Positions 1-63,745 of a stretch of 63,745 nucleotides of DNA are shown here, one piece after another. Made by a program: the position numbers and the translations under genes. Position 1 is the stretch's first letter; each line of letters opens with the position of its first letter. The DNA comes from Spirochaetales bacterium (GTDB lineage Bacteria; Spirochaetota; Spirochaetia; UBA9216). The stretch spans positions 1 to 63,745 of the forward strand of contig QKCC01000046.1 in NCBI GenBank assembly GCA_003245835.1. The letters run 5' to 3'. The notes beneath the pieces are model-generated. The model was not told where the DNA came from. It saw only the letters and a list, made by a program, of their open reading frames with translations, and ran no database searches.

Positions 1-736
1 GTCGGATAAACATCAGTTTATATGGCTCGGTGCGGATGAAGTAGAAGAACAGGGAGTCGTTCAGACTAACCAGTTCCTGATAATCAATAACGGCAGGGGA
101 ACTCTTGTCGATCCGGGCGGAATTCATCTGTTTTCAAGGGTAGTGGCCCTGGTGAGCAGGTATATAGATCTGGACAAAATCGATAACATCTTTTTTTCAC
201 ATCAGGATCCGGATGTTTCAAGCGGTATCGCATTATGGCTTGGCGTAACCAAGGCTCAAATCTATATATCACAGTTATGGATAAGATTCATTCCTCATTT
301 CGGTATTGTGGACAACAGCCGGATTAAGGCAATCGAAACCCTCGGCGGAAAGCTATCACTCGGATCAGGAGCTTCTCTGAAGCTTATACCTGCTCATTTT
401 CTGCATTCATGCGGTGTTTTTACATTTTTTGACCCTGTATCCGGCACGCTTTTTACGAGCGATATAGGAGCTGCTGTTTTCCCTTCTAACGGACAATATC
501 TTTTTGTTGAAGATTTTGAAAAACACCTTGCCATAATGGAGCCCTTTCATAAACGTTATATGGCATCCAATACTGTTATCAAAAAATGGATCAGCTCGCT
601 TAACGGACTTGATATAAAACTCATAGCGCCGCAGCATGGTGCATTAATCAAGGATGGAAATATCTCCAAGTTTTTTAACTGGTTTTCCAATCTCCGCTGC
701 GGAATAGATATTCTGGACAGTATCTATAATAGCTGA
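1..736 (+). CDS. ODP-like di-iron metallo-beta-lactamase-fold oxygen/iron sensor, 5' partial
   Basis: The reading frame is open from base 2, so the N-terminus lies outside the window. The visible 244 residues are a metallo-beta-lactamase fold of the flavodiiron type without a flavodoxin domain. Candidate iron ligands are the His of an HQDPDV motif (codon at 200) with its two acidic residues, a His in HFLHSCG, the Asp of TSDIG and the His of PQHG. The second His of the usual HxExDH motif is replaced by Val, so one metal ligand appears to be missing. From family knowledge, flavin-free ODP proteins of spirochaetes bind oxygen at a di-iron site and signal through a cytoplasmic chemoreceptor encoded beside them. 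The next gene, 7 nt downstream, is exactly such a receptor. A plain flavodiiron reductase is less likely because no flavodoxin domain follows. Confidence 0.82.
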   Translation, partial: SDKHQFIWLGADEVEEQGVVQTNQFLIINNGRGTLVDPGGIHLFSRVVALVSRYIDLDKIDNIFFSHQDPDVSSGIALWLGVTKAQIYISQLWIRFIPHFGIVDNSRIKAIETLGGKLSLGSGASLKLIPAHFLHSCGVFTFFDPVSGTLFTSDIGAAVFPSNGQYLFVEDFEKHLAIMEPFHKRYMASNTVIKKWISSLNGLDIKLIAPQHGALIKDGNISKFFNWFSNLRCGIDILDSIYNS

Positions 737-743
737 GGTTTTT

Positions 744-1598
744 ATGAATTCAGATTTTAAACTTTCTTTTTACAGAAAAACAATCGGATTGCTTACAATC
801 GGTTATAACAAGGGTGTAGTTCTCTCAAAAATTACACGAAGCGGAATGAATATTATCGGTCAGAAAATCGGCAGCATTCATAACGCCCTTGAAACAATAG
901 TAACCAGCTTTGAAGAAATCCGTGCGACCTCTGAAAGCACTGCGTCAAATACCGAAAACATCTACAACAGTATGACCGGTATTATCGATTCGACCGCTAG
1001 GGTCAATACTGCCATGCATGCGAATGTAGACGAGATTAGAAAGGCCGCCGTCGAATCAAAAAAAATCCAGGAATTATTCTCTATTCTTGATGAACAGTCA
1101 TCACTTGTAAAAGGGATGACGCATGAAATTGATGACGTAGCGCAGCAGACTAATATTCTTGCCATAAACGCATCTATTGAAGCGGCGCGGGCCGGAAGCG
1201 CCGGTAAAGGCTTCCATATCATCGCCAAGGAAGTCAGGAAGCTGTCTGAGCAGACCCAGGAATTTGCGACCAAAATAGACGGTACAATAAACGGTTTTAA
1301 CAGCGGACTGGTACAGGTGCAGTCTTCTTTCAACAGCCTGCTGGGTCTTCTGGAGAACTTTCAGAAAGATCTGGTTGCCACCAGCCAGATTTTTGATGAA
1401 AATAACGGACGGCTCGAGTCTTCGGGACGGATGCTGGCGGAAATTAAAGCCGGTATAACAGAGCAAACCGAGGCTATGACCGACGGGCTTAAATCGCTTG
1501 AGAATGTATTTTCTCTTCTGAAAGACACAAACACTATCTCGACAACCCTGAACAACAGCCATGTTGCCCTCGATCAGCTTCTTAACAAGAAAAGCTGA
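744..1598 (+). CDS. Cytoplasmic methyl-accepting chemotaxis protein without sensor or membrane domain
   Basis: This 284-residue protein is almost entirely the coiled-coil signalling module of a chemoreceptor. The hairpin tip, with IEAARAG and EVRKLSEQT, lies around residues 137-170 and would contact CheA and CheW. There is no signal peptide, transmembrane helix or HAMP, and only about 40 residues precede the first helix, so the receptor must take its input from a partner protein. The ODP-like di-iron protein encoded 7 nt upstream is the obvious partner. A GAGG ribosome site precedes the ATG. Receptors of this kind are known to pair genetically with ODP proteins in several phyla, including Treponema denticola. 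An oxygen or ferrous-iron response is inferred from that pairing. An 8-bp inverted repeat overlaps the stop codon. Confidence 0.88.
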   Translation: MNSDFKLSFYRKTIGLLTIGYNKGVVLSKITRSGMNIIGQKIGSIHNALETIVTSFEEIRATSESTASNTENIYNSMTGIIDSTARVNTAMHANVDEIRKAAVESKKIQELFSILDEQSSLVKGMTHEIDDVAQQTNILAINASIEAARAGSAGKGFHIIAKEVRKLSEQTQEFATKIDGTINGFNSGLVQVQSSFNSLLGLLENFQKDLVATSQIFDENNGRLESSGRMLAEIKAGITEQTEAMTDGLKSLENVFSLLKDTNTISTTLNNSHVALDQLLNKKS

Positions 1599-1615
1599 CA
1601 TTCATATTGTCAGCT
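1593..1615. terminator. Hairpin between convergent genes
   Basis: Perfect 8-bp arms AGCTGACA and TGTCAGCT flank a 7-nt loop, overlapping the chemoreceptor stop codon and facing the end of the Pta-Buk gene on the other strand. There is no run of T after it on either strand, so it is at best a weak or factor-assisted terminator. Confidence 0.35.
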
Positions 1616-1631
1616 GCTGATCGATAAGCAA

Positions 1632-3839
1632 TCAGGGATCATAGGTTTTGTAATTTTCCCTGCCCTGAAGCACCCTGATCACGCCATCGGCAAGCGCCTG
1701 CATCTCATTTTCACCCGGATAAACGGTTATACCGCAGTTCAAATTTGCTACATCCCTGCGAATGCCGTCAGTAAGCCGGTCAGACCTCGACATTCCGCCT
1801 GTAAGAATAATCTGATCAATTTTTTCTCCGTTGAATGCCGGCAGCAGGGAACATATTTCCTTTGAAAGCTGATAGGTCAATGCACTGAAGACTAAATCTG
1901 CATCTTTGTCACCCTGCTCTATCCGGGCTTCCACATCCCTGAGATCATTTGTCTGCAGCAAATCTACCAGTCCACCGGCCCCCTTATTGAGTTTTTTCAG
2001 CTGTTCTTTTGTATACCTTCCGGAGAAGCATAAATCAATAAGCTGGCCGGGTGGAAGGCTGCCTGATCGCTGCGGTGAGAATGGACCTTCTCCGTTAAGG
2101 GCGTTATTAACATCAACGTACCGCCCCCTGAAATGTGCTCCTACGGAAATTCCGCCGCCCATATGCGCAACAATAACATTTATATTCTTATAAAAGGTTT
2201 CGTGTTCTTCAGCCCACCTTCGTGCCGAAGCTATCTGATTTAAAGCATGACTTATCACGTACCTGCGAATCTCTTTAATCCCGGTAATTTTGACCTTTTC
2301 TTCAACCTCGTCAACTACAACCGGATCAACAATATATGCTTCAATTCCGGCAGATGCGGCAATTTCAGAAGCAATAATCCCGCCCAGATTCGATGCGTGT
2401 TCACCGCCTACCCCTGTCCTCAGATCCTCCAGCATTTTTTGGGTAACCAGGTAAGTCCCCTGCTTTATAGGCCTCAGAAGGCCTCCTCTACCGGCTACCG
2501 CGTCAAAACTCGAAGCGCTGATGCCGTTCCTGTCTAAAAATGCAAGAATCTTTTCTTTACGGTATTCATACTGCTCAGTAACCGAACGGTTTTCAAATGC
2601 ATATAGTTCTTCTGCCGGATGCTGCAGTTCTTCGGAGCAAATCATGTAAGATCCTTCGAAGACGCTGACCTTTGTTGATGTGGAGCCTGGATTGATTGCA
2701 AGAACCCTGTATCTTTTAAAAAATGTGTCGTTTGGGGTCCGGGTCCAGGCTTCTTTTTTCAGGAGGTTAAGAATAGTAGCCTTTACCCCTAATCTTATAT
2801 CTTCAGAAGAACAGTCACGTGCAAGATCCACGGCTGAAAATCCTATTCCCGATAAAATACTGAATTTTTTTGAATTCGGAAACCTGGTTGCATAGAGATG
2901 GTAAAGCAGATTCCCCATATCCAGATTCGGACATATTATAACGTTAGCAGGTCCGTCCCAGCTTTCGAGCTTGTCGTGACTGTAGTACATAGCAGAACGC
3001 CGCGATAGTGCTACATTGACTTTAACTTCGCCCTCGATAGATATACTACCGTAACGGCTGTCCTGCTTTACATACTTCTTCAAAAGTACCGGAACAATCT
3101 CTGATGCCTGTTTAACCAGCTCGGGGGAAGGTCCCTCATCAGAGCCGTGGTTCGAATACGATACTATAGCTCCCTGTATTTCCGGCAGGATATCTTCAGG
3201 AATGATATTTCTGGCAATCGTACAAGTATCAACCGCAATATGAGCAAGTACCTCCGGAGTCATTGTTCCGTTTACACCGACATCGCCGAATACGATTATA
3301 TTATTCGAATAAATTTCTTCATTGTTTTCGTCAGGCAGAACAAAAACGCCAGTTTCAGACTGTACTTTTCTGGTTTTCAGATATTTCAGCAGCGGCCGGA
3401 AATATGTTACTGCTTCGTGTGTGCTTCCTCCAACGACAATATCAGCATGTCCCATTTTTACTGCAAAAATACCGAAAATACAGGAGTCTTTAACATATTC
3501 AACCGCTGAGCTGTATTCGATATTTCTTCCCTGAGTAGATTCAGACTTTATATATTCAGCAGCAAAACTTTCGATAAGTTCTTTCTGCTCATTAATATCA
3601 ATGAAAACGGTCTGAGATAGCGCATACTCTATCCTGTTTTTTTCTAGAAATCCAAGTTCATTTTCTATAATCTTCCGGACAGTCTTTTCTGATTCGGGTA
3701 TTACCGGTCTGATAAATCTTGTCAGATAACACAGAGCTTCAAGCTGGCGGGAATCACAGGCCTCTGTAAAAAACACAGTCGGCCTGCCGCTTTTCAGTTC
3801 TGCTATCTGCCGGTCAAGAGATTCTTCGATATTATACAA
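1632..3839 (-). CDS. Bifunctional phosphotransacylase-butyrate kinase fusion (Pta/Ptb-Buk)
   Basis: One uninterrupted 735-residue frame joins two enzymes that are normally separate. Residues 1 to about 360 are a PTA/PTB-family acyltransferase: a VGGSTHEAVTYFRPLLK segment near 136-152 and a VIICPNLDMGNLLY segment near 300-313 match the phosphate acetyltransferase pattern, followed by a SAVDLARDCSSEDI tail. A short linker leads to butyrate kinase from about residue 377, with INPGSTSTK as the ASKHA phosphate loop, AHMGGGISVGAH, GEGPFSPQRSG and a C-terminal LTGGMSRS. The fusion should turn an acyl-CoA and phosphate into the acid and ATP without releasing the acyl phosphate. Chain length cannot be read from sequence; butyryl or branched C4-C5 is likeliest from the kinase half. 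A sensor kinase lies 21 nt upstream in the same direction, probably cotranscribed. Confidence 0.9.
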   Translation of the reverse strand: MYNIEESLDRQIAELKSGRPTVFFTEACDSRQLEALCYLTRFIRPVIPESEKTVRKIIENELGFLEKNRIEYALSQTVFIDINEQKELIESFAAEYIKSESTQGRNIEYSSAVEYVKDSCIFGIFAVKMGHADIVVGGSTHEAVTYFRPLLKYLKTRKVQSETGVFVLPDENNEEIYSNNIIVFGDVGVNGTMTPEVLAHIAVDTCTIARNIIPEDILPEIQGAIVSYSNHGSDEGPSPELVKQASEIVPVLLKKYVKQDSRYGSISIEGEVKVNVALSRRSAMYYSHDKLESWDGPANVIICPNLDMGNLLYHLYATRFPNSKKFSILSGIGFSAVDLARDCSSEDIRLGVKATILNLLKKEAWTRTPNDTFFKRYRVLAINPGSTSTKVSVFEGSYMICSEELQHPAEELYAFENRSVTEQYEYRKEKILAFLDRNGISASSFDAVAGRGGLLRPIKQGTYLVTQKMLEDLRTGVGGEHASNLGGIIASEIAASAGIEAYIVDPVVVDEVEEKVKITGIKEIRRYVISHALNQIASARRWAEEHETFYKNINVIVAHMGGGISVGAHFRGRYVDVNNALNGEGPFSPQRSGSLPPGQLIDLCFSGRYTKEQLKKLNKGAGGLVDLLQTNDLRDVEARIEQGDKDADLVFSALTYQLSKEICSLLPAFNGEKIDQIILTGGMSRSDRLTDGIRRDVANLNCGITVYPGENEMQALADGVIRVLQGRENYKTYDP

Positions 3840-3860
3840 ATCTGCCTCCGATTTTGCTTA

Positions 3861-5573
3861 TCAAGTATCTTCGAACTCCTTCACAGGAATATCAAGAAGG
3901 AAGGAAATATGCTTATCAGCAGAGTAACTGTAAGTGAAGCTTCCATTAAGCTGCTGGGCAAGGTTTTCAAGCAGATTTAATTCAAAACCATCCATAGGAC
4001 ATTCATTTTCAGGATATTTTCCGGTACAAATATAAATAAACTCGAATGAATACCTGTCTTTTGAAAGACTTTCTTTTGATTTCATTATGAATTCAATTTT
4101 TTCACTTTTTTCACGTTTAAATAACTCGAACATTATTATCATGATACCGGCGAAAATCAAACCGGAAATCGTAGCTTTGTCAGTCGGAGCATGGATTTCT
4201 ATCAGCTCGGTCTGAGTCTTGAAGTTTTCTGCTGATAAATTGCTTTCTGTTTTTAGGTATCCTATAAGCCGGTTAATATAATCCTTTAAAGAGACAGCCC
4301 GAAAGTTGTCGGATTCATACATCAGCTCATGAACTATTGCCATTGAAAATAATCTCAATTCGAATCTTAAGATAAGATCATTACACTTTTCTGATACTTC
4401 ATCAGTTTTTTCAAAATTCAGCAGGCTTATGATAATCTGAAGATTGTTTTTTACCCGGTGATGCAGTTCTTTTATCAGTATTTCTTTTTGTCCCAGCGAG
4501 TCAGTCAGCTTGTTCTGAATATTTTTGAGCATACTGACATCGGTGAATACGGCATAACTTCCGCTGTAGTCTCTATCATCATCAAACAAGCCTCTGGGAC
4601 TGACAATTGTTTCTGTTCTGTTTTCATTCCTGTCGATCAGCGTCAGCTCGTACTGGTCGTTTCCGCCGGATTTCCTTAAGCTGATATTACATTCAAAAGC
4701 GTTTTTAAATTCGTCATCTATATAATCAAGCATATCGGTCCCGGCGATGTCCGTTTCATTCATACCGACCCAGTCGCAGAATTTTCTGTTTGCAAGTTTA
4801 ATCCTGTTGCTGCTGTCAATCACAACAAAACCGTCGTTCATGCTTTTTAATAGCTCAAAATATCTTCTTTCACTCTTAAACAGATCCATTTTAAAATTCA
4901 AATTCTGCGTGTTCAGTTTTACCCTTTGTCTGTATAAAAAGACCGAAATGAGAATTATCAGCAGCAAAACAGCAGTAGAAAAAATGGTTATTACGATAAA
5001 AAGACTTCTGATCTCAGATGATAATCTCTGTATATAAAAACCCGTTCCAATTATCCAGCCCCATGGTTCGTAGCTCTTCACAAAGGATTTTTTTGCCAGC
5101 ACATCGCCGCCCGAATACGGAACTTCCCAAAGATATTCGAGATAACCTTCACCGGATGTTTTGGCAATATCAACCATTTCCTGAAACAGCCTGTTCCCTT
5201 TTGCGTCCGTGTAATTGCCTACATAGGTATGTTCCAGATCCTTCTGAAAAGGATGCATCAGCAAAACCGGCTGCATATCAATAATCCAGAAGTAAAAATC
5301 CTTTTTCTCGCCGTATCTCTGGTCTTCAAGAATTGACAGGGCTTCGGCCTTTGCATGGTGCAGACTAATAGTCCCGTTCTTTACGCTTTTGTTCATCGTA
5401 TCCAGAATCTGGATCTGAGACTCTACGAGCAGCTTTATATTCTCGGTCTCTTTTGCAACAAAAGATTTGCGTATATAGGGCATGATTATTATAAATATAG
5501 TTAATGAAAACAGCAGAATAATAATAAGCAAAGGAATAATTATACCTGATATCCTTATTTTTATCCTCTTCAT
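3861..5573 (-). CDS. Cache-PAS sensor histidine kinase (HisKA_2 type) with degenerate ATPase domain
   Basis: The 570-residue protein has a transmembrane helix at about 11-32, a periplasmic single-Cache domain at about 35-185 (DFYFWIID, GEGYLEYLWE, GWIIGTGFY), a second helix at about 188-214 and a PAS domain at about 240-355. A HisKA_2 box ELHHRVKNNLQ follows, with the phosphoacceptor His near 372. The C-terminal ATPase region does not show the expected motifs: the segment that should read ELxxNA is GIMIIMFEL, and the D-x-G-x-G loop is replaced by YICTGKYPEN. ATP binding is therefore doubtful. No response regulator is adjacent. The gene precedes the Pta-Buk fusion by 21 nt, which suggests that a small ligand sensed by the Cache domain, perhaps a carboxylate, is tied to fermentation control. 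That last point is inference. Confidence 0.82.
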   Translation of the reverse strand: MKRIKIRISGIIIPLLIIILLFSLTIFIIIMPYIRKSFVAKETENIKLLVESQIQILDTMNKSVKNGTISLHHAKAEALSILEDQRYGEKKDFYFWIIDMQPVLLMHPFQKDLEHTYVGNYTDAKGNRLFQEMVDIAKTSGEGYLEYLWEVPYSGGDVLAKKSFVKSYEPWGWIIGTGFYIQRLSSEIRSLFIVITIFSTAVLLLIILISVFLYRQRVKLNTQNLNFKMDLFKSERRYFELLKSMNDGFVVIDSSNRIKLANRKFCDWVGMNETDIAGTDMLDYIDDEFKNAFECNISLRKSGGNDQYELTLIDRNENRTETIVSPRGLFDDDRDYSGSYAVFTDVSMLKNIQNKLTDSLGQKEILIKELHHRVKNNLQIIISLLNFEKTDEVSEKCNDLILRFELRLFSMAIVHELMYESDNFRAVSLKDYINRLIGYLKTESNLSAENFKTQTELIEIHAPTDKATISGLIFAGIMIIMFELFKREKSEKIEFIMKSKESLSKDRYSFEFIYICTGKYPENECPMDGFELNLLENLAQQLNGSFTYSYSADKHISFLLDIPVKEFEDT

Positions 5574-5645
5574 CTTTTATTTACCTGTATATATTCTAAT
5601 CTATTCAAACCTAAAAATCCAATTTCAATTTTGCTAAATTCTTTT

Positions 5646-6305
5646 TTATCCGGAAAATATATTTTCAGCAAACTCTTCAGCCGTTTTCAGCAGTCCAATG
5701 TTTTTCTTATAATCATCCTCAACAAGGTGCTGCGGCAAACCTAATTTGGTGTATATTTCGGAAAGTCTCGTTTTATCAGAGGTTACCTGTCCCGCAATCG
5801 CAAGCCTGGTTCCGTTAATACATTTCAAACTGTTTTTTTCACCAAGTGTTTCTTTCATAAAATCAAACAGATCAACCAGCGGCAAAGCATCTTCGACGGA
5901 TGATGATCCGTGGGCGGTAAAAAGAAATATTTTCTTGTTCCATGGATTATGGGGAGTATGAATAATACCTTCTTCGGTTATCCTGACGTTTATAAAAGAC
6001 CGGAACCTGTCAAGCAGGCGTTTCATCGATGATACGGTATGATGAAAATAGATCGGAGTTGCGAAAACAAGAACGTCTGAAGCACTTATTTCATCAGCGA
6101 GCCCGTTCCAGCAGTCATTTCGTATTGCGCATTTCTTCAGCACATTGCACATCAGGCAGCCGCGGCATTCTTTCAGGTCAAGCTCGCTGGTCCTGTACAC
6201 GGTTAAATCAGCACCTAATTCTTCAGCTCTGTCGGTAAATGATCTCAAAATTGCCGTACTGTTGCCGTTTTTTCTCGGACTTCCGTCGAATGCAGTAATT
6301 TTCAT
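5646..6305 (-). CDS. Iron-sulfur flavoprotein / NAD(P)H-dependent FMN oxidoreductase family
   Basis: The 219-residue protein opens with a flavodoxin-like FMN-binding loop (GSPRKNGNST at residues 9-18). It then has a compact cysteine motif CRGCLMCNVLKKC, spacing CX2CX2CX5C, which is the spacing that binds the 4Fe-4S cluster in archaeal iron-sulfur flavoprotein. The segment VFATPIYFHHTVSSMKRLLDR is the usual FMN-contact loop of NAD(P)H-dependent reductases. It probably moves electrons from reduced ferredoxin or NAD(P)H to small acceptors such as oxygen, peroxide or quinone-like compounds; the physiological acceptor is unknown. There is no Shine-Dalgarno sequence; a promoter ends 6 nt before the ATG, so translation may be leaderless. 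It is divergent from the MinD-like gene. Confidence 0.78.
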   Translation of the reverse strand: MKITAFDGSPRKNGNSTAILRSFTDRAEELGADLTVYRTSELDLKECRGCLMCNVLKKCAIRNDCWNGLADEISASDVLVFATPIYFHHTVSSMKRLLDRFRSFINVRITEEGIIHTPHNPWNKKIFLFTAHGSSSVEDALPLVDLFDFMKETLGEKNSLKCINGTRLAIAGQVTSDKTRLSEIYTKLGLPQHLVEDDYKKNIGLLKTAEEFAENIFSG

Positions 6306-6340
6306 TCGTCTATTTTAAAATATACTAGTATTTTATTCAA
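6306..6340 (-). promoter_or_regulatory. Promoter placing the flavoprotein ATG at the transcription start
   Basis: On the minus strand the -35 is TTGAAT (6340-6335) and the -10 is TAAAAT (6317-6312), with a 17-nt spacer. The ATG at 6305 follows the -10 after only 6 nt and no ribosome site is present. This fits leaderless initiation. Confidence 0.55.
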
Positions 6341-6347
6341 TTTTTAA

Positions 6348-6383
6348 TTGCAAAAACATCACTCGCCAAATATGATATGTATT
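6348..6383 (+). promoter_or_regulatory. Promoter placing the MinD-like ATG at the transcription start
   Basis: TTGCAA (6348-6353), a 17-nt spacer and TATGAT (6371-6376) are followed by 7 nt and the ATG at 6384. No Shine-Dalgarno sequence precedes that ATG. In-frame upstream TTG and ATG codons at 6348 and 6372 lie inside the promoter itself, which argues against using them as starts. Confidence 0.6.
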
Positions 6384-7343
6384 ATGAGCTTTATTTTACC
6401 AATCGGATCAGGAAAGGGAGGAGTCGGTAAAACAATTTTTACCGCAAACCTCGGTATAATGCTGGCACAATCAGGCAAAAAAACTGTACTGGTTGATCTA
6501 GATCTCGGCGGAAGCAATCTGCACACATGCCTTGGAATTAAAAACAGCAACTCCGGAATCAGTGCCGTTATCAATAAGCAGGAGAGTTCAATAGAGGAGC
6601 TTATCTTCGAAACCGGGGTTGAGAATCTCTATTTTATACCCGGAGACACTCTGAATCCCGGTACCGGAAACCTTCCCTTTTTTATAAAGCAGAAAATATT
6701 AAAACAGCTTAATAAAATTGATGCAGATTTTGTCATTCTCGACCTCGGTGCCGGTTCAACATATAATACTGTCGACTTTTTCCTTGTTTCCTCATACGGA
6801 ATAATTTTCACATCGCCCGAGACGACATCGGTACTCAACGCTTATTCTTTTATCAAGACCGCAGTCTTCAGAATGCTTTTCAGAAGCTTCAAATCAAAAA
6901 GCGCGGAACGCGATATTATCTATAATTTCGTGAACAGTAAAATTGAAGGTTCCGGGCGCTCATTCACAAGTGATCTTATAAATGAGCTGACAGCCAATTC
7001 ATATATGTCGGGACAGCTTGCAACCCAGAAAATAAAGGAATTTCACCCCTGGGTTATTGTAAACAGGGCTGAAAACCAGGAAAGTGTCGATCTCGGACTG
7101 AAACTTCGCGACATCACCCGTAAAAATATCGGTATCGACCTCGATTTTCTTGGGGCTCTGCCTGAAGACAGGGAGGTACAGCTTTCAATTTTCAGACGCA
7201 GTCCTGTCGCGCTGACTCATCCGGACTCGGTTTTCATAAAAAGCCTCGGATTGATAGCAGCAAAGCTTTCATCCGGCGAAGCGTTTCCTCAGCCGGAGCT
7301 GTATCTTGATGATGATGATCTGCTGGCAATAGACGACGACTGA
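6384..7343 (+). CDS. MinD/FlhG-like P-loop ATPase
   Basis: From the ATG at 6384 the product has 319 residues. It begins with the deviant Walker A motif KGGVGKT at residues 11-17, followed by VLVDLDLGGSN (A' motif) and FVILDLGAG (Walker B), the pattern of the MinD/ParA/FlhG family. Residues 145 onward carry the insert seen in spirochaetal and deltaproteobacterial MinD-like proteins. There is no amphipathic membrane-targeting helix at the C-terminus, which instead ends in an acidic tail (DDDDLLAIDDD). It could place flagella or chemoreceptor arrays, or serve another spatial role; no flagellar gene is adjacent, so the role is open. Starts at 6348 or 6372 are possible but overlap the promoter. 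Confidence 0.82.
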   Translation: MSFILPIGSGKGGVGKTIFTANLGIMLAQSGKKTVLVDLDLGGSNLHTCLGIKNSNSGISAVINKQESSIEELIFETGVENLYFIPGDTLNPGTGNLPFFIKQKILKQLNKIDADFVILDLGAGSTYNTVDFFLVSSYGIIFTSPETTSVLNAYSFIKTAVFRMLFRSFKSKSAERDIIYNFVNSKIEGSGRSFTSDLINELTANSYMSGQLATQKIKEFHPWVIVNRAENQESVDLGLKLRDITRKNIGIDLDFLGALPEDREVQLSIFRRSPVALTHPDSVFIKSLGLIAAKLSSGEAFPQPELYLDDDDLLAIDDD

Positions 7344-7359
7344 GTCTGCCCGGCCCGGA

Positions 7360-8814
7360 TTATCCTTCGTATATTTTCAGATAATCCCCGGCAGAGTTTT
7401 CCCATGAGAACCGTTTTCTCATTGCACGCTTTCTCATATTTCTGATGTGTTCTTTTCTCGACTCCCAGGTTTCAATTACCCAGCGCACTACATTGTAGAG
7501 CACGTCAGGCCTGAGGTCGTCAAAAACAAAGCCCGTACCGGAACCCGTTTCCTGATTATAATTTTCTACTGTGTCTGCAAGCCCCCCGGTATTTCTGACA
7601 ATCGGCAGCGTTCCGTATGAAAGCGAATATATCTGGTTCAGACCGCAAGGTTCATACCTGCTGGGCATCAGGAAAAAATCACATCCCGCTTCTATCATGT
7701 GGGCCAGCCTGTTGTTATAACCGATAGTTACACTCAGGTTAGGAAGTTTTTTCGAAAGTGTCGTCAGTTCAGCCTCGCACCACGCATCGCCTGAACCGAG
7801 GATCACGAACTGTACATTCATATCCTTACAGATTGAATAAACCGCGCCTGTACCGGGTTCAAATAATTCCCTGATGCCTTTCTGGTCAACGAGCCGAGTT
7901 ACAATGCCTATCAGCGGGGTAGATTGCTTCACATGAAGCCCCATTTCCTGCTGCAGCCGTTTTTTTACGTTATTCTTTCCGCTTATTCTTTTTTCGGAAA
8001 AATTATCCGGTTTGATATATTCATCTTTTTCCGGATCCCATTCCGAATAATCAATACCGTTAAGTATTCCGGACAGATCAGCCTTCCGGTAGTTTAGAAG
8101 GCCGTCCATGCCGAAACCGAACTCGGGACGTTTTATTTCCTCTGCATAGGTTGGTGATACTGTTGTTATTTTGTCCGCCGTGATTATTCCGGACTTAAGA
8201 AAATTGAGTGCGCCTGCAAACTCAAGCGTCGACAAGTTGAGCATATCTGTCTCAGGCTGAAGATATACTGCATCATCAAGAGAGAATATCCCCTGGTAGC
8301 CTAAATTGTGGATAGTCAGAACACTTTTGGTCTTATCGAAACCCCGGTATTGTTCTTCTTTTTTTAGAAGGTAGCATGCCGGTGCCGAAGGCCAGTCATG
8401 ACAGTGAAGAACATCAGGAATCCAGTGAAGCATCCGGCACAGCTGAAACGCTCCCCTGGATAAAAGTGAATACCTGGCAGCATTGTCTTCAAAGCCCTGG
8501 TCAGCCCTGTGACCGTAGATTCCGTCGCGTCCGTAGAATCTTTCATGTTCAAGAAAATATACAGGCACGTCTACACCGGGCAGGCTGCCTTCATAGACAG
8601 CTGTCCACTCTTCGCCTTTTCCGAGCCAGATACCGAGGGCTCCGTCTACCTGTTTCAGACTGTTTCGGTCTATATGATAATAGCGGGGCATCAGGATTCG
8701 CACATCCTGACCCATAGCTTTCAGCTGTACCGATAATGCTGTCACGACATCGGCAAGTCCGCCGGTCTTAGCAAATGGAATTGCTTCACTTGTCACCATC
8801 AGGATTTTTTTCAT
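7360..8814 (-). CDS. glgA: Glycogen synthase (ADP-glucose, GT5)
   Basis: This is the last gene of the glycogen operon. It adds glucose from ADP-glucose to the growing alpha-1,4-glucan. The 484-residue protein has the N-terminal KTGGL nucleotide-sugar motif at residues 16-20, a GVHTH-equivalent HCHDW segment, and the C-terminal MPSRYEPCGLNQIYSLSYGTLPIV block carrying the catalytic Glu and the donor-binding loop, split here as MPSRYEPCGLNQ and YGTLPIVRNTGGL. The chosen ATG overlaps the upstream stop as ATGA (8811-8814), typical of translational coupling. An in-frame extension to 8844 would run into the previous gene and is unlikely. Its end lies 16 nt from the convergent MinD-like gene. Confidence 0.95.
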   Translation of the reverse strand: MKKILMVTSEAIPFAKTGGLADVVTALSVQLKAMGQDVRILMPRYYHIDRNSLKQVDGALGIWLGKGEEWTAVYEGSLPGVDVPVYFLEHERFYGRDGIYGHRADQGFEDNAARYSLLSRGAFQLCRMLHWIPDVLHCHDWPSAPACYLLKKEEQYRGFDKTKSVLTIHNLGYQGIFSLDDAVYLQPETDMLNLSTLEFAGALNFLKSGIITADKITTVSPTYAEEIKRPEFGFGMDGLLNYRKADLSGILNGIDYSEWDPEKDEYIKPDNFSEKRISGKNNVKKRLQQEMGLHVKQSTPLIGIVTRLVDQKGIRELFEPGTGAVYSICKDMNVQFVILGSGDAWCEAELTTLSKKLPNLSVTIGYNNRLAHMIEAGCDFFLMPSRYEPCGLNQIYSLSYGTLPIVRNTGGLADTVENYNQETGSGTGFVFDDLRPDVLYNVVRWVIETWESRKEHIRNMRKRAMRKRFSWENSAGDYLKIYEG

Positions 8815-10430
8815 TTCATAGTCCTTACGGCGCAGGCTCCGCATGCACCCAGTGTTATATTAAGCACTGCATCTGAAACATGGTATTTAACCTCCGCATT
8901 CTCATACAGCAAGGGTTCCGCTGTTCCAATCAGCGAATAATTGAAACTATGACTTTTATTTATATCAAGATTAACAGCAATCAGGATACTTTCGCCGCTG
9001 CCGTCCCTTCTTCTGCATACAATCAAGCTGTCGCATCCAGTATCAAAGAATTCGACATTTCCGGTCCAGCTAAGACTGGGCTCATTCTGCAGCAGCTTGT
9101 TTACAGCTGAAATAAATGCCCTGAAGTCGCGTTCTGACCCTTCCGGCATTATGCCTTTTCTTCCTATAAAATCTATTTTTTCTGAGACGCCGTCTTCATA
9201 CCCCTGAACAATACCGGTAATACCGGTCCCCATCAGCGCGCAGGCGGCGTATCGCGGAACGGAAGAACATGCTTTACCGAACAGCTGGGCGGCGGTACCG
9301 GTATCATGCGAAACAGGAGTAAGCAGATACCGGGCGATACCGGAAGATTTATGTATTGAATCAATGTATCTTTGGAGTCCCGGTGCAAACGGGTATTCCC
9401 AGCTGTTCCCTGTAACAAGGTTCAGTCCGTAATTCATTACAGCATCTTCTATATGGTAATCAGCCCCGAAAAATTCCGAAAGTATAATAACTTCAGGATA
9501 TTTTTTTCTTACAGCCGGCAAAAGCCATTTTATAAAGTTTTCGTTGGAGGAATGAAGATTATCGAGTCTTATCATTACCCGGCCTTCACCTGCGGCCCTG
9601 ATCCAGAATTCGACATAAGAATACATATATTCATACAATTCTTTTTTAACCGAAGGATCGGGATGATCATAATTTAAAAGCACTAGGTCTTCCCAGCTTA
9701 TCCAGCTGTTCTGATGATAACATCCGGCCCTTTTCATTTTGTCAGCCCGCTGCTTATCCGGAATTACCCATTCTGCATGCTTTGAACACAAAATATTGTC
9801 GCTTGATACATGGTTAAGAACGATATCGAGGCAGATTGTAATTCCCAGTTTCACAGCTTCTGCTGAAAAACTTTTAAAATCACCGACAGAATCTGCATAA
9901 GCGTTGTCTATACTGAATAAATCAGCGGCAGCATACGGGCTTTCAGAGGAACCCATCTTTGTAAAAGGCAGAATATGAACCGCGTTAAACCCAAGATCCT
10001 TTAAAGTCTTCAAGCCTCGCGTCCAGTCTTTCATCGTTCCCGAAACATTCGGTATAAGCGTATACATTGTAATGGTTTTCATGAAATCCGGATCCGCCAA
10101 TACCTGGTGATATTCCGCCGGTTCCCATTCAATATTATGATTGGTTTCTGCCGCGATACGCCAGGCTGATCGCCCGCCTCTGAGCCCGGACAGTTCAATC
10201 ACAAAAATCCCGTTTACCTTTTTGAACGGGATCATCTGCCAGTCTGCACTCATTGTATCTGTGTGCAGATAGACACGTTTAATTTCTTCTGCTTCCGCGA
10301 AGGCAACTTCAATCTGCAGTTTATCGCTTTCATACAATCGCTGAAGATGAGGTATTTTATCGATTGACTGACCGTTTACATATATTACAACATTATAATC
10401 ACGCTTCAGCAGTATATTATTTCTTGACAT
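8811..10430 (-). CDS. GH13 alpha-glucan-active enzyme, GlgE-like
   Basis: The 539-residue protein has an N-terminal beta-sandwich-like region (1 to about 110) and a GH13 barrel. Four conserved regions are visible: DIVLNH at about 202-207, the nucleophile Asp in VMIRLDNLH near 290, the acid/base Glu in ILSEF near 319, and VSHDTG near 374. The RLDNLHS signature resembles RVDNPH of GlgE-type maltosyltransferases more than ordinary amylases. From its place inside the glg operon it probably trims or rearranges maltodextrins released by phosphorylase, or transfers maltosyl units. Without a maltose-1-phosphate synthase in view, a true GlgE role is unproven. ATG at 10430 is preferred over TTG at 10442; it overlaps the end of glgP by 14 nt. 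Confidence 0.8.
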   Translation of the reverse strand: MSRNNILLKRDYNVVIYVNGQSIDKIPHLQRLYESDKLQIEVAFAEAEEIKRVYLHTDTMSADWQMIPFKKVNGIFVIELSGLRGGRSAWRIAAETNHNIEWEPAEYHQVLADPDFMKTITMYTLIPNVSGTMKDWTRGLKTLKDLGFNAVHILPFTKMGSSESPYAAADLFSIDNAYADSVGDFKSFSAEAVKLGITICLDIVLNHVSSDNILCSKHAEWVIPDKQRADKMKRAGCYHQNSWISWEDLVLLNYDHPDPSVKKELYEYMYSYVEFWIRAAGEGRVMIRLDNLHSSNENFIKWLLPAVRKKYPEVIILSEFFGADYHIEDAVMNYGLNLVTGNSWEYPFAPGLQRYIDSIHKSSGIARYLLTPVSHDTGTAAQLFGKACSSVPRYAACALMGTGITGIVQGYEDGVSEKIDFIGRKGIMPEGSERDFRAFISAVNKLLQNEPSLSWTGNVEFFDTGCDSLIVCRRRDGSGESILIAVNLDINKSHSFNYSLIGTAEPLLYENAEVKYHVSDAVLNITLGACGACAVRTMK

Positions 10431-12852
10431 GGCAGCTTTCAATTTTCCAGATATCCCTCGCGTATTCGTTTATTGTCCGGTCTGATGAAAATTTACCGGA
10501 GTTGGCTATATTCATAAGTGAAGACTGCAGCCAGGCTGTTCGGTCAAGGTATTTTTTCCCGGCCTCGGTCTGTACATCAATGTATGAACCAAGATCAGCC
10601 AGATGCATATAATAATCATGGTCAAGCAGGTGCCTGATCAGCATATCAAATATGTCCGGCTCGCTTATGTTGAAGTACCCGCTCCTCAGGAGCCGTATAA
10701 CATCATCAATCCGTCTGTCTGAAAGAATGGATTTAGGATCATAGTTCAGCCTCATCTGTTCCACTTCATCGGCCTTCAAACCGAAGATAAACATATTTTC
10801 TTCGCCGGCTTCCTCAAGTATTTCAATATTTGCCCCGTCGAGTGTTCCCATAGTCAGCGCACCGTTAAGCATGAACTTCATATTGCCCGTTCCTGAAGCT
10901 TCAGTTCCTGCTGTCGAGATCTGTTCCGAGAGTTCTGATGCAGGAAAAATTCTTTCTGCAAGCGATACGCTGTAGTTGGGCAGAAAAAACACTTTCAGCT
11001 TGCCGGCAATCGATCTGTCCCCGTTGATAACGTGACTTACATTATTGATAAGCTTGATAATTAGTTTTGCCGCGTCATATCCGGGCGCAGCTTTTCCGCT
11101 GAAAATAAATGTCCTCGGAGTGATTTCTTCACCGGCCCTTGCTTTATTGTAAAGTGATATAATATGCAGGATATTCAAAAACTGTCTTTTATATTCATGT
11201 ATCCGCTTCACCTGCACATCAAACATCGACGCCGGGTCAAGACTGAATCCCCATTTCTGTTTACAGTAATTCGAAAACATCACCTTATTCTCGTATTTAA
11301 CTTCACCGAGCCTTTCAAGAAACGAAGTGTCTTTTTTGTATTTTTCAAGTTTTTTAAGCTCATCAAGTTTTGTAATCCATTTTTCGCCTATTGCGTCGCT
11401 TATCAGCGTCGAAAGGTTTTTATTTGACTTAAGAAGCCATCTTCGCTGTGTTATTCCGTTTGTTTTATTATTAAAACGATCAGGGAACATCTCATAGAAA
11501 TCCGGGACCAGTTTTTCTTTAATCAGTTTTGAATGCAGTTCCGCCACACCGTTTACTGAATGTGAACCGAGTATCGCAAGAGGAGCCATCCTGACCCTCT
11601 TTTCTTCTCCTTCACTTATCAGCGACATATTAGAAAGCTTTCCCAGGTTTCCGGGATACCTGCCAGTAACCTTCTGCAGGAAAAAGTGGTTAATCTGGTA
11701 GATTATTTCAAGGTGCCTGGGCAGGTATTTTTCAAACATGGAGACGGGCCATGTCTCAAGGGCTTCGGGCATAAGAGTATGGTTTGTATAGCCGAAGGTC
11801 TCATTCGTAATCGACCAGGCTGTATCCCAGTCGATATCTTCTATATCAACCAGCAGTCTCATGAGCTCTGCCACAGCGATCGCCGGGTGTGTATCGTTCA
11901 GCTGAACCGCCATTTTTTTCGGAAATTCACTTATAGGAAGCTCGAAACGCTTAAACCTGCGGAAGATATCCTGCAGCGAAGCGCTGACAAAAAAGAACTG
12001 CTGCCGGAAACGAAGCTCCTTTCCGGAATAAATGGAATCGTTCGGGTACAGAACCTTTGTCAGGGTTTCAGCACGTACTTCATCATCCACCGAGTTGTAA
12101 TAGTCTCCTTCATTGAAGGCCTGGTAATCGAACTGCTCAGGGCTCTTTGAATCCCAAAGCCTGAGTGTATTAACCGTATTGCCGCCGTACCCGACTATTG
12201 GTGTATCATAGGGCGTAGCAACAATGTCCTGCGTATCTACCCAGAAGCATTTACCGAATTTATTTCTGGCAACCCGACCTCCGAATTTTACATTAACCTG
12301 AATATCGTTTCTGCGGATCTCCCAGGGGTTTCTGTATTTAAGCCAGTCGTCAGCTTCTTCAACCTGGTAACCGTTAACAATAGTCTGTTTAAAAAAACCA
12401 TATTTATATCTTAGCCCGTATCCGTAAGCCGGTATCTCGAGTGTTGCCAGTGAATCAAGAAAGCAGGCGGCAAGCCGTCCCAGGCCTCCGTTGCCGAGCC
12501 CGGAATCAACCGTTGCCGATTTAAGCTCTTCCCACATGATCCCTTCTTCTTCGATCATCTTCTCGACCTCGTTCTGAATTCCGAGATTGATCATATTATT
12601 CGACATAGCGCGTCCCATAAGGAATTCAAACGAAAAATAATTGACACTTTTGGCCTTTGTCGCTGCGTGGGTTTCTTTAGTGTCGAACCATCGCTCGATG
12701 ATCCTGTCCCTGATTGTCATTGCAAGTGCAATGTACTTGTCGGTACGGTGACTGTTTTCAAATGTTACAGCGAGGCTGTACTTCAGATGCTCATAAAAAC
12801 TGTCGCGTATAGCTTCTTTACTGTTTCCTTTTTTTAATATTTCTTTCTTCAA
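10417..12852 (-). CDS. glgP: Glycogen/starch phosphorylase (GT35)
   Basis: An 811-residue protein of normal length for the family. The pyridoxal-phosphate lysine sits in the hallmark segment EASGTGNMKFMLNGAL, followed by MGTLDGANIEI. The N-terminal half has VDSGLGNGGLGRLAACFLDS, the usual active-site glycine-rich block. It releases glucose-1-phosphate from glycogen ends. Its ATG overlaps the stop of the debranching enzyme by 4 nt (12849-12852), so the two are translationally coupled, which suits their joint role in glycogen breakdown. Confidence 0.96.
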   Translation of the reverse strand: MKKEILKKGNSKEAIRDSFYEHLKYSLAVTFENSHRTDKYIALAMTIRDRIIERWFDTKETHAATKAKSVNYFSFEFLMGRAMSNNMINLGIQNEVEKMIEEEGIMWEELKSATVDSGLGNGGLGRLAACFLDSLATLEIPAYGYGLRYKYGFFKQTIVNGYQVEEADDWLKYRNPWEIRRNDIQVNVKFGGRVARNKFGKCFWVDTQDIVATPYDTPIVGYGGNTVNTLRLWDSKSPEQFDYQAFNEGDYYNSVDDEVRAETLTKVLYPNDSIYSGKELRFRQQFFFVSASLQDIFRRFKRFELPISEFPKKMAVQLNDTHPAIAVAELMRLLVDIEDIDWDTAWSITNETFGYTNHTLMPEALETWPVSMFEKYLPRHLEIIYQINHFFLQKVTGRYPGNLGKLSNMSLISEGEEKRVRMAPLAILGSHSVNGVAELHSKLIKEKLVPDFYEMFPDRFNNKTNGITQRRWLLKSNKNLSTLISDAIGEKWITKLDELKKLEKYKKDTSFLERLGEVKYENKVMFSNYCKQKWGFSLDPASMFDVQVKRIHEYKRQFLNILHIISLYNKARAGEEITPRTFIFSGKAAPGYDAAKLIIKLINNVSHVINGDRSIAGKLKVFFLPNYSVSLAERIFPASELSEQISTAGTEASGTGNMKFMLNGALTMGTLDGANIEILEEAGEENMFIFGLKADEVEQMRLNYDPKSILSDRRIDDVIRLLRSGYFNISEPDIFDMLIRHLLDHDYYMHLADLGSYIDVQTEAGKKYLDRTAWLQSSLMNIANSGKFSSDRTINEYARDIWKIESCHVKK

Positions 12853-14834
12853 TTTCGTTCCCTCTTTATTATTTCAGCTGCTCTCAATATTTCTCCGCAG
12901 CTCCATGCCTGTGCAAAACATCCCTTCCCGGTACCCGGAGCCAATCCGTCGAATATTTCGGATACGGAACCCCAGCCGTCACGGAAAAGATGAACCGATA
13001 AAAAATTATTAATGTAATTACCCCAGAAGTTTCGTGTTTTTTCCTGATTTTCCGAAACAAGCAGCGATGTTTCTACCATTATTCCGAGCGGCCACGGCCA
13101 GACCGTTCCCTGATGATATTTGCTGTCCCTTTCATCAGGACCGCCGGAATAAAATTCTGCAAAATCAGGGTCGCCCGGAGCGAGGGTTCTTAACCCCATA
13201 TCCGTCAGGAGATACTTTTCTGCCGCTGCTGCGACCGCCTTTCTTTTTTCCAAATCAAGCAGACCGTTCCTGGCAGATGAAGCAAAAAGCATGTTCGGCC
13301 TGATTTTCATATCAGGACCAAATTCGTTGACTGTATCCGAAAGATATCCGTAATCGTTAAGCCAGAACTTTTCAGTGAACTTCTCCGGAAATGCCTCAAT
13401 TCTATTAGCTATATTCTTTTCAGGTTTATTGCCGGCCATCCTGTCGAGTGATTCTATAAGTTTGAGAGCATCGTACCAGAGCGCGTTAAGCTCAACCGCG
13501 TATCCGTAGCGCGGCGTTACCGGCCTTCCCCATGCTGTGGCATCCATCCAGGTCAGCTGAGTATCGGGACTGCCGGAATAGACAAGACCGTCGGAATCCA
13601 GCTCTGCATGCTCAACCCTGTTTTCGATAAAGGCTCCGGCAACCGCTCTGACAGCAGGAAGAAACCTTCCGGTAAGAACTGCTTTTTCATCATTATTACG
13701 GCCGTAACCGAAATCGATCAGCTTGTTTATTGCCCAGCAGAACAGCAGACCGGCATCGATTGAGTTATAAGAGGTGAATCCCTGTGTATCTCCCAGGGTA
13801 TTCGGCAGAAGCCCGTCTTTAATCATAGAAATATAATCACTCAATATCCGGATACCTTGCTCAGTTTTTCCGCTGTAAAAAGTGAGCCCGGGAAGGGCTA
13901 TCATCGTATCTCTGCCCCATTCGCCGAACCATGGGTAACCGGCATTTATGGAATTTTTTCCGGAGGGATTACGAAGCAGAAAATGGGCAGACTGGCGCCT
14001 TAATAGTTCTATACTGCTTTCGGGTTCTGAATAGCCTTTATACCTTGATGCAGTTTCTTTGCGGTAGTAATCCAGGAGATCGCCGCAGGCCTTACCCGCG
14101 CCGACGATACCGACTTTTATGACAAATGGTACTCCCTTTTTAAGCACTATGGACACAGTTCCGGGCACAAAACGATCTTCAATCCATTCGAGTCCGCGGT
14201 CCTTTTCGTCGATGTAGCATATATTTTTATCCCAGTAAAAACCCTCTTCATACTCCCATTCTCCCGAAAACCGTATTTCTGTCGACGGGAAACCTGTATA
14301 TGGAGCGATGGTTAATGAATCACCGGACTGTACTGCTGTTCTATTTATGCTGCTGTTTTCAAAAGTCAGGTTATGGCTGTTTCTGCACGAAAAAAGAAAT
14401 TTCAAATCTGCATTTACAACAGCATCACCGTCTTCGAGGGTATACACTATCCATACTGCGGATTCTTCCCTCCGCATGAAAACCTCTTTTTTCAAGCTGC
14501 AGCTGCTGTTTTTGTATACCCAATGCGGGAACGGAAGAAGTACGGCTTCGTCAAGCGCTCTCCATCCTTCCGGATAGAAAGCGCCGGGGTATCTGGTTAT
14601 TCCCGTCAGAATCGGTTCCCGGCTGTTAAGTATGATATCTACAGATGAAAGTATATGAAAGCGGCCTTCGAAGCCTTCAACAGGGGCTACAAGCAGTCCG
14701 TGATACTTTCTGTTATTCAGTTCAATTATACTCGATGAAGCGTAGGCTCCGGCATTGTTAGTCTCGAGCCATTCGATACTTCCGTGGGTGTCAGGAAAAA
14801 AAGGTGCCTTAAATTTACCATTTAAACTATTCAT
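12849..14834 (-). CDS. Glycogen debranching enzyme (amylo-alpha-1,6-glucosidase, GH133 type)
   Basis: The 661-residue protein has an N-terminal domain with the ETNNAGAYASSSI and NNRKYHGLLVAP motifs characteristic of archaeal and bacterial GDE proteins. A C-terminal (alpha/alpha)6 barrel carries WFGEWGRDTMIALPG, LTWMDA and GTVWPWPLG. It removes the alpha-1,6 branch points that block phosphorylase. It abuts glgB (stop at 14835-14837, ATG at 14834) and overlaps glgP. This is not the GlgX (isoamylase-like GH13) solution used by enterobacteria. Confidence 0.92.
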   Translation of the reverse strand: MNSLNGKFKAPFFPDTHGSIEWLETNNAGAYASSSIIELNNRKYHGLLVAPVEGFEGRFHILSSVDIILNSREPILTGITRYPGAFYPEGWRALDEAVLLPFPHWVYKNSSCSLKKEVFMRREESAVWIVYTLEDGDAVVNADLKFLFSCRNSHNLTFENSSINRTAVQSGDSLTIAPYTGFPSTEIRFSGEWEYEEGFYWDKNICYIDEKDRGLEWIEDRFVPGTVSIVLKKGVPFVIKVGIVGAGKACGDLLDYYRKETASRYKGYSEPESSIELLRRQSAHFLLRNPSGKNSINAGYPWFGEWGRDTMIALPGLTFYSGKTEQGIRILSDYISMIKDGLLPNTLGDTQGFTSYNSIDAGLLFCWAINKLIDFGYGRNNDEKAVLTGRFLPAVRAVAGAFIENRVEHAELDSDGLVYSGSPDTQLTWMDATAWGRPVTPRYGYAVELNALWYDALKLIESLDRMAGNKPEKNIANRIEAFPEKFTEKFWLNDYGYLSDTVNEFGPDMKIRPNMLFASSARNGLLDLEKRKAVAAAAEKYLLTDMGLRTLAPGDPDFAEFYSGGPDERDSKYHQGTVWPWPLGIMVETSLLVSENQEKTRNFWGNYINNFLSVHLFRDGWGSVSEIFDGLAPGTGKGCFAQAWSCGEILRAAEIIKRERN

Positions 14835-16814
14835 CTAATCAATCCGTTTAAACACTAAACCGGTTCGTGCAGGGAGGTAAAGCCTCAGCCTTGTCTTTCC
14901 GTCGCCATCCGTGACGGTATCAAGCTCAAGCTGTTCAGGAACCCTTCCCTGTCCGTCATAATCAACCGAATCAGTATTAAAAACAAGCCCCCATCTGCCT
15001 TTTTTAACGCAAATACCATAGTGCGTAAATGATACAGATTGGTTGATATTAATTACGTATATAAGGCCGCCCCTAATATATGCGAGCACACCGTCGTGAT
15101 TGTTGCAGTGTTTAAGCTCTGCAGACGAATCGTTCAGCGAGCTGCTGCATTTATGAATCATATCAGCAGTGAACTTATTGAGCCTGTAGTATCTTAGACC
15201 GGGATTGTCCGAAAGCGACCACTGCCGCCTCGCGTAGTGATAACTCCAGTTGTTGCCTTCTCTAGGAAAGTCGATCCACTCGGGGTGTCCGAACTCATTT
15301 CCCATGAAGCACATATATCCGTCGCCGCCGGCGGAAAAAGTCAGAAGATTAATCAGCTTGTAATAAGCAATGCCCCGGTCTGCTGAAAGTGATTCACAGT
15401 CAACCGACATGTCCGTGTACATCGCGGAATCCATAAGTCTGAACAGAATAGTCTTGTCGCCTACAAGTGCCTGATCATGGCTTTCAGAATAGGCAATATG
15501 CTTTTCACCGTAACGCCTGTTGCTGAGCACTTCCCAGAATTCCGATACCCGCCAGTCCTCATCCTTCCTGTCCTTTATGATTTTAATCCAGTAATCCGGC
15601 AGTCCCATTGTAAGCCTGTAGTCGAATCCGCAACCGCCGTCCTCCGGCGGCTTCCCCATTCCGGGCATACCGCTCATATCTTCGGCGATAGTTAGCGCAT
15701 CGGTATTTATGCCGTGTACCAGATCATTCGCAAGGCTGAGATACAAAAAGGCATCCTCATCAACATTGCTGCCGAAATATTTGTCGTAATGATCGAATGC
15801 CGCCCCGAGTCCGTGATCGTTGTAAAGCATGCTTGTAACTCCGTCGAAACGGAAGCCGTCAAGCCTGTACTCCTCGATCCAGAACCTGCAGTTGGAAAGA
15901 AGAAAATTACGGACTTCGTGTTTTCCGTAGTCAAAGCATCGTGAATCCCAGGCCGGATGTGTTCCTTTATGATTGCCGTGAAAATACAGAAAATTACTTC
16001 CGTCCTGAAATCCGATGCCTTCGACCTCGTTTTTTACCGCGTGGCTGTGTACGAGGTCCATTATCACTCTGATCCCGTTTTTATGGCATTCATCTACAAG
16101 CTGTTTAAACTCTTCAGGGGTTCCGTAGCGTGAAGAAAGCGCGAAAAAGCTGGAAACCTGGTATCCGAACGAAGCATAATACGGATGTTCCATCAGTGCC
16201 ATAAGCTGGATTGTGTTGAACCCGCCGGCTGCAATCCTGGGCAGGATGTTCTCCCTGAATTCGCTGAATGTGCCTATGCCGCCGTGCTCACGGGCCATTC
16301 CGATGTGAGCCTCGTAGATGACCGGCGGAAGATTTTTAGGTATGTAACTCTCAATCTGCCAGCTGTACTGCTCGGGCGGCTGCCATACCTGTGCCGTGAA
16401 AATATAGGTAACAGGATCCTGAACGACCCGTCTTGCATAGGCCGGAATCCGATCCCCGCTTCCGCCGGGCCAGGAAATATACAGCCTGTAATGGCTGCCG
16501 TGAGACAGAACATCAAGCGGAACCTTTATTTCCCAGTCACCGTAATGATTGAGCCGGCTGAAACTGAATCTGTCATCAGGCTGCCATCCCGAACTGTCGC
16601 AAAGCAGTCTGATTGATTCGGCATTTGGAGCCCACTCCCTTATTACAGTCATTCCATCTTCGTAATGCTCACCATAATAACGATGGGCAAACGAGAAGCC
16701 TGCATTTTTATAGAGAGAGGTTTTTAACGTACTGAAATGCCGTATCCTTGATTTAATCTGGCTGCTGTAGGGTTCTAACCAGGGATCCTTCTTTATTATT
16801 TCGGGAACTTTCAC
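14835..16814 (-). CDS. glgB: 1,4-alpha-glucan branching enzyme, eukaryotic-like GH13_8 type
   Basis: The 659-residue protein introduces alpha-1,6 branches. It resembles eukaryotic GBE1/SBE-type enzymes rather than the usual bacterial GlgB: it has YEAHIGMAREHGGIGTFSEF, the run LMALMEHPYYASFGYQVSSF, and FLYFHGNHKGTHPAWDSRCF. Catalytic residues are seen in DGFRFDGVTSM (nucleophile), EDMSGMPG (acid/base) and YSESHDQAL. The N-terminal CBM48 covers about residues 60-150. It starts 9 nt downstream of the glgC stop on the minus strand and abuts the debranching enzyme, inside one operon. Confidence 0.93.
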   Translation of the reverse strand: MKVPEIIKKDPWLEPYSSQIKSRIRHFSTLKTSLYKNAGFSFAHRYYGEHYEDGMTVIREWAPNAESIRLLCDSSGWQPDDRFSFSRLNHYGDWEIKVPLDVLSHGSHYRLYISWPGGSGDRIPAYARRVVQDPVTYIFTAQVWQPPEQYSWQIESYIPKNLPPVIYEAHIGMAREHGGIGTFSEFRENILPRIAAGGFNTIQLMALMEHPYYASFGYQVSSFFALSSRYGTPEEFKQLVDECHKNGIRVIMDLVHSHAVKNEVEGIGFQDGSNFLYFHGNHKGTHPAWDSRCFDYGKHEVRNFLLSNCRFWIEEYRLDGFRFDGVTSMLYNDHGLGAAFDHYDKYFGSNVDEDAFLYLSLANDLVHGINTDALTIAEDMSGMPGMGKPPEDGGCGFDYRLTMGLPDYWIKIIKDRKDEDWRVSEFWEVLSNRRYGEKHIAYSESHDQALVGDKTILFRLMDSAMYTDMSVDCESLSADRGIAYYKLINLLTFSAGGDGYMCFMGNEFGHPEWIDFPREGNNWSYHYARRQWSLSDNPGLRYYRLNKFTADMIHKCSSSLNDSSAELKHCNNHDGVLAYIRGGLIYVININQSVSFTHYGICVKKGRWGLVFNTDSVDYDGQGRVPEQLELDTVTDGDGKTRLRLYLPARTGLVFKRID

Positions 16815-16823
16815 TGTTCCCCG

Positions 16824-18107
16824 CTAAATTACTGTTCCGTCTTTAATTACGGCGCCCTTGTGAATAATAATTATCCCGTCCACAATATGGTAGTTTCCAT
16901 AATCTCCGTCCCGGCGTGAATCAGCGTCGATTCCGATTCTGCATGCCGATCCGATTCGGGCATTTTTATCGATGATTGCGCCCTTGATGACCGATCCGCG
17001 TCCGATACCTATATCCGGTATACCCATTTCCCGGTTGTGATCACGATCCTCGCGCGTCTCATACCAGTCGGAACCCATACAGTATACACCGTCAAGCGAA
17101 GCGCCCTCACTGATAATCGTTCTTACTCCGACGATGGAATAATTTATGTATGCGTCTGTGATTATTGAGCCCTCAGCCGCAAGCGAATGCTTGAATACAC
17201 ATGAATTTATCTTTGATGGAGGAAGGTTCCTTCTGTGGGTAAACACAGGTTTTTCTTCATCATACAGATTGAATTTCGGATGTGAAGAAGCAAGGTTAAG
17301 GTTGGCTTCGTAAAAACTCTTTATTGTTCCGATGTCTTCCCAGTATCCGTCGTATACATAGGCCAGGACCTTTTTATTCCTGATTGCGTCCGGGATTATT
17401 TCCTTGCCGAAATCAGTCGAATCATTTTTAAGACATTCTTCCATCGCGTCAGCATTGAAAATATAGATACCCATGGATGCAAGGTATTCCTTCCTGCCGT
17501 CCTCTTCGCGCCTGCTCTGTATTCCTTCCGATTCGGGTATTTTTAACTCTGATATATCAAGGTCGGGACCCGGTTTCTCAAGAAACGAATCAATTTTCTT
17601 ATCGCTGTCGATTTTAAGGATTCCAAGCTGGTTTGCATCCGTTCTGCTCACCGGAGTAGCCGCAATCGTGATATCGGCGCCGCTTTGTTTATGCTGTCGC
17701 AAAAATGCAGTCAAATCCATATTGTAAAGCTGGTCGCCTGAAAGGATCATGTAGTAATCGGGATTATGCATTTCATAATTTTTCCAGTTCTTCCGAACTG
17801 CGTCTGCAGTTCCTTCGTACCAGCCGCTCTGTGCGCTTTTCTGGGTAGCCGCGAGAATTTCAACAAACCCCCTTGAAAAACCGTCAAACTGGTAGGACCT
17901 GTTTATATGAAAGTTCAGAGAAGCTGATTCAAACTGGGTCAGTATAAAAATTCGTCTAAGTCCTGAATTTATACAGTTTGAAATAGCAATATCAATAAGC
18001 CTTGATTTTCCGCCGAAAGGTACCGCCGGTTTCGCTCTGTCTGCAGTCAGGGGATACAGTCTTGTACCCTTCCCGCCACCCAATATGATGCATAATACAT
18101 TATCCAT
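16824..18107 (-). CDS. glgC: Glucose-1-phosphate adenylyltransferase (ADP-glucose pyrophosphorylase)
   Basis: First gene of the glycogen operon and its committed step: glucose-1-phosphate plus ATP gives ADP-glucose. The 427-residue protein has the N-terminal nucleotidyltransferase loop GGGKGTRLYPLT with KPAVPFGG, the WYEGTADAVRKN substrate motif, SGDQLYNMD, and a C-terminal left-handed beta-helix with hexapeptide-like repeats from about residue 300. A GAGGAG ribosome site lies 6 nt before the ATG. A strong promoter lies upstream, in the region shared with the divergent lipB. Confidence 0.95.
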   Translation of the reverse strand: MDNVLCIILGGGKGTRLYPLTADRAKPAVPFGGKSRLIDIAISNCINSGLRRIFILTQFESASLNFHINRSYQFDGFSRGFVEILAATQKSAQSGWYEGTADAVRKNWKNYEMHNPDYYMILSGDQLYNMDLTAFLRQHKQSGADITIAATPVSRTDANQLGILKIDSDKKIDSFLEKPGPDLDISELKIPESEGIQSRREEDGRKEYLASMGIYIFNADAMEECLKNDSTDFGKEIIPDAIRNKKVLAYVYDGYWEDIGTIKSFYEANLNLASSHPKFNLYDEEKPVFTHRRNLPPSKINSCVFKHSLAAEGSIITDAYINYSIVGVRTIISEGASLDGVYCMGSDWYETREDRDHNREMGIPDIGIGRGSVIKGAIIDKNARIGSACRIGIDADSRRDGDYGNYHIVDGIIIIHKGAVIKDGTVI

Positions 18108-18127
18108 TCGTTACTCCTCTTTTTTTA

Positions 18128-18156
18128 ATTATAACTCCGCATTATTTTGAACGCAA
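18128..18156 (-). promoter_or_regulatory. Promoter of the glycogen operon
   Basis: On the minus strand TTGCGT (18156-18151), a 17-nt spacer and a consensus TATAAT (18133-18128) precede glgC. The leader then carries a clear GAGGAG ribosome site. Confidence 0.7.
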
Positions 18157-18202
18157 ATCAGATTTTAGTATATTAACCAGCTTCCGTCCACAGTAATAAA
18201 AA

Positions 18203-18238
18203 TTGCTTTTGACTGTAAAAAAATGATATATTTTTATT
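18203..18238 (+). promoter_or_regulatory. Promoter placing the lipB ATG at the transcription start
   Basis: TTGCTT (18203-18208), an 18-nt spacer and TATATT (18227-18232) are followed by 6 nt and the lipB ATG. There is no ribosome site. This fits a leaderless transcript. Confidence 0.55.
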
Positions 18239-18931
18239 ATGAATTTAAACCTTGTCGATCTCGGCCGGATGCCGTACTCAGAAGCCCTTGCAGTACAGAA
18301 AGCAGCTGTAGAAAGAGTCCGAAATCACGAAATAGACAATACACTCTTTCTTGTAGAACATCCGCCTGTCCTTACCCTTGGAAGGCGCGCAGAGCGAAAG
18401 AACATCCTCGTCTCTGATGAAGTCCTTCATGAAGCCGGGGTCGAACTGTTCAATATCGAACGCGGAGGGGACGTCACATATCACGGTCCGGGACAGCTTG
18501 TGGGGTACCCGATTCTGAGACTTTCCGAATTCGGACAGGACCTTCATAAATATGTGTCCGATATTGAAGAGGTCTTTGTCAGGCTGCTTCTTGACTGTTA
18601 TGGTATCGAAACTGCAAAAGAAAAAGGCAAATACACCGGCGTTTACATCGAGAGCAGAAAGATAACCGCTATCGGAATAGCGGTAAGAAAATGGATTAGT
18701 TATCACGGTTTTGCATTCAACGTCAGTACCAACCTGAAGCATTTTGACTGGATAATTCCCTGCGGACTTGCAGACAGGAGTGTCACCTCGCTTGAAAAGG
18801 AAACCGGCCGAACAACTGATTTTGAAAATGTTAAAATGCAGACTGCTGAATATTTCTCAAAAGTTTTCAGCACCGGGATAGTCCCTAAAAAACTGTACGA
18901 GGTACTTGATGAAGATTACAAACAGGCCTGA
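18239..18931 (+). CDS. lipB: Octanoyl-[acyl-carrier-protein] transferase
   Basis: The 230-residue protein moves the octanoyl group from acyl carrier protein to lipoyl domains. It has the [18 protein letters not shown] block with the substrate-binding glycines, the KYTGVYI segment, FAFNVSTNL, and [13 protein letters not shown] with the catalytic Cys followed by the conserved region. The reading frame ends inside lipA, overlapping it by 23 nt. With lipA it makes lipoate for glycine cleavage or 2-oxoacid dehydrogenase complexes, which would fit glycine as a product of purine breakdown. That link is inference, since no lipoyl enzyme is in the window. Confidence 0.94.
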
Positions 18932-19775
18932 ATGGCTTAAAGTAAAATATAAGGCGGGCTATGATTTCACCAGGGTTGAAAACCTTCTTGACAGGCTGCA
19001 TCTGAACACTGTGTGCGAAGAAGCAGCCTGCCCTAACAAGGGTGAATGCTTCAACAGAAAAACAGCCACATTTATGATTCTAGGTAGGGTATGTACCCGT
19101 TTCTGCACCTTCTGCAATGTCACTGGCGGAAATCCCGAGGTTGTTGATTCGGAAGAACCCGCTAATATCGCCCAGGCAGTGAAAGAGCTGGAGCTTAAGC
19201 ATGTAGTAATTACATCCGTAACAAGGGATGATCTTCCTGACGGGGGGGCAGCTCATTTTGCGGATGTGATCCGGGCTGTAAAATCAGAATATGATAAGGT
19301 GATTATCGAAGTCCTGATTCCTGATTTCCAGGGAGATGAAAACGCCCTGAATCTTGTGATTTCTGCTTCTCCGCATATAATCAACCATAACGTCGAGACA
19401 ATCCCGTCCCTGTATCACGAAGTCCGTCCGCAGGCAGACTACAGGCAGTCGCTTCAGCTGCTTGAGAGGGTAAAGACCCTGAATAATTTGATTTACACAA
19501 AATCAGGCATCATGCTGGGACTCGGTGAAACTGAATACGACGTAATCAATGTTTTTAAGGATCTTCGCTCAGCCGGCTGCGATTTTCTTACTGTAGGGCA
19601 GTATCTTTCGCCTTCGAAACAGCACCATCCGGTAGTTGAATGGGTGCATCCGGATCAGTTTGCCCGCCTCCATGACAAGGCAATGGAGCTCGGTTTTCTT
19701 CATGCATCATGTGCCCCGCTTGTCAGAAGTTCATACCTTGCTGATGAGGCAATGAAATCAATAAGGAATGATTAG
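18909..19775 (+). CDS. lipA: Lipoyl synthase (radical SAM)
   Basis: The 288-residue protein inserts sulfur into octanoyl groups. Both cluster motifs are intact: CX4CX5C at Cys36, Cys41 and Cys47 for the auxiliary 4Fe-4S cluster, and CX3CX2C at Cys62, Cys66 and Cys69 for the radical SAM cluster. [14 protein letters not shown] and GIMLGLGE follow as expected, and the C-terminal RSSY serine is present. The ATG at 18909 is preferred over the TTG one codon earlier. It overlaps lipB by 23 nt and is followed after 4 nt by two small permease genes. Confidence 0.96.
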
Positions 19776-19779
19776 CTGA

Positions 19780-20265
19780 ATGTATGCAATCTATATTGTC
19801 TGCGCAGCCGCATTGGTAATCTCATTTATTGCTGATCGCCGAAAAACCTTGAAAGCGCTCAGGATAGCCCTAAAGAAAATTCTGAATATCTTACCGGCTT
19901 TCGGCTTAATGCTTGTGATAGTTTCCGCTGTGCTGTATTTTCTCCCCCAGGACGTTATTGCCCGTCAGCTTGACTCAGGCAGCTCCATCAGGAATATCGG
20001 AATCGCAGCCGTTCTTGGTTCTGTGGCGATGCTTCCCGGCTTCATTGCTTTTCCCCTATGCGGGCTTCTTCGTGACAGCGGAGTCTCATGGGCTGTAATC
20101 GGAGCGTTCTCAACAAGTCTTATGCTTGTAGGCGTAATTTCTTTCCCTGTTGAAAAACATTATCTTGGCACAAAGACTGCGCTGCTGAGGAATTGCATTG
20201 CACTGTTGATGTCGATAATCATTGCACTCCTGATCGGCCTGCTTTACGGAGAATTCCTTTCGTGA
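19780..20265 (+). CDS. Half-size membrane permease (ArsP/DUF318-like), first of a pair
   Basis: A 161-residue hydrophobic protein with about four or five membrane segments. The LGSVAMLPGFIAFPLCG stretch, with paired glycines and prolines, resembles the permease repeat of the ArsP/DUF318 superfamily. Full members have two such repeats in one chain; here they appear as two adjacent genes. The stop overlaps the GTG of the next gene by 4 nt (GTGA at 20262-20265). The substrate is unknown. Position behind lipA may only reflect cotranscription. Confidence 0.62.
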   Translation: MYAIYIVCAAALVISFIADRRKTLKALRIALKKILNILPAFGLMLVIVSAVLYFLPQDVIARQLDSGSSIRNIGIAAVLGSVAMLPGFIAFPLCGLLRDSGVSWAVIGAFSTSLMLVGVISFPVEKHYLGTKTALLRNCIALLMSIIIALLIGLLYGEFLS

Positions 20266-20780
20266 AGAAACGGCATATAATATTATTCAGCGGTTATGCG
20301 TTATTTATTATTGTTTCACTTTTTACGGCTTACCCGCCCGGTATAACGATTGGAAAGAATTTTATTTCATTCGGGGTCTCGATGCTTAAAGTTCTTCCTG
20401 CGGCCTTTATCTTAATCGGACTTTTTGATGTCTGGGTCAAAAAAGAAACTATAGAGAAGCATCTTGGTTCGGGAGCGGGACCTGTATCATATTTCTGGAT
20501 ACTTCTGCTCGCCGGTTCATCTGTAGGCGGCATTTATGTTTCATTACCGGTTTCTGCCGCTCTTTATCGCAAGGGTGCTGCCCTTTCCGTTATTTTCGCC
20601 TACCTGACTGCTTCCGCAGTTTTTCGGATACCGATGTGTATTTTCGAATCAACATTTCTCGGTTTAAAATTCACACTGCTTCGCTTTGCGGTTTCCCTTC
20701 CATTGATAATCCTGTCCTCACGGATACTCGCTCGTATTACTGAAAAATCGCCTGAAAAAGACAAGATATACCCTGAATAA
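20262..20780 (+). CDS. Half-size membrane permease (ArsP/DUF318-like), second of a pair
   Basis: From the GTG at 20262 the product has 172 residues and about four or five hydrophobic helices. Its AGSSVGGIYVSLPVSAALYRKGA segment is the counterpart of the repeat in the preceding protein, written here in two parts: AGSSVGGIYVSLPVS and AALYRKGA. The GTGA overlap and matching size suggest that the two proteins form one heteromeric transporter. An in-frame ATG at 20193 would lie deep inside the previous gene and is not favoured. Function is not known. Confidence 0.6.
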   Translation: MKKRHIILFSGYALFIIVSLFTAYPPGITIGKNFISFGVSMLKVLPAAFILIGLFDVWVKKETIEKHLGSGAGPVSYFWILLLAGSSVGGIYVSLPVSAALYRKGAALSVIFAYLTASAVFRIPMCIFESTFLGLKFTLLRFAVSLPLIILSSRILARITEKSPEKDKIYPE

Positions 20781-21010
20781 TCTATCGAATATGATTTTTT
20801 CTGATTATTTCAGTATAAATTCTGAAATTTCAACCTTTTGGTTGATTTACAATTCAATCTATCGGGTACATTATTATACAACTTTTAAGTAAAAGGATTA
20901 AAAGTAGCATTAAGAGAATGTTTTTAATCTTTGAAAGTTTGAGATTTAAAACAGTTAAATCTCTATAAAGTTTTTTTGTCTGCTGTTACCCAGTCTGCGG
21001 GATACAGAAA
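20781..21010. other. AT-rich intergenic region with several inverted repeats
   Basis: No gene is seen here. The region holds inverted repeats: TCAACC/GGTTGA with a TTTT loop at 20830-20845, GATTAAAA/TTTTAATC at about 20896-20931, and GAGATTT/AAATCTC at 20941-20963, followed by seven T at 20971-20977. The last could terminate the lip operon. The rest may be decayed sequence or an unannotated small RNA. Confidence 0.3.
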
Positions 21011-21037
21011 AGCAGCCGTTTTCACGGCTGCTTTTTT
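21011..21037. terminator. Bidirectional intrinsic terminator between the lip operon and hydantoinase
   Basis: Arms AGCAGCCGT (21011-21019) and ACGGCTGCT (21024-21032) form a 9-bp stem with a 4-nt loop. Six T follow on the plus strand and a T-rich tract on the minus strand. It lies 20 nt beyond the end of the hydantoinase gene. Confidence 0.85.
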
Positions 21038-21056
21038 ATTTGATTAGTATAAGTTA

Positions 21057-22460
21057 TCAGACAATTACTGGATTTGCCCTGCGGACATATTTTCCAAAGC
21101 CCTTTTCCACGCAGAGCTCCCCGTTGTTTACGACTGTAGTTCCGCGTATGATGGTTCTTACGGGAAGACCTTTGATCTGCATTCCTTCGTAGGCATTGTA
21201 ATCTACAGCCATATGATGAGTCTTTGCCGAAATTGTGTGTTCCTTCTCCGGATCCCACAATACAATGTCTGCGTCAGAACCGACTGCGATAGTTCCCTTT
21301 TGCGGATACATACCCATCGATTTAGCAACATTTGTGGAAGTAATCGCTACGAACCGGTTCAGGCTTATACGTCCGGAGTTTACGCCGTTATGGTACATTA
21401 CAGGCATCCGGTCTTCAATTCCGGGTATACCGTTCGGAATTTTATGCCAGCCTTCCCTGCCGAGTTCTTTTCCGGCTATCTTACCGTTAACTCCGCCATC
21501 GTAATGAAACGAACAATGGTCGGTCGCAACACACTGAAGTGTTGTATTCCGCAGAGCTTCCCAGATGTATTCAGCATCCTTCGGCGTTCTGACCGGAGGT
21601 CCGCACGCCCATTTTGCTCCTTCATAGCCTGGGACCCGCATATCGTCCTCGAATTTAAACATATACTGCGTACATGTTTCACCCATAACGTTGTAGCCCT
21701 TTGAACGGCCGAGCGCCATCTGCTCGATTGAATCGGAGCATGACATGTGTACAACGTAGAGTTTGGCGCCGGTAACCGCTGAAAGTGCAATAGCCCTTGC
21801 TGTCGCTTCACCTTCAATCTCCCGGGGATGCGCATCAAGATGGTATTTAGGCTCAAGCTTTCCTTCAGAAACAAGTTTTTCAGTCAGAAGCGCAATTGCA
21901 TCCCCGTTTTCAGAATGAGTCATAAGCATAATGTCGGAATCACGGGCAACTTCCATTGCCTTGTAAAGGGCTGTATCATCAACCATGAAAGCACCTTTAT
22001 ATGCCTGAAAAACCTTAAGCGATGCAACGCCGATATCCTTGAGCGTCGCTATTTCATTAATCGAAGCTTCGGTGGGATCTGTAATTGCAATATGAAAACC
22101 GTAATCGGTTATGGTTTTTCCTTCTGCCTTTTTCTGCCACATCTCGACGCCGTCCTTAAGCGTCGCGCCTTTCTGCTGAAGCGCAAAATCAATATGGCAT
22201 GTAGTTCCGCCGAAAGCGGCAGCTCTCTGTCCTGTAAAAAAATCATCCGCGGTAATTGTTCCGCCGAACGGCATATCAAGATGTGTATGCGGATCAATTC
22301 CGCCCGGCATCAGAAGCAAACCTGCAGCGTCTATAATTTCGGCCCCGTCAGACGGCAGATTCAATCCGATCATAGTTATTTTTTCATCTTCAATTAAAAC
22401 ATCAGCCTTATAGGTATCGCTGGCAGTTACAACGGTACCGTTTTTGATAAGGGTCTTCAT
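21057..22460 (-). CDS. hyuA: Hydantoinase/dihydropyrimidinase (cyclic amidohydrolase)
   Basis: The 467-residue zinc enzyme hydrolyses the amide of a five- or six-membered ureide ring. It has PHTH (His58, His60), the metal-bridging carbamylated lysine in ASLKVFQAYKG (Lys149), HSENGD (His182), VVHMSC (third His) and ATDHCSF (Asp). Length and motifs match D-hydantoinase/dihydropyrimidinase closely. A purine-cluster HyuA is part of the anaerobic 2,8-dioxopurine pathway of gut bacteria, and here the gene lies beside two molybdenum hydroxylases, SsnA, YgeY and YgeW, so a ring-opening step in that route is the best reading. A GGAGG ribosome site precedes the ATG. A palindromic operator overlaps the predicted transcription start. 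Confidence 0.9.
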   Translation of the reverse strand: MKTLIKNGTVVTASDTYKADVLIEDEKITMIGLNLPSDGAEIIDAAGLLLMPGGIDPHTHLDMPFGGTITADDFFTGQRAAAFGGTTCHIDFALQQKGATLKDGVEMWQKKAEGKTITDYGFHIAITDPTEASINEIATLKDIGVASLKVFQAYKGAFMVDDTALYKAMEVARDSDIMLMTHSENGDAIALLTEKLVSEGKLEPKYHLDAHPREIEGEATARAIALSAVTGAKLYVVHMSCSDSIEQMALGRSKGYNVMGETCTQYMFKFEDDMRVPGYEGAKWACGPPVRTPKDAEYIWEALRNTTLQCVATDHCSFHYDGGVNGKIAGKELGREGWHKIPNGIPGIEDRMPVMYHNGVNSGRISLNRFVAITSTNVAKSMGMYPQKGTIAVGSDADIVLWDPEKEHTISAKTHHMAVDYNAYEGMQIKGLPVRTIIRGTTVVNNGELCVEKGFGKYVRRANPVIV

Positions 22461-22484
22461 TTTAAACCTCCAAATTGATTTTTA

Positions 22485-22532
22485 TGTTAGCGTTAACAAT
22501 AGTATTTTAATCCCAAATTTCTAATCAGGCAA
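22485..22532 (-). promoter_or_regulatory. hyuA promoter with LacI-type palindromic operator
   Basis: On the minus strand TTGCCT (22532-22527), a 17-nt spacer and TAAAAT (22509-22504) are followed 5 nt later by the inverted repeat TGTTAACGCTAACA (22498-22485), which would cover the start of transcription. The arms TGTTA/TAACA flank a CG-containing centre, as in LacI-family operators. It matches the core of the palindrome found at three other promoters in this window at 11 of 14 positions. Confidence 0.62.
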
Positions 22533-22550
22533 CCATAAATCAGGTGAATA

Positions 22551-24542
22551 TCAGGGTCTCGTCTCACTGAGGATCTTAATTATATACATCACTATATACT
22601 GCTTGAAACTATCCTTTTTCTTGATAACCGAGAATGCCCTGTTACCCGACAACATATCTGCGATATTATTGACCCTTTCGGCGTCGGGCACGGCAAATGC
22701 AGTTTCGCGTAATATCTTCCTCATATAGTCGCGAACCATATTGTTTACATCTTTAACAAGATTATTCCTTGCCTGATTATCAAGAAGCGGGTTCCATTGA
22801 TTTGAGAGCTCTTCAATCCTCTGAGGAGCATTTGAGCTGTTATAATTAAGACTCTGCTTAAGATTCTCGACCCCGCGTTTGTACTCGGTCAATCTCCCTG
22901 CAGATTTACTGCCGGAAGAGACTGATCCCCCCGCTGATGTATTATTACGGCCTGCAGATGCTGCGGTGGACCTGGGTACGGAAGCAGTTCCGAGCTGGGC
23001 TTTCAAACTGGTCTTCTTTTTATTCTTGCTTTTTTTGCCGCCGCCGAACATCGCGGCCAGTTTACGGAAAAAACCGAATGTGAGCCAGAACGGAACCAGT
23101 GATCTGACCTCTGAAGCAAGGAGCCTGCGGCTCAGGTTCAGGATAACCGGCAGCGGCCTTGTATCTCTTGTTTTAGGATCAATCCAGCCCTGGGCTACAG
23201 CCTTGAGTTTTACATTTTTTGTTTCATTTATGGCCAGATAAAGAAGGTCGAAGCCAAGGATAGCATATAGAAGCGGGTCTTCTTTCTTGATATTCTGCTC
23301 GAGATCAGCATTAAAAAGCTCATCGCTGTTCATCGAATTTGGTGATTCATAGTTTTTTAATTCAGCGACCCAGTCATCCAGATACTTTCGTCTGTAATAG
23401 TCATGGGCATCATTTATTTTTTTACTTACCAGGGTCAGATATGATAACCGATGGATATAGTATAATTTGTTGTTTACTGTTTTTACCTTAATCAGTTCGG
23501 GAAGAAGTTCATTCTCTTTTAATTTGAACTTTTCATTTAAAAAATCGTGTAAATCTTCCTTTCCATACTGATTTTCAATCAGAAGCCCGTTTTTATCCCT
23601 GAAATCGTAAATATCGCTGATTGTAAAAAAATAAGGTTCTTTTCTGAGCCGTTCTCCAACCGCCCTGAGAGCTTCCGCCCTTTTTTTACCTCGTAAGATA
23701 ATATTTTTATAATAAAGAATGAAGGAATTAATAAGAAATGCTGACTGCAGAAGCCCTTCGTCATGATCTGTTTTATTTTCTTTACCGCTCAGGTCCTTTC
23801 TTAAATAACCGCACATCTGGGTCCAGAATGAAAAGATAAATTCATCCGGCTTTTTTAAAGCTGTCGCTGCACGTCCGGGATTAGACTGTACTGTTTTTAT
23901 TGTATCGATCAAGGCGCGTGTATTCTTGCTGAACGCGGGAACCATCTTCTGGTATATAAAATTGGCATTGTTTTTATATGTCAGGAAATTTCGAATCTTG
24001 CTCACCGCGAGTACAAGCATACGTGAGCCGATTATACTGCTGCTTACAATTACGGGGTCGAGTCCGCCGTTCAGAACAAGCCGGTATATTTTTTCCTCAT
24101 CTTCGGCACCTGAGTTAAGGATGGATGTAAGCCCGTCAGGAAGATGCAGATTGGTCAGGCACTCATCAGGAATGGCCATTCCGATGGACTGCTGTGTCGG
24201 AAACGGGTACTCAGAATTTGCCTCCATCTTTTCATATGCCTGCTGTACGACAATGTTTACATATCCGTAATTTTTTATAATAGAAACTGTACTTCCGTTG
24301 TAAGCAAGCTCGCAAATGCCGGATTTTTCAAGTTCCATCAACATTGCTGTAACAACATCAGATGTGTTTGTAATAAATACCGAGTACTTTCCTGCTTCAT
24401 CATTTATTACGAGGTTGTCGATAAAATTCAGCAGTCCGTCAAAACTTATTTTCCAATTATTTGTTTTTCTTGAGTAACCATTAATAATTTTATGAAGTAT
24501 ATTGGGGCTTTTCACCGGATCAATCCTAAACTCCGTATACAT
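22551..24542 (-). CDS. Large conserved-looking hypothetical protein, cytoplasmic
   Basis: A 663-residue protein with no motif I recognise. It has no signal peptide or clear membrane helix. Residues 1 to about 490 are mixed helical sequence. A low-complexity, basic and Ser/Ala/Gly-rich linker at about 510-560 (GGGKKSKNKKKTSLK, then a Ser-rich stretch) leads to a helical C-terminal domain of about 110 residues. This layout, a large body and a tethered C-terminal module, is reminiscent of uncharacterised spirochaete proteins. It lies between hyuA and the first molybdenum hydroxylase but points away from the latter, so it need not belong to purine catabolism. ATG at 24542 is chosen; a TTG at 24551 is possible. 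Confidence 0.75.
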   Translation of the reverse strand: MYTEFRIDPVKSPNILHKIINGYSRKTNNWKISFDGLLNFIDNLVINDEAGKYSVFITNTSDVVTAMLMELEKSGICELAYNGSTVSIIKNYGYVNIVVQQAYEKMEANSEYPFPTQQSIGMAIPDECLTNLHLPDGLTSILNSGAEDEEKIYRLVLNGGLDPVIVSSSIIGSRMLVLAVSKIRNFLTYKNNANFIYQKMVPAFSKNTRALIDTIKTVQSNPGRAATALKKPDEFIFSFWTQMCGYLRKDLSGKENKTDHDEGLLQSAFLINSFILYYKNIILRGKKRAEALRAVGERLRKEPYFFTISDIYDFRDKNGLLIENQYGKEDLHDFLNEKFKLKENELLPELIKVKTVNNKLYYIHRLSYLTLVSKKINDAHDYYRRKYLDDWVAELKNYESPNSMNSDELFNADLEQNIKKEDPLLYAILGFDLLYLAINETKNVKLKAVAQGWIDPKTRDTRPLPVILNLSRRLLASEVRSLVPFWLTFGFFRKLAAMFGGGKKSKNKKKTSLKAQLGTASVPRSTAASAGRNNTSAGGSVSSGSKSAGRLTEYKRGVENLKQSLNYNSSNAPQRIEELSNQWNPLLDNQARNNLVKDVNNMVRDYMRKILRETAFAVPDAERVNNIADMLSGNRAFSVIKKKDSFKQYIVMYIIKILSETRP

Positions 24543-24565
24543 CTTTGTCAACGACGTTATTTTGC

Positions 24566-24602
24566 TTGCCTATATATATTTTTTTCATTTACAATAGATG
24601 CC
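24566..24602 (+). promoter_or_regulatory. Promoter of the purine island plus-strand operon, ATG at the transcription start
   Basis: TTGCCT (24566-24571), an 18-nt spacer and TACAAT (24590-24595) are followed by 7 nt and the ATG at 24603, with no ribosome site. An out-of-frame ATG at 24598 is closed by a stop after two codons. This fits leaderless translation of the first gene of a thirteen-cistron-scale cluster. Confidence 0.55.
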
Positions 24603-25355
24603 ATGAATAATATGAAGTGGTTTTTTCCTGAATCGGCTGATGAAAGTGTTCATCTCTTTCGGCAGGGCTTCAAGCCTCATGGCGGCGGAACTTTCCTTAT
24701 CAAAACATCATTAAATGTTCCGGGGCTCTTCGACCTCTCGCTCGTTAACGATTTCAAGAATTTTGAAGATGATGGGACCCATTTAAGTATCGGGTCTGCA
24801 CTCAGCTACCATGATTCCGCAGTCCTTCTCGAGTCTGCTTCTGACGGCAACTTTTTTTCAGCAGCACTGCTTTCTGCAGCATCGACCCCGCTTAGAAACA
24901 GAATTACAGTCGGAGGCAGTATCTACGCACTTCCAAAATGGTCCGATATCGCCGCACCTCTTGCCGCCGCTGAGGGTTTGATTGTGCCTGCGGACGATGA
25001 TACTCCGGTCGGCATTTATGAATATATTGATGACCGTGAGCTTAAAAAAAGCATTTTGATATCTTCTATAAAACTGCCGAAACAGAATCTCAACGGTTCT
25101 TATTACCGTTTTACTCTTACCGGTTTCGATTATCCGTTTTTTACGATTGCTGCTTCAGACAGGGGCCGGGGGGTGTTCAGAATTGCAGTCTCGGGAACTC
25201 GCAGCGGCATACAGATTTTCTCAGGTTCAGGAGACTCCATGCTGTCAGAAGCAAAAAGTAATCTCTCGTTCAGTGATGAGCGCGGCATCAGCGGTAAATA
25301 TCTTAAAATGCGTGCATTGATTCAATTAAAACGGATCATCCGGGCAGAGGAGTAA
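24603..25355 (+). CDS. Molybdenum hydroxylase FAD-binding subunit (xanthine dehydrogenase type), set 1
   Basis: A 250-residue member of the CO-dehydrogenase flavoprotein family. The first FAD loop is HGGGTFLIK rather than the usual AGGTDL, so the Asp is Phe here. The second block, LRNRITVGGSIYALPKWSD, matches the family pattern RNxATIGGNIxxASPxSD with substitutions. The protein is about 40 residues shorter than its set-2 counterpart at 35396. It would carry electrons from the iron-sulfur subunit to NAD+ or ferredoxin. It is followed after 4 nt by the 2Fe-2S subunit and then the molybdopterin subunit, an FAD-FeS-Mo order. Confidence 0.86.
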   Translation: MNNMKWFFPESADESVHLFRQGFKPHGGGTFLIKTSLNVPGLFDLSLVNDFKNFEDDGTHLSIGSALSYHDSAVLLESASDGNFFSAALLSAASTPLRNRITVGGSIYALPKWSDIAAPLAAAEGLIVPADDDTPVGIYEYIDDRELKKSILISSIKLPKQNLNGSYYRFTLTGFDYPFFTIAASDRGRGVFRIAVSGTRSGIQIFSGSGDSMLSEAKSNLSFSDERGISGKYLKMRALIQLKRIIRAEE

Positions 25356-25359
25356 CATT

Positions 25360-25845
25360 ATGCAGGATTTGATCACCATTGAGCTGACAATTAACAGCAT
25401 AAAAAAGAAAATCAGTTTCAATCCAGACTCCACTCTGCTTTCTGTCCTGCGCGAAAACGGTTATACCGAAGTTCATAACGGATGTGAGACCGGAGACTGC
25501 GGGGCCTGTGTTGTCATTTTAAACGGGAAGACCGTGAATTCTTGTATGGTGCTTGCCGCGACAGCCCGCAACGGAAACGTGATGACGGTTAGAGCCCTCG
25601 GAGATGTTCATAATCCACACCCCATTCAGCGAGCGTTTGCAGACAGCGGTGCGGTCCAGTGCGGATTCTGTACCCCTGGACAGGTATTAAGTACTTATTC
25701 ACTTTTATCAGAAACCCCTGATCCCTCTGAAACTGAAATTAAAGACGCGCTTGACGGAAATCTCTGCAGGTGTACCGGCTATAAAAAAATTATCGAAGCG
25801 GTTGAACTTGCTGCAGAATATATAAGGGAGGCATCCGATGAATAA
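25360..25845 (+). CDS. Molybdenum hydroxylase 2Fe-2S subunit, set 1
   Basis: The 161-residue protein has the plant-type ferredoxin cluster motif CETGDCGAC with a further Cys in NSCMV, and the second cluster motifs CGFCTPG and CRCTGY. This is the standard two-cluster small subunit of xanthine dehydrogenase-family hydroxylases. It shuttles electrons from the molybdenum site to FAD. A ribosome site GAGGAG precedes the gene and it overlaps the molybdopterin subunit by 8 nt. Confidence 0.93.
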   Translation: MQDLITIELTINSIKKKISFNPDSTLLSVLRENGYTEVHNGCETGDCGACVVILNGKTVNSCMVLAATARNGNVMTVRALGDVHNPHPIQRAFADSGAVQCGFCTPGQVLSTYSLLSETPDPSETEIKDALDGNLCRCTGYKKIIEAVELAAEYIREASDE

Positions 25846-28150
25846 TGAATTTAAATCCGCCGGCATCTCCCATGCCAAGTTTGATTCTCTTGCACTTGCA
25901 TGCGGCAGTGAAAAATTTACTGATGATTTTATAACAGAAAACCCGCTTTATATTGCATTCAGATATTCCAGTGTTGCAAACGGAATTATAAAAAACATTG
26001 ACACCGCTGCCGCAGAAGCTGCTGAGGGCGTAAAAGCAGTTTTTTACTTCGCCAATACACCCGACAATCTTCACACAACTGCCGGGCAGGGTTTCCCTGA
26101 GCCTTCACCCTATGACTGCAGAATGTTTGACAGGAAAGTCAGATACTTCGGTGACCGTATTGCCGCGGTAGTCGCTGAATCAAGGGTACAGGCTGAAGAT
26201 GCCGCGGCTCTTATTAAAGTCGATATTGAGGAACTTCCGTCCCTTTTTAATATTGAAAAAGCAATGGATCCCGATTCTCCGGTTCTTCACAATGACGGTG
26301 AATACCCCGCTATTCCGGTAACCTATAAGCCGGAACAGAACATAGCGGCCGAGATTATTACAGGCTTCGGTGATGTCGAAGAAGCTCTATCCTCATCTGA
26401 CCTGATTATTGACGAGACATACAGTATGCAGTATGCCTCTCATTGCGCAACCGAACCTCATGCAGTCTCTGTTTACTTTGATACACGGGGAAGGATGATT
26501 ATAATTTCGGCGACCCAGGTACCGTTTCACCTCAGGCGTATTGTAAGCAGGGTGTGCGGAATAGAAATTAAAAACATCAGGGTAATAAAACCCCGTGTCG
26601 GCGGAGGCTTCGGCGGCAAACAGGAGGTATTTCTCGAGCAGGTCGCAGCGCTTGCCGCATGGAGACTGAAGCGTTCAATTAAAATTGTACTGTCACGCAA
26701 AGAGGTATTCATGAACGCGCGGACCCGTCATGCCATGCGCAGCAGGATCCGTATGGGCGTCAATAAAGACGGAACAATTACAGCGCTTGATGTTGATGAC
26801 CTTCTTAACGCCGGTGCTTACGGACCGCACGCGTTGACTGTGCTTTCCAATGCCGGCGCCAAGGTGCTTCCGCTTTTTAATAAAATCGAAAACCTAAGGT
26901 TTACCGGGCGTTCGGTTTATACCAACCTGCCCGTAGGCGGGGCATACCGCGGCTATGGGGCGACTCAGGGTTATTTTGCACTCAACCAGCATATAGATGA
27001 AGCCGCAAGGTTCTGCGGGGCTGACTTCTGCGATTTCGTAAAGGAACGCCATATCAAAAGCGGAGAGACTTCCCGCGTATTCGAAGCCCTCGGTGAAGGA
27101 AAAGAAGGTGTGAGCCAGTATATAAAATCCTGCGGCCTGACCGAATGTATCGACCGCGGAGCTGAAGCAATAAACTGGAACGAACTGCGCGGTAAAAAGC
27201 TCAGGAACGGTACCCGTGTGCGCGGGGTCGGGGCTGCAGTCAGTATGCAGGGTTCCGGAATCCCTGAAATCGACATGGCAAGCTGCCATATCAAAATGAA
27301 CGAAGACGGCTCGTTCAACCTCAGCACCGGCGCGACCGACATAGGCACCGGAAGCGATACCATCCTTGCCCAGATTGCAGCAGAAGCGCTCCAAACCGAT
27401 TATACGAAAATGATAGTTTTATCTTCTGATACCGACAACACACCATTCGACACGGGGGCTTATGCCTCTTCTACAACATACATCACCGGTAACGCGGCAA
27501 GAGAATGTGCGGAAAAGGTACTCGACATAATTTTAGATGCAGCAGCGGAAATACTTTCAGCCGACAAAACCAACCTCAAAGCCGAAGACGGCTGCGTTTA
27601 CGCCCCGGACGGCGAGAGTATCGGCTACGGCGAAATCTGTTCTTACAGGCTTTATACCAGGGGACAGACCCAGATCCAGGCATCGGCATCGTATGTTGCA
27701 CATGAATCGCCTCCGCCCTTTTCAGCAACATTTGCAGATCTCGAAGTCGATACCGAGACTGGCGAAATATTTCTTAATAAAATTGTTGCAGCCGTCGACT
27801 GCGGTCTGCCGCTGAATCCTCTGCTTGCAGAGGGACAGGTCGAAGGCGCAGTGGTGAACGGCATATCCTACGCACTGACCGAGGATTATATTTTCAGCAG
27901 CAGGGGAAGGATGACGAACCCGGATTTCGGCCGGTACAAGATATTTTCAACCCTGGATATACCCGAAATCGTCACTATATTTGCCGATACCTATGAAGAC
28001 ACAGGTCCTTTCGGGGCCAAGAGCGTCGGCGAAATCGGGCTGAACGGCCCAGCTCCGGCAATTGCAAATGCTGTCTTCGATGCAGTTGGGATACGGCTCA
28101 GGCATACTCCGTTCACTCCCGATAAAGTCTGGAAGAAGCTGCATGAATAG
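25838..28150 (+). CDS. Molybdenum hydroxylase molybdopterin subunit (XdhA-like), set 1
   Basis: The 770-residue catalytic subunit hydroxylates a heterocycle, taking oxygen from water. The glycine-rich Mo-cofactor loop is GGGFGGKQ with Gln262 where bovine xanthine oxidase has the purine-binding Glu802. The Arg equivalent to Arg880 is present in AYRGYGATQ, and the catalytic base Glu is in KSVGEIGLNGPAPAIANAV. A Gln at this loop also occurs in some bacterial XdhA proteins. Substrate is probably a purine (hypoxanthine, xanthine or a dioxopurine) given the neighbours, but orientation in the active site may differ from set 2. It overlaps the ssnA start by 8 nt. Confidence 0.9.
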   Translation: MNNEFKSAGISHAKFDSLALACGSEKFTDDFITENPLYIAFRYSSVANGIIKNIDTAAAEAAEGVKAVFYFANTPDNLHTTAGQGFPEPSPYDCRMFDRKVRYFGDRIAAVVAESRVQAEDAAALIKVDIEELPSLFNIEKAMDPDSPVLHNDGEYPAIPVTYKPEQNIAAEIITGFGDVEEALSSSDLIIDETYSMQYASHCATEPHAVSVYFDTRGRMIIISATQVPFHLRRIVSRVCGIEIKNIRVIKPRVGGGFGGKQEVFLEQVAALAAWRLKRSIKIVLSRKEVFMNARTRHAMRSRIRMGVNKDGTITALDVDDLLNAGAYGPHALTVLSNAGAKVLPLFNKIENLRFTGRSVYTNLPVGGAYRGYGATQGYFALNQHIDEAARFCGADFCDFVKERHIKSGETSRVFEALGEGKEGVSQYIKSCGLTECIDRGAEAINWNELRGKKLRNGTRVRGVGAAVSMQGSGIPEIDMASCHIKMNEDGSFNLSTGATDIGTGSDTILAQIAAEALQTDYTKMIVLSSDTDNTPFDTGAYASSTTYITGNAARECAEKVLDIILDAAAEILSADKTNLKAEDGCVYAPDGESIGYGEICSYRLYTRGQTQIQASASYVAHESPPPFSATFADLEVDTETGEIFLNKIVAAVDCGLPLNPLLAEGQVEGAVVNGISYALTEDYIFSSRGRMTNPDFGRYKIFSTLDIPEIVTIFADTYEDTGPFGAKSVGEIGLNGPAPAIANAVFDAVGIRLRHTPFTPDKVWKKLHE

Positions 28151-29444
28151 CCGGTTTCTGCTTTCAAACTGTACTGTTATATCTGAAAACCTTTTTATCG
28201 ATAACGGCAGTGTTCTTGTTGAGCACGGTAAAATAACCGGCGTTTTCGCTGGGCCCGATGCTGAAGGCGTTGAAGATACACCTGTTTACGATCTCGGCGG
28301 ACGAATCCTGATGCCGGGACTCGTTAATCCCCACACCCATCTCTATTCGGCATTATCGGCAGGCTTGTCACCTAAGGGGCAAACCCGGAACTTTACCGAA
28401 GTATTATCAAATCTATGGTGGCCGCTTGACTCTGCGCATGATGAAGAATCAATTTACTGCAGCGCGGTATCAGGAATCTTTGATGCCGTAAAACACGGGG
28501 TTACATGTATAGTTGATCATCATGCCTCCATGAACCGGGTAAAAGGCAGCCTCGATACCATCGCTTCCGCTTTCAGACTCTCAGGATTAAAGGGTATACT
28601 CTGTTTCGAGACTTCTGACAGATCCGGAGTTGAAAAATCGGGAACTCATATAGAAGAAAATCTGAGGTTCATCGATGAAAATATGAACAGCAGCAATCTG
28701 CGCGGAATGCTTGGGATGCACGCCAACCTGACACTTTCGGATAAAACCCTGAAGACAGCTGCCGACCTGACAGGACGAAACCCTGAAAAATATCCGGTAC
28801 ATATCCATTGCGGGGAAGATAAATCCGATACTGATTTCTGTATCGAACAGGGGTTTTCAGGCCCGGTAGACAGGCTTAACAGCTACGGGCTGCTTTCAAA
28901 TGGTTCAATTCTGGCGCATTGCATTCACCTGTCTTTTCGTGATCTGGATATCCTTCGTGATTTATCACCCTTCATTGTCAGCAACCCTGAATCCAATGCA
29001 AACAACAGAGTCGGAAAACCCGATAGATCGGCATTTCCTTCCTATCTGATTGGGACCGACGGAATGAGTATGGATATGATTTCATCCCTCCGTTCGCAGT
29101 TTCTTCTCGGTACAGGCCTTTCCGAAGATTTCGGCAGTCTTTATGAAAGTTTTTTCAATCAGCCCCGACAGTTGTTAAAATATTTTTTCCCCGGGACAGG
29201 ACTCATAGAAAACGGATTTGATGCAGACATCGCTGTACTTGACTACATTCCCGAAACACCTATCAGCGCGGAAAATATAATGGGACATCTAATCTACGGC
29301 GCGCGGGGCGGCAGGGTCTACATGACCGTAGCCGCAGGCAATATACTCTACCTTGACGGGAAATTAACATTTACATCAGAAGCATCGCTGCGCAGCCGTA
29401 TTAAATCGGCGGCGGCGGATCTGCACAGGAGGTATTATGGCTGA
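28143..29444 (+). CDS. ssnA: SsnA-type amidohydrolase
   Basis: The 433-residue amidohydrolase-superfamily enzyme matches E. coli SsnA in signature stretches: NLWWPLDSAHDEESIYCS, a CIVDHHASMNRVKGSLDT block and GILCFETSDRSG. Metal ligands are His64 and His66 (PHTH), HIHCGED, LAHCIHLS and the Asp in IGTDGMS. SsnA is one of the genes linked to anaerobic purine/urate breakdown in gut bacteria, where it is proposed to hydrolyse a ring or ureide intermediate; the exact reaction is not settled. The ATG at 28143 lies within the end of the molybdopterin gene, and the following gene overlaps by 8 nt, so translation is coupled along the operon. Confidence 0.88.
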   Translation: MNSRFLLSNCTVISENLFIDNGSVLVEHGKITGVFAGPDAEGVEDTPVYDLGGRILMPGLVNPHTHLYSALSAGLSPKGQTRNFTEVLSNLWWPLDSAHDEESIYCSAVSGIFDAVKHGVTCIVDHHASMNRVKGSLDTIASAFRLSGLKGILCFETSDRSGVEKSGTHIEENLRFIDENMNSSNLRGMLGMHANLTLSDKTLKTAADLTGRNPEKYPVHIHCGEDKSDTDFCIEQGFSGPVDRLNSYGLLSNGSILAHCIHLSFRDLDILRDLSPFIVSNPESNANNRVGKPDRSAFPSYLIGTDGMSMDMISSLRSQFLLGTGLSEDFGSLYESFFNQPRQLLKYFFPGTGLIENGFDADIAVLDYIPETPISAENIMGHLIYGARGGRVYMTVAAGNILYLDGKLTFTSEASLRSRIKSAAADLHRRYYG

Positions 29445-30345
29445 TTTAAGTTCTGAAGTATTCGGCATAAAATTCAGGAACCCTGTCATGCCTGCCGCCG
29501 GGCCGAATGTAAAGAATTCTGGCCTTATGATTGCTGCCGCAGAAAAGGGCGCCGGTGCGGTTGTATCCAAGACCTTCTCTGTCAAACCGGCGGAAGATCC
29601 GAGGCCTACCATGAAAAAAACTGTGTCGGGGGGCCTTCTGAACTGTGAAACATGGCTTGAGGACAGCTATGAAAATTTCCTTTACGAATTGAAAAAAGTT
29701 CGGCAGGAAACCTCTGAACCGCTGATTGTCTCGATCGGATACAGCGCGGATGATGTCGCTTTCCTCGGCAGTCTGCTCGAGAAAGAAATTCAGCCTGATG
29801 CCATTGAATTTTCAACCCACTACACCGGAAGCAGCATAGATCCACTTTTAAAGGTAGCTGATTCGCTCAAAAGCAGCGTTAAAGTACCTGTACTGATGAA
29901 ACTTTCACCCGGTTTTCCGGCTATCGAAGAACTTGTCCGCGAGGCTGATTCAATCGTTGACGGCTTTGTTGCAGTTAATTCTATCGGCCCGGCGCTCGAC
30001 TTCGACCCGGTCAAATGCAGGCCGTCCCTCGGTTCCGAATGGGGACAGGGCTGGCTTTCCGGTCCGCCGCTGATGCCGATTGCCCTTGGGCTTGTTTACC
30101 GCCTCTCAGAAATTGCAGCAAAGCCGATAATCGGAGTCGGAGGCATATCTTCAGGCATAGATGCTGTGAAATTTCTTATGGCAGGTGCCTCGCTTGTTCA
30201 GGTTTGTACGGCGGCGATTCACGGAGGACCGGCTACATACGGACAGATAGCCTCCGGGCTGTCAGAATGGCTTGATTCAAACGGATACGCAAGCATAGCT
30301 GAAATCCGAAACATGTATAAAGAGAATATTAAAAAACGGAGCTGA
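29437..30345 (+). CDS. Dihydroorotate dehydrogenase-like flavoprotein with altered catalytic loop
   Basis: The 302-residue FMN-dependent TIM barrel has N-terminal FRNPVMPAAGPN, VNSIGP and the phosphate-binding end GVGGISSGIDAVKFLMAGAS followed by VQVCTAA, as in class 1B dihydroorotate dehydrogenase and PreA. The substrate loop that normally reads NxSCPN, with the catalytic base Cys, is IEFSTHYTG at about 123-131, so the Cys is missing. It lacks the 4Fe-4S extension of PreA. In purine clusters of other bacteria, YgfK, an oxidoreductase related to dihydropyrimidine dehydrogenase, is encoded near this position; this protein may do an analogous ring reduction. That substitution is inference. Pyrimidine biosynthesis is unlikely from context. 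Confidence 0.82.
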   Translation: MADLSSEVFGIKFRNPVMPAAGPNVKNSGLMIAAAEKGAGAVVSKTFSVKPAEDPRPTMKKTVSGGLLNCETWLEDSYENFLYELKKVRQETSEPLIVSIGYSADDVAFLGSLLEKEIQPDAIEFSTHYTGSSIDPLLKVADSLKSSVKVPVLMKLSPGFPAIEELVREADSIVDGFVAVNSIGPALDFDPVKCRPSLGSEWGQGWLSGPPLMPIALGLVYRLSEIAAKPIIGVGGISSGIDAVKFLMAGASLVQVCTAAIHGGPATYGQIASGLSEWLDSNGYASIAEIRNMYKENIKKRS

Positions 30346-30347
30346 TT

Positions 30348-31559
30348 ATGGGAGTAGACACAGGTATTTATAAAAATATACGGGAACTTTCTGAAAAATA
30401 CAAAGATTATACGTCAGAACTGCTTTCCGATATTGTAAAAATTCCGAGTTTCAGCGGTCAGGAAGAGGCAGTAATTAAAAAACTTGAACAACTCTGTACC
30501 CGCGCAGGTTTTGATGAGGTATATGTTGACGGACTAGGCAACCTTGTCGGCAGAATAGGAAGCGGACCTAAAAAGATAGCGTTCGATGCACATATAGATA
30601 CCGTGACAGTCGGTGATCCGGGGCAATGGAAGACTGATCCTTTTTCAGGCATAATTACAGATGAGCTTGTTCTTGGCCGGGGTTCAACCGATCAGAAAGG
30701 CGGTGCCGCGGCTATGATAACCGCCGGCCGAATTCTTAAAGAACTTGATTACACCGGCCGATTTACAGTCTTCTTCACTTTTACGGTTATGGAAGAAGAC
30801 TGTGACGGAATGTGCTGGAAATACCTTATCGAAGAAGAAAAGCTCGTTCCCGATTTTTTTGTCAGCACCGAACCTTCCTCATGCAATCTTTACAGGGGGC
30901 ATCGAGGCAGAATGGAGATGAAGGTTAAATTCAGGGGAATCTCGTGTCACGGTTCAGCTCCGGAGCGCGGCGACAGTGCCGCTTACAAGGCAGCGCGCGG
31001 TGCTCTTGCCGTTGAAAAGCTTAACGAAGATCTTAAACCTGACGATGAAAATTTTCTCGGCAAGGGTACAGTTGTTGTTTCTAAAATGTCGGCGGAGGGT
31101 CCGTCACAATGTGCCGTTCCCGATACCGCGGAACTCTACCTTGACCGGCGGCTCACCTGGGGAGAGACACAGGAAATTGCAGTTGAACAGATAAAGAAAA
31201 TAATTCCCGAATGTGAAGATGTAATTGTTCCCTACTACGACAAAACCAGCTGGAAAGGTACCGTTTACGGCCAGGAATTGTATTTCCCGACCTGGAAGAT
31301 TGAATATGATCATCCGCTCGTCACTTCCGGAGTCGAAGGATACAGGCAGCTTTATCAAGCTGATGTAAAGGTCGATAAATGGACCTTCTCCACGAACGCT
31401 GTTGCGGTATGCGGCCGGTACCAGATTCCTACGATAGGCTTCGGTCCCGGTGACGAAAACCAGGCGCATGCTCCGAATGAGGTAAACCGGACAGATGATC
31501 TTGTAAAATGCAGCGCATTCTACGCGGCGCTGGTTTACAGCCTGGAGGATATGTTATGA
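30348..31559 (+). CDS. ygeY: YgeY-type M20-family hydrolase
   Basis: The 403-residue metallo-hydrolase aligns by eye along its length with E. coli YgeY: DAHIDTVTVGDPGQW, GRGSTDQKGGAAAM, VMEEDCDGMCW, VSTEPSSCNLYRGHRGRME, SCHGSAPERGD and the C-terminal VDKWTFSTNAV and IGFGPGDENQAHAPNE. Metal ligands are the His and Asp of DAHID, the Asp of STDQ, the Glu pair of EEDCD, and the C-terminal His. YgeY is a member of the anaerobic purine gene set and is predicted to cleave an amide or ureido intermediate. The stop overlaps the next start as ATGA (31556-31559). Confidence 0.92.
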   Translation: MGVDTGIYKNIRELSEKYKDYTSELLSDIVKIPSFSGQEEAVIKKLEQLCTRAGFDEVYVDGLGNLVGRIGSGPKKIAFDAHIDTVTVGDPGQWKTDPFSGIITDELVLGRGSTDQKGGAAAMITAGRILKELDYTGRFTVFFTFTVMEEDCDGMCWKYLIEEEKLVPDFFVSTEPSSCNLYRGHRGRMEMKVKFRGISCHGSAPERGDSAAYKAARGALAVEKLNEDLKPDDENFLGKGTVVVSKMSAEGPSQCAVPDTAELYLDRRLTWGETQEIAVEQIKKIIPECEDVIVPYYDKTSWKGTVYGQELYFPTWKIEYDHPLVTSGVEGYRQLYQADVKVDKWTFSTNAVAVCGRYQIPTIGFGPGDENQAHAPNEVNRTDDLVKCSAFYAALVYSLEDML

Positions 31560-32716
31560 AATTCTACTATAAATGCCTCGAATGCGGTTTGACATACGAT
31601 ATAAAACCGGGCGTATACCTCTGCCCGGCATGCAAGAATGCCGCAGCCCCGGGAAGACCTCCGCGCGGTGTTCTTGAAACTGTCTGTGAAGGCAGCCCGG
31701 AAAGCTCGCCGCAGACCAACCCTGTTGATTTCATTCACAATTTTCTGCCGGTCGAAAAAGAGTTTTTCCCGCCTGTACCTGTCGGCGGCACACCCCTGTG
31801 GCAGCCTGAAAACCTGCGGAACCTGCTTGGACTTAAAAATCTTTATATTAAAGACGATACAGCCAACCCTACCGGCTCGCTTAAAGACCGGGCATCATAC
31901 CTTGTTGCGGCCTTTGCAAGAAAATACGGAATAAAAGACATTGTAGTAGCATCCACCGGCAATGCCGCGTCATCGATGGCAGGCATCGGTGCAGCTGCCG
32001 GGCTGAATGTAAAAATTTTTATTCCATCCTCGGCACCTAAAGCCAAAAGAGTTCAGGCGCTTCAATACGGAGCGGAAGTCAACCTTGTTGACGGTACTTA
32101 TGACCTGGCATTCGACAAGTCTATCGAATACACAATTAAAAACGGCGGGCTGAACCGGAATACCGCGTACAACCCGCTTACAATCGCGGGTAAAAAAACT
32201 GCAGCGCTTGAAATCTACACAAACCTGGGGCGTGTTCCTGATCATGTGCTTGTGCCGGTCGGTGACGGTGTTATTATCGGAGGTCTGTACCGGGGCTTTG
32301 CCGATCTTTACGAAAAAGGCTTTACCGATAAAATTCCTGTTATTTATTCAGTTCAGGCGGAAGGTTCTTCTGCTGTCAACAGGGCGCTTGATAATGGCGA
32401 TTTTTCAGACCCTGTACCTTCGAATACAATTGCAGATTCAATTTCTGTTGACGTTCCCAGAAACGGGTATTACGCTTTAAGTATGTTAAAAAAATATAAC
32501 GGAAAAGGCATTACAGTTTCAGATGGAGAAATACTCTCTGCGCAGAAAATGCTTTCTTCTTCCACAGGACTTTTTGCCGAACCGTCTTCCGCTTCAGTTC
32601 TTGCCGGACTTCTTAGAATTCGTGAAGGAATCGGTGAAAATGCTGTTACAGTTATGCTTGTTACAGGAAGCGGGCTGAAAGATATCGACGGCGCCATGAA
32701 GGCTTTGGAAATATGA
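31556..32716 (+). CDS. Threonine-synthase-family PLP enzyme with zinc-ribbon N-terminus
   Basis: The 386-residue fold-type II PLP enzyme begins with a rubredoxin-like knuckle (Cys7, Cys10, Cys23, Cys26), as in many threonine synthases. The PLP lysine is Lys110 in NPTGSLKDRAS, the phosphate of PLP would bind STGNAASS, and VTGSGLKD lies near the end. In comparable purine clusters the gene after ygeY is ygeX, a diaminopropionate ammonia-lyase of the same fold type but with a different active-site signature (AFKxLGG). This protein does not show that signature. It may replace YgeX in freeing ammonia from an amino-acid intermediate such as diaminopropionate. Ordinary threonine synthase is the alternative, but the operon context argues against it. 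Confidence 0.8.
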   Translation: MKFYYKCLECGLTYDIKPGVYLCPACKNAAAPGRPPRGVLETVCEGSPESSPQTNPVDFIHNFLPVEKEFFPPVPVGGTPLWQPENLRNLLGLKNLYIKDDTANPTGSLKDRASYLVAAFARKYGIKDIVVASTGNAASSMAGIGAAAGLNVKIFIPSSAPKAKRVQALQYGAEVNLVDGTYDLAFDKSIEYTIKNGGLNRNTAYNPLTIAGKKTAALEIYTNLGRVPDHVLVPVGDGVIIGGLYRGFADLYEKGFTDKIPVIYSVQAEGSSAVNRALDNGDFSDPVPSNTIADSISVDVPRNGYYALSMLKKYNGKGITVSDGEILSAQKMLSSSTGLFAEPSSASVLAGLLRIREGIGENAVTVMLVTGSGLKDIDGAMKALEI

Positions 32717-32726
32717 GGAGAGTTTA

Positions 32727-34892
32727 GTGCATAAGATAAGCCAGCCGGTTAAACGTAATGATTCGGCTCCGAAGGCATCAGGATCAGCTGTTTATACAGC
32801 TGATATAAAAAAAACCGGAATGCTTTATCTTTCGGTACTCTCGTCCGATTTTCAGCACGGCAGGATAATAAGAATAAACTATCCTGAAATACCTTCCGGT
32901 TATACCGTTATTACTTCAAAAGACTTTCCGGGTATGAACCGTGCAAGTATAGTTGCGCGGGACTGGCCTTTTTTTGCAGAAAATGAAGTTCTTTACTACG
33001 GTCAGCCGGTGCTGGGAATAGCCGGACCTGATTTGGAAACCTGTGAAAAACTTTGTTCCCGTTTCAGCATTGAATATGAAGAACTCCCGGCTGTATCTGT
33101 TATCGAAGAAGCAGCTGAACATTTTAATGATTTTTCTATAATTAAAGGTGATCCGAAATCGGCTTTTACGTCAGCAGATAAGATATTTGAATTTTCCTTT
33201 AAAACCGGCATGCAGGAACAGGCGTACATGGAGCCCCAGGGGATGATTGCCGAATTTGTAAACGGTAAACTGACAATTACGGGTTCGCTTCAGTGCCCCT
33301 ATTACATCAAAAATTCCCTGATGAATGCCTTCGACTTAAAACCCGACAAAGTCAGAATAATTCAGGCTGCAACCGGCGGAGCTTTCGGAGGGAAGGAGGA
33401 CTATCCTTCGATACTATCAGGTCAGGCAGCTGCCGCAGCGATTGCGACAGGAAGACCTGTAAAGATCATTCTTGACCGGCGGAATGACATGAAGGTTACT
33501 CCCAAAAGACATCCGTCACTTATTACATTTAAAACCGCAGTAGACAGTTCCGGAAACATTACAGCTATGGATATTGACTGCAGACTCGATGCCGGCGCAT
33601 ACCAGACACTCTCCGGCGTTGTGCTTGAACGTGCCATATTTATAGCGACAGGCGCCTATAATATAACAAATGTCCGGGTCCGCGGCAGAACTATGAAAAC
33701 AAATCATGTTCCTTCGGGGGCCTTCAGGGGCTTCGGCGGGCCGCAGGCCCTGTTCGCCGCAGAAATGAACATGCATAATATTGCACACGAACTTGGACTG
33801 CCCCCACTCGAATTGAAAAGGAAATATCTTTATCGCCGCGGGGACAGATCGGTTACCAGCGGAACTTTTCGCGACGAAATCAAATTTGATGAGATGCTTG
33901 ATAAAATTGAATATGCTTCAGGCTACAGCCAAAAATGGCTTGAATATTCAAACCGGAAACACATCGCTAATGCTCCCCGACGCGGTATAGGAATTTCTTT
34001 TGCAGCACACGGCGGTGCTTTTACCGGAAGCGGCGAGCAGGACATGATAAAAAGCCTTGTACGTGTTGAAGCAGGGCAAAACCGTTTTAACGATAAGGAT
34101 TATGAAATCAGAATACTTGTCTCAAACGTTGAAATGGGCCAGGGAGCGTCAGTTACCCTTCAAAAAATAGCGGCTGAAGCGATGGAACTTCCCCTTAATA
34201 AAGTTTTTTTCACAACCCCCGATACAGATCTTGTACCGGATTCCGGACCTACGGTCGCTTCCAGAACAATTATGATTGTTGGGAAACTCCTTCACGATGC
34301 GGCAGCAGATCTGAAACAGAAGATGAACGATATGAAGGCATCCGATTTTTCAGCATCATTGTCAGCCGGCAACATCCTCTATTCAGAAAAGCGTTACGTA
34401 CAGCCCGAAGAAATGTCCTGGGATGAATCCACCTTCACCGGGGACGCCTACCCCGGATATTCCTGGTCGGTTAATGTGGTTGAGGTTGAAGTCGATCCCG
34501 TTACATTCGAAATCAGGGTAGCAGGATCCTGGGCGGTGTACGATGTGGGTACACCGATTGATACAATCATACTCAAGGGCCAGATGCAGGGAGGAACTGT
34601 TCAAAGCCTTGCATATTCATCAATTGAAAAAATGGAAATGATAAACGGAAAACCTGCACAGGCGTCTTTTACCGATTACACTATTCCCACCACGCTTGAT
34701 TTTCCCGATACCGAATGTATTTTCGTTGACAACCCCTACAAATACGGACCGTTCGGCGCAAAGGCTGCCGGTGAACTGCCCAACGAGGGTCCGGCCGGGG
34801 CTTTTGCCGCGGCGGTTTCTCAGGCTACAGGACTTCGAATAAACTCTATACCTGTCACTCCTGAAATGCTGGAGGCAATGATTAATGAATGA
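32727..34892 (+). CDS. Molybdenum hydroxylase molybdopterin subunit (xanthine dehydrogenase-like), set 2
   Basis: The 721-residue subunit keeps both residues that position purines in xanthine oxidase: Glu224 in GGAFGGKED (Glu802 equivalent) and the Arg in AFRGFGGPQ (Arg880 equivalent). The catalytic Glu is in AAGELPNEGPAGAF. It is therefore the stronger candidate for hydroxylating xanthine or hypoxanthine of the two sets, or for running the reverse reaction on urate under reducing conditions. Translation starts at a GTG with a GAGGAG ribosome site 6 nt upstream. The order here is Mo-FeS-FAD, the reverse of set 1. It overlaps the 2Fe-2S gene by 8 nt. Confidence 0.91.
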   Translation: MHKISQPVKRNDSAPKASGSAVYTADIKKTGMLYLSVLSSDFQHGRIIRINYPEIPSGYTVITSKDFPGMNRASIVARDWPFFAENEVLYYGQPVLGIAGPDLETCEKLCSRFSIEYEELPAVSVIEEAAEHFNDFSIIKGDPKSAFTSADKIFEFSFKTGMQEQAYMEPQGMIAEFVNGKLTITGSLQCPYYIKNSLMNAFDLKPDKVRIIQAATGGAFGGKEDYPSILSGQAAAAAIATGRPVKIILDRRNDMKVTPKRHPSLITFKTAVDSSGNITAMDIDCRLDAGAYQTLSGVVLERAIFIATGAYNITNVRVRGRTMKTNHVPSGAFRGFGGPQALFAAEMNMHNIAHELGLPPLELKRKYLYRRGDRSVTSGTFRDEIKFDEMLDKIEYASGYSQKWLEYSNRKHIANAPRRGIGISFAAHGGAFTGSGEQDMIKSLVRVEAGQNRFNDKDYEIRILVSNVEMGQGASVTLQKIAAEAMELPLNKVFFTTPDTDLVPDSGPTVASRTIMIVGKLLHDAAADLKQKMNDMKASDFSASLSAGNILYSEKRYVQPEEMSWDESTFTGDAYPGYSWSVNVVEVEVDPVTFEIRVAGSWAVYDVGTPIDTIILKGQMQGGTVQSLAYSSIEKMEMINGKPAQASFTDYTIPTTLDFPDTECIFVDNPYKYGPFGAKAAGELPNEGPAGAFAAAVSQATGLRINSIPVTPEMLEAMINE

Positions 34893-35406
34893 CCGAATTC
34901 TGCTTAATGTCAGCATAGACGGCCGGGACTGTTCCTTCGAAACCGAAACCGATCGCAGGCTGCTTGATTTGCTCCGTGAAGACGCGGGTATAACCGGGGT
35001 ACGGGAAGGCTGCGGCGAAGGCGAATGCGGAGCATGCAGTATATTTCTGGACGGGAAGCTCGTTAATTCATGCTGCATCCCGGCGGTTGCTGCCGACGGC
35101 AGCAGTATCGTCACAATCGAAGGTTTTTCAAAAACACCTGAGTTTGATATTATTTCAGACGCCTACGCCGAAGCCGGAGCCGTTCAGTGCGGCTTCTGCA
35201 CTCCGGGATTCATTATGGCGACGGCCGCGCTTTTACGCGAAATTCCGATCCCTGATGACAATCAAATAAGAACCGCACTTTCCGGCAACCTCTGCCGCTG
35301 TACAGGTTACAGCATGATAATTGATGCTGTCCGAATTGCTTCGAAAAATTTTCATTCGGCATCGAGCCCGCTCGATCAGCAGTACGGAGGCCTCAATGAT
35401 ACCTGA
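34885..35406 (+). CDS. Molybdenum hydroxylase 2Fe-2S subunit, set 2
   Basis: The 173-residue protein carries the two-cluster pattern CGEGECGAC with NSCCI, then CGFCTPG and CRCTGY. It is the electron-transfer subunit of the second hydroxylase. Both flanking genes overlap it (8 nt with the molybdopterin subunit, 11 nt with the FAD subunit), which fits balanced synthesis of the three subunits. Confidence 0.93.
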   Translation: MNDRILLNVSIDGRDCSFETETDRRLLDLLREDAGITGVREGCGEGECGACSIFLDGKLVNSCCIPAVAADGSSIVTIEGFSKTPEFDIISDAYAEAGAVQCGFCTPGFIMATAALLREIPIPDDNQIRTALSGNLCRCTGYSMIIDAVRIASKNFHSASSPLDQQYGGLNDT

Positions 35407-36277
35407 TTTTCCAATAAAGGCATCGGTTCTTAATCCTGAAACAATACCCGCAGCCCTGCAGCTGATGCAGAACGGGTTCAAACCTGTAGGCGGCGGCACT
35501 GACCTGATGGTCAGAAGGCATGCGGTGAAGAAGTCCGGTATTTATCCTGATAATTCGCTGTTCAGCACCCGGAAAATTAAAGGAACTGATACATATTCAG
35601 TATCCGGCAGACGCATAACGATAGGCAGCAGTCTGCCGCTTTCTGAAATTATAAAAATAAAAGAGCTCCCTCAGATACTTAAAGAATCACTGCTATCAAT
35701 CGCATCGCCTGGGCTGCGCAATACTGCAACTCTTGCAGGCAATATCTGCAATGCAAGCCCGGCGGCAGATTCGCTTCCGGCGCTTTATATTCTCGATGCT
35801 GTTATCCATACTGCTGAAACTGTCGAAGGCGAATCAGCGCCAGCAGTACGGAATATACCTGTTTCAGAATTCGTTACGGGACCGGGCAAAACTGTCCTGC
35901 CGGAAACCGCGCTTGTAACCGCGATAAGTTTTGATTATCCGTCCGAAACTGATTTTTTTTACAGGAAAATCGGAACCAGGGCGGCGAACGCTCTTTCCAA
36001 ACTGAGTATTGCTGCATTATGGAAAATTGAGGACGGCCGTTTTACCGATTTTCGCCTCTCAATAGGGGCCTGTGCGGCGACGGTTATCAGAAGTTCCGAT
36101 GCCGAAAACCTGATTATAGGATCTGCATTACCGGTTGATGATAAAATTCATTTGAATGCACTTAAAATATACGAAGGACTGATAAAACCCATCGATGATC
36201 AAAGAAGTACAGCACGCTACAGGAGGAACACAGCATTACGTCTGATTGAAGATATTTTTCATAACGGAGGTAGATAA
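35396..36277 (+). CDS. Molybdenum hydroxylase FAD-binding subunit, set 2
   Basis: The 293-residue protein has the canonical FAD loops GGGTDLMV and ASPGLRNTATLAGNI with NASPAADS, and a C-terminal CO-dehydrogenase flavoprotein-like domain with FYRKIGTRAANALSKLS. It transfers electrons from the 2Fe-2S subunit to the final acceptor. The ATG at 35396 overlaps the previous stop by 11 nt. A start at 35321 would lie deep inside the 2Fe-2S gene and is rejected. The 8-oxoguanine deaminase starts 1 nt after it. Confidence 0.92.
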   Translation: MIPDFPIKASVLNPETIPAALQLMQNGFKPVGGGTDLMVRRHAVKKSGIYPDNSLFSTRKIKGTDTYSVSGRRITIGSSLPLSEIIKIKELPQILKESLLSIASPGLRNTATLAGNICNASPAADSLPALYILDAVIHTAETVEGESAPAVRNIPVSEFVTGPGKTVLPETALVTAISFDYPSETDFFYRKIGTRAANALSKLSIAALWKIEDGRFTDFRLSIGACAATVIRSSDAENLIIGSALPVDDKIHLNALKIYEGLIKPIDDQRSTARYRRNTALRLIEDIFHNGGR

Positions 36278-36278
36278 T

Positions 36279-37649
36279 ATGCTTGTTTTAAAAAACTGTT
36301 ACAGTATTTATACCGGAACTGAAATTCTTTATAACAAAAACATTCTAATCGAAAACAACATTATAACCAGGATAACAGATGCATCAGATAAATCCTGGAG
36401 GGATTCGGGATACGCATACGAGGTTATCGACTGTTCCGCACATATAGTTATTCCCGGAATGGTAAATACACATCATCATTTCTACCAGATACTGACAAGA
36501 AATCTTCCGGAGGTACAGAACGCTGAGCTGTTCGACTGGCTTGTTTACCTGTACGAAATATGGAAGAACCTTTCTCCGGAAGCCGTTTATTATTCCAGTC
36601 TTGCAGCAATAGCGGAACTTATGAAAACCGGATGCACATGCACCTCTGATCATCTTTATCTTTACCCGGCCGGTTTCGGCAAAGACATCATGTCTATTCA
36701 GTTTGATGCAGCGCAGAAGCTCGGCATACGGTTTTCTCCGACACGGGGCTCTATGTCTTTAAGCAAGAAAGACGGGGGACTTCCGCCTGATTCAGTAGTC
36801 CAGTCTGAAGATCAGATTCTTAAAGACAGCGAGCGGGTTATCAAGGCTTTTCACGACCCCTCCCCTCTGGCTATGAATAAAATTGTTCTTGCTCCATGCA
36901 GCCCGTTTTCGGTAACCGGCGGGCTGATGAAGGAAAGTGCTTCGCTTGCGCGGTCCAACGGAGTCAGACTGCATACCCACCTTGCCGAAACAAAAGATGA
37001 AAACAATTTCTGCGTTGAAAAATACGGCATGCGCCCGCTTGAACTTATGCAGAAATATGACTTCATCGGTCCGGATGTTTTTTATGCCCACGGGATTCAC
37101 TTCAATGATCAGGAGCTGGCCCTGCTCAAAGACAGCGGCTGCGGCATTAGCCACTGCCCTTCGTCCAATATGCGGTTGGGTTCGGGTATTGCCCGGGTTA
37201 GTGATATGCTTAAACAGGGCATTAAAGTATCGCTCGCTGTAGACGGTTCGGCTTCAAACGACAGTTCAGACATGCTCGGTGAAGCGCGGAATGCTCTTCT
37301 GCTTCAGAGAGTGCTCGGAGGTGCCGGTGCAATTACTGTTGAGCAGGTCATGGGCATGGCAACAAAAGGCGGGGCTGACATCCTCGGCTTTACCGAATGC
37401 GGCGAAATAGCCGAAGGAAAGGCGGCTGATATTGCAGCATTCAATCTTGACCATCCCGGATACGCCGGCTCGATAACAGATCCGCTGGCAGCTCTTCTGT
37501 TCTGCGGCTACAATCATGAAGCAGACTATACTATCGTTAACGGAAAGGTAACCGTCAGAAACGGCCATCTTACCGGTTTCGATCATGACCAGATTGTCTG
37601 GGAGGTAGATAGGTTTGCAGCCAGTCTTCTAAAAAAAGCGGCTAAATGA
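36279..37649 (+). CDS. 8-oxoguanine deaminase (TrzN/AtzB-like amidohydrolase)
   Basis: The 456-residue amidohydrolase has the signature run of 8-oxoguanine deaminases: NTHHHFYQILTRNLP (metal His65 and His67), RGSMSLSKKDGGLPPDSV, LAPCSPFSVT, RLHTHLAET, HCPSSNMRLGSGIA and AVDGSASNDSSDML with the metal Asp. It converts 8-oxoguanine to urate and ammonia, feeding guanine-derived or oxidised purines into the urate-type route. An ACGGAGG ribosome site precedes the ATG. It is the last gene of the coupled run that began at 24603; ygeW starts 83 nt later from its own promoter. Confidence 0.9.
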   Translation: MLVLKNCYSIYTGTEILYNKNILIENNIITRITDASDKSWRDSGYAYEVIDCSAHIVIPGMVNTHHHFYQILTRNLPEVQNAELFDWLVYLYEIWKNLSPEAVYYSSLAAIAELMKTGCTCTSDHLYLYPAGFGKDIMSIQFDAAQKLGIRFSPTRGSMSLSKKDGGLPPDSVVQSEDQILKDSERVIKAFHDPSPLAMNKIVLAPCSPFSVTGGLMKESASLARSNGVRLHTHLAETKDENNFCVEKYGMRPLELMQKYDFIGPDVFYAHGIHFNDQELALLKDSGCGISHCPSSNMRLGSGIARVSDMLKQGIKVSLAVDGSASNDSSDMLGEARNALLLQRVLGGAGAITVEQVMGMATKGGADILGFTECGEIAEGKAADIAAFNLDHPGYAGSITDPLAALLFCGYNHEADYTIVNGKVTVRNGHLTGFDHDQIVWEVDRFAASLLKKAAK

Positions 37650-37697
37650 ATTAACCTTTAACCTGTTTTGCCTTTTTTCTCCTGTTTTCTTTTTAAG

Positions 37698-37732
37698 TTG
37701 CGCTGGTTTTATATAGGTTTTATACTGCATTT
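37698..37732 (+). promoter_or_regulatory. Promoter placing the ygeW ATG at the transcription start
   Basis: TTGCGC (37698-37703), a 17-nt spacer and TATACT (37721-37726) are followed by 6 nt and the ygeW ATG at 37733. There is no ribosome site, so a leaderless transcript is likely. Confidence 0.58.
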
Positions 37733-38932
37733 ATGATTAATAAAAATATAAACAACCTTATAAAAGAATTATCCTCACTGGATATTTCAGGTATGACCAG
37801 AAAGGATTTCCTCCTTACATGGGAACAGTCCGATGATGCTGTTTCTGCCGTTTTCAAAACTGCGGAAATCCTCAGATTATTGCGTCGGGAAAATATATCA
37901 CCGCGCATTTTCGATTCCGGACTTGCTGTTTCTGTTTTCCGCGACAATTCCACCCGCACCAGATTTTCCTATGCGAGTGCAGCAAATCTTCTGGGACTTA
38001 CAGTTCAGGACCTCGATGAAAAAAAATCCCAGATTGCTCACGGTGAAACAGTTCGCGAAACTTCATGTATGATTTCGTTTCTTACTGAAGCCATTGGAAT
38101 CAGGGACGACATGTACATAGGTGAAGGCCATAGATACATGAAGGAAGTAGCGGATTCACTCGATCAGGATTTTGAAGCAGGGCTGCTGCCTTCCCGTCCC
38201 GCAATGGTCAACCTTCAATGCGACCTCGATCACCCGACACAGTCTATGGCGGATATGCTGCATCTCATCAATCATTTCGGCGGGGTTGAAAACCTGAAGG
38301 GTAAAAAAATAGTTATGAGCTGGGCCTATTCACCATCGTACGGAAAACCGCTTTCCGTTCCCCAGGGTGTAATAAGCCTTATGAGCAGATTCGGAATGGA
38401 TGTAACTCTTGCGCATCCGCCCGGATACAGCCTTGTTCCGGAAGTTCTCGACAAGGCTGATATGTTCTGCAGGCAGTCGGGTGCGGTTTTCACCAGGACT
38501 GAGTCCATGGAACAGGCCTTCGAGGGCGCTGATATTGTTTACCCGAAGAGCTGGGCGCCCTTCAGCGTAATGCAGAAGCGGACAGAACTGCTGAAAGACG
38601 GCGACAGCGCAGGGCTTGTCCAGCTGGAGAAAGACTGCCTCAGGCAGAACGCTGAATACATGAATTGGGAATGTACTGAAGAGCTGATGAAAAAAACCAG
38701 GAACGGCTCTGCGCTTTATATGCACTGTCTTCCGGCGGATATTACCGATGTAAGCTGCAGTCACGGAGAAGTCGCAGCGTCAGTATTTGACCGCTACCGT
38801 AAACTGACTTATGAGGAAGCCGGATATAAACCATATATAATTGCTGCAATGATACTGCTTGCAAAACTTAAAGATCCTGCTTCAAGTCTTAACTCAATTA
38901 TTAAACGTGCGCCTAAAAGGAAAATTTTCTGA
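37733..38932 (+). CDS. ygeW: YgeW-type knotted carbamoyltransferase
   Basis: The 399-residue protein belongs to the aspartate/ornithine transcarbamylase superfamily and matches the YgeW branch. The carbamoyl-phosphate loop is STRTR at 73-77, followed by DNLQ-type segment VNLQCDLDHPTQSMADMLHL, SWAYSPSYGKPLSVPQ, and HCLPADI near the C-terminus. YgeW proteins are linked to purine breakdown, where they are thought to phosphorolyse a ureido intermediate to carbamoyl phosphate for ATP synthesis. No carbamate kinase gene is in the window. The stop overlaps the PduL start by 1 nt (TGATG). Confidence 0.93.
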   Translation: MINKNINNLIKELSSLDISGMTRKDFLLTWEQSDDAVSAVFKTAEILRLLRRENISPRIFDSGLAVSVFRDNSTRTRFSYASAANLLGLTVQDLDEKKSQIAHGETVRETSCMISFLTEAIGIRDDMYIGEGHRYMKEVADSLDQDFEAGLLPSRPAMVNLQCDLDHPTQSMADMLHLINHFGGVENLKGKKIVMSWAYSPSYGKPLSVPQGVISLMSRFGMDVTLAHPPGYSLVPEVLDKADMFCRQSGAVFTRTESMEQAFEGADIVYPKSWAPFSVMQKRTELLKDGDSAGLVQLEKDCLRQNAEYMNWECTEELMKKTRNGSALYMHCLPADITDVSCSHGEVAASVFDRYRKLTYEEAGYKPYIIAAMILLAKLKDPASSLNSIIKRAPKRKIF

Positions 38933-39501
38933 TGTTCAAAGTACCTATTGCAAGATCCGATGTTCATATTCATTTAAACAGGGCTGATGTTGATACTCTT
39001 TTTGGTAAAAATCATCAGCTCACAAATATACGCAACCTGACAATTCCGGGACAGTTTGCATGCAGCGAAACCGTCAGTATTACAGGTCCCGACGGAACTA
39101 TCGACGGGGTCGTTGTGGTCGGGCCTGAACGCCCGTATACCCAGGTTGAAATCTCTGTTACCAATGGTTTGAGATTGGGAATAAAAGCACCTGTAAGGAT
39201 GTCCGGCGACCTTGAAAATACACCAGGTGTAATTGTCACCGGTCCGAAGGGTACGCTTCACCTTGACAGAGGGATTATTGTAGCTGCCAGACATGTACAT
39301 ATGCACTCAACCGACGCAGCAAAACTCGGACTTAAATCCGGAGACATCGTAAGCGTAAAGATTCCAGGGGAACGCGGGCTTGTCTTTAACGAGGTCAGAA
39401 TAAAGTGCGGACCCGATGAAGCACTTGAAATGCACGTTGATTTTGATGAAGGCCATGCGGCGGGAATAATTGATTTTCAGGAAGTCGAATTGCTGATTTA
39501 A
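38932..39501 (+). CDS. PduL-type phosphate acyltransferase
   Basis: The 189-residue protein has both PduL half-domains. Zinc ligands are likely His12 and His14 (SDVHIHLN, replacing the usual SNRHVHLS), His121 and His123 (AARHVHMH), and a C-terminal His in DFDEGHAAG. PduL enzymes swap CoA and phosphate on acetyl or propionyl groups. The lack of an N-terminal encapsulation helix argues against a microcompartment. The TGATG junction ties its translation to ygeW, so acetyl phosphate, the final product of purine fermentation, would be made alongside carbamoyl phosphate. The Arg-to-Asp change in the first motif may alter substrate choice. Confidence 0.88.
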   Translation: MFKVPIARSDVHIHLNRADVDTLFGKNHQLTNIRNLTIPGQFACSETVSITGPDGTIDGVVVVGPERPYTQVEISVTNGLRLGIKAPVRMSGDLENTPGVIVTGPKGTLHLDRGIIVAARHVHMHSTDAAKLGLKSGDIVSVKIPGERGLVFNEVRIKCGPDEALEMHVDFDEGHAAGIIDFQEVELLI

Positions 39502-39520
39502 AAGCTTTGATTTTTGTTCA

Positions 39521-39551
39521 TAAAAAAAGAAACCGGAAGCAACGCTTCCGG
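39521..39551 (-). terminator. Intrinsic terminator of glutamate dehydrogenase
   Basis: Arms CCGGAAGC (39533-39540) and GCTTCCGG (39544-39551) form an 8-bp stem with a 3-nt loop. Read on the minus strand it is followed by TTTCTTTTTTTA, a good T-tract, so it terminates the gene ending at 39617. On the plus strand no T-tract follows. Confidence 0.85.
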
Positions 39552-39616
39552 CTTCTGAAAATACCTATAATAATACCTGCCGTTTCCTGCAGATATACAG
39601 CACCATTACACTTGTG

Positions 39617-41035
<1,419 letters not shown>

Positions 41036-41075
41036 GAAATAGTTTCAAATTTCACAATAAACTTATGGTAACACC

Positions 41076-44042
41076 TCACTTACATATCACTGACTTCCTG
41101 TTCTTCCCATCCATAATAACTTTAAACGGCTCTTCACTCACAATATGTGTGAAGTAATCATAGTTTGTTGCGCCATTTCTGCATTTAATGTGACTCCAAT
41201 CAATAAATGACTGTTTTTTCTTTTTGTAAGGCACATTAAAATAGCCGATATTCATTGCAACGACATTATGAAAGAAATGAGTGCCCTGTGAAGGTTCAAT
41301 TTCATAATCTTCAAGACCTACTTCTACTATGATTTTCGCCTTGCTTATCTGCGACCAAATTACCGGGATACCGAGAAACCTGTCACGGGTACCCCACCGG
41401 CCCGGACCAATAAGAATATATTCACGATTCAGCTCTTTCATCATCGTATTAAGCTTATCAATTTCAGAACACATTTCCTGTGTCCTCGTTTTATCAAATT
41501 TCTCAGGATCAATAAAAATTATGTCATAAATATCATCAATCGTACCGTTCCCTAAACCTTCTTCCGTATACAACAGCATATCTTCTTCACTAAGACTCTT
41601 GATGTCTACTAACGATTCTTCAAAATTTACCGTCATCGGCCTGACCTGCAGCATATAGAAAGTTGGTCTGATATTTTCGTTTTCATTCTTTGTCAGGTCC
41701 ACCGCAAATTCGATTTCCACGGGGATACCGAGGGCAATCTGGGCCATGGCAAGAATTTCCTTCACGATTGATGATAGAGGAAAATACTCGTATTTAAGAA
41801 TATTTGCGAAATTTATTATCCTCGGTCCCGGACTGCCTATACCGTCTATTATCCGGTGGTTGTCAGGATCCCATACCGATGCAAGGTGGTACAAATTTTT
41901 ATGCTTTTCAGCTTTAAACATCCTGAGTTTTACAAGGGTTTCAAACTCTCCTTTCAGGATGTCAAAGTCTTTGCGGCTCAAATCTACAGCATAAAAATCA
42001 GTTTGGGTTGAATTAATAACATCCGCATCAGACAGGTAATTTACTGTCGGATATTCGGGGCAGAATCTGAAATTTCGTTCCCCCTCCACCACTGACTGTC
42101 CCAGTCCGACCGCAATCGATGCCACCCCGTCCTGGTTTTTCATATTTCCTATCGGGTAGTAATTATATGATTGTGCAACACCTGAAAAATGGGGGTAATA
42201 GTAATCCTCATAACGCTGACCTACAATCTCCTGAATTACAACTGCCATACTCTCTTCTTCGATAATGTAATTGAGATTTTCTATATACCTCCGGGTATCG
42301 TTAAGGAAAACTGATGAATACACAAGTTTTACTGCCGTAACGAGCTGCTCAAGACGTTCTTTTATATCATCAGCATTATTGGGAAGCATGTAGGTCTGGT
42401 AAACGCCGGCGAACGGCTGTGACTGGGAATCTTCAAGCAGACCGGAAGATCTGACCGCAACAGGAACTTTGACCTCTTCAAGATAGATCTGCAGTTTGGC
42501 AACCACATTTTCAGAAAGGACCCCGCCTATAAATCTTTTTTTTATCACATCGTCGTCATCACAGTTTCTAAGTTCAAACAGGTTGTTGTCGTCGACAAAT
42601 TCACTGAAACAGGTTGTTCCAATTATCGTTGTCTGCGGGATTTTCACCCTTACATCACGGAACATCGATTCAAACTCGGTTGTGACCAGAAATGAATTGA
42701 AAAAGGCCAGTCCGCGGCCTTTCCCGCCCAGAGACCCGCTTCCAATCCTGGTTATTACCCCGTCATGCGTTATCGTTTCTCGGTTAACCGTTACAATCTT
42801 GCCGCGGTTCCTCATTCGCCTTAAATTACGGAACTGATCAATCAGGTAAGCTTTATAGGCCTCATAGGTATCAAAATCTTCCACTTCAACAGGTCTGACC
42901 TTTTTTGCAAGCTGCATCTCTCCGTGAGCTATAAGCCAGGATGAAAAATCCTTCTGTCTCGTATGCCGAAGTATTACATCCATCGGCAGCGTGGGAATTA
43001 TGTTCTCAAAATCCGACAGTGTTTTTGCCCTTGCTATTTCATTCCCTCTTTCGTCCCTGAATACGAGGTCTCCAAAACCAAGATTCTCTATAATAAAATT
43101 CCGTAAATCCTTCAGAAGAAATTGCGACTGTTTATGAAAAAAGGTAACGCCAAGCTCCTCGGCCTTTCTTCTGTTACTGAGAAGTGAGGACTGCAGAATA
43201 CATGCGAGGTCAGGATCTTCAGTTTTTATCATTTTAAGAAATTTTACGCCTGCCTCACCGTCAAGCTGCTGTTCATGATAAAATTCCATATCCGACATAA
43301 CGCACAGCAGGTGCTCCCTGTACTTATTATATATCTCCAGGCCTTCTTCATAACTGCTTGCAACAAGAACTTTGGGTCTGGTTCTCATTCGATTGTATTT
43401 CTGGTTGTCGTTAAGTTCTTCAGAGATCAGCCTTTGGGTTTGCTCCATAATTTCCGTATATAGAAGCGGCAGATAAATCGAAATAAAGTTTATAGAATCT
43501 TCAACCAGCAGAATTACCTTTACAAGCCCGTTTTCCGTATCATAGGGAGCATTTTTTTTATCTTCTATATATTTGATTATTACAAGAATAAGCTTTGAAT
43601 CACCGTTCCACAGGAAAATATTCTCAATAAATTCGAGCCTGTCACGGTTTCTGTTTATTATCGCAATATCAGATTTTACAGTCAGCATCAGGATGATTGG
43701 AATTTCGCTGTTAACCTCTTTGATTTTACGCGACAATTCAAACGTATTATCTTCACCGGTCCGCATCGTTGTAATTACAAGATCGAAATGCCTGTTTGCA
43801 AGCAGTTCAAGCGCGTCTTCACCAGTCGGAACCGAAGTAATCCTCGGAACAGTCGTAAGATTCAGCTGGTGGTATTCCCCTACAATCTGTTCGGACAGCA
43901 GCGCATCATGCTCGAATATATATGCATCGTAGAATGTCGATATAAGCAGAATCTCTTTAACCCTAAACTGCATAAGGTTGTGAAAATTATCTTCACCATA
44001 TTTGAATTTTTCATAATAGTAGCGCAGTTCTTTAAACTTCAT
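41076..44042 (-). CDS. Two receiver-like domains fused to a PEP/pyruvate-binding ATP-grasp domain
   Basis: The 988-residue protein has two receiver-like segments at about 28-165 and 172-330; the second has VEDS near its start and CVMSDMEF where a phospho-accepting Asp would lie. From about residue 430 it matches the ATP-binding domain of PEP synthase and pyruvate phosphate dikinase: GSLGGKGRGLAFF, PVAVRSSGLLEDSQSQPFAG and GLGQSVVEGE. The swivelling phospho-His domain and the PEP-binding barrel are absent; the C-terminus instead has LIGPGRWGTRDRFLGIPV. It therefore cannot be a complete PEP synthase. Similar unassigned proteins exist in Bacteroidetes and spirochaetes. A GGGAG ribosome site precedes the ATG. 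It lies upstream of gdhA but with a separate promoter between them. Confidence 0.82.
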   Translation of the reverse strand: MKFKELRYYYEKFKYGEDNFHNLMQFRVKEILLISTFYDAYIFEHDALLSEQIVGEYHQLNLTTVPRITSVPTGEDALELLANRHFDLVITTMRTGEDNTFELSRKIKEVNSEIPIILMLTVKSDIAIINRNRDRLEFIENIFLWNGDSKLILVIIKYIEDKKNAPYDTENGLVKVILLVEDSINFISIYLPLLYTEIMEQTQRLISEELNDNQKYNRMRTRPKVLVASSYEEGLEIYNKYREHLLCVMSDMEFYHEQQLDGEAGVKFLKMIKTEDPDLACILQSSLLSNRRKAEELGVTFFHKQSQFLLKDLRNFIIENLGFGDLVFRDERGNEIARAKTLSDFENIIPTLPMDVILRHTRQKDFSSWLIAHGEMQLAKKVRPVEVEDFDTYEAYKAYLIDQFRNLRRMRNRGKIVTVNRETITHDGVITRIGSGSLGGKGRGLAFFNSFLVTTEFESMFRDVRVKIPQTTIIGTTCFSEFVDDNNLFELRNCDDDDVIKKRFIGGVLSENVVAKLQIYLEEVKVPVAVRSSGLLEDSQSQPFAGVYQTYMLPNNADDIKERLEQLVTAVKLVYSSVFLNDTRRYIENLNYIIEEESMAVVIQEIVGQRYEDYYYPHFSGVAQSYNYYPIGNMKNQDGVASIAVGLGQSVVEGERNFRFCPEYPTVNYLSDADVINSTQTDFYAVDLSRKDFDILKGEFETLVKLRMFKAEKHKNLYHLASVWDPDNHRIIDGIGSPGPRIINFANILKYEYFPLSSIVKEILAMAQIALGIPVEIEFAVDLTKNENENIRPTFYMLQVRPMTVNFEESLVDIKSLSEEDMLLYTEEGLGNGTIDDIYDIIFIDPEKFDKTRTQEMCSEIDKLNTMMKELNREYILIGPGRWGTRDRFLGIPVIWSQISKAKIIVEVGLEDYEIEPSQGTHFFHNVVAMNIGYFNVPYKKKKQSFIDWSHIKCRNGATNYDYFTHIVSEEPFKVIMDGKNRKSVICK

Positions 44043-44145
44043 TTAAGCTCCCGGTAAGTACAAAACTTGGTTTTACTAACAGGTTAATCTGCAAGCACGA
44101 ACTCGTCAAGCTTCATATTTATACCGATCGAACCCATATTTTTAT

Positions 44146-44199
44146 TTGCAATATGCTTTTTTATCTGTTAATATTAAATAAATGTTAAGGCAAACATTT
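44146..44199 (+). promoter_or_regulatory. Promoter and palindromic operator of the first AllC/HyuC-like hydrolase
   Basis: TTGCAA (44146-44151), a 17-nt spacer and TAATAT (44169-44174) are followed 5 nt later by AAATGTTAAGGCAAACATTT (44180-44199), whose 7-bp arms AAATGTT/AACATTT are perfect apart from the centre. It matches the inferred consensus at 17 of 20 positions and sits over the transcription start, as for a repressor. Confidence 0.65.
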
Positions 44200-44221
44200 C
44201 AATTTCAGGGGGATTAATATT

Positions 44222-45490
44222 ATGTCAGTTTACGAATGCAGTCTTGAAAGAATGACTGATAAAATTAAAACGATGAGCAAATTCGGCGATGCAGGACACG
44301 GTGGTATTACAAGGTATACGTTGTCACCTGCCGATTTACAGGCACGCGAAGAATTCACAAAAAGAATGAAAGCAATCGGAGCTTTAATCGAAATCGATGA
44401 TGTAGCGAATGTTTATGCAACTCTTCCCGGCAGTGATCCTGATGCTAAAAGAATTGTTATGGCCTCCCACTCTGATTCCGTTAAAAACGGCGGTAATTAC
44501 GACGGCATTCTCGGCGTAATGTCGGCCATGGAGGTTCTTGAGACAGTAGCCGAGAAGAATATACCGCACAAACATCCTCTCACAGCGATGATCTGGACTA
44601 ACGAAGAAGGTTCACTTTACCCGCCTGCAATGATGGTTTCAGGAATTGTCTGTTATGATTACCTTCCCGAAAACATAAAAGGCAAGTTTAAATATGAAGA
44701 CATGATGAAATCCAAAAGCGTGATTGACTCTTCAGAAACCTTTGGTGCGGCCCTTGACGCTTCCGGTTATAAGGGCGACAAGAAATATCGCCTCAGCCCG
44801 GAAAAATACAAGAATATGTTCGAAATCCACATCGAACAGGGACCGATACTTGAAGACGCAGGCAATCATGTCGGCATCGTTGACTGCGTACTCGGAATGT
44901 TCAACTACAGATTCAGGTTCTACGGCCAGACGGTACATGCGGGCACATTTCCCATGAATAAACGACAGGACGCCCTTTTTGCAGCCTCACAGGTTATATG
45001 CTACCTGCACAGTGAAATCGACAAGCTTGGACATCCGGAACTTGTTTATACAACAGGTGAAATCGTATGCCATCCCAATGTACACACATGTGTTCCAGAC
45101 TATGTCGATTTCAGCCTCGATTGCAGGCATGAATCCCCTGAATTACGAGAGAAGGTTCTTGGAATAGTTAAAGGCTGCGCAGCCCGGGAATGGGCCGGAT
45201 GCAGGTGCGAAGTTGAAAAAATGTGGAACAGGGACACTGTTTACTGGGACAAAAAACTCTTTTCCTACGTTCAGGAAGCAGCTGAAGAATCAGGAATCTC
45301 TCACCAGGTACTGCATTCCGGTGCAGGTCATGATGCCCAGTTTGTTGCTTACATGCTGCCTACAACAATGATTTTTGTTCAGTCCAAAGACGGACTTTCA
45401 CATTGCGAACCCGAGTATTCCACACCGGAACACTGTACCGAAGGAGCTACTATTCTGCTGAACGCAGTGCTTAAGGCTGATGCTGAATAA
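44222..45490 (+). CDS. Zn-dependent N-carbamoyl/allantoate amidohydrolase (HyuC/AllC family), first of a pair
   Basis: The 422-residue M20-family enzyme has the paired-metal ligands His83 in MASHSDSV, Asp94 in NYDGILG, Glu128 and Glu129 in NEEGS, a His in HIEQGP, and a C-terminal SGAGHDAQ. Family members hydrolyse N-carbamoyl amino acids, allantoate or ureidoglycolate, releasing carbon dioxide and ammonia. Here the enzyme could take the carbamoylated product of the hydantoinase. A GGGGG ribosome site and the shared palindrome lie upstream. The second hydrolase follows after 15 nt with its own AAGGAG site; the two differ in many positions, so they likely act on different substrates. Confidence 0.88.
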   Translation: MSVYECSLERMTDKIKTMSKFGDAGHGGITRYTLSPADLQAREEFTKRMKAIGALIEIDDVANVYATLPGSDPDAKRIVMASHSDSVKNGGNYDGILGVMSAMEVLETVAEKNIPHKHPLTAMIWTNEEGSLYPPAMMVSGIVCYDYLPENIKGKFKYEDMMKSKSVIDSSETFGAALDASGYKGDKKYRLSPEKYKNMFEIHIEQGPILEDAGNHVGIVDCVLGMFNYRFRFYGQTVHAGTFPMNKRQDALFAASQVICYLHSEIDKLGHPELVYTTGEIVCHPNVHTCVPDYVDFSLDCRHESPELREKVLGIVKGCAAREWAGCRCEVEKMWNRDTVYWDKKLFSYVQEAAEESGISHQVLHSGAGHDAQFVAYMLPTTMIFVQSKDGLSHCEPEYSTPEHCTEGATILLNAVLKADAE

Positions 45491-45505
45491 AAAAAGGAGT
45501 TACGT

Positions 45506-46753
45506 ATGAATTTAAGTGAATTACGGGTAGACGGAGCCAGGCTTCAAAGCACCATTGAAGAATCGGCAAGAATCGGTAAAACCGAAAATAACGGTTTGAT
45601 TCGGTGTGCCGCAACCGATGAAGACAAGATAGGCCGTGATCTTCTTGTAAAATGGTACAGGGAATGCGGCTGCGAAATCACCATTGATGAAATGGGCAAT
45701 ATTTTCGCAAAACGCCCCGGGAAGAACCCTAAACTCGGTGCAGTCATGACCGGATCTCACTTTGATACTCAGCGTCCCGGCGGAAGATTCGACGGTATTC
45801 TCGGCGTACTTGGTGCACTGGAAGTAATGCGTGTAATCAGTGAAAACAACATCCAACTTGAACGTGATCTGATTATTGTCGACTGGACCAATGAAGAAGG
45901 CGGCTGGTTCTCGCCGGCCTGCATGGGTTCCGGAGTCTGGGTAGGCAATCATACCAAGGAATGGGCATACGCAAGAAAAGACCGGGACGGCGTCACTGTA
46001 TTCGGTGAGGAACTCGAAAGAATCGGATACAAGGGCAGCTTCCCATGCAGTCACAAGGAATGGGACATATATGCCGCATTCGAACTTCATATCGAGCAGG
46101 GACCGCAGCTGTACAACGAAAAAATTCAGATTGGCGCACCCAAGGGCATACTCTGCCTCCATTGGTATGACATCTGGCTTGAAGGTACAGCCAACCAGGT
46201 AGGTCCGACACCGATGATAGGCCGTAACGATGCGCTTCTCGCTTTCTCAGAGATGAATATTGTCGTCAACAAGGTAGCGCACCAGATGGGTAATATGGTC
46301 GGAACTGTCGGCGAGATTCAGAATTACCCGAATTCAAGAAATATCATTCCTGACGCCGTTCACTTCACTGTCGACATCCGCTCTTGGGATGACGCTCATG
46401 CTGTAAAAGCATGGGAGATGATGAAGAAGGAATTCGAGGTTATAGCCGAAAGACGCGGCTGTCCTATCAGAACTGAAGAAACCTGGAAGGTCGCCCACGC
46501 TCCTTTTGATAAGGGGCTTTGGGACAGGGTTGTTGAAACATCGGAAGAACTTGGTTACAGCTGCAAGAGAATGGTCTCAGGCGCCGGACATGACATGAGT
46601 GAAGTAAACCAGGTAACCCGCGGAGCAATGATATTCGTTCCGTCAATCAACGGACGTTCACATGTTGAAGTTGAAGACACACCATATGAAGACTGTGAAC
46701 ACGGAGCCAATGTCCTTTTGCATTGCATTCTGAAGACAGCAAACGAGGCATAA
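45506..46753 (+). CDS. Zn-dependent N-carbamoyl/allantoate amidohydrolase (HyuC/AllC family), second of a pair
   Basis: The 415-residue paralogue keeps His85 in TGSHFDTQ, Asp96 in RFDGILG, Glu130 and Glu131 in NEEGG, HIEQGPQL and SGAGHDMS. The GSHFDTQRPGGRFDG loop and NEEGGWFSPACMGSG are closer to the beta-ureidopropionase/allantoate amidohydrolase core than the first copy. It forms an operon with the preceding gene and ends at a strong terminator. Likely role: opening or decarbamoylating a purine-derived ureide. Exact substrate cannot be told from sequence. Confidence 0.88.
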   Translation: MNLSELRVDGARLQSTIEESARIGKTENNGLIRCAATDEDKIGRDLLVKWYRECGCEITIDEMGNIFAKRPGKNPKLGAVMTGSHFDTQRPGGRFDGILGVLGALEVMRVISENNIQLERDLIIVDWTNEEGGWFSPACMGSGVWVGNHTKEWAYARKDRDGVTVFGEELERIGYKGSFPCSHKEWDIYAAFELHIEQGPQLYNEKIQIGAPKGILCLHWYDIWLEGTANQVGPTPMIGRNDALLAFSEMNIVVNKVAHQMGNMVGTVGEIQNYPNSRNIIPDAVHFTVDIRSWDDAHAVKAWEMMKKEFEVIAERRGCPIRTEETWKVAHAPFDKGLWDRVVETSEELGYSCKRMVSGAGHDMSEVNQVTRGAMIFVPSINGRSHVEVEDTPYEDCEHGANVLLHCILKTANEA

Positions 46754-46775
46754 CCGCTTCACTGCTTTAATACAG

Positions 46776-46808
46776 CGGCAGCCGGATTGTTAAAGGCTGC
46801 CGTTTTTT
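46776..46808 (+). terminator. Intrinsic terminator of the hydrolase pair
   Basis: Arms CGGCAGCC (46776-46783) and GGCTGCCG (46795-46802) are followed by six T (46803-46808). Confidence 0.9.
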
Positions 46809-46850
46809 AAAATACAGACAAAGAGTTGCGGACAGATACCAATAATTAAC

Positions 46851-46879
46851 TTGCAAGAATGCCGGAGAGATAATACTAT
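46851..46879 (+). promoter_or_regulatory. Promoter of the CsgG-like secreted protein gene
   Basis: TTGCAA (46851-46856), a 17-nt spacer and TACTAT (46874-46879). The leader then has CCGGAG 8 nt before the ATG at 46918, so this one is a normal leadered gene. Confidence 0.5.
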
Positions 46880-46917
46880 TAATATAGTAACAGATCGAAA
46901 AGAAACCGGAGTATGCT

Positions 46918-47814
46918 ATGGTAATCAGAAGATTCATTTTTGCTTTTATCGTCTTCATGATAATTGCGGCTCCTGTATTCTCAAAGGAACGTGTCGCGGT
47001 TCTTGATTTTGAAGCGAAGGATGTTCCTGAATCAGACGCCATGTCGGTTTCCGACCTTTTCCGGTCTGATCTTGTTGTTGTTGGAGCCTATACAGTACTT
47101 GAGCGCGGTAATATGCAGTCTATTCTTTCGGAACATCAATTACAAATGAAAGGAATCACAGATGAAGCGTCAGCATCCGAAATCGGGAAACTGCTGTCCG
47201 TTAATTATCTGTTTCTTGGAAACCTCAGCAAATTCGGCAGTAATTTTATTCTGGTTATAGATAAAATAAATGTCGAAACCGGCGAGATTGAAAATTCTGT
47301 AAAAAAATCGGCGGTTAAAATTGATGATCTTCTTGTACTTTCCTCGGAGGCCGCTGCCGAGATGTCTGAAGGCGCAGGATTCACTGAAAACGGCTCCGAC
47401 AGGCTTTACAATGCCGAAACACTGACTCAGCTTATAGCCGAAATTAATATTTATCATCTTCTTGAACTGTCTGTTCTTGAAGTTAATACCGCTGAAATGC
47501 AGGCGACGGATATTGATCTCAGGCGGCAGATTTACAACAGCCGCAAGCTCGACAATTCAGTTTTATGTATGATTGTAAATGCGTTTACATTCGGAATAGG
47601 CGGTAATTTCATGCAGGGGTTTAATGAATACGGCTATATCAGCATCGGGACCACAGCAGCATTTGCCGCGTCCCTGCTGTTCTCAGACAATACAACGCTG
47701 AAGATTGTTACGGGAAGCCTTTGGGCAGTAACGTACGGCGGCAGCATTTTATCCCCTTTTATTTATGAGGTAGATTATAATCAGTATCTTAAAGACAGCC
47801 TTCTTGTCTATTAA
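46918..47814 (+). CDS. Secreted CsgG-like protein with P13-like hydrophobic C-terminus
   Basis: The 298-residue protein has a signal peptide (hydrophobic residues 6-20, cut near VFS-KE). Residues 24 to about 140 resemble the CsgG/curli-type N-terminal fold: KERVAVLDFEAKDVP, then YTVLERGNMQSIL and VNYLFLGNLSKFG. The C-terminal 100 residues contain NAFTFGIGGNFMQG followed by hydrophobic stretches and end in a short tail, recalling the P13 family of spirochaete membrane proteins. It probably lies in the periplasm or outer membrane. Function is unknown. fhs begins 35 nt downstream and may be cotranscribed, though the functions do not suggest a link. Confidence 0.68.
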   Translation: MVIRRFIFAFIVFMIIAAPVFSKERVAVLDFEAKDVPESDAMSVSDLFRSDLVVVGAYTVLERGNMQSILSEHQLQMKGITDEASASEIGKLLSVNYLFLGNLSKFGSNFILVIDKINVETGEIENSVKKSAVKIDDLLVLSSEAAAEMSEGAGFTENGSDRLYNAETLTQLIAEINIYHLLELSVLEVNTAEMQATDIDLRRQIYNSRKLDNSVLCMIVNAFTFGIGGNFMQGFNEYGYISIGTTAAFAASLLFSDNTTLKIVTGSLWAVTYGGSILSPFIYEVDYNQYLKDSLLVY

Positions 47815-47849
47815 TTGATAGAGAAACTTAAAATTTTGGAGCATTATGA

Positions 47850-49610
47850 ATGATTGATCCCACAAAACTCAAGGACTGGGAGATTGCAGAACTCTCAGAA
47901 AAAAACATGAAAACAGTCACCGTTCTTGCTGCGGAACTCGGACTTACAGAGATGGAAGTTCTGCCGTACGGTCACTACATCGGCAAGCTTGATTACAAGT
48001 CGATTCTTGACAGGCTGCAGGATAAACCTGACGGAAAGTATATCGAAGTAACAGCAATAAATCCTACCCCGCTTGGGGAAGGTAAAACCACAACTACAAT
48101 GGGACTGGTTCAGGGGCTCGGCAAGATCGGTAAAAAGGTTACCGGAGCCATCAGGCAGCCTTCCGGCGGCCCGACATTCAACATTAAGGGTTCGGCAGCC
48201 GGAGGCGGACTTGCTCAGTGCATACCGCTTACCGAGTTCAGCCTCGGCCTTACCGGCGATAATGATGCTATTACAAATGCACATAACCTTGCGATGGTTG
48301 CGCTTACCAGCCGGATTCAGCATGAATTCAATTATGATGATGAAACTCTTGCAAAAAGGGGCCTCAAACGTCTTGATATCGATCCGCGCAATCCTGCTGT
48401 AGGTTGGGCGATAGATTTTTCGGCACAGGCGCTAAGAGAGATTCTTATCGGCCTCGGCGGCAAGATGGACGGTTTTATGATGAAAAGCGGTTTTCAGATC
48501 ACTGTTTCGTCTGAAATCATGGCCATCCTTGCAGTTGCCAAAGACCTGAAAGATATGCGTGAGCGCATCGGCAGGATGATTGTAGCCTACAACAAGAAGG
48601 GTGAACCGGTTACAACAGCTGATTTAGAGGTTGACGGAGCGATGACTGCTATCATGGCGAAGGCTATTAACCCGAACCTTATGCAGACAATCGAAGGTCA
48701 GCCTGTACTCGTACATGCAGGCCCGTTTGCGAACATTGCAATAGGACAGTCATCCATCATTGCAGACAGGCTCGGACTTAAGCTTGCCGATTACCATGTC
48801 ACAGAGAGCGGTTTCGGAGCCGATATCGGGTTTGAAAAGTTCTGGAACCTTAAATGCAGGTTTTCGGGGCTTACACCGAACTGTTCTGTAATTGTTTGTA
48901 CTGTACGGGCCCTTAAAATGCACGGAGGGGGGCCCAGGGTTGTACCCGGCAAGCCGCTCGACAAAGCATACACTGAAGAAAATACCGCTCTTGTTGAAAA
49001 GGGGCTCGACAACCTTCTTAAACATATCGATACAGTCAGAAAAAGCGGCATCCCGGCGGTTGTATGTATAAATCATTTTTACACAGATACAGACAACGAA
49101 ATCGAGACTATTAAAAAGGCATGCAGAGACGCAGGCGCCAGGGTTGCAGTTTCCCGTCATTGGGAAAAAGGCGGAGAAGGTGCGGTAGAACTGGCAGAAG
49201 CCGTTGTCGAAGCATGTAATGAAAAACCTGACTTTAAATTCCTTTACTCGGATGATATGCCGCTCGAAAAAAGGATAGCGTTAATCGCAAAAGAGGTTTA
49301 CGGTGCCGACGGCGTCAGTTACACACCGGATGCCAGGAAAAAGCTTGATACCATCTCAGCTGACGCTTCATTCGCAGGAATGGGCACATGCATGGTAAAA
49401 ACGCATCTTAGCCTCTCTCACGATCCGACTCTTAAGGGAAGACCTACAGGATGGACACTGCCGATTAGAGACATCCTTGTGTACCAGGGGGCGGGATTTG
49501 TAGTCCCGGTAGCCGGTGATATTAAACTGATGCCTGGAACAGCGTCGGACCCTGCTTACAGGCGTGTGGATGTCGACACTGAAACCGGAAAGGTGAAAGG
49601 GCTTTTTTAA
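47850..49610 (+). CDS. fhs: Formate-tetrahydrofolate ligase
   Basis: The 586-residue protein joins formate to tetrahydrofolate using ATP, or runs in reverse to make ATP from formyl-THF. It has [13 protein letters not shown] (P-loop), [33 protein letters not shown] and GGGPRVVPG. Purine fermenters obtain formyl- or formimino-THF from ring carbon, so the reverse, ATP-yielding direction is attractive here; acetogenic spirochaetes use the forward direction. An TTTTGGAG ribosome site lies 8 nt before the ATG. FolD is encoded 2.5 kb away on the other strand. Confidence 0.96.
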
Positions 49611-49623
49611 TTATTCCAGATTT

Positions 49624-49657
49624 GCCTGACTTCCATAAAGGGAGTCGGGCTTTTTTT
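49624..49657 (+). terminator. Intrinsic terminator of fhs
   Basis: Arms GCCTGACT (49624-49631) and AGTCGGGC (49643-49650), with one G-T pair, are followed by seven T (49651-49657). Confidence 0.87.
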
Positions 49658-49712
49658 CAACAATCAGCCTGGAATAATTTTTTCACTCAATGCCGATTAA
49701 ACATAACTTAAA

Positions 49713-49748
49713 TAGACTTTTTATCGATTGTGTCGCATAATGCTATGC
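49713..49748 (+). promoter_or_regulatory. Promoter placing the chemoreceptor ATG at the transcription start
   Basis: TAGACT (49713-49718), a 17-nt spacer and CATAAT (49736-49741) are followed by 7 nt and an ATG at 49749, without a ribosome site. The hexamers are weaker than at the other leaderless candidates. Confidence 0.42.
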
Positions 49749-51983
49749 ATGAGAAAGCTGCTAATATTTGTCCTGTTTTTATCAATTTCAGTTTCCGGTC
49801 TTTTTTCAGAAAATATTCTTGGCTCACCATCCGAACTGCTGCTGCTCGAAGGATTCAAGATATACAGCTCTGACTATTCTCCCGGAAGTCTTATTGATGA
49901 GGCGTATTCAGGCTGGGAAACCTGGAACGGTGCAGATTTCACTGATTCCGAGGCTAAACCCGGCAGGATGATAACCCTTAAAACCGATTTTACCCTTGAT
50001 AAATCAGTCAGGGGAACACCTCTCGGTATTTACATCGGGCCGTCCCCATACCCCTGCAGAATATTTATTAATGGCTATAACGTATATAAATCCGGCCAGT
50101 ACGGAAAAACCTGGATCGCCGGGGCCTTCGTATCGGCTGTATTCCTGCTCCCAGAGAAGGCGCTGAATTTCGGAACCGAATCAAACATTCTTACTATAGA
50201 GATTGTTCCGAATGGTTTCAGCGAACCGTTCCCCGACATGAAGCTTACAAACCAGAGAGAGGCAGCCCGCCTGGCATTCTGGAGGAACTTTTTCAGTGTT
50301 TACCTTATAAGAGCAACCAGCTTCATGGGTGTTTTTCTTGCTGCTTATTATCTTCTGCTCTTTTTCTCTTCCGGACGTCGGGACAAAAGATTTTTATATT
50401 TTTCTATTCTTTGTATTTCTTTCTTTATCTCATACCTCGAAATCAGTTTTGCTACCGATGCCATTAATGACCTCATGATAAAAAAACTCAGTAAAATTGG
50501 TTTTACGCTTTTATTAATTTTCCTGACGACATTCGTTATTGAATTTACGCAATTAAAGAAAATACGGATTCCCGGCCGCGCGGCTGTAACTGTTCCCGGT
50601 GCAGTTTTTATTGTTCTGCTTCTCCTGGACTCTTCACATGCAGAAATAGATTCCACCTTAGGGATTATGCTCACCTACTTTTTTCCTGTAATCATACTTC
50701 TGAACCTTGTGATAATAGTTTACGCTGCACTTAAATACCGGACTCCCGACAACTTCGTGCTTCTGCTGGCATTAATCGGAGCTATAGTCTGCGCGCTCGT
50801 CGATATATTCCATATTCTTTTTTCTTCAATTCCTTACACATACATAACTCCGTACGGGTTTCTTCTTATAATATTTGCACTTTTCATTATCCTTACATTT
50901 GAGCAGCTCAGGGTTTCCGCCCAGAACAACAAACAGGCAATTGTCCTTGCTGAAAAAAACCGTATACAGAAGGAAATGATTGACGGGATATCCAGTTTGT
51001 CGGAATTCCTCGAAGAATCCGGACACAACCTGAATCTGAAAATAGCCGAATCTTCACGAATCATAGAGGAGAATTCCTCGGCTAACGCCAATATGAATAT
51101 TAAAATACGTGAACAGATCGACTCAATCGAAAAGACGCTTCCTGTAATTAAAAAAAATCTCGGTGAATCCGCTGAACGAATTTTTTCAGCACTCACAAAC
51201 CAGAATGCTTATGCAGACGAGATCAGTGAAACTCTATCGGGGATCATAAATAAAATGCATTCTTCACAGTCGGTTCTTGAAGAGACCGGAGCCGCCGCAG
51301 ATACGCTTAATAATATTGCCAAAAATAACCGTACCGTAATTGAAGAGTCATCCAAAGCACTCAAAGAGATCCATACACATTCAAAAACAATCCATGATGT
51401 TCTTGCCGGCATCGGCGACATTTCATCCAGAACTGATCTGCTTGCTATGAACGCATCAATTGAAGCGGCGCACGCCGGTGAAGCAGGTAAAGGCTTTGCT
51501 GTCGTAGCCGGTGAAGTGCGTAAACTTTCAGAACAGTCCCGAAAACAGATTGCCGAGAGCAATACCAAGCTCGAAGGGATGGAAACTGCTATAAACCGAA
51601 ATACTGAATTATCGAACAAGGTCTATGACGGACTTCACTCCATCATAGAAGAAGCTGTCCGCAGCTCTGAAATGATGAAGAAAACAAGAAGCGAGGTCGA
51701 ACTTCAGTTAACCGATACCGGCGAGCTGCTCGCATCAGTTCACAGTCTTATCGATGATACAGTTACAATCAAGGGACTCTCTGAAGAAAACAGACTTGTT
51801 AACAGTGAAGTTCAGCAGTTTCTGGAAAACTACCGTACTACCTTGCTTGGATTTTCCGATCTTATATCAAACCAGGAAAAGCAGATCTTAAATCTAAACG
51901 ATAATATAAGCCGAATTGAAGACCTTTTCCGCGAAAATCTTAAATCGATCGACAATCTTAAACGGCTGCTGGTACAGCAATAA
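49749..51983 (+). CDS. Methyl-accepting chemotaxis-like protein with 7TM-DISM-like sensor
   Basis: From the ATG at 49749 the product has 744 residues. A signal peptide (about 1-20) leads to an extracellular beta-sandwich domain to about residue 175, with a jelly-roll-like [15 protein letters not shown] segment as in 7TMR-DISMED proteins. Seven hydrophobic helices follow at about 180-395, then a cytoplasmic coiled coil with the receptor tip [19 protein letters not shown] and [10 protein letters not shown], which continues to the C-terminus. The DISM-type outer domain suggests carbohydrate or small-ligand sensing. The promoter geometry favours 49749, although ATG at 49740 and TTG at 49728 are in frame. 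It is a single gene between terminators. Confidence 0.84.
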
Positions 51984-51999
51984 AGCAGAATTAATATAC

Positions 52000-52060
52000 A
52001 GATCTGCGGCTGCGATTATCAGGATTGTGAAATCCTTTTAAACCATACGGCCGCAGATCT
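52000..52060. terminator. Long nested inverted repeat between convergent genes
   Basis: Perfect 11-bp outer arms AGATCTGCGGC (52000-52010) and GCCGCAGATCT (52050-52060) enclose a second stem AGGATT/AATCCT (52021-52036). It lies between the chemoreceptor and folD, which converge. No T-tract follows on either strand, so it could be a bidirectional terminator of mRNA-stabilising type or another structured element. Confidence 0.5.
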
Positions 52061-52069
52061 ATCAGAAAA

Positions 52070-52978
52070 TCATTTTATTCCAAGACTGGATTTAAACGAC
52101 TTCATTGTATTTTTCATAAGCATAGTAATGGTCATAGGTCCGACCCCGCCGGGAACAGGGGTAATCCACCCTGCCCGTTCGCATGCCGGTTCGAAATCGA
52201 CATCACCGGAAAGAACAGCTATGGTTTTTCCGGTTTTACTGCTTACTTTTTCACCGATACGGTTTACACCTACATCAATAACACATGCACCAGGTTTGAT
52301 CCATTCCGGCTTCACAAGCCCGGGAACACCTGCCGCGACAATGAGTATATCAGCGCGCAGGCAGTGGGAAGCAAGGTCTTTTGTTCCGGTATGAACAATT
52401 GTAACCGTCGCGTTGGCACCGGCGCCTTTCTGCAGCAGCATATTCGCTATCGGTTTGCCTACGATGTTCGAACGGCCGACAACTACAACCTCGGCTCCGG
52501 AGGTTTCTACACCGGAGCGGATAATCATCTCCTGGATAGCGGCCGGAGTGCAGGGAGGGAATTTTACTTCATCACCTCCGAGCATCAGCCTGCCTATGTT
52601 CACGGGATGAAACCCGTCTACATCTTTGTCCGGATCGATAGCATTGATTACCTTGGCCTCATCGATATGCTTCGGAAGCGGCAGCTGGACAAGAATTCCG
52701 TTTATGCTGTCATCTTTATTGTAGCGGTCAATCAGGTCAAGCAGTTCAGCTTCCGATATGTCCGGGTCCCTGTTATCCTGGATCTCTTTGTAGCCCAGGC
52801 TTTGGGCTGTTTTTATCTTCAGCGTCACATAGGACACCGATGCCGGATTTTCACCGATTAGAATTGTAACAAGCCCGGGGACTCTGCCGTATTTAGCTTT
52901 AAGTTCTTCAGTTTCGGCCCTGAGTTCCGCGAGTATTTCCTCGCGGATTTCAGTACCTTTTATAAGTCTTGCAGTCAT
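52070..52978 (-). CDS. folD: Bifunctional methylene-THF dehydrogenase/methenyl-THF cyclohydrolase
   Basis: The 302-residue protein interconverts formyl-, methenyl- and methylene-THF with NADP(H). It has the catalytic lysine segment YVTLKIKTAQSLG, GILVQLPLPKHI, DKDVDGFHPVNIG, VVVGRSNIVGKP and the C-terminal TPVPGGVGPMT. It starts directly after the panB stop (TAG at 52981-52979, ATG at 52978), so the two are one operon: FolD makes the methylene-THF that PanB consumes, or the reverse. Confidence 0.96.
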   Translation of the reverse strand: MTARLIKGTEIREEILAELRAETEELKAKYGRVPGLVTILIGENPASVSYVTLKIKTAQSLGYKEIQDNRDPDISEAELLDLIDRYNKDDSINGILVQLPLPKHIDEAKVINAIDPDKDVDGFHPVNIGRLMLGGDEVKFPPCTPAAIQEMIIRSGVETSGAEVVVVGRSNIVGKPIANMLLQKGAGANATVTIVHTGTKDLASHCLRADILIVAAGVPGLVKPEWIKPGACVIDVGVNRIGEKVSSKTGKTIAVLSGDVDFEPACERAGWITPVPGGVGPMTITMLMKNTMKSFKSSLGIK

Positions 52979-53845
52979 CTAAACACCAAGCGCTTTTTTA
53001 AGTTCCTCAACCTGATCCTGTTTCATATTGAAGCAGTGTTCTTCACCGGGGAATTTAACCTCTTTTACTTCATTTATGAAGGATGAAACAGCATCAAGCT
53101 GTGCCGTGTACATATCCGCGTAAACCTTTACAAACTTCGGAGTAAATCTTTTAAACAGGCCGACCATGTCATGAAGAACAAGAACCTGACCTGCACAGCT
53201 CGGACCTGCTCCGATACCTACAGTCGGGATAGTAAGTTTTTCAGTGATAATGGCTGCAAGCTGCTGGGGTATCGCTTCAAGAATAATAGCGAAAGCTCCG
53301 GCATCCTGCATTGCAAGCGCGTCATCGAGAACAGCCTTCGCAGCGTCTATTGACTTTCCCTGCACTTTGAAACCGCCGAGCATTGCAGCAGTCTGCGGGG
53401 TAAGACCGATATGAGCGAAAAACGGTATTCCGGCCCTTGTAATTGCGGCTGCAACCTTTGCGTAATCCTGTCCGCCTTCAGCTTTAACTGAGTCGGCACC
53501 GCCGTCTTTATAAATTATTCCGGCATTGGCAACGGCCTGCTCGGTTGAAATATTATATGACATGAACGGGAGGTCGCCTACAACATGCGCACGCTTTACA
53601 GCACGCATTACGGATTTGGTATGCATTACCATTTCATCCATTGTAACAGGAACGGTATCGTCATACCCCAACTCAACCATTCCGAGGGAATCACCGACAA
53701 GAATAATATCGATACCTGCCTGGTCTACAATCAAACCCTGCGGGTATGAATATGCCGTAATCATGGAAATTTTTTCGCCGTCATCCTTCATTTTCTGAAG
53801 ATCGGCAGATAACAATTTTTTAGTTGCTTCTGGATGTGAACTCAT
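52979..53845 (-). CDS. panB: Ketopantoate hydroxymethyltransferase-family enzyme
   Basis: The 288-residue TIM-barrel protein keeps the metal ligands Asp52 (VGDSLG) and Asp91 (GDLPFM), the Lys in VKAEGG, and the catalytic Glu in LEAIPQQLA, with HIGLTPQ and GGFKVQGKS. Typical PanB adds a hydroxymethyl group from methylene-THF to 2-oxoisovalerate. Departures from the common pattern include AYSYPQ for AYDYP and VKAEGG for VKLEGG. No panC or panD is near. It is cotranscribed with folD and divergent from the ackA-like/P1-peptidase/panE operon. It may supply pantoate, or dispose of one-carbon units on another 2-oxo acid; the second idea is inference. Confidence 0.88.
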   Translation of the reverse strand: MSSHPEATKKLLSADLQKMKDDGEKISMITAYSYPQGLIVDQAGIDIILVGDSLGMVELGYDDTVPVTMDEMVMHTKSVMRAVKRAHVVGDLPFMSYNISTEQAVANAGIIYKDGGADSVKAEGGQDYAKVAAAITRAGIPFFAHIGLTPQTAAMLGGFKVQGKSIDAAKAVLDDALAMQDAGAFAIILEAIPQQLAAIITEKLTIPTVGIGAGPSCAGQVLVLHDMVGLFKRFTPKFVKVYADMYTAQLDAVSSFINEVKEVKFPGEEHCFNMKQDQVEELKKALGV

Positions 53846-53879
53846 ATATATCTCCTTATTAGTGCATTTGAATGCTAAT

Positions 53880-53908
53880 AATATAACCTAAATTTAAATT
53901 TCTTGACA
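53880..53908 (-). promoter_or_regulatory. panB-folD promoter sharing its -35 hexamer with the divergent promoter
   Basis: On the minus strand TGTCAA (53908-53903), a 17-nt spacer and TATATT (53885-53880) precede panB, whose leader has AAGGAGA. The same six base pairs read as TTGACA on the plus strand, the -35 of the ackA-like operon, so the two promoters compete for one hexamer. Confidence 0.6.
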
Positions 53909-53952
53909 GCATTGTTTTGAAAAGTTTTATTTAAATGTTTGCGCAAATATGG
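53903..53952 (+). promoter_or_regulatory. ackA-like operon promoter with palindromic operator
   Basis: TTGACA (53903-53908), a 17-nt spacer and a weak TTTATT (53926-53931) are followed at once by AAATGTTTGCGCAAATATGG (53933-53952), containing the perfect palindrome TTTGCGCAAA. This matches the inferred consensus at 17 of 20 positions. The position over the transcription start fits repression; it could also affect the divergent panB promoter. Confidence 0.65.
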
Positions 53953-53980
53953 TAATATTCTTTAACTTCGGAGGTCTTGA

Positions 53981-55180
53981 ATGAATGTACTTGTAATCAA
54001 CAGCGGAAGTTCTTCTATAAAATTTCAGTTAATAGATATGGATAAACGCTGTACTCTGGGCAAGGGCCTGATTGAACGTATCGGCATTGACGGGATTCTA
54101 AACTTTCAGCCTGAAGGCGGAGAACGCTGCGTCAGGAAGCTTGATATACCCGACCACAAAACCGGGCTTGATTATGCCCTTGAAAGTATTACAGATAAAT
54201 CATCAGGTATTATCAATAATCTTTCTGAGATCCATGCCGCAGCGCACCGTATCGTGCAGGGCGGAGCTGCAATGACCGGGCCTGTTATTATCACACCCGA
54301 ACTTCTTAAAGAGTTTGAAAAATACACCCCCCTCGCCCCTCTTCACAATCCAGCCTGCCTGCTGGGTGTCAGTGCAGCACAAGTCCTTCTTCCGGGCATC
54401 CCTCATGTTGCTTCATTTGACACAGCCTACTACAGCGGTATGACTGAAGAGGCTTACACCTTTGCGCTTGATTATGACTGTTATGAGAAACTAGGGTACC
54501 GCAAGTTCGGTTATCACGGGGCATCTCACCGTTACGTTAATTTGCGGGCCGCAGAATTTCTTGGTGCAGATAAAACAGACTTCAGAACAATCAGCTGCCA
54601 TATCGGCGGCGGCGTGACTGTTGCGGCATCGATCGACGGCGAAGGCGTCGACACATCACTTGGGTACGGAACCGTCTGCGGGGCACCGATGGGCACAAGG
54701 TCCGGAGACGTTGACCCCGAAGTTATTCTTCAGTTGATTTCACGCGACGGCTACACCGCCGAAGAAGTCAAGGAAATGATTTATAAAAAATCCGGATTAT
54801 TAGGTATAAGCGGTATATCAAGCGACATTCGTGATATACTGCAGGCAATTGAAGACGGTAATGCACGAGCAGAACTGGCTTTAAATATTTTCACCAGGTC
54901 TATCCGAAGATTTATCGGTGCACTCAGCACCAGCCTTGACGGGCGTATGGATGCCCTGATATTTACTGCGGGAATCGGTGAAAATTCTGATACTGTGCGT
55001 TCGATGATATGTAAAGGACTCGAGATATCAGGAATAAAAATAGATGAAGAACTAAACAGCGGCTGCAGAAATGAAGCGGTAATATCATCTTCTGATTCAG
55101 CTGTCAAGATTCTCGTTATTCCGACAAATGAAGAAATGATGATGGCTATTGAAGCCGTTGAAACACTTAACAACAACTGA
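53981..55180 (+). CDS. Acetate kinase-family acyl kinase with altered active-site residues
   Basis: The 399-residue ASKHA kinase has AckA length and most AckA motifs: INSGSSSIKF, LAPLHNPACLLG, SFDTAYYSGM (Asp147), GYHGASHRYV (His179), PMGTRSGDVDP (Arg240) and FTAGIGENS. Several residues near the acyl and phosphate sites differ from classical AckA: HRIVQGG has Gln93 where His is usual, FDTAYYSG replaces FDTAFHQT, and CHIGGGVT has Gly210 where HLGNGxS has Asn. The GGG loop resembles butyrate kinase. It makes ATP from an acyl phosphate; acetate is possible but the substrate may differ. An ATTCGGAGG-type ribosome site precedes it, and the operator lies upstream. First gene of an operon with a P1 peptidase and panE. 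Confidence 0.88.
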   Translation: MNVLVINSGSSSIKFQLIDMDKRCTLGKGLIERIGIDGILNFQPEGGERCVRKLDIPDHKTGLDYALESITDKSSGIINNLSEIHAAAHRIVQGGAAMTGPVIITPELLKEFEKYTPLAPLHNPACLLGVSAAQVLLPGIPHVASFDTAYYSGMTEEAYTFALDYDCYEKLGYRKFGYHGASHRYVNLRAAEFLGADKTDFRTISCHIGGGVTVAASIDGEGVDTSLGYGTVCGAPMGTRSGDVDPEVILQLISRDGYTAEEVKEMIYKKSGLLGISGISSDIRDILQAIEDGNARAELALNIFTRSIRRFIGALSTSLDGRMDALIFTAGIGENSDTVRSMICKGLEISGIKIDEELNSGCRNEAVISSSDSAVKILVIPTNEEMMMAIEAVETLNNN

Positions 55181-55190
55181 GGTGATGAAA

Positions 55191-56162
55191 ATGCTTAACT
55201 CGATTTGTGATGTACCGGGTATTCTTGTCGGTCACGCGCAAAACACTGAAGGCGGTACAGGCTGTACGGTAATTATAGCGGAGAATACCGCAGTCTGCGG
55301 CGTTGATGTAGCGGGCGGAGGACCAGGAACAAGGGAAACTGACGCTCTTAACCCGGTCAATCTTGTCCACGCGGTAAATGCGGTTTACCTCGGAGGCGGA
55401 AGCGCCTACGGCCTTGCGGGAGCTGACGGTGTCATGAAATGGTGCGAGGAGAACGGAAAAGGATTTAATGTCGGTGTCGGCATTGTTCCGATTGTTCCGG
55501 GCGCAGTCCTTTTTGATCTTCCTATCGCTGATTACAAGGCCCGCCCGGATTCAGCCATGGGATATGAGGCCTGCTGCAGCGCCAACAATGCCGAAAACAG
55601 GATGGGAAATATTGGTGCGGGCACCGGTGCGACGATCGGCAAAGCACGCGGTTTCGGAGGCATGATGAAAGGCGGGCTTGGAACTGCAAGCCTTAAAATA
55701 GGTGAAATAGTAATCGGTGCAATTGTTGCAGTAAATTGCTTTGGAGATATTATCGATCCATCAACCGGCAGGATAGTCGCAGGGGTACTGCCGGAGGAAG
55801 GTACGGATTTTCTCGGTTCGACCTATTATATAAAAAAGGTTCTTGAAAAAGGTATTAACCCGCTTGGCGGCAATACTACAATCGGTGTTATTGCCACCAA
55901 TGCCAAATTGAACAAATCTGAGGCGACCAAGGTTTCAATGATGGCGCACGACGGGTATGCAAGGGCAATCAACCCGATTCACACTCTGCACGACGGTGAT
56001 ACTATATTCACACTGTCTACAGGAGATCTTCAGGCGGATGTGTCTTCCATAGGAGCACTTGCAGCTGAAGTAATGAGCAGCGCAATACTCGCCGGCGTAA
56101 AAGCAGCAGTAAGTGCTTATGGAGTTCAGGGATACGCAGACATGAACAGGAGTGATAAATGA
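55191..56162 (+). CDS. P1-family (DmpA/S58) aminopeptidase-like self-processing hydrolase
   Basis: The 323-residue protein matches the Ntn-like DmpA/NylC fold: SICDVPGILVGHA at the start, GTGCTVIIA, VYLGGGSAYGLAGADG, GAGTGATIGKA, and GGNTTIGVIATNA at about 226-238, where self-cleavage before Thr229 or Thr230 would create the nucleophile. Relatives cut beta-alanyl dipeptides, D-amino-acid amides or cyclic amide oligomers. Beside panE and panB, release of beta-alanine for pantothenate, in place of PanD, is a reasonable guess. Start 55191 has GAGG 8 nt upstream; ATG at 55185 is too close. The stop overlaps panE as ATGA. Confidence 0.87.
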   Translation: MLNSICDVPGILVGHAQNTEGGTGCTVIIAENTAVCGVDVAGGGPGTRETDALNPVNLVHAVNAVYLGGGSAYGLAGADGVMKWCEENGKGFNVGVGIVPIVPGAVLFDLPIADYKARPDSAMGYEACCSANNAENRMGNIGAGTGATIGKARGFGGMMKGGLGTASLKIGEIVIGAIVAVNCFGDIIDPSTGRIVAGVLPEEGTDFLGSTYYIKKVLEKGINPLGGNTTIGVIATNAKLNKSEATKVSMMAHDGYARAINPIHTLHDGDTIFTLSTGDLQADVSSIGALAAEVMSSAILAGVKAAVSAYGVQGYADMNRSDK

Positions 56163-57076
56163 AAATTTCAATTATCGGTGCAGGCGCAATGGGGTCGCTT
56201 TTCGGCGGCAAACTTGCTGCTTCAGGAAATGAAGTGGTACTTTACGATATCAACAAGGCACATGTTGATGCGGTGAACAGCAACGGACTCAAAATCGAAA
56301 CACTCGCCACGGGTGATATTCAGACAGTAAAAGTTAAGGCTTCTTCAGACGCGGCAGATGTCGGCGGTTCGGATATTATGATTGTTTTCGTAAAGTCGAC
56401 AGCTACAGAAATTGTGGCCAAAAACTTCAAACAGGTTGCCGGTGACAATACCATCGTAGTTACCCTTCAGAACGGCTACGGCAACGAAGAGATACTGAAA
56501 AATCATTTCGGCGCGGCTTTCACTGCTGCCGGGGTGACTTCGCAGGGGGCGACCTTTGCAGGTCCCGGGCATATCAAACACGCCGGCAACGGACCCACCC
56601 ACATCTGTATGTCCGACAAAAACAACGATAAACTTGCGCCCTTTATAAAAGCGCTTAATGAAGCAGGTTTTGAAGCTGACGCTGAAAACAACATTGAAAG
56701 CCTCGTATGGAGCAAACTTGTAATCAATGTCGGAATTAATGCTCTTACAGCACTTACCGGCCTTAAAAACGGACAGCTGCTTGATTTTAATGAAACTAAG
56801 GCACTGATGAAGGACCTTGTTGATGAAGCGGTTAATGTCTGTAATAAGTCCGGTATTAAACTTACATATGATAATCCGCTTGAAGCTGTTTATTCGGTAG
56901 CAGAGAAAACCGGTCCGAACCGTTCATCAATGCTTCAGGATTTTGACCGCGGAAGCGTCACTGAAATCGATTTTATCAACAACGCCATTGTCAGGGCTGC
57001 TGAAAAGATTGGGGTTGATACCCCGGTCAACAGAACGGTTGCTCGCATCATTAAGACGATAGATTTAACGAGATAA
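56159..57076 (+). CDS. panE: 2-dehydropantoate 2-reductase-family enzyme
   Basis: The 305-residue protein has the N-terminal NADPH fold IIGAGAMGSLFGGKLA, the VTLQNGYGNEE loop, the catalytic Lys in LVWSKLVINVGINALTALTG, and NRSSMLQDFDRGSVTEIDFINN with the substrate-binding Glu and Ser. It reduces ketopantoate to pantoate. Its ATG overlaps the P1-peptidase stop by 4 nt. It is the natural partner of PanB across the divergent promoter. A related 2-oxo acid substrate cannot be excluded. A strong terminator follows. Confidence 0.92.
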   Translation: MKISIIGAGAMGSLFGGKLAASGNEVVLYDINKAHVDAVNSNGLKIETLATGDIQTVKVKASSDAADVGGSDIMIVFVKSTATEIVAKNFKQVAGDNTIVVTLQNGYGNEEILKNHFGAAFTAAGVTSQGATFAGPGHIKHAGNGPTHICMSDKNNDKLAPFIKALNEAGFEADAENNIESLVWSKLVINVGINALTALTGLKNGQLLDFNETKALMKDLVDEAVNVCNKSGIKLTYDNPLEAVYSVAEKTGPNRSSMLQDFDRGSVTEIDFINNAIVRAAEKIGVDTPVNRTVARIIKTIDLTR

Positions 57077-57109
57077 TTTTCCTGCTTATATAAAAATATA
57101 AAATTAAAT

Positions 57110-57145
57110 AAAAAACGCCGACAGGGTTTCCCGTCGGCGTTTTTT
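57110..57145. terminator. Bidirectional intrinsic terminator
   Basis: Arms AAAAAACGCCGAC (57110-57122) and GTCGGCGTTTTTT (57133-57145) form a perfect 13-bp stem, extended by GGG/CCC after a bulged A. T-runs occur in both directions, serving panE and the convergent transporter operon. Confidence 0.93.
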
Positions 57146-57181
57146 ATAAGCCGGACTATGATAGTGTCCGGCTTTTGTTCC

Positions 57182-58393
57182 CTATTCCGGAACGATCTTG
57201 GCAACAAGAACCTTCTTTCCGCCTTCAATTTCAAAGAGGAAAAGAGGTTTGTCGGCAGGATATCCGCCCTTGTTGGTCCAGCTGTACTGGAGACCTTCAA
57301 AGTTCTTTATGTCGTTACAGTAGTCTCTGATCTTGGTTCTTTCTTCAGCAAGCTTCTTCGGGTCACCGGTAACTCCGGTTTCTTCGATAGCTCTTTTGAT
57401 CATGTAAACTGCATCATAGTAGTTCGGTGAAAGTGAGAAAGGCTCCATACCGTCATGATCATCCTTGAATCCCTGGCGGAAAGCATTCCAGCGCGGAGTG
57501 TCAAGAGCAGGATCATTGTAGTTGTAGATCATAATACCGTTGATCTTGTCGCCGCCTGTTGTGTAAAGAGCAGCATCATCAGCGCTGGAGAAAACAAGAA
57601 TCTTGTTCATGTCCGCCCATCCGCGGTTTTTGAGCTCAATAACAATTTTGGCTACTTTCTCGGCATTACATGCAAAGATGATTCCGTCAGGATTCTGTGC
57701 AAGGGCTTTAACAATAAGCGGACCGAAAGCAACTGCGTCCTGGGGTACTTCAACATCATCAAGTACTGTTACACCGGCTTTTTCAAGTCCGATTACATGT
57801 GCAGCAGCCATTCCGGGCCATGCGCCGTAATTTTCAACAAACTGTACAACCTTCTTGGTACCGGTTTTTTTCGCCCATGCAGTTACAATCGGCGGAAGCT
57901 TTTCGTCTGTCGGGGAGAACCATGAAATTGCCCACGGAAAATATTTTGCGGCATATTCATATGATGTTGTAGCAGTGAAACTGTAAACACCCTCGTCTGC
58001 TGCGATAGGTACTGCGGCCATGATTACAGGCTCCGGAACCGGACCCATAACAACAAGTGCATCCTCAACAAGCTTGGACATCTCGACAGTACCCTTTTCA
58101 GGACTCATTCCGGTGTCAACGCCGATAACCTTTACGGGTTTTCCTGCAATACCGCCGGCAGCATTGATCTGCTCTGCAGCGAATTCTGCACCCCATTCAA
58201 GGTATTCACCGATACTTGCAATCGGGCCGGTAAGACAGTTAAGGAACGGGATTTCCCATTCGTCTACCATTACTTTTGCGCTTTCTTCGGCTTTTTCCAT
58301 CGCAGGTTTATCAGATGCTTCCTGAGTTCCGCCCGCAAAAATGAATGAAGCTGATACAAGCAGCAACAGCAGGATGGATAGAATTTTTTTCAT
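57182..58393 (-). CDS. Branched-chain-amino-acid-type ABC substrate-binding protein
   Basis: The 403-residue periplasmic protein (Peripla_BP_6, LivJ/LivK-like) has a signal peptide ending FAGGTQEAS, without a lipobox Cys, a form frequent in spirochaetes. The mature part has the two-lobe pattern NCLTGPIASIGEYLEWGAEFA, split here as LTGPIASIGEYLE and GAEFAAEQINAAGGIAG, followed by VIGVDTG. It is the last gene of the liv-type operon, after the permeases, with GGAGG 6 nt before the ATG. LivJ-like proteins bind branched-chain amino acids, short amides or urea; the ligand cannot be told here, and given the neighbours a ureide or amide deserves thought. Confidence 0.9.
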   Translation of the reverse strand: MKKILSILLLLLVSASFIFAGGTQEASDKPAMEKAEESAKVMVDEWEIPFLNCLTGPIASIGEYLEWGAEFAAEQINAAGGIAGKPVKVIGVDTGMSPEKGTVEMSKLVEDALVVMGPVPEPVIMAAVPIAADEGVYSFTATTSYEYAAKYFPWAISWFSPTDEKLPPIVTAWAKKTGTKKVVQFVENYGAWPGMAAAHVIGLEKAGVTVLDDVEVPQDAVAFGPLIVKALAQNPDGIIFACNAEKVAKIVIELKNRGWADMNKILVFSSADDAALYTTGGDKINGIMIYNYNDPALDTPRWNAFRQGFKDDHDGMEPFSLSPNYYDAVYMIKRAIEETGVTGDPKKLAEERTKIRDYCNDIKNFEGLQYSWTNKGGYPADKPLFLFEIEGGKKVLVAKIVPE

Positions 58394-58415
58394 GTTTTCC
58401 TCCAAATAATTTTCA

Positions 58416-58428
58416 GTACTTAAAGTAC
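58416..58428. repeat. Small inverted repeat ahead of the binding-protein gene
   Basis: GTACTTAAAGTAC lies between the livM stop and the binding-protein ribosome site. It could shield the downstream message from decay and help the binding protein accumulate above the permeases. Confidence 0.3.
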
Positions 58429-58447
58429 CGTTTTAGATCGTAATATT

Positions 58448-59329
58448 TTATACCTTTTTTTTATTTAGTGACAGCAAACTTTCTAGTTTTTTAACCATCG
58501 GTCTGGTAATTATGCCCTCCGGTTTAATAACAAGAACAATAATCAGAAGAACACCATAGATAACAATGTTCCATGATTCCACGGCGTCCGGCAGGATCAG
58601 CGGAAACCCCCATAAAATCGGTGCGGCAAGCAGTGCTCCCCATAAGGTGGAATATCCGCCCACAAAAAGCATAGTCATACATACACCTACAATATGAAAA
58701 GTGAAGTGATTAGGAGAAATGCTGCGCATAATAAACGCATACATAACACCGGCCATTCCGCCGATACCGCTCGCCCAGGTCTGCAGAAACATTCCCATTT
58801 TCTTAACATCGACGCCGAACGAAACAGCAAGGTCCTTATCAATAAAAATCGCTGAAGAAGCGCGTCCGAGGCGGGAATGATCAAATCTCGAAATAAGAAA
58901 ACCCGTAATAAGAACAAGCGCGTATACTACTATCAGCAGCAGCGTTCTGTTTGATGCTGAAGAACTGAGAACCTTGGGAATGCTGAAAATTCCAAGCGGT
59001 CCGCCGAAAGCATCGACATTCTCTATTATTGTTTTTGTGAGGTAAATAAATGTAAAACCTACAATAACAACTGCAAAACAAGGAGCGTCCCCTATCGCAA
59101 AGGAAACAAGAAATCCTATCAGCGCGCCGAGCAGGGTCCCCGCAATAAGCACAAGCCAGAACGGCCATGCAAAAGTAATTGCCATAAGCGCCGCAAAATA
59201 CGCTGAAATCGCCATATTAGCAATTGTCATAAAATGGAGCTGTCCGATTCGGTACGGAATGTAGATAGACCAGCTCATGAGAATATAGATCGCTGTTATA
59301 GCAAGAAAATAAAATAAAGTTAAAGACAC
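58448..59329 (-). CDS. livM: Branched-chain-amino-acid-type ABC permease (LivM-like)
   Basis: The 293-residue membrane protein has eight or so helices and a LivM-type LGRASSAIFIDKDLAVSFGVDVKKMGMF block, given here as LGRASSAIF and DKDLAVSFGVDV, which contacts the ATPase. The start is the GTG at 59329 with a GGGAGG ribosome site; an extension to 59425 overlaps livH and is rejected. It sits between livH and the binding protein in one minus-strand operon. Confidence 0.9.
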   Translation of the reverse strand: MSLTLFYFLAITAIYILMSWSIYIPYRIGQLHFMTIANMAISAYFAALMAITFAWPFWLVLIAGTLLGALIGFLVSFAIGDAPCFAVVIVGFTFIYLTKTIIENVDAFGGPLGIFSIPKVLSSSASNRTLLLIVVYALVLITGFLISRFDHSRLGRASSAIFIDKDLAVSFGVDVKKMGMFLQTWASGIGGMAGVMYAFIMRSISPNHFTFHIVGVCMTMLFVGGYSTLWGALLAAPILWGFPLILPDAVESWNIVIYGVLLIIVLVIKPEGIITRPMVKKLESLLSLNKKKV

Positions 59330-59343
59330 ACTTTCCTCCCGGC

Positions 59344-60231
59344 CTATAGCTTTGAACCGAAAACCCCTTTGGGTTTCGCCAGAATTACTACCAGCATTAC
59401 AATGAAGGCAATAGCATTCGACCACGATCCGGCCATATAGCCCTGAATTATCGCCTCAAGGATACCAAGCAGAAGACCGATTATAAGACCGCCTGTCAGG
59501 TTTCCGAGACCCGCAATAATCGATACGGCAAGCACCTTATGTCCAAGCTGGTCACCAAGGCCCGCAGATGCTGAGCCCAGAAGTATGGCCATCAGTACTG
59601 CAGTCACTCCGCCGATAAACCCTGTCAGAGCGTAACTCTGAAAGCCGGTTCGCAGAAGCGGAATACCAACGAGCTTTGCTCCGTTCGGATCTTCTGCAAT
59701 AGCGCGGAATGCACGGCCTGACCTGGTTTTGTAAAGCAGCCAGAAAAGTCCGAGAACGAATATTACGCCTATTACAAGAGTGAGCACCTGCCCTCTCGAA
59801 ATACTTACTAGTCCGATACTCACAATCGCGCCCTTGTCATTCCCTGTAAGAGCGTCGGGAAAGGCAATGGGAAAACCCTGGTTGAATGTATGGGACAGAA
59901 TATCAGTGATGATCATTCCCATTCCCATCGAAATTACCATGGTCGCATTTATGTCGACCGATCCCCGTTTTTTCATAATATGCTGGAACATCGGTGCGGT
60001 AATCGCATTGACAGCTATAGCCGACAGGATTCCTGCCGCGATGCCCAAAGCCACGCTTCCGGTAAGCTTCATAACAAACCATGAAATATACATTGAAAAT
60101 ACAACTACAACCGGAAAAGAAAAATGAATAATCATTGCGACAAGAAGAAGAAGATTGAATCCAGTCACAAGAAGAACATAAATACTTCCGATTGATAATC
60201 CGTTAAAAATCTGAGCAATTAATACTTCCAT
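59344..60231 (-). CDS. livH: Branched-chain-amino-acid-type ABC permease (LivH-like)
   Basis: The 295-residue membrane protein has the LivH-type N-terminus IFNGLSIGSIYVLLVTG and the EAA-like loop SGRAFRAIAEDPNGAKLVGI. It pairs with LivM to form the translocation channel. It begins 3 nt after the livF stop and is followed by livM after 14 nt. Confidence 0.92.
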   Translation of the reverse strand: MEVLIAQIFNGLSIGSIYVLLVTGFNLLLLVAMIIHFSFPVVVVFSMYISWFVMKLTGSVALGIAAGILSAIAVNAITAPMFQHIMKKRGSVDINATMVISMGMGMIITDILSHTFNQGFPIAFPDALTGNDKGAIVSIGLVSISRGQVLTLVIGVIFVLGLFWLLYKTRSGRAFRAIAEDPNGAKLVGIPLLRTGFQSYALTGFIGGVTAVLMAILLGSASAGLGDQLGHKVLAVSIIAGLGNLTGGLIIGLLLGILEAIIQGYMAGSWSNAIAFIVMLVVILAKPKGVFGSKL

Positions 60232-60234
60232 CAG

Positions 60235-60948
60235 CTATGCTCCCAGGTATGCTTCGCGGACAGATTCATCGTTCAGAAGTTCATCTGAAGTTCCGCTTTT
60301 AATAATTTTGCCGGTCTCAAGGACATACCCCCGGTGGGCAATTTTGAGAGCCTTATATACATTCTGCTCTGAAAGCAGAATCGAATATCCTTCTTTATTA
60401 AGGTTAACCAATATTTCAAAAATATCGTTAACAATAATTGGCGCAAGACCAATTGACGGTTCATCGACCATAATCATATCCGGTGCAGACATAAGCGCCC
60501 TTGCGATTGCAAGCATCTGCCGCTCGCCGCCGCTCAGTGTTCCGGCAATCTGCGTCCTTCGTTCTCCGAGGACAGGGAAAGAGTCGAATACAAGCTCCAG
60601 CTTGCTCGCTGAATCTTTAAGATTGTGATGAGCACCGAGAAGCAGGTTGTCCATTACCGTCATCGACGAAAATACTCCTCGCCCCTCAGGAACGAGGTAC
60701 ATGCCGTTGCGAACATTCCTGTCAACAGGATTTCCTGATGTCAGCTTGTCCTTGAACCGGATTTCACCTCCGGACGGAACATTAGCCCCGAGAACAGTTT
60801 CCATTATGGTTGTCTTTCCGGCTCCGTTGGCTCCGACCAGAACAACTATTTCACCCTGCCCGACATCAAGACTAACACCCTTCAAAGCATTTACGTGACC
60901 GTAATTTACTTTCAGATCTTTAATACTCAGTATATTATTCCGTTCCAA
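60235..60948 (-). CDS. livF: Branched-chain-amino-acid-type ABC ATPase (LivF-like)
   Basis: The 237-residue ATPase has Walker A GANGAGKTT, signature LSGGERQ and Walker B MIMVDEPS. The start is unusual: a TTG at 60948 with a strong GGAGG six nt upstream (60959-60955). No ATG lies near, and an ATG at 61002 would add 18 unrelated residues from within livG. The chosen start overlaps livG by 14 nt. It works with LivG, LivH and LivM. Confidence 0.92.
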   Translation of the reverse strand: MERNNILSIKDLKVNYGHVNALKGVSLDVGQGEIVVLVGANGAGKTTIMETVLGANVPSGGEIRFKDKLTSGNPVDRNVRNGMYLVPEGRGVFSSMTVMDNLLLGAHHNLKDSASKLELVFDSFPVLGERRTQIAGTLSGGERQMLAIARALMSAPDMIMVDEPSIGLAPIIVNDIFEILVNLNKEGYSILLSEQNVYKALKIAHRGYVLETGKIIKSGTSDELLNDESVREAYLGA

Positions 60949-61690
60949 GGTATGCCTCCAGTACTCTCGGATCCTTCTGAACTTCTGCAGGCGTACCTTC
61001 AAAAATATTATCGCCGAAATTCAGCACCGTTACCATCTCGGCTACATTCATAAGCATTTTCATATCATGACTTACCACGACCGGAGAAATACCCATACTT
61101 TTAATCTTCTTGATCAGCTCACCTACCTGATCCGTCTCAATAGGTCCCATTCCTGACGCAGGCTCATCAAGCAGAAGCATCTTGGGTTTAGAAACGACCG
61201 CCCTTGCAATCTGAACGAACTGCCGCTCAGCCCATACAAGATCGTACGCCCACCTGTCGGCTGATTTCTCGAGGTCAAGAAGCTCGAGGATCTCCATAGC
61301 TTTATCCTTAAGAACGGACTCTTTTTTTGATTCTTTCAGCGGAACTCTGAAAAATGTATCCGCTATATCATTACGTCCATAATCAAAAATTCCGCTCATA
61401 ACGTTCTCTACAACAGTAAGTGAAGGCACAAGCTTCCCTTGCTGAAAAGTCCTGCGGATTCCGAGATTTGATATCTCATGAGCTTTTTTCCCGGTTATTT
61501 CAACGTCATCCAGGTAAATATTACCCGAAGTTACCTCGAGCAGTCCTGTAATACAGTTGAACATAGTTGTCTTGCCGGAACCGTTTGGTCCTATTATTCC
61601 ATGAACCCGGCCGTCGGCTATGTCGAAGCTGACATTCTTCAGCGCTTTTAGTCCGCCGAAATGTTTACTGACACCTTTTATTGAAAGCAT
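60935..61690 (-). CDS. livG: Branched-chain-amino-acid-type ABC ATPase (LivG-like)
   Basis: The 251-residue ATPase is first in the operon. Walker A is GPNGSGKTT and Walker B is MLLLDEPASGM. The signature motif, normally LSYGQQR in LivG, is degenerate here as LVWAERQF, so composite ATP hydrolysis may depend on the LivF half. The family-typical C-terminal extension is short. AAAGGA precedes the ATG. Confidence 0.92.
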   Translation of the reverse strand: MLSIKGVSKHFGGLKALKNVSFDIADGRVHGIIGPNGSGKTTMFNCITGLLEVTSGNIYLDDVEITGKKAHEISNLGIRRTFQQGKLVPSLTVVENVMSGIFDYGRNDIADTFFRVPLKESKKESVLKDKAMEILELLDLEKSADRWAYDLVWAERQFVQIARAVVSKPKMLLLDEPASGMGPIETDQVGELIKKIKSMGISPVVVSHDMKMLMNVAEMVTVLNFGDNIFEGTPAEVQKDPRVLEAYLGTE

Positions 61691-61739
61691 TCTATATCCT
61701 TTGGATTATCTGTTTTCCTTCATTTAATAATTGGATATG

Positions 61740-61768
61740 ATTGTAAAATGAAGGATAACTAAAGTCAA
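61740..61768 (-). promoter_or_regulatory. Promoter of the liv-type operon
   Basis: On the minus strand TTGACT (61768-61763), a 17-nt spacer and TACAAT (61745-61740) lie about 50 nt upstream of livG. Confidence 0.65.
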
Positions 61769-61791
61769 TAAAAAGTACAAATTATAATATG

Positions 61792-61804
61792 ATTGTATTA
61801 CAAT
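61792..61804. promoter_or_regulatory. Odd palindrome between livG and ptb, candidate operator
   Basis: ATTGTATTACAAT is a 13-bp inverted repeat around a central T, in the region between the divergent liv operon and ptb. It could bind a regulator of both. Evidence is the symmetry and position only. Confidence 0.35.
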
Positions 61805-61848
61805 ACTATCAGTAATTGTGATTCGGAGAATTTTACAGGAGTTTTTAT

Positions 61849-62745
61849 ATGATTAGCGATTTCAAGGAACTTGAAAAACTGGCGGTTACGAATGTATCCA
61901 AAAAGGTAGTACTGGCTATGGCAGAAGAAGCTGACGCACTTGATGCTGTTGCAAAGGCATCAGCGGCAGGTATTATAAACCCGGTGCTTGTTGGGAATAT
62001 TGATGCAATAAAAAGGACTGCAGATGAAATCGGTGTCGACATCACTGATTTCGAACTTGTACCGGCTGAAGGTGAATATGAATGTGCCGCAAAGGCGGTT
62101 GCCCTTATCAGGGACGGCAGCGGAGACTGCCTGATGAAAGGAAAGACAGCTACATCCACCATTATGAAAGCCGTTCTTGATAAAGAGACAGGCCTAAGAG
62201 GTTCCGGAGTTCTATCGCACATTGCAGTCATTAATCCTCCCACCTATCACAAACTTTTAATTACAACCGACTCGGCGCTTAACATCGCGCCCGAACTCAA
62301 AGACAAGATTGCAATAATCGAGAATGCTCTTACGGTTGCCAGAAAATTAGGTATTGAAACTCCTAAGGTTGCAGTAGTCGGGGCTGTCGAAAAAGTAAAC
62401 ACGGCAATGCCTGCGACCCTCGATGCGGCAATCCTGTCAAAAATGTCGGACAGGCACCAGATTAAAAACTGCATAATTGACGGTCCATTCGCTCTTGACA
62501 ATGCAATTTCTCAAAAAAGTTGTGAAATTAAGGGGATCGAATCCGAAGTCGGAGGCGATGCCGACATCATCCTGTTCCCGGATATCGAAGCGGCAAATGT
62601 ATTCTATAAATCGCTTGCCTACCTGACCGACTACCCGATGGCAGGCCTGATAGCCGGCGCTTCCGTACCTATAATCCTGACTTCACGCAGCGATACGGAT
62701 ATGATTAAGTACTACTCAATACTGGCGGCGGTATCGCTGGTTTAG
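61849..62745 (+). CDS. ptb: Phosphate butyryltransferase
   Basis: The 298-residue stand-alone enzyme has LMKGKTATSTIMKAVLDKE, LLITTDSALNIAPEL, and the C-terminal IIDGPFALDNAIS and DIILFPDIEAANVFYK. It exchanges CoA for phosphate on butyryl or branched C4-C5 acyl groups. No kinase lies beside it, but the Pta-Buk fusion at 1632 or the AckA-like kinase could complete the pathway. It is divergent from a branched-chain-amino-acid-type transporter, which suggests fermentation of valine, leucine or isoleucine to branched acids. ACAGGAG precedes the ATG. Confidence 0.94.
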   Translation: MISDFKELEKLAVTNVSKKVVLAMAEEADALDAVAKASAAGIINPVLVGNIDAIKRTADEIGVDITDFELVPAEGEYECAAKAVALIRDGSGDCLMKGKTATSTIMKAVLDKETGLRGSGVLSHIAVINPPTYHKLLITTDSALNIAPELKDKIAIIENALTVARKLGIETPKVAVVGAVEKVNTAMPATLDAAILSKMSDRHQIKNCIIDGPFALDNAISQKSCEIKGIESEVGGDADIILFPDIEAANVFYKSLAYLTDYPMAGLIAGASVPIILTSRSDTDMIKYYSILAAVSLV

Positions 62746-62790
62746 GAGCCGCTGAATCGTTGAATGCAGGTTCAGATAGGCGGTCTATAA

Positions 62791-62814
62791 AAAAGCCTGC
62801 TTCCGCAGGCTTTT
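62791..62814. terminator. Bidirectional intrinsic terminator after ptb
   Basis: Arms AAAAGCCTGC (62791-62800) and GCAGGCTTTT (62805-62814) form a perfect 10-bp stem with a 4-nt loop. Flanking runs of A and T serve both ptb and the convergent gene. Confidence 0.9.
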
Positions 62815-62823
62815 CTGATTTTA

Positions 62824-63745
62824 TTAATCCTTGTAGTAAGTTACCGTAAGATTTGGCGCAGTTCCGCCATAAAAATCCAATAAGTAATCAAACGTAGCTG
62901 CAGAATCATTGAATGGATACAACCTTAAACCATAATTTCCATAAGCACCGCTAGCCCATAAGCTGACAATTTGTGTAACATCCTGAACGAACTCTGTCTG
63001 GGTAGATGACGGCGGGTATGTCACAATACTGTAGTTCGAATTAATAGCTCCGGCGGCACTGACATTGTCCCATGTTTCACCGCTCCACGCATAAATCATC
63101 ATTTGTATTTCCATATGACCCATTGTAGCGTCAACTGTATCTGTAGTCGTCAATGTTAATGATGCAGATGTTACTTTAAAATCAGATGAACTGATATCAT
63201 TCAGATTAAATGTTATAAAACCTATAGCCTGAAGAATGCTGGCCATATCTTCAGATACTACGATAGGATCTGACTGAGTACCGGAAGGATTGAAAATACT
63301 TCCTGATTCAGATGCGGACAGGGTGACTGTATCAGTTACAATCAAGGAAGTACTTACCGGTCCCACAAAGTAATAATTCTCCGAGTTATAAAGCGCCCCG
63401 TCTGTTGCTTCATAGTACAGCTGCTCATCTGAACTTAGATCCGTCCACTTCGGGCCGTATGAAAAAATCGAATAATAGACACGGTAGCCTCTCGGGTAAC
63501 CATCTGCGTCGACACTGCCGTCATCAGAAGAAACGCTGCCCTGTGCCAGGGTTACGACGTCACCGTCCCATACCGAAACCGGAGCTGAACCGGCCTTCCT
63601 GACCAGAACATAGCCCTCCAGACTGCCGTCACCGCCGTCACCGTCAGCCCATGCAAGCTGCACAATCCGGTTCGACGGATTATCCTCATTCAGCGTTGCA
63701 GTAAAATCAACTGCAGCGGGTATCGGGTTTTCCGTATCGTTTGGA
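62824..63745 (-). CDS. Secreted modular protein, Fn3-like plus DNRLRE-like domain, 5' partial
   Basis: The frame is open to the right edge, so only the last 306 or so residues are seen. The first visible part (AAVDFTATLN, VQLAWADGDGGDGSLEGYVLVRK) resembles a fibronectin type III domain of bacterial surface proteins. The C-terminal half, ending in GTAPNLTVTYYKD after GNYGLRLYPFNDS, resembles the DNRLRE beta-sandwich that closes many secreted wall- or polymer-binding proteins. The composition is rich in Ser, Thr, Asp and Tyr with no Cys, typical of exported proteins. The N-terminus and signal peptide lie outside the window. Function unknown. Confidence 0.72.
   Translation of the reverse strand, partial: PNDTENPIPAAVDFTATLNEDNPSNRIVQLAWADGDGGDGSLEGYVLVRKAGSAPVSVWDGDVVTLAQGSVSSDDGSVDADGYPRGYRVYYSIFSYGPKWTDLSSDEQLYYEATDGALYNSENYYFVGPVSTSLIVTDTVTLSASESGSIFNPSGTQSDPIVVSEDMASILQAIGFITFNLNDISSSDFKVTSASLTLTTTDTVDATMGHMEIQMMIYAWSGETWDNVSAAGAINSNYSIVTYPPSSTQTEFVQDVTQIVSLWASGAYGNYGLRLYPFNDSAATFDYLLDFYGGTAPNLTVTYYKD

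Follow-up and report, generated by a model that had tools for sequence, protein, structure and literature searches.

A butyrate kinase preceded by a phosphotransacetylase-fold domain that lacks the catalytic serine: a putative regulatory module

When consecutive enzymes of a pathway are fused, channelling is the usual interpretation. To our knowledge, no butyrate kinase (Buk) with a fused control domain is known. As far as the literature could be searched, no published description of a fusion between a phosphotransacetylase (PTA)-family domain and a butyrate kinase was found; within the same scope, the appended pseudo-phosphotransacetylase domain reported here is probably new, being the first on a butyrate kinase. 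The closest described systems, and the only studied parallel known to us, are the hybrid malic enzymes (MaeB, DME, and TME), in which a Pta-derived domain is borne by an unrelated enzyme. The PTA domain of MaeB, which is without catalytic residues, is a hexameric acetyl-CoA sensor (PMC7902834, PMC12704298).

The DNA analyzed here, referred to as the window, is a stretch of 63,745 nucleotides from a Spirochaetales bacterium (contig QKCC01000046.1). Its minus strand carries a single unbroken frame of 735 codons at positions 1632-3839, with a TTG start at 3839 and a stop ending at 1632. GGAGG precedes the TTG by a few bases, and homologues open with a methionine codon at the residue aligned with it. 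The frame had been predicted to contain a full PTA/phosphotransbutyrylase (Ptb) domain and a full butyrate kinase domain; the frame, the fold, and the kinase all stand, whereas the catalytic residues of the PTA domain are incomplete. A domain search over the whole protein, as had been proposed, placed Pfam PTA_PTB (PF01515) at residues 67-348 (E = 1.3e-29, 104 bits against a cut-off of 24) and the entire TIGR02707 butyrate kinase model at residues 378-731 (454 bits against a curated cut-off of 289), and Thermotoga Buk2 was aligned by phmmer to residues 377-734. From these matches, together with residue and motif alignments, Foldseek searches, and the frames of relatives, a PTA-fold domain (residues 1-372, positions 2724-3839, minus strand) and a butyrate kinase domain (residues 377-735, positions 1635-2711, minus strand) could be delimited. 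The boundary lies near residue 372-376, and a linker is almost absent.

An AlphaFold model of the fusion was obtained with a pLDDT of 88.5 and a pTM of 0.85, in which the arrangement of the domains needs caution, given that the input alignment misplaced Pta rows onto the kinase half; a model from 10 sequences only was poor (pLDDT of 60). Foldseek comparison of the two halves returned solved Buk structures, to which the kinase half of the model fitted at 1.2-1.5 Å rmsd, and Pta and MaeB-PTA structures, those for the PTA half including 1QZT, 6IOX, and 8FIR. The C-terminal 357 residues are ∼47% identical to known Buk (TIGR02707; Thermotoga Buk2, PDB 1SAZ/1X9J), with a common fold and common motifs; the known enzymes are single-domain proteins, whereas the fusion has the 372-residue PTA-fold domain in front. 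The kinase half keeps the Buk/acetate kinase (Ack) active-site motifs NPGSTSTK, GRGG, HMGGG, QRSGSLP, and GENEM. Across nine aligned fusions, NPGSTS, RGG, HMGGG, QRSG, and GENEM are present, corresponding to Asn7, Arg91, His180, Arg241, and Glu384 of Ack; in the Ack/Buk family, these motifs bind the nucleotide and the acyl phosphate. The equivalent of Ack Asp148 is not cleanly aligned across the fusions, all of which contain a DPVVVDE motif. By its sequence, the kinase half is a butyrate-kinase-family acid kinase with intact active-site motifs, and it is predicted to be active.

In a tree of PTA domains, the fused domain groups with Pta and MaeB-type domains on a long stem, and a branch with 100/100 support divides this group from Ptb. 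Its placement indicates Pta-side ancestry within the family and not descent from Ptb. The PTA half scores 100.9 bits with TIGR00651 (pta), under the cut-off of 311, and 14.9 bits with TIGR02706 (ptb; cut-off 410), the latter being weak evidence, as the genuine Ptbs of these genomes also score below. A stand-alone protein closely related to the PTA half was sought in 395 genomes of Spirochaetia and 393 of the phylum and was not found; the best non-fused matches reached 102-108 bits, compared with 509-718 bits for the fusions. An origin by fusion of adjacent ptb and buk genes was also considered and is ruled out, given that the PTA half lies on the Pta side and Ptb is separately present.

To characterize the PTA half, ten fusions covering the catalytic site were compared with 27 canonical Ptas, with positions numbered on the Pta of M. 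thermophila (MtPta). Ser309 of MtPta is Ser in 27/27 canonical Ptas and is replaced in every fusion, by Ala in six and Pro in four. At the Arg310 position, where Arg is likewise found in 27/27 canonical Ptas, the fusions have Met (four), Arg (three), or Lys (three). The protein of the window has Ala340 in place of the catalytic Ser but keeps Arg341, Asp338, and Asp347; only the Ser is gone among its three catalytic residues. The CoA contacts Q244, K283, and Q286 of MtPta correspond to Lys273, His314, and Thr318 of this protein, and across the fusions the first is Lys and the third Thr in 10/10, with His in nine and Phe in one at the second. The CoA pocket position Y282 is Tyr or Phe, and the R87 (LRKxK) loop, which holds the CoA 3′-phosphate, is missing. 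Thus, by comparison with the Ptas of M. thermophila, P. gingivalis, and T. pallidum (TP0094), the fusions have in common the fold, membership of PF01515, and the equivalents of Asp307, Asp316, Asn279, and Arg133, and they differ in the absent Ser, the variable Arg, the replaced CoA loop and pocket, and scores below the curated Pta and Ptb cut-offs.

These replacements bear directly on the meaning first given to the fusion, namely that it joins the usual ptb-buk pair so as to channel the labile acyl phosphate, the N-terminal half forming acyl phosphate out of acyl-CoA and phosphate and delivering it to the fused kinase. Such a bifunctional enzyme would accord with the two-domain architecture and fold, which are real, with the strong conservation of the PTA domain, with the retained equivalents of Asp307 and Asp316, and with the Arg310 equivalent kept in 3/10 fusions, that of the window included. 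Against it, the domain is of the Pta side, the catalytic Ser is missing from all of the fusions and the Arg from 7/10, and several CoA contacts are replaced. In the Pta of Treponema pallidum, S314A, R315A, and D321A mutants had 0.30, 0.07, and 14% activity, respectively (PMC10194888), and mutation of Ser311, Arg312, or Asp309 abolished activity in the P. gingivalis enzyme (PMC6461089); mutants at the same positions as those altered in the fusions thus lost 99.7% or all of the activity in two Ptas. We infer that the PTA half is no longer a conventional transacylase. Of the two most damaging losses, the window's own protein has one, and weak residual transferase activity is possible in it, given that Arg341 and Asp347 remain.

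A likely source of acyl phosphate other than the fused domain is encoded in the same window. At positions 61849-62745 on the plus strand lies a gene for a canonical Ptb of 298 residues, identified by homology and by a motif check that found LTSRSD intact. A separate Ptb is present in 11/11 genomes that carry the fusion (E = 1e-81 or better), and its catalytic TSR[AS]D is intact in each. Its start overlaps the stop codon of the fusion, as ATGA or GTGA, in four metagenome-assembled genomes (MAGs) from lakes, a layout typical of genes for partner enzymes; in the Spirochaetia that carry the fusion, Ptb is not adjacent to it, and in one of these (G342) Ptb has a Buk neighbor of its own. No Buk other than the fusion was found in 8/11 of the genomes, two of which (G004 and G007) are just 81% complete; Ptb therefore needs the fusion as its partner. 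Among 60 relatives, 28 have both Buk and Ptb and 28 have neither, with two having Buk alone and two Ptb alone, such that a separate Ptb accompanies Buk in nearly all of them. Were the fusion able to make acyl phosphate for itself, at least some of its carriers would be expected to lack Ptb, yet none has lost it. The Ptb at 61849-62745 is thus most likely the supplier of acyl phosphate to the kinase half, and the bifunctional enzyme appears unlikely. The same reaction sequence as in ptb-buk operon pairs is expected, with Ptb accompanying the fusion in every genome; the difference is that the fused domain is an additional PTA-fold domain and not that Ptb. The residues, the phylogeny, and the genomes all speak against the channelling originally proposed, which is probably wrong.

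The PTA half does not have the appearance of a domain in decay. Pairwise identities among the fusions for the PTA half and the kinase half are 72/72, 69/72, 64/62, 60/65, and 51/59%, and the near-parallel course of these values argues for selection on the PTA half. Its replacements are uniform (Lys273, Thr318, and Ala354 in 10/10; His314 in 9/10), and little or no variation is seen in the cleft motifs GGxxHEP, GDVGVN, SYSNxGxDEG, PNLDxGN, and VDLxxD. Taken together, the identity close to that of the kinase half and the uniform cleft replacements point to an altered ligand site that has been retained, or to a structural role. Replacements that are uniform and not random, with (nearly) invariant cleft motifs, are also what would be expected of a working site, and the domain might accordingly have a new catalytic activity in a PTA fold, with a rebuilt site that acts on another substrate, one that supplies or consumes acyl phosphate. 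However, a regulatory ligand site would show equal conservation, neither a substrate candidate nor a linked gene was found, and the gene neighbors are not conserved between lineages; a new activity is therefore quite improbable.

The reading that best explains the data, to which we assign a probability of about 0.7, is that the fusion is a butyrate-kinase-family acid kinase, fed by the separate Ptb and carrying a pseudo-transacylase as an allosteric and/or oligomerizing module. Here, Ptb would convert a branched-chain or short acyl-CoA and phosphate to acyl phosphate; the kinase half would catalyze acyl phosphate + ADP ↔ acid + ATP; and the pseudo-PTA half would bind a ligand, form an oligomer, or both, and so control the kinase. 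A further reading has about even odds; in it, the pseudo-PTA domain, turned into a metabolite sensor or into a new enzyme, would have a ligand other than acetyl-CoA and would gate an ATP-forming acid kinase. The locus points to a regulated last step of fermentative ATP formation.

The precedent of MaeB makes allosteric ligand binding, oligomerization, or both the most likely role of the pseudo-PTA domain. The fusions resemble the hybrid malic enzymes, whose Pta-derived domain is without the catalytic Ser/Arg, in the loss of the catalytic Ser from all members (the Arg is variable in the fusions), and the PTA half has SYSNxGS and NVAL motifs in common with the MaeB PTA domain (Foldseek TMt ∼0.8). 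They differ from them in that the enzyme half is a kinase, the order of the domains is reversed, and the two do not group together in the tree. When the acetyl-CoA contacts of BbMaeB (R535, K538, R581, N718, Y721, and K722) were compared with the fusion, the loop was found to be lost, the Arg and Asn to be kept, the Tyr to be Tyr or Phe, and the last position to be His. Given that these contacts, among them the 3′-phosphate loop and the pocket Lys, are mostly not conserved, the ligand of the fusion may differ from acyl-CoA, and the parallel with MaeB is one of architecture only. If the regulatory reading is true, the fusion would be a second, independent case of a phosphotransacetylase turned control domain beside the hybrid malic enzymes, spread between lineages by gene transfer. 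Confirmation would establish a second system beside MaeB for the change of a catalytic PTA fold into a sensor, with the intact Ptb of the window as control enzyme.

The gene neighborhoods of Ptb bear on the likely substrate. On the minus strand at positions 57182-61690, the window has ABC transporter genes of the branched-chain amino acid type (LivK/M/H/F/G-like), assigned partly by eye and with a LivG-like match in NCBIfam. Genes of this type are divergent from Ptb in G000 (the genome of the window), G002, G003, G004, and G007. Immediately before Ptb in G006 are genes for a 2-oxoacid:ferredoxin oxidoreductase of the VorB type (VorB, 557 bits against a cut-off of 399), and related oxidoreductase genes appear after buk-ptb in G342. 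A separate operon of the butyrate type lies on contig C122 of G000 (L078 1240-10850); it comprises thiolases, three genes of the hydroxyacyl-CoA dehydrogenase kind (hydroxybutyryl-CoA dehydrogenase included), ptb, buk, crotonase, and a CoA-transferase, and its ownership is uncertain in an assembly with 7% contamination. Given the oxidoreductase and transporter neighbors of Ptb and this separate operon, branched-chain acids are the more likely substrates of the fusion and of the window's Ptb. The pathway would probably be an ATP-forming fermentation of branched-chain amino acids, given that the Ptb of some relatives adjoins 2-oxoacid:ferredoxin oxidoreductase or branched-chain transporter genes.

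No operon that would explain the substrate was found at the fusion locus itself, where the neighbors are glycogen genes, an FMN reductase, a MinD-like gene, and chemotaxis genes, and these are not conserved outside the genus. Within the genus, a pair comprising a diiron/metallo-β-lactamase-like protein that resembles the N terminus of flavorubredoxin (window 2-733) and an adjoining soluble chemotaxis receptor is conserved beside the fusion. The FMN-reductase gene is directly upstream of the fusion in G002, G003, and G004; in this genome only, a PAS/histidine-kinase gene (3861-5573) lies between the two. An acetate kinase gene, ackA (53981-55180), is clustered with P1-type peptidase-like and ketopantoate reductase-like genes in the window, divergent from panB and, in the window, folD, and the same cluster is near Ptb in G002 and G003.

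The fusion is present in 11 genomes, from a Spirochaetia lineage and from lake bacteria outside Spirochaetia. The Spirochaetia carriers number seven (6/60 nearest relatives, together with G342), and the lake MAGs four. Besides the window, the frame is continuous in G002, G003, G004 (the public MAG UBA9216), G006, G007, G342, G395, and G396; in the G397 and G398 MAGs, it is broken at contig ends. Although the source genome is an assembly of 318 contigs with 7% contamination, a merger of two genes by sequencing or assembly error, a doubt raised with the original prediction, has next to no probability and is ruled out: the identical junction and frame recur in the eight other genomes, and in the two split at contig ends, at 51-72% identity. 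These fusions constitute a genuine natural protein family in which a PTA-family domain is joined to a butyrate kinase.

The fusions form one clade in the PTA tree and in the kinase tree, with 100/100 support in each. Given that they are monophyletic in both, the simplest reading would be that the fusion arose once and was then passed between lineages. RpoB of G395, on which the comparison for the lake lineage rests (the G342 and G396 rows were left out because of wrong frames), has ∼49% identity to that of Spirochaetia, against 72-94% between most of the sampled Spirochaetia and the genome of the window; the lake lineage is, on this marker, outside Spirochaetia. In two lake MAGs, a 1465-residue protein without assigned function is encoded on the opposite strand near the fusion-ptb pair (L030 9810-14204). 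A further butyrate kinase, free-standing and very divergent, with an INNGSTS motif and a long branch, is encoded on contig C309 of G000 (L079 7954-9078), where it adjoins MFS-transporter-like genes.
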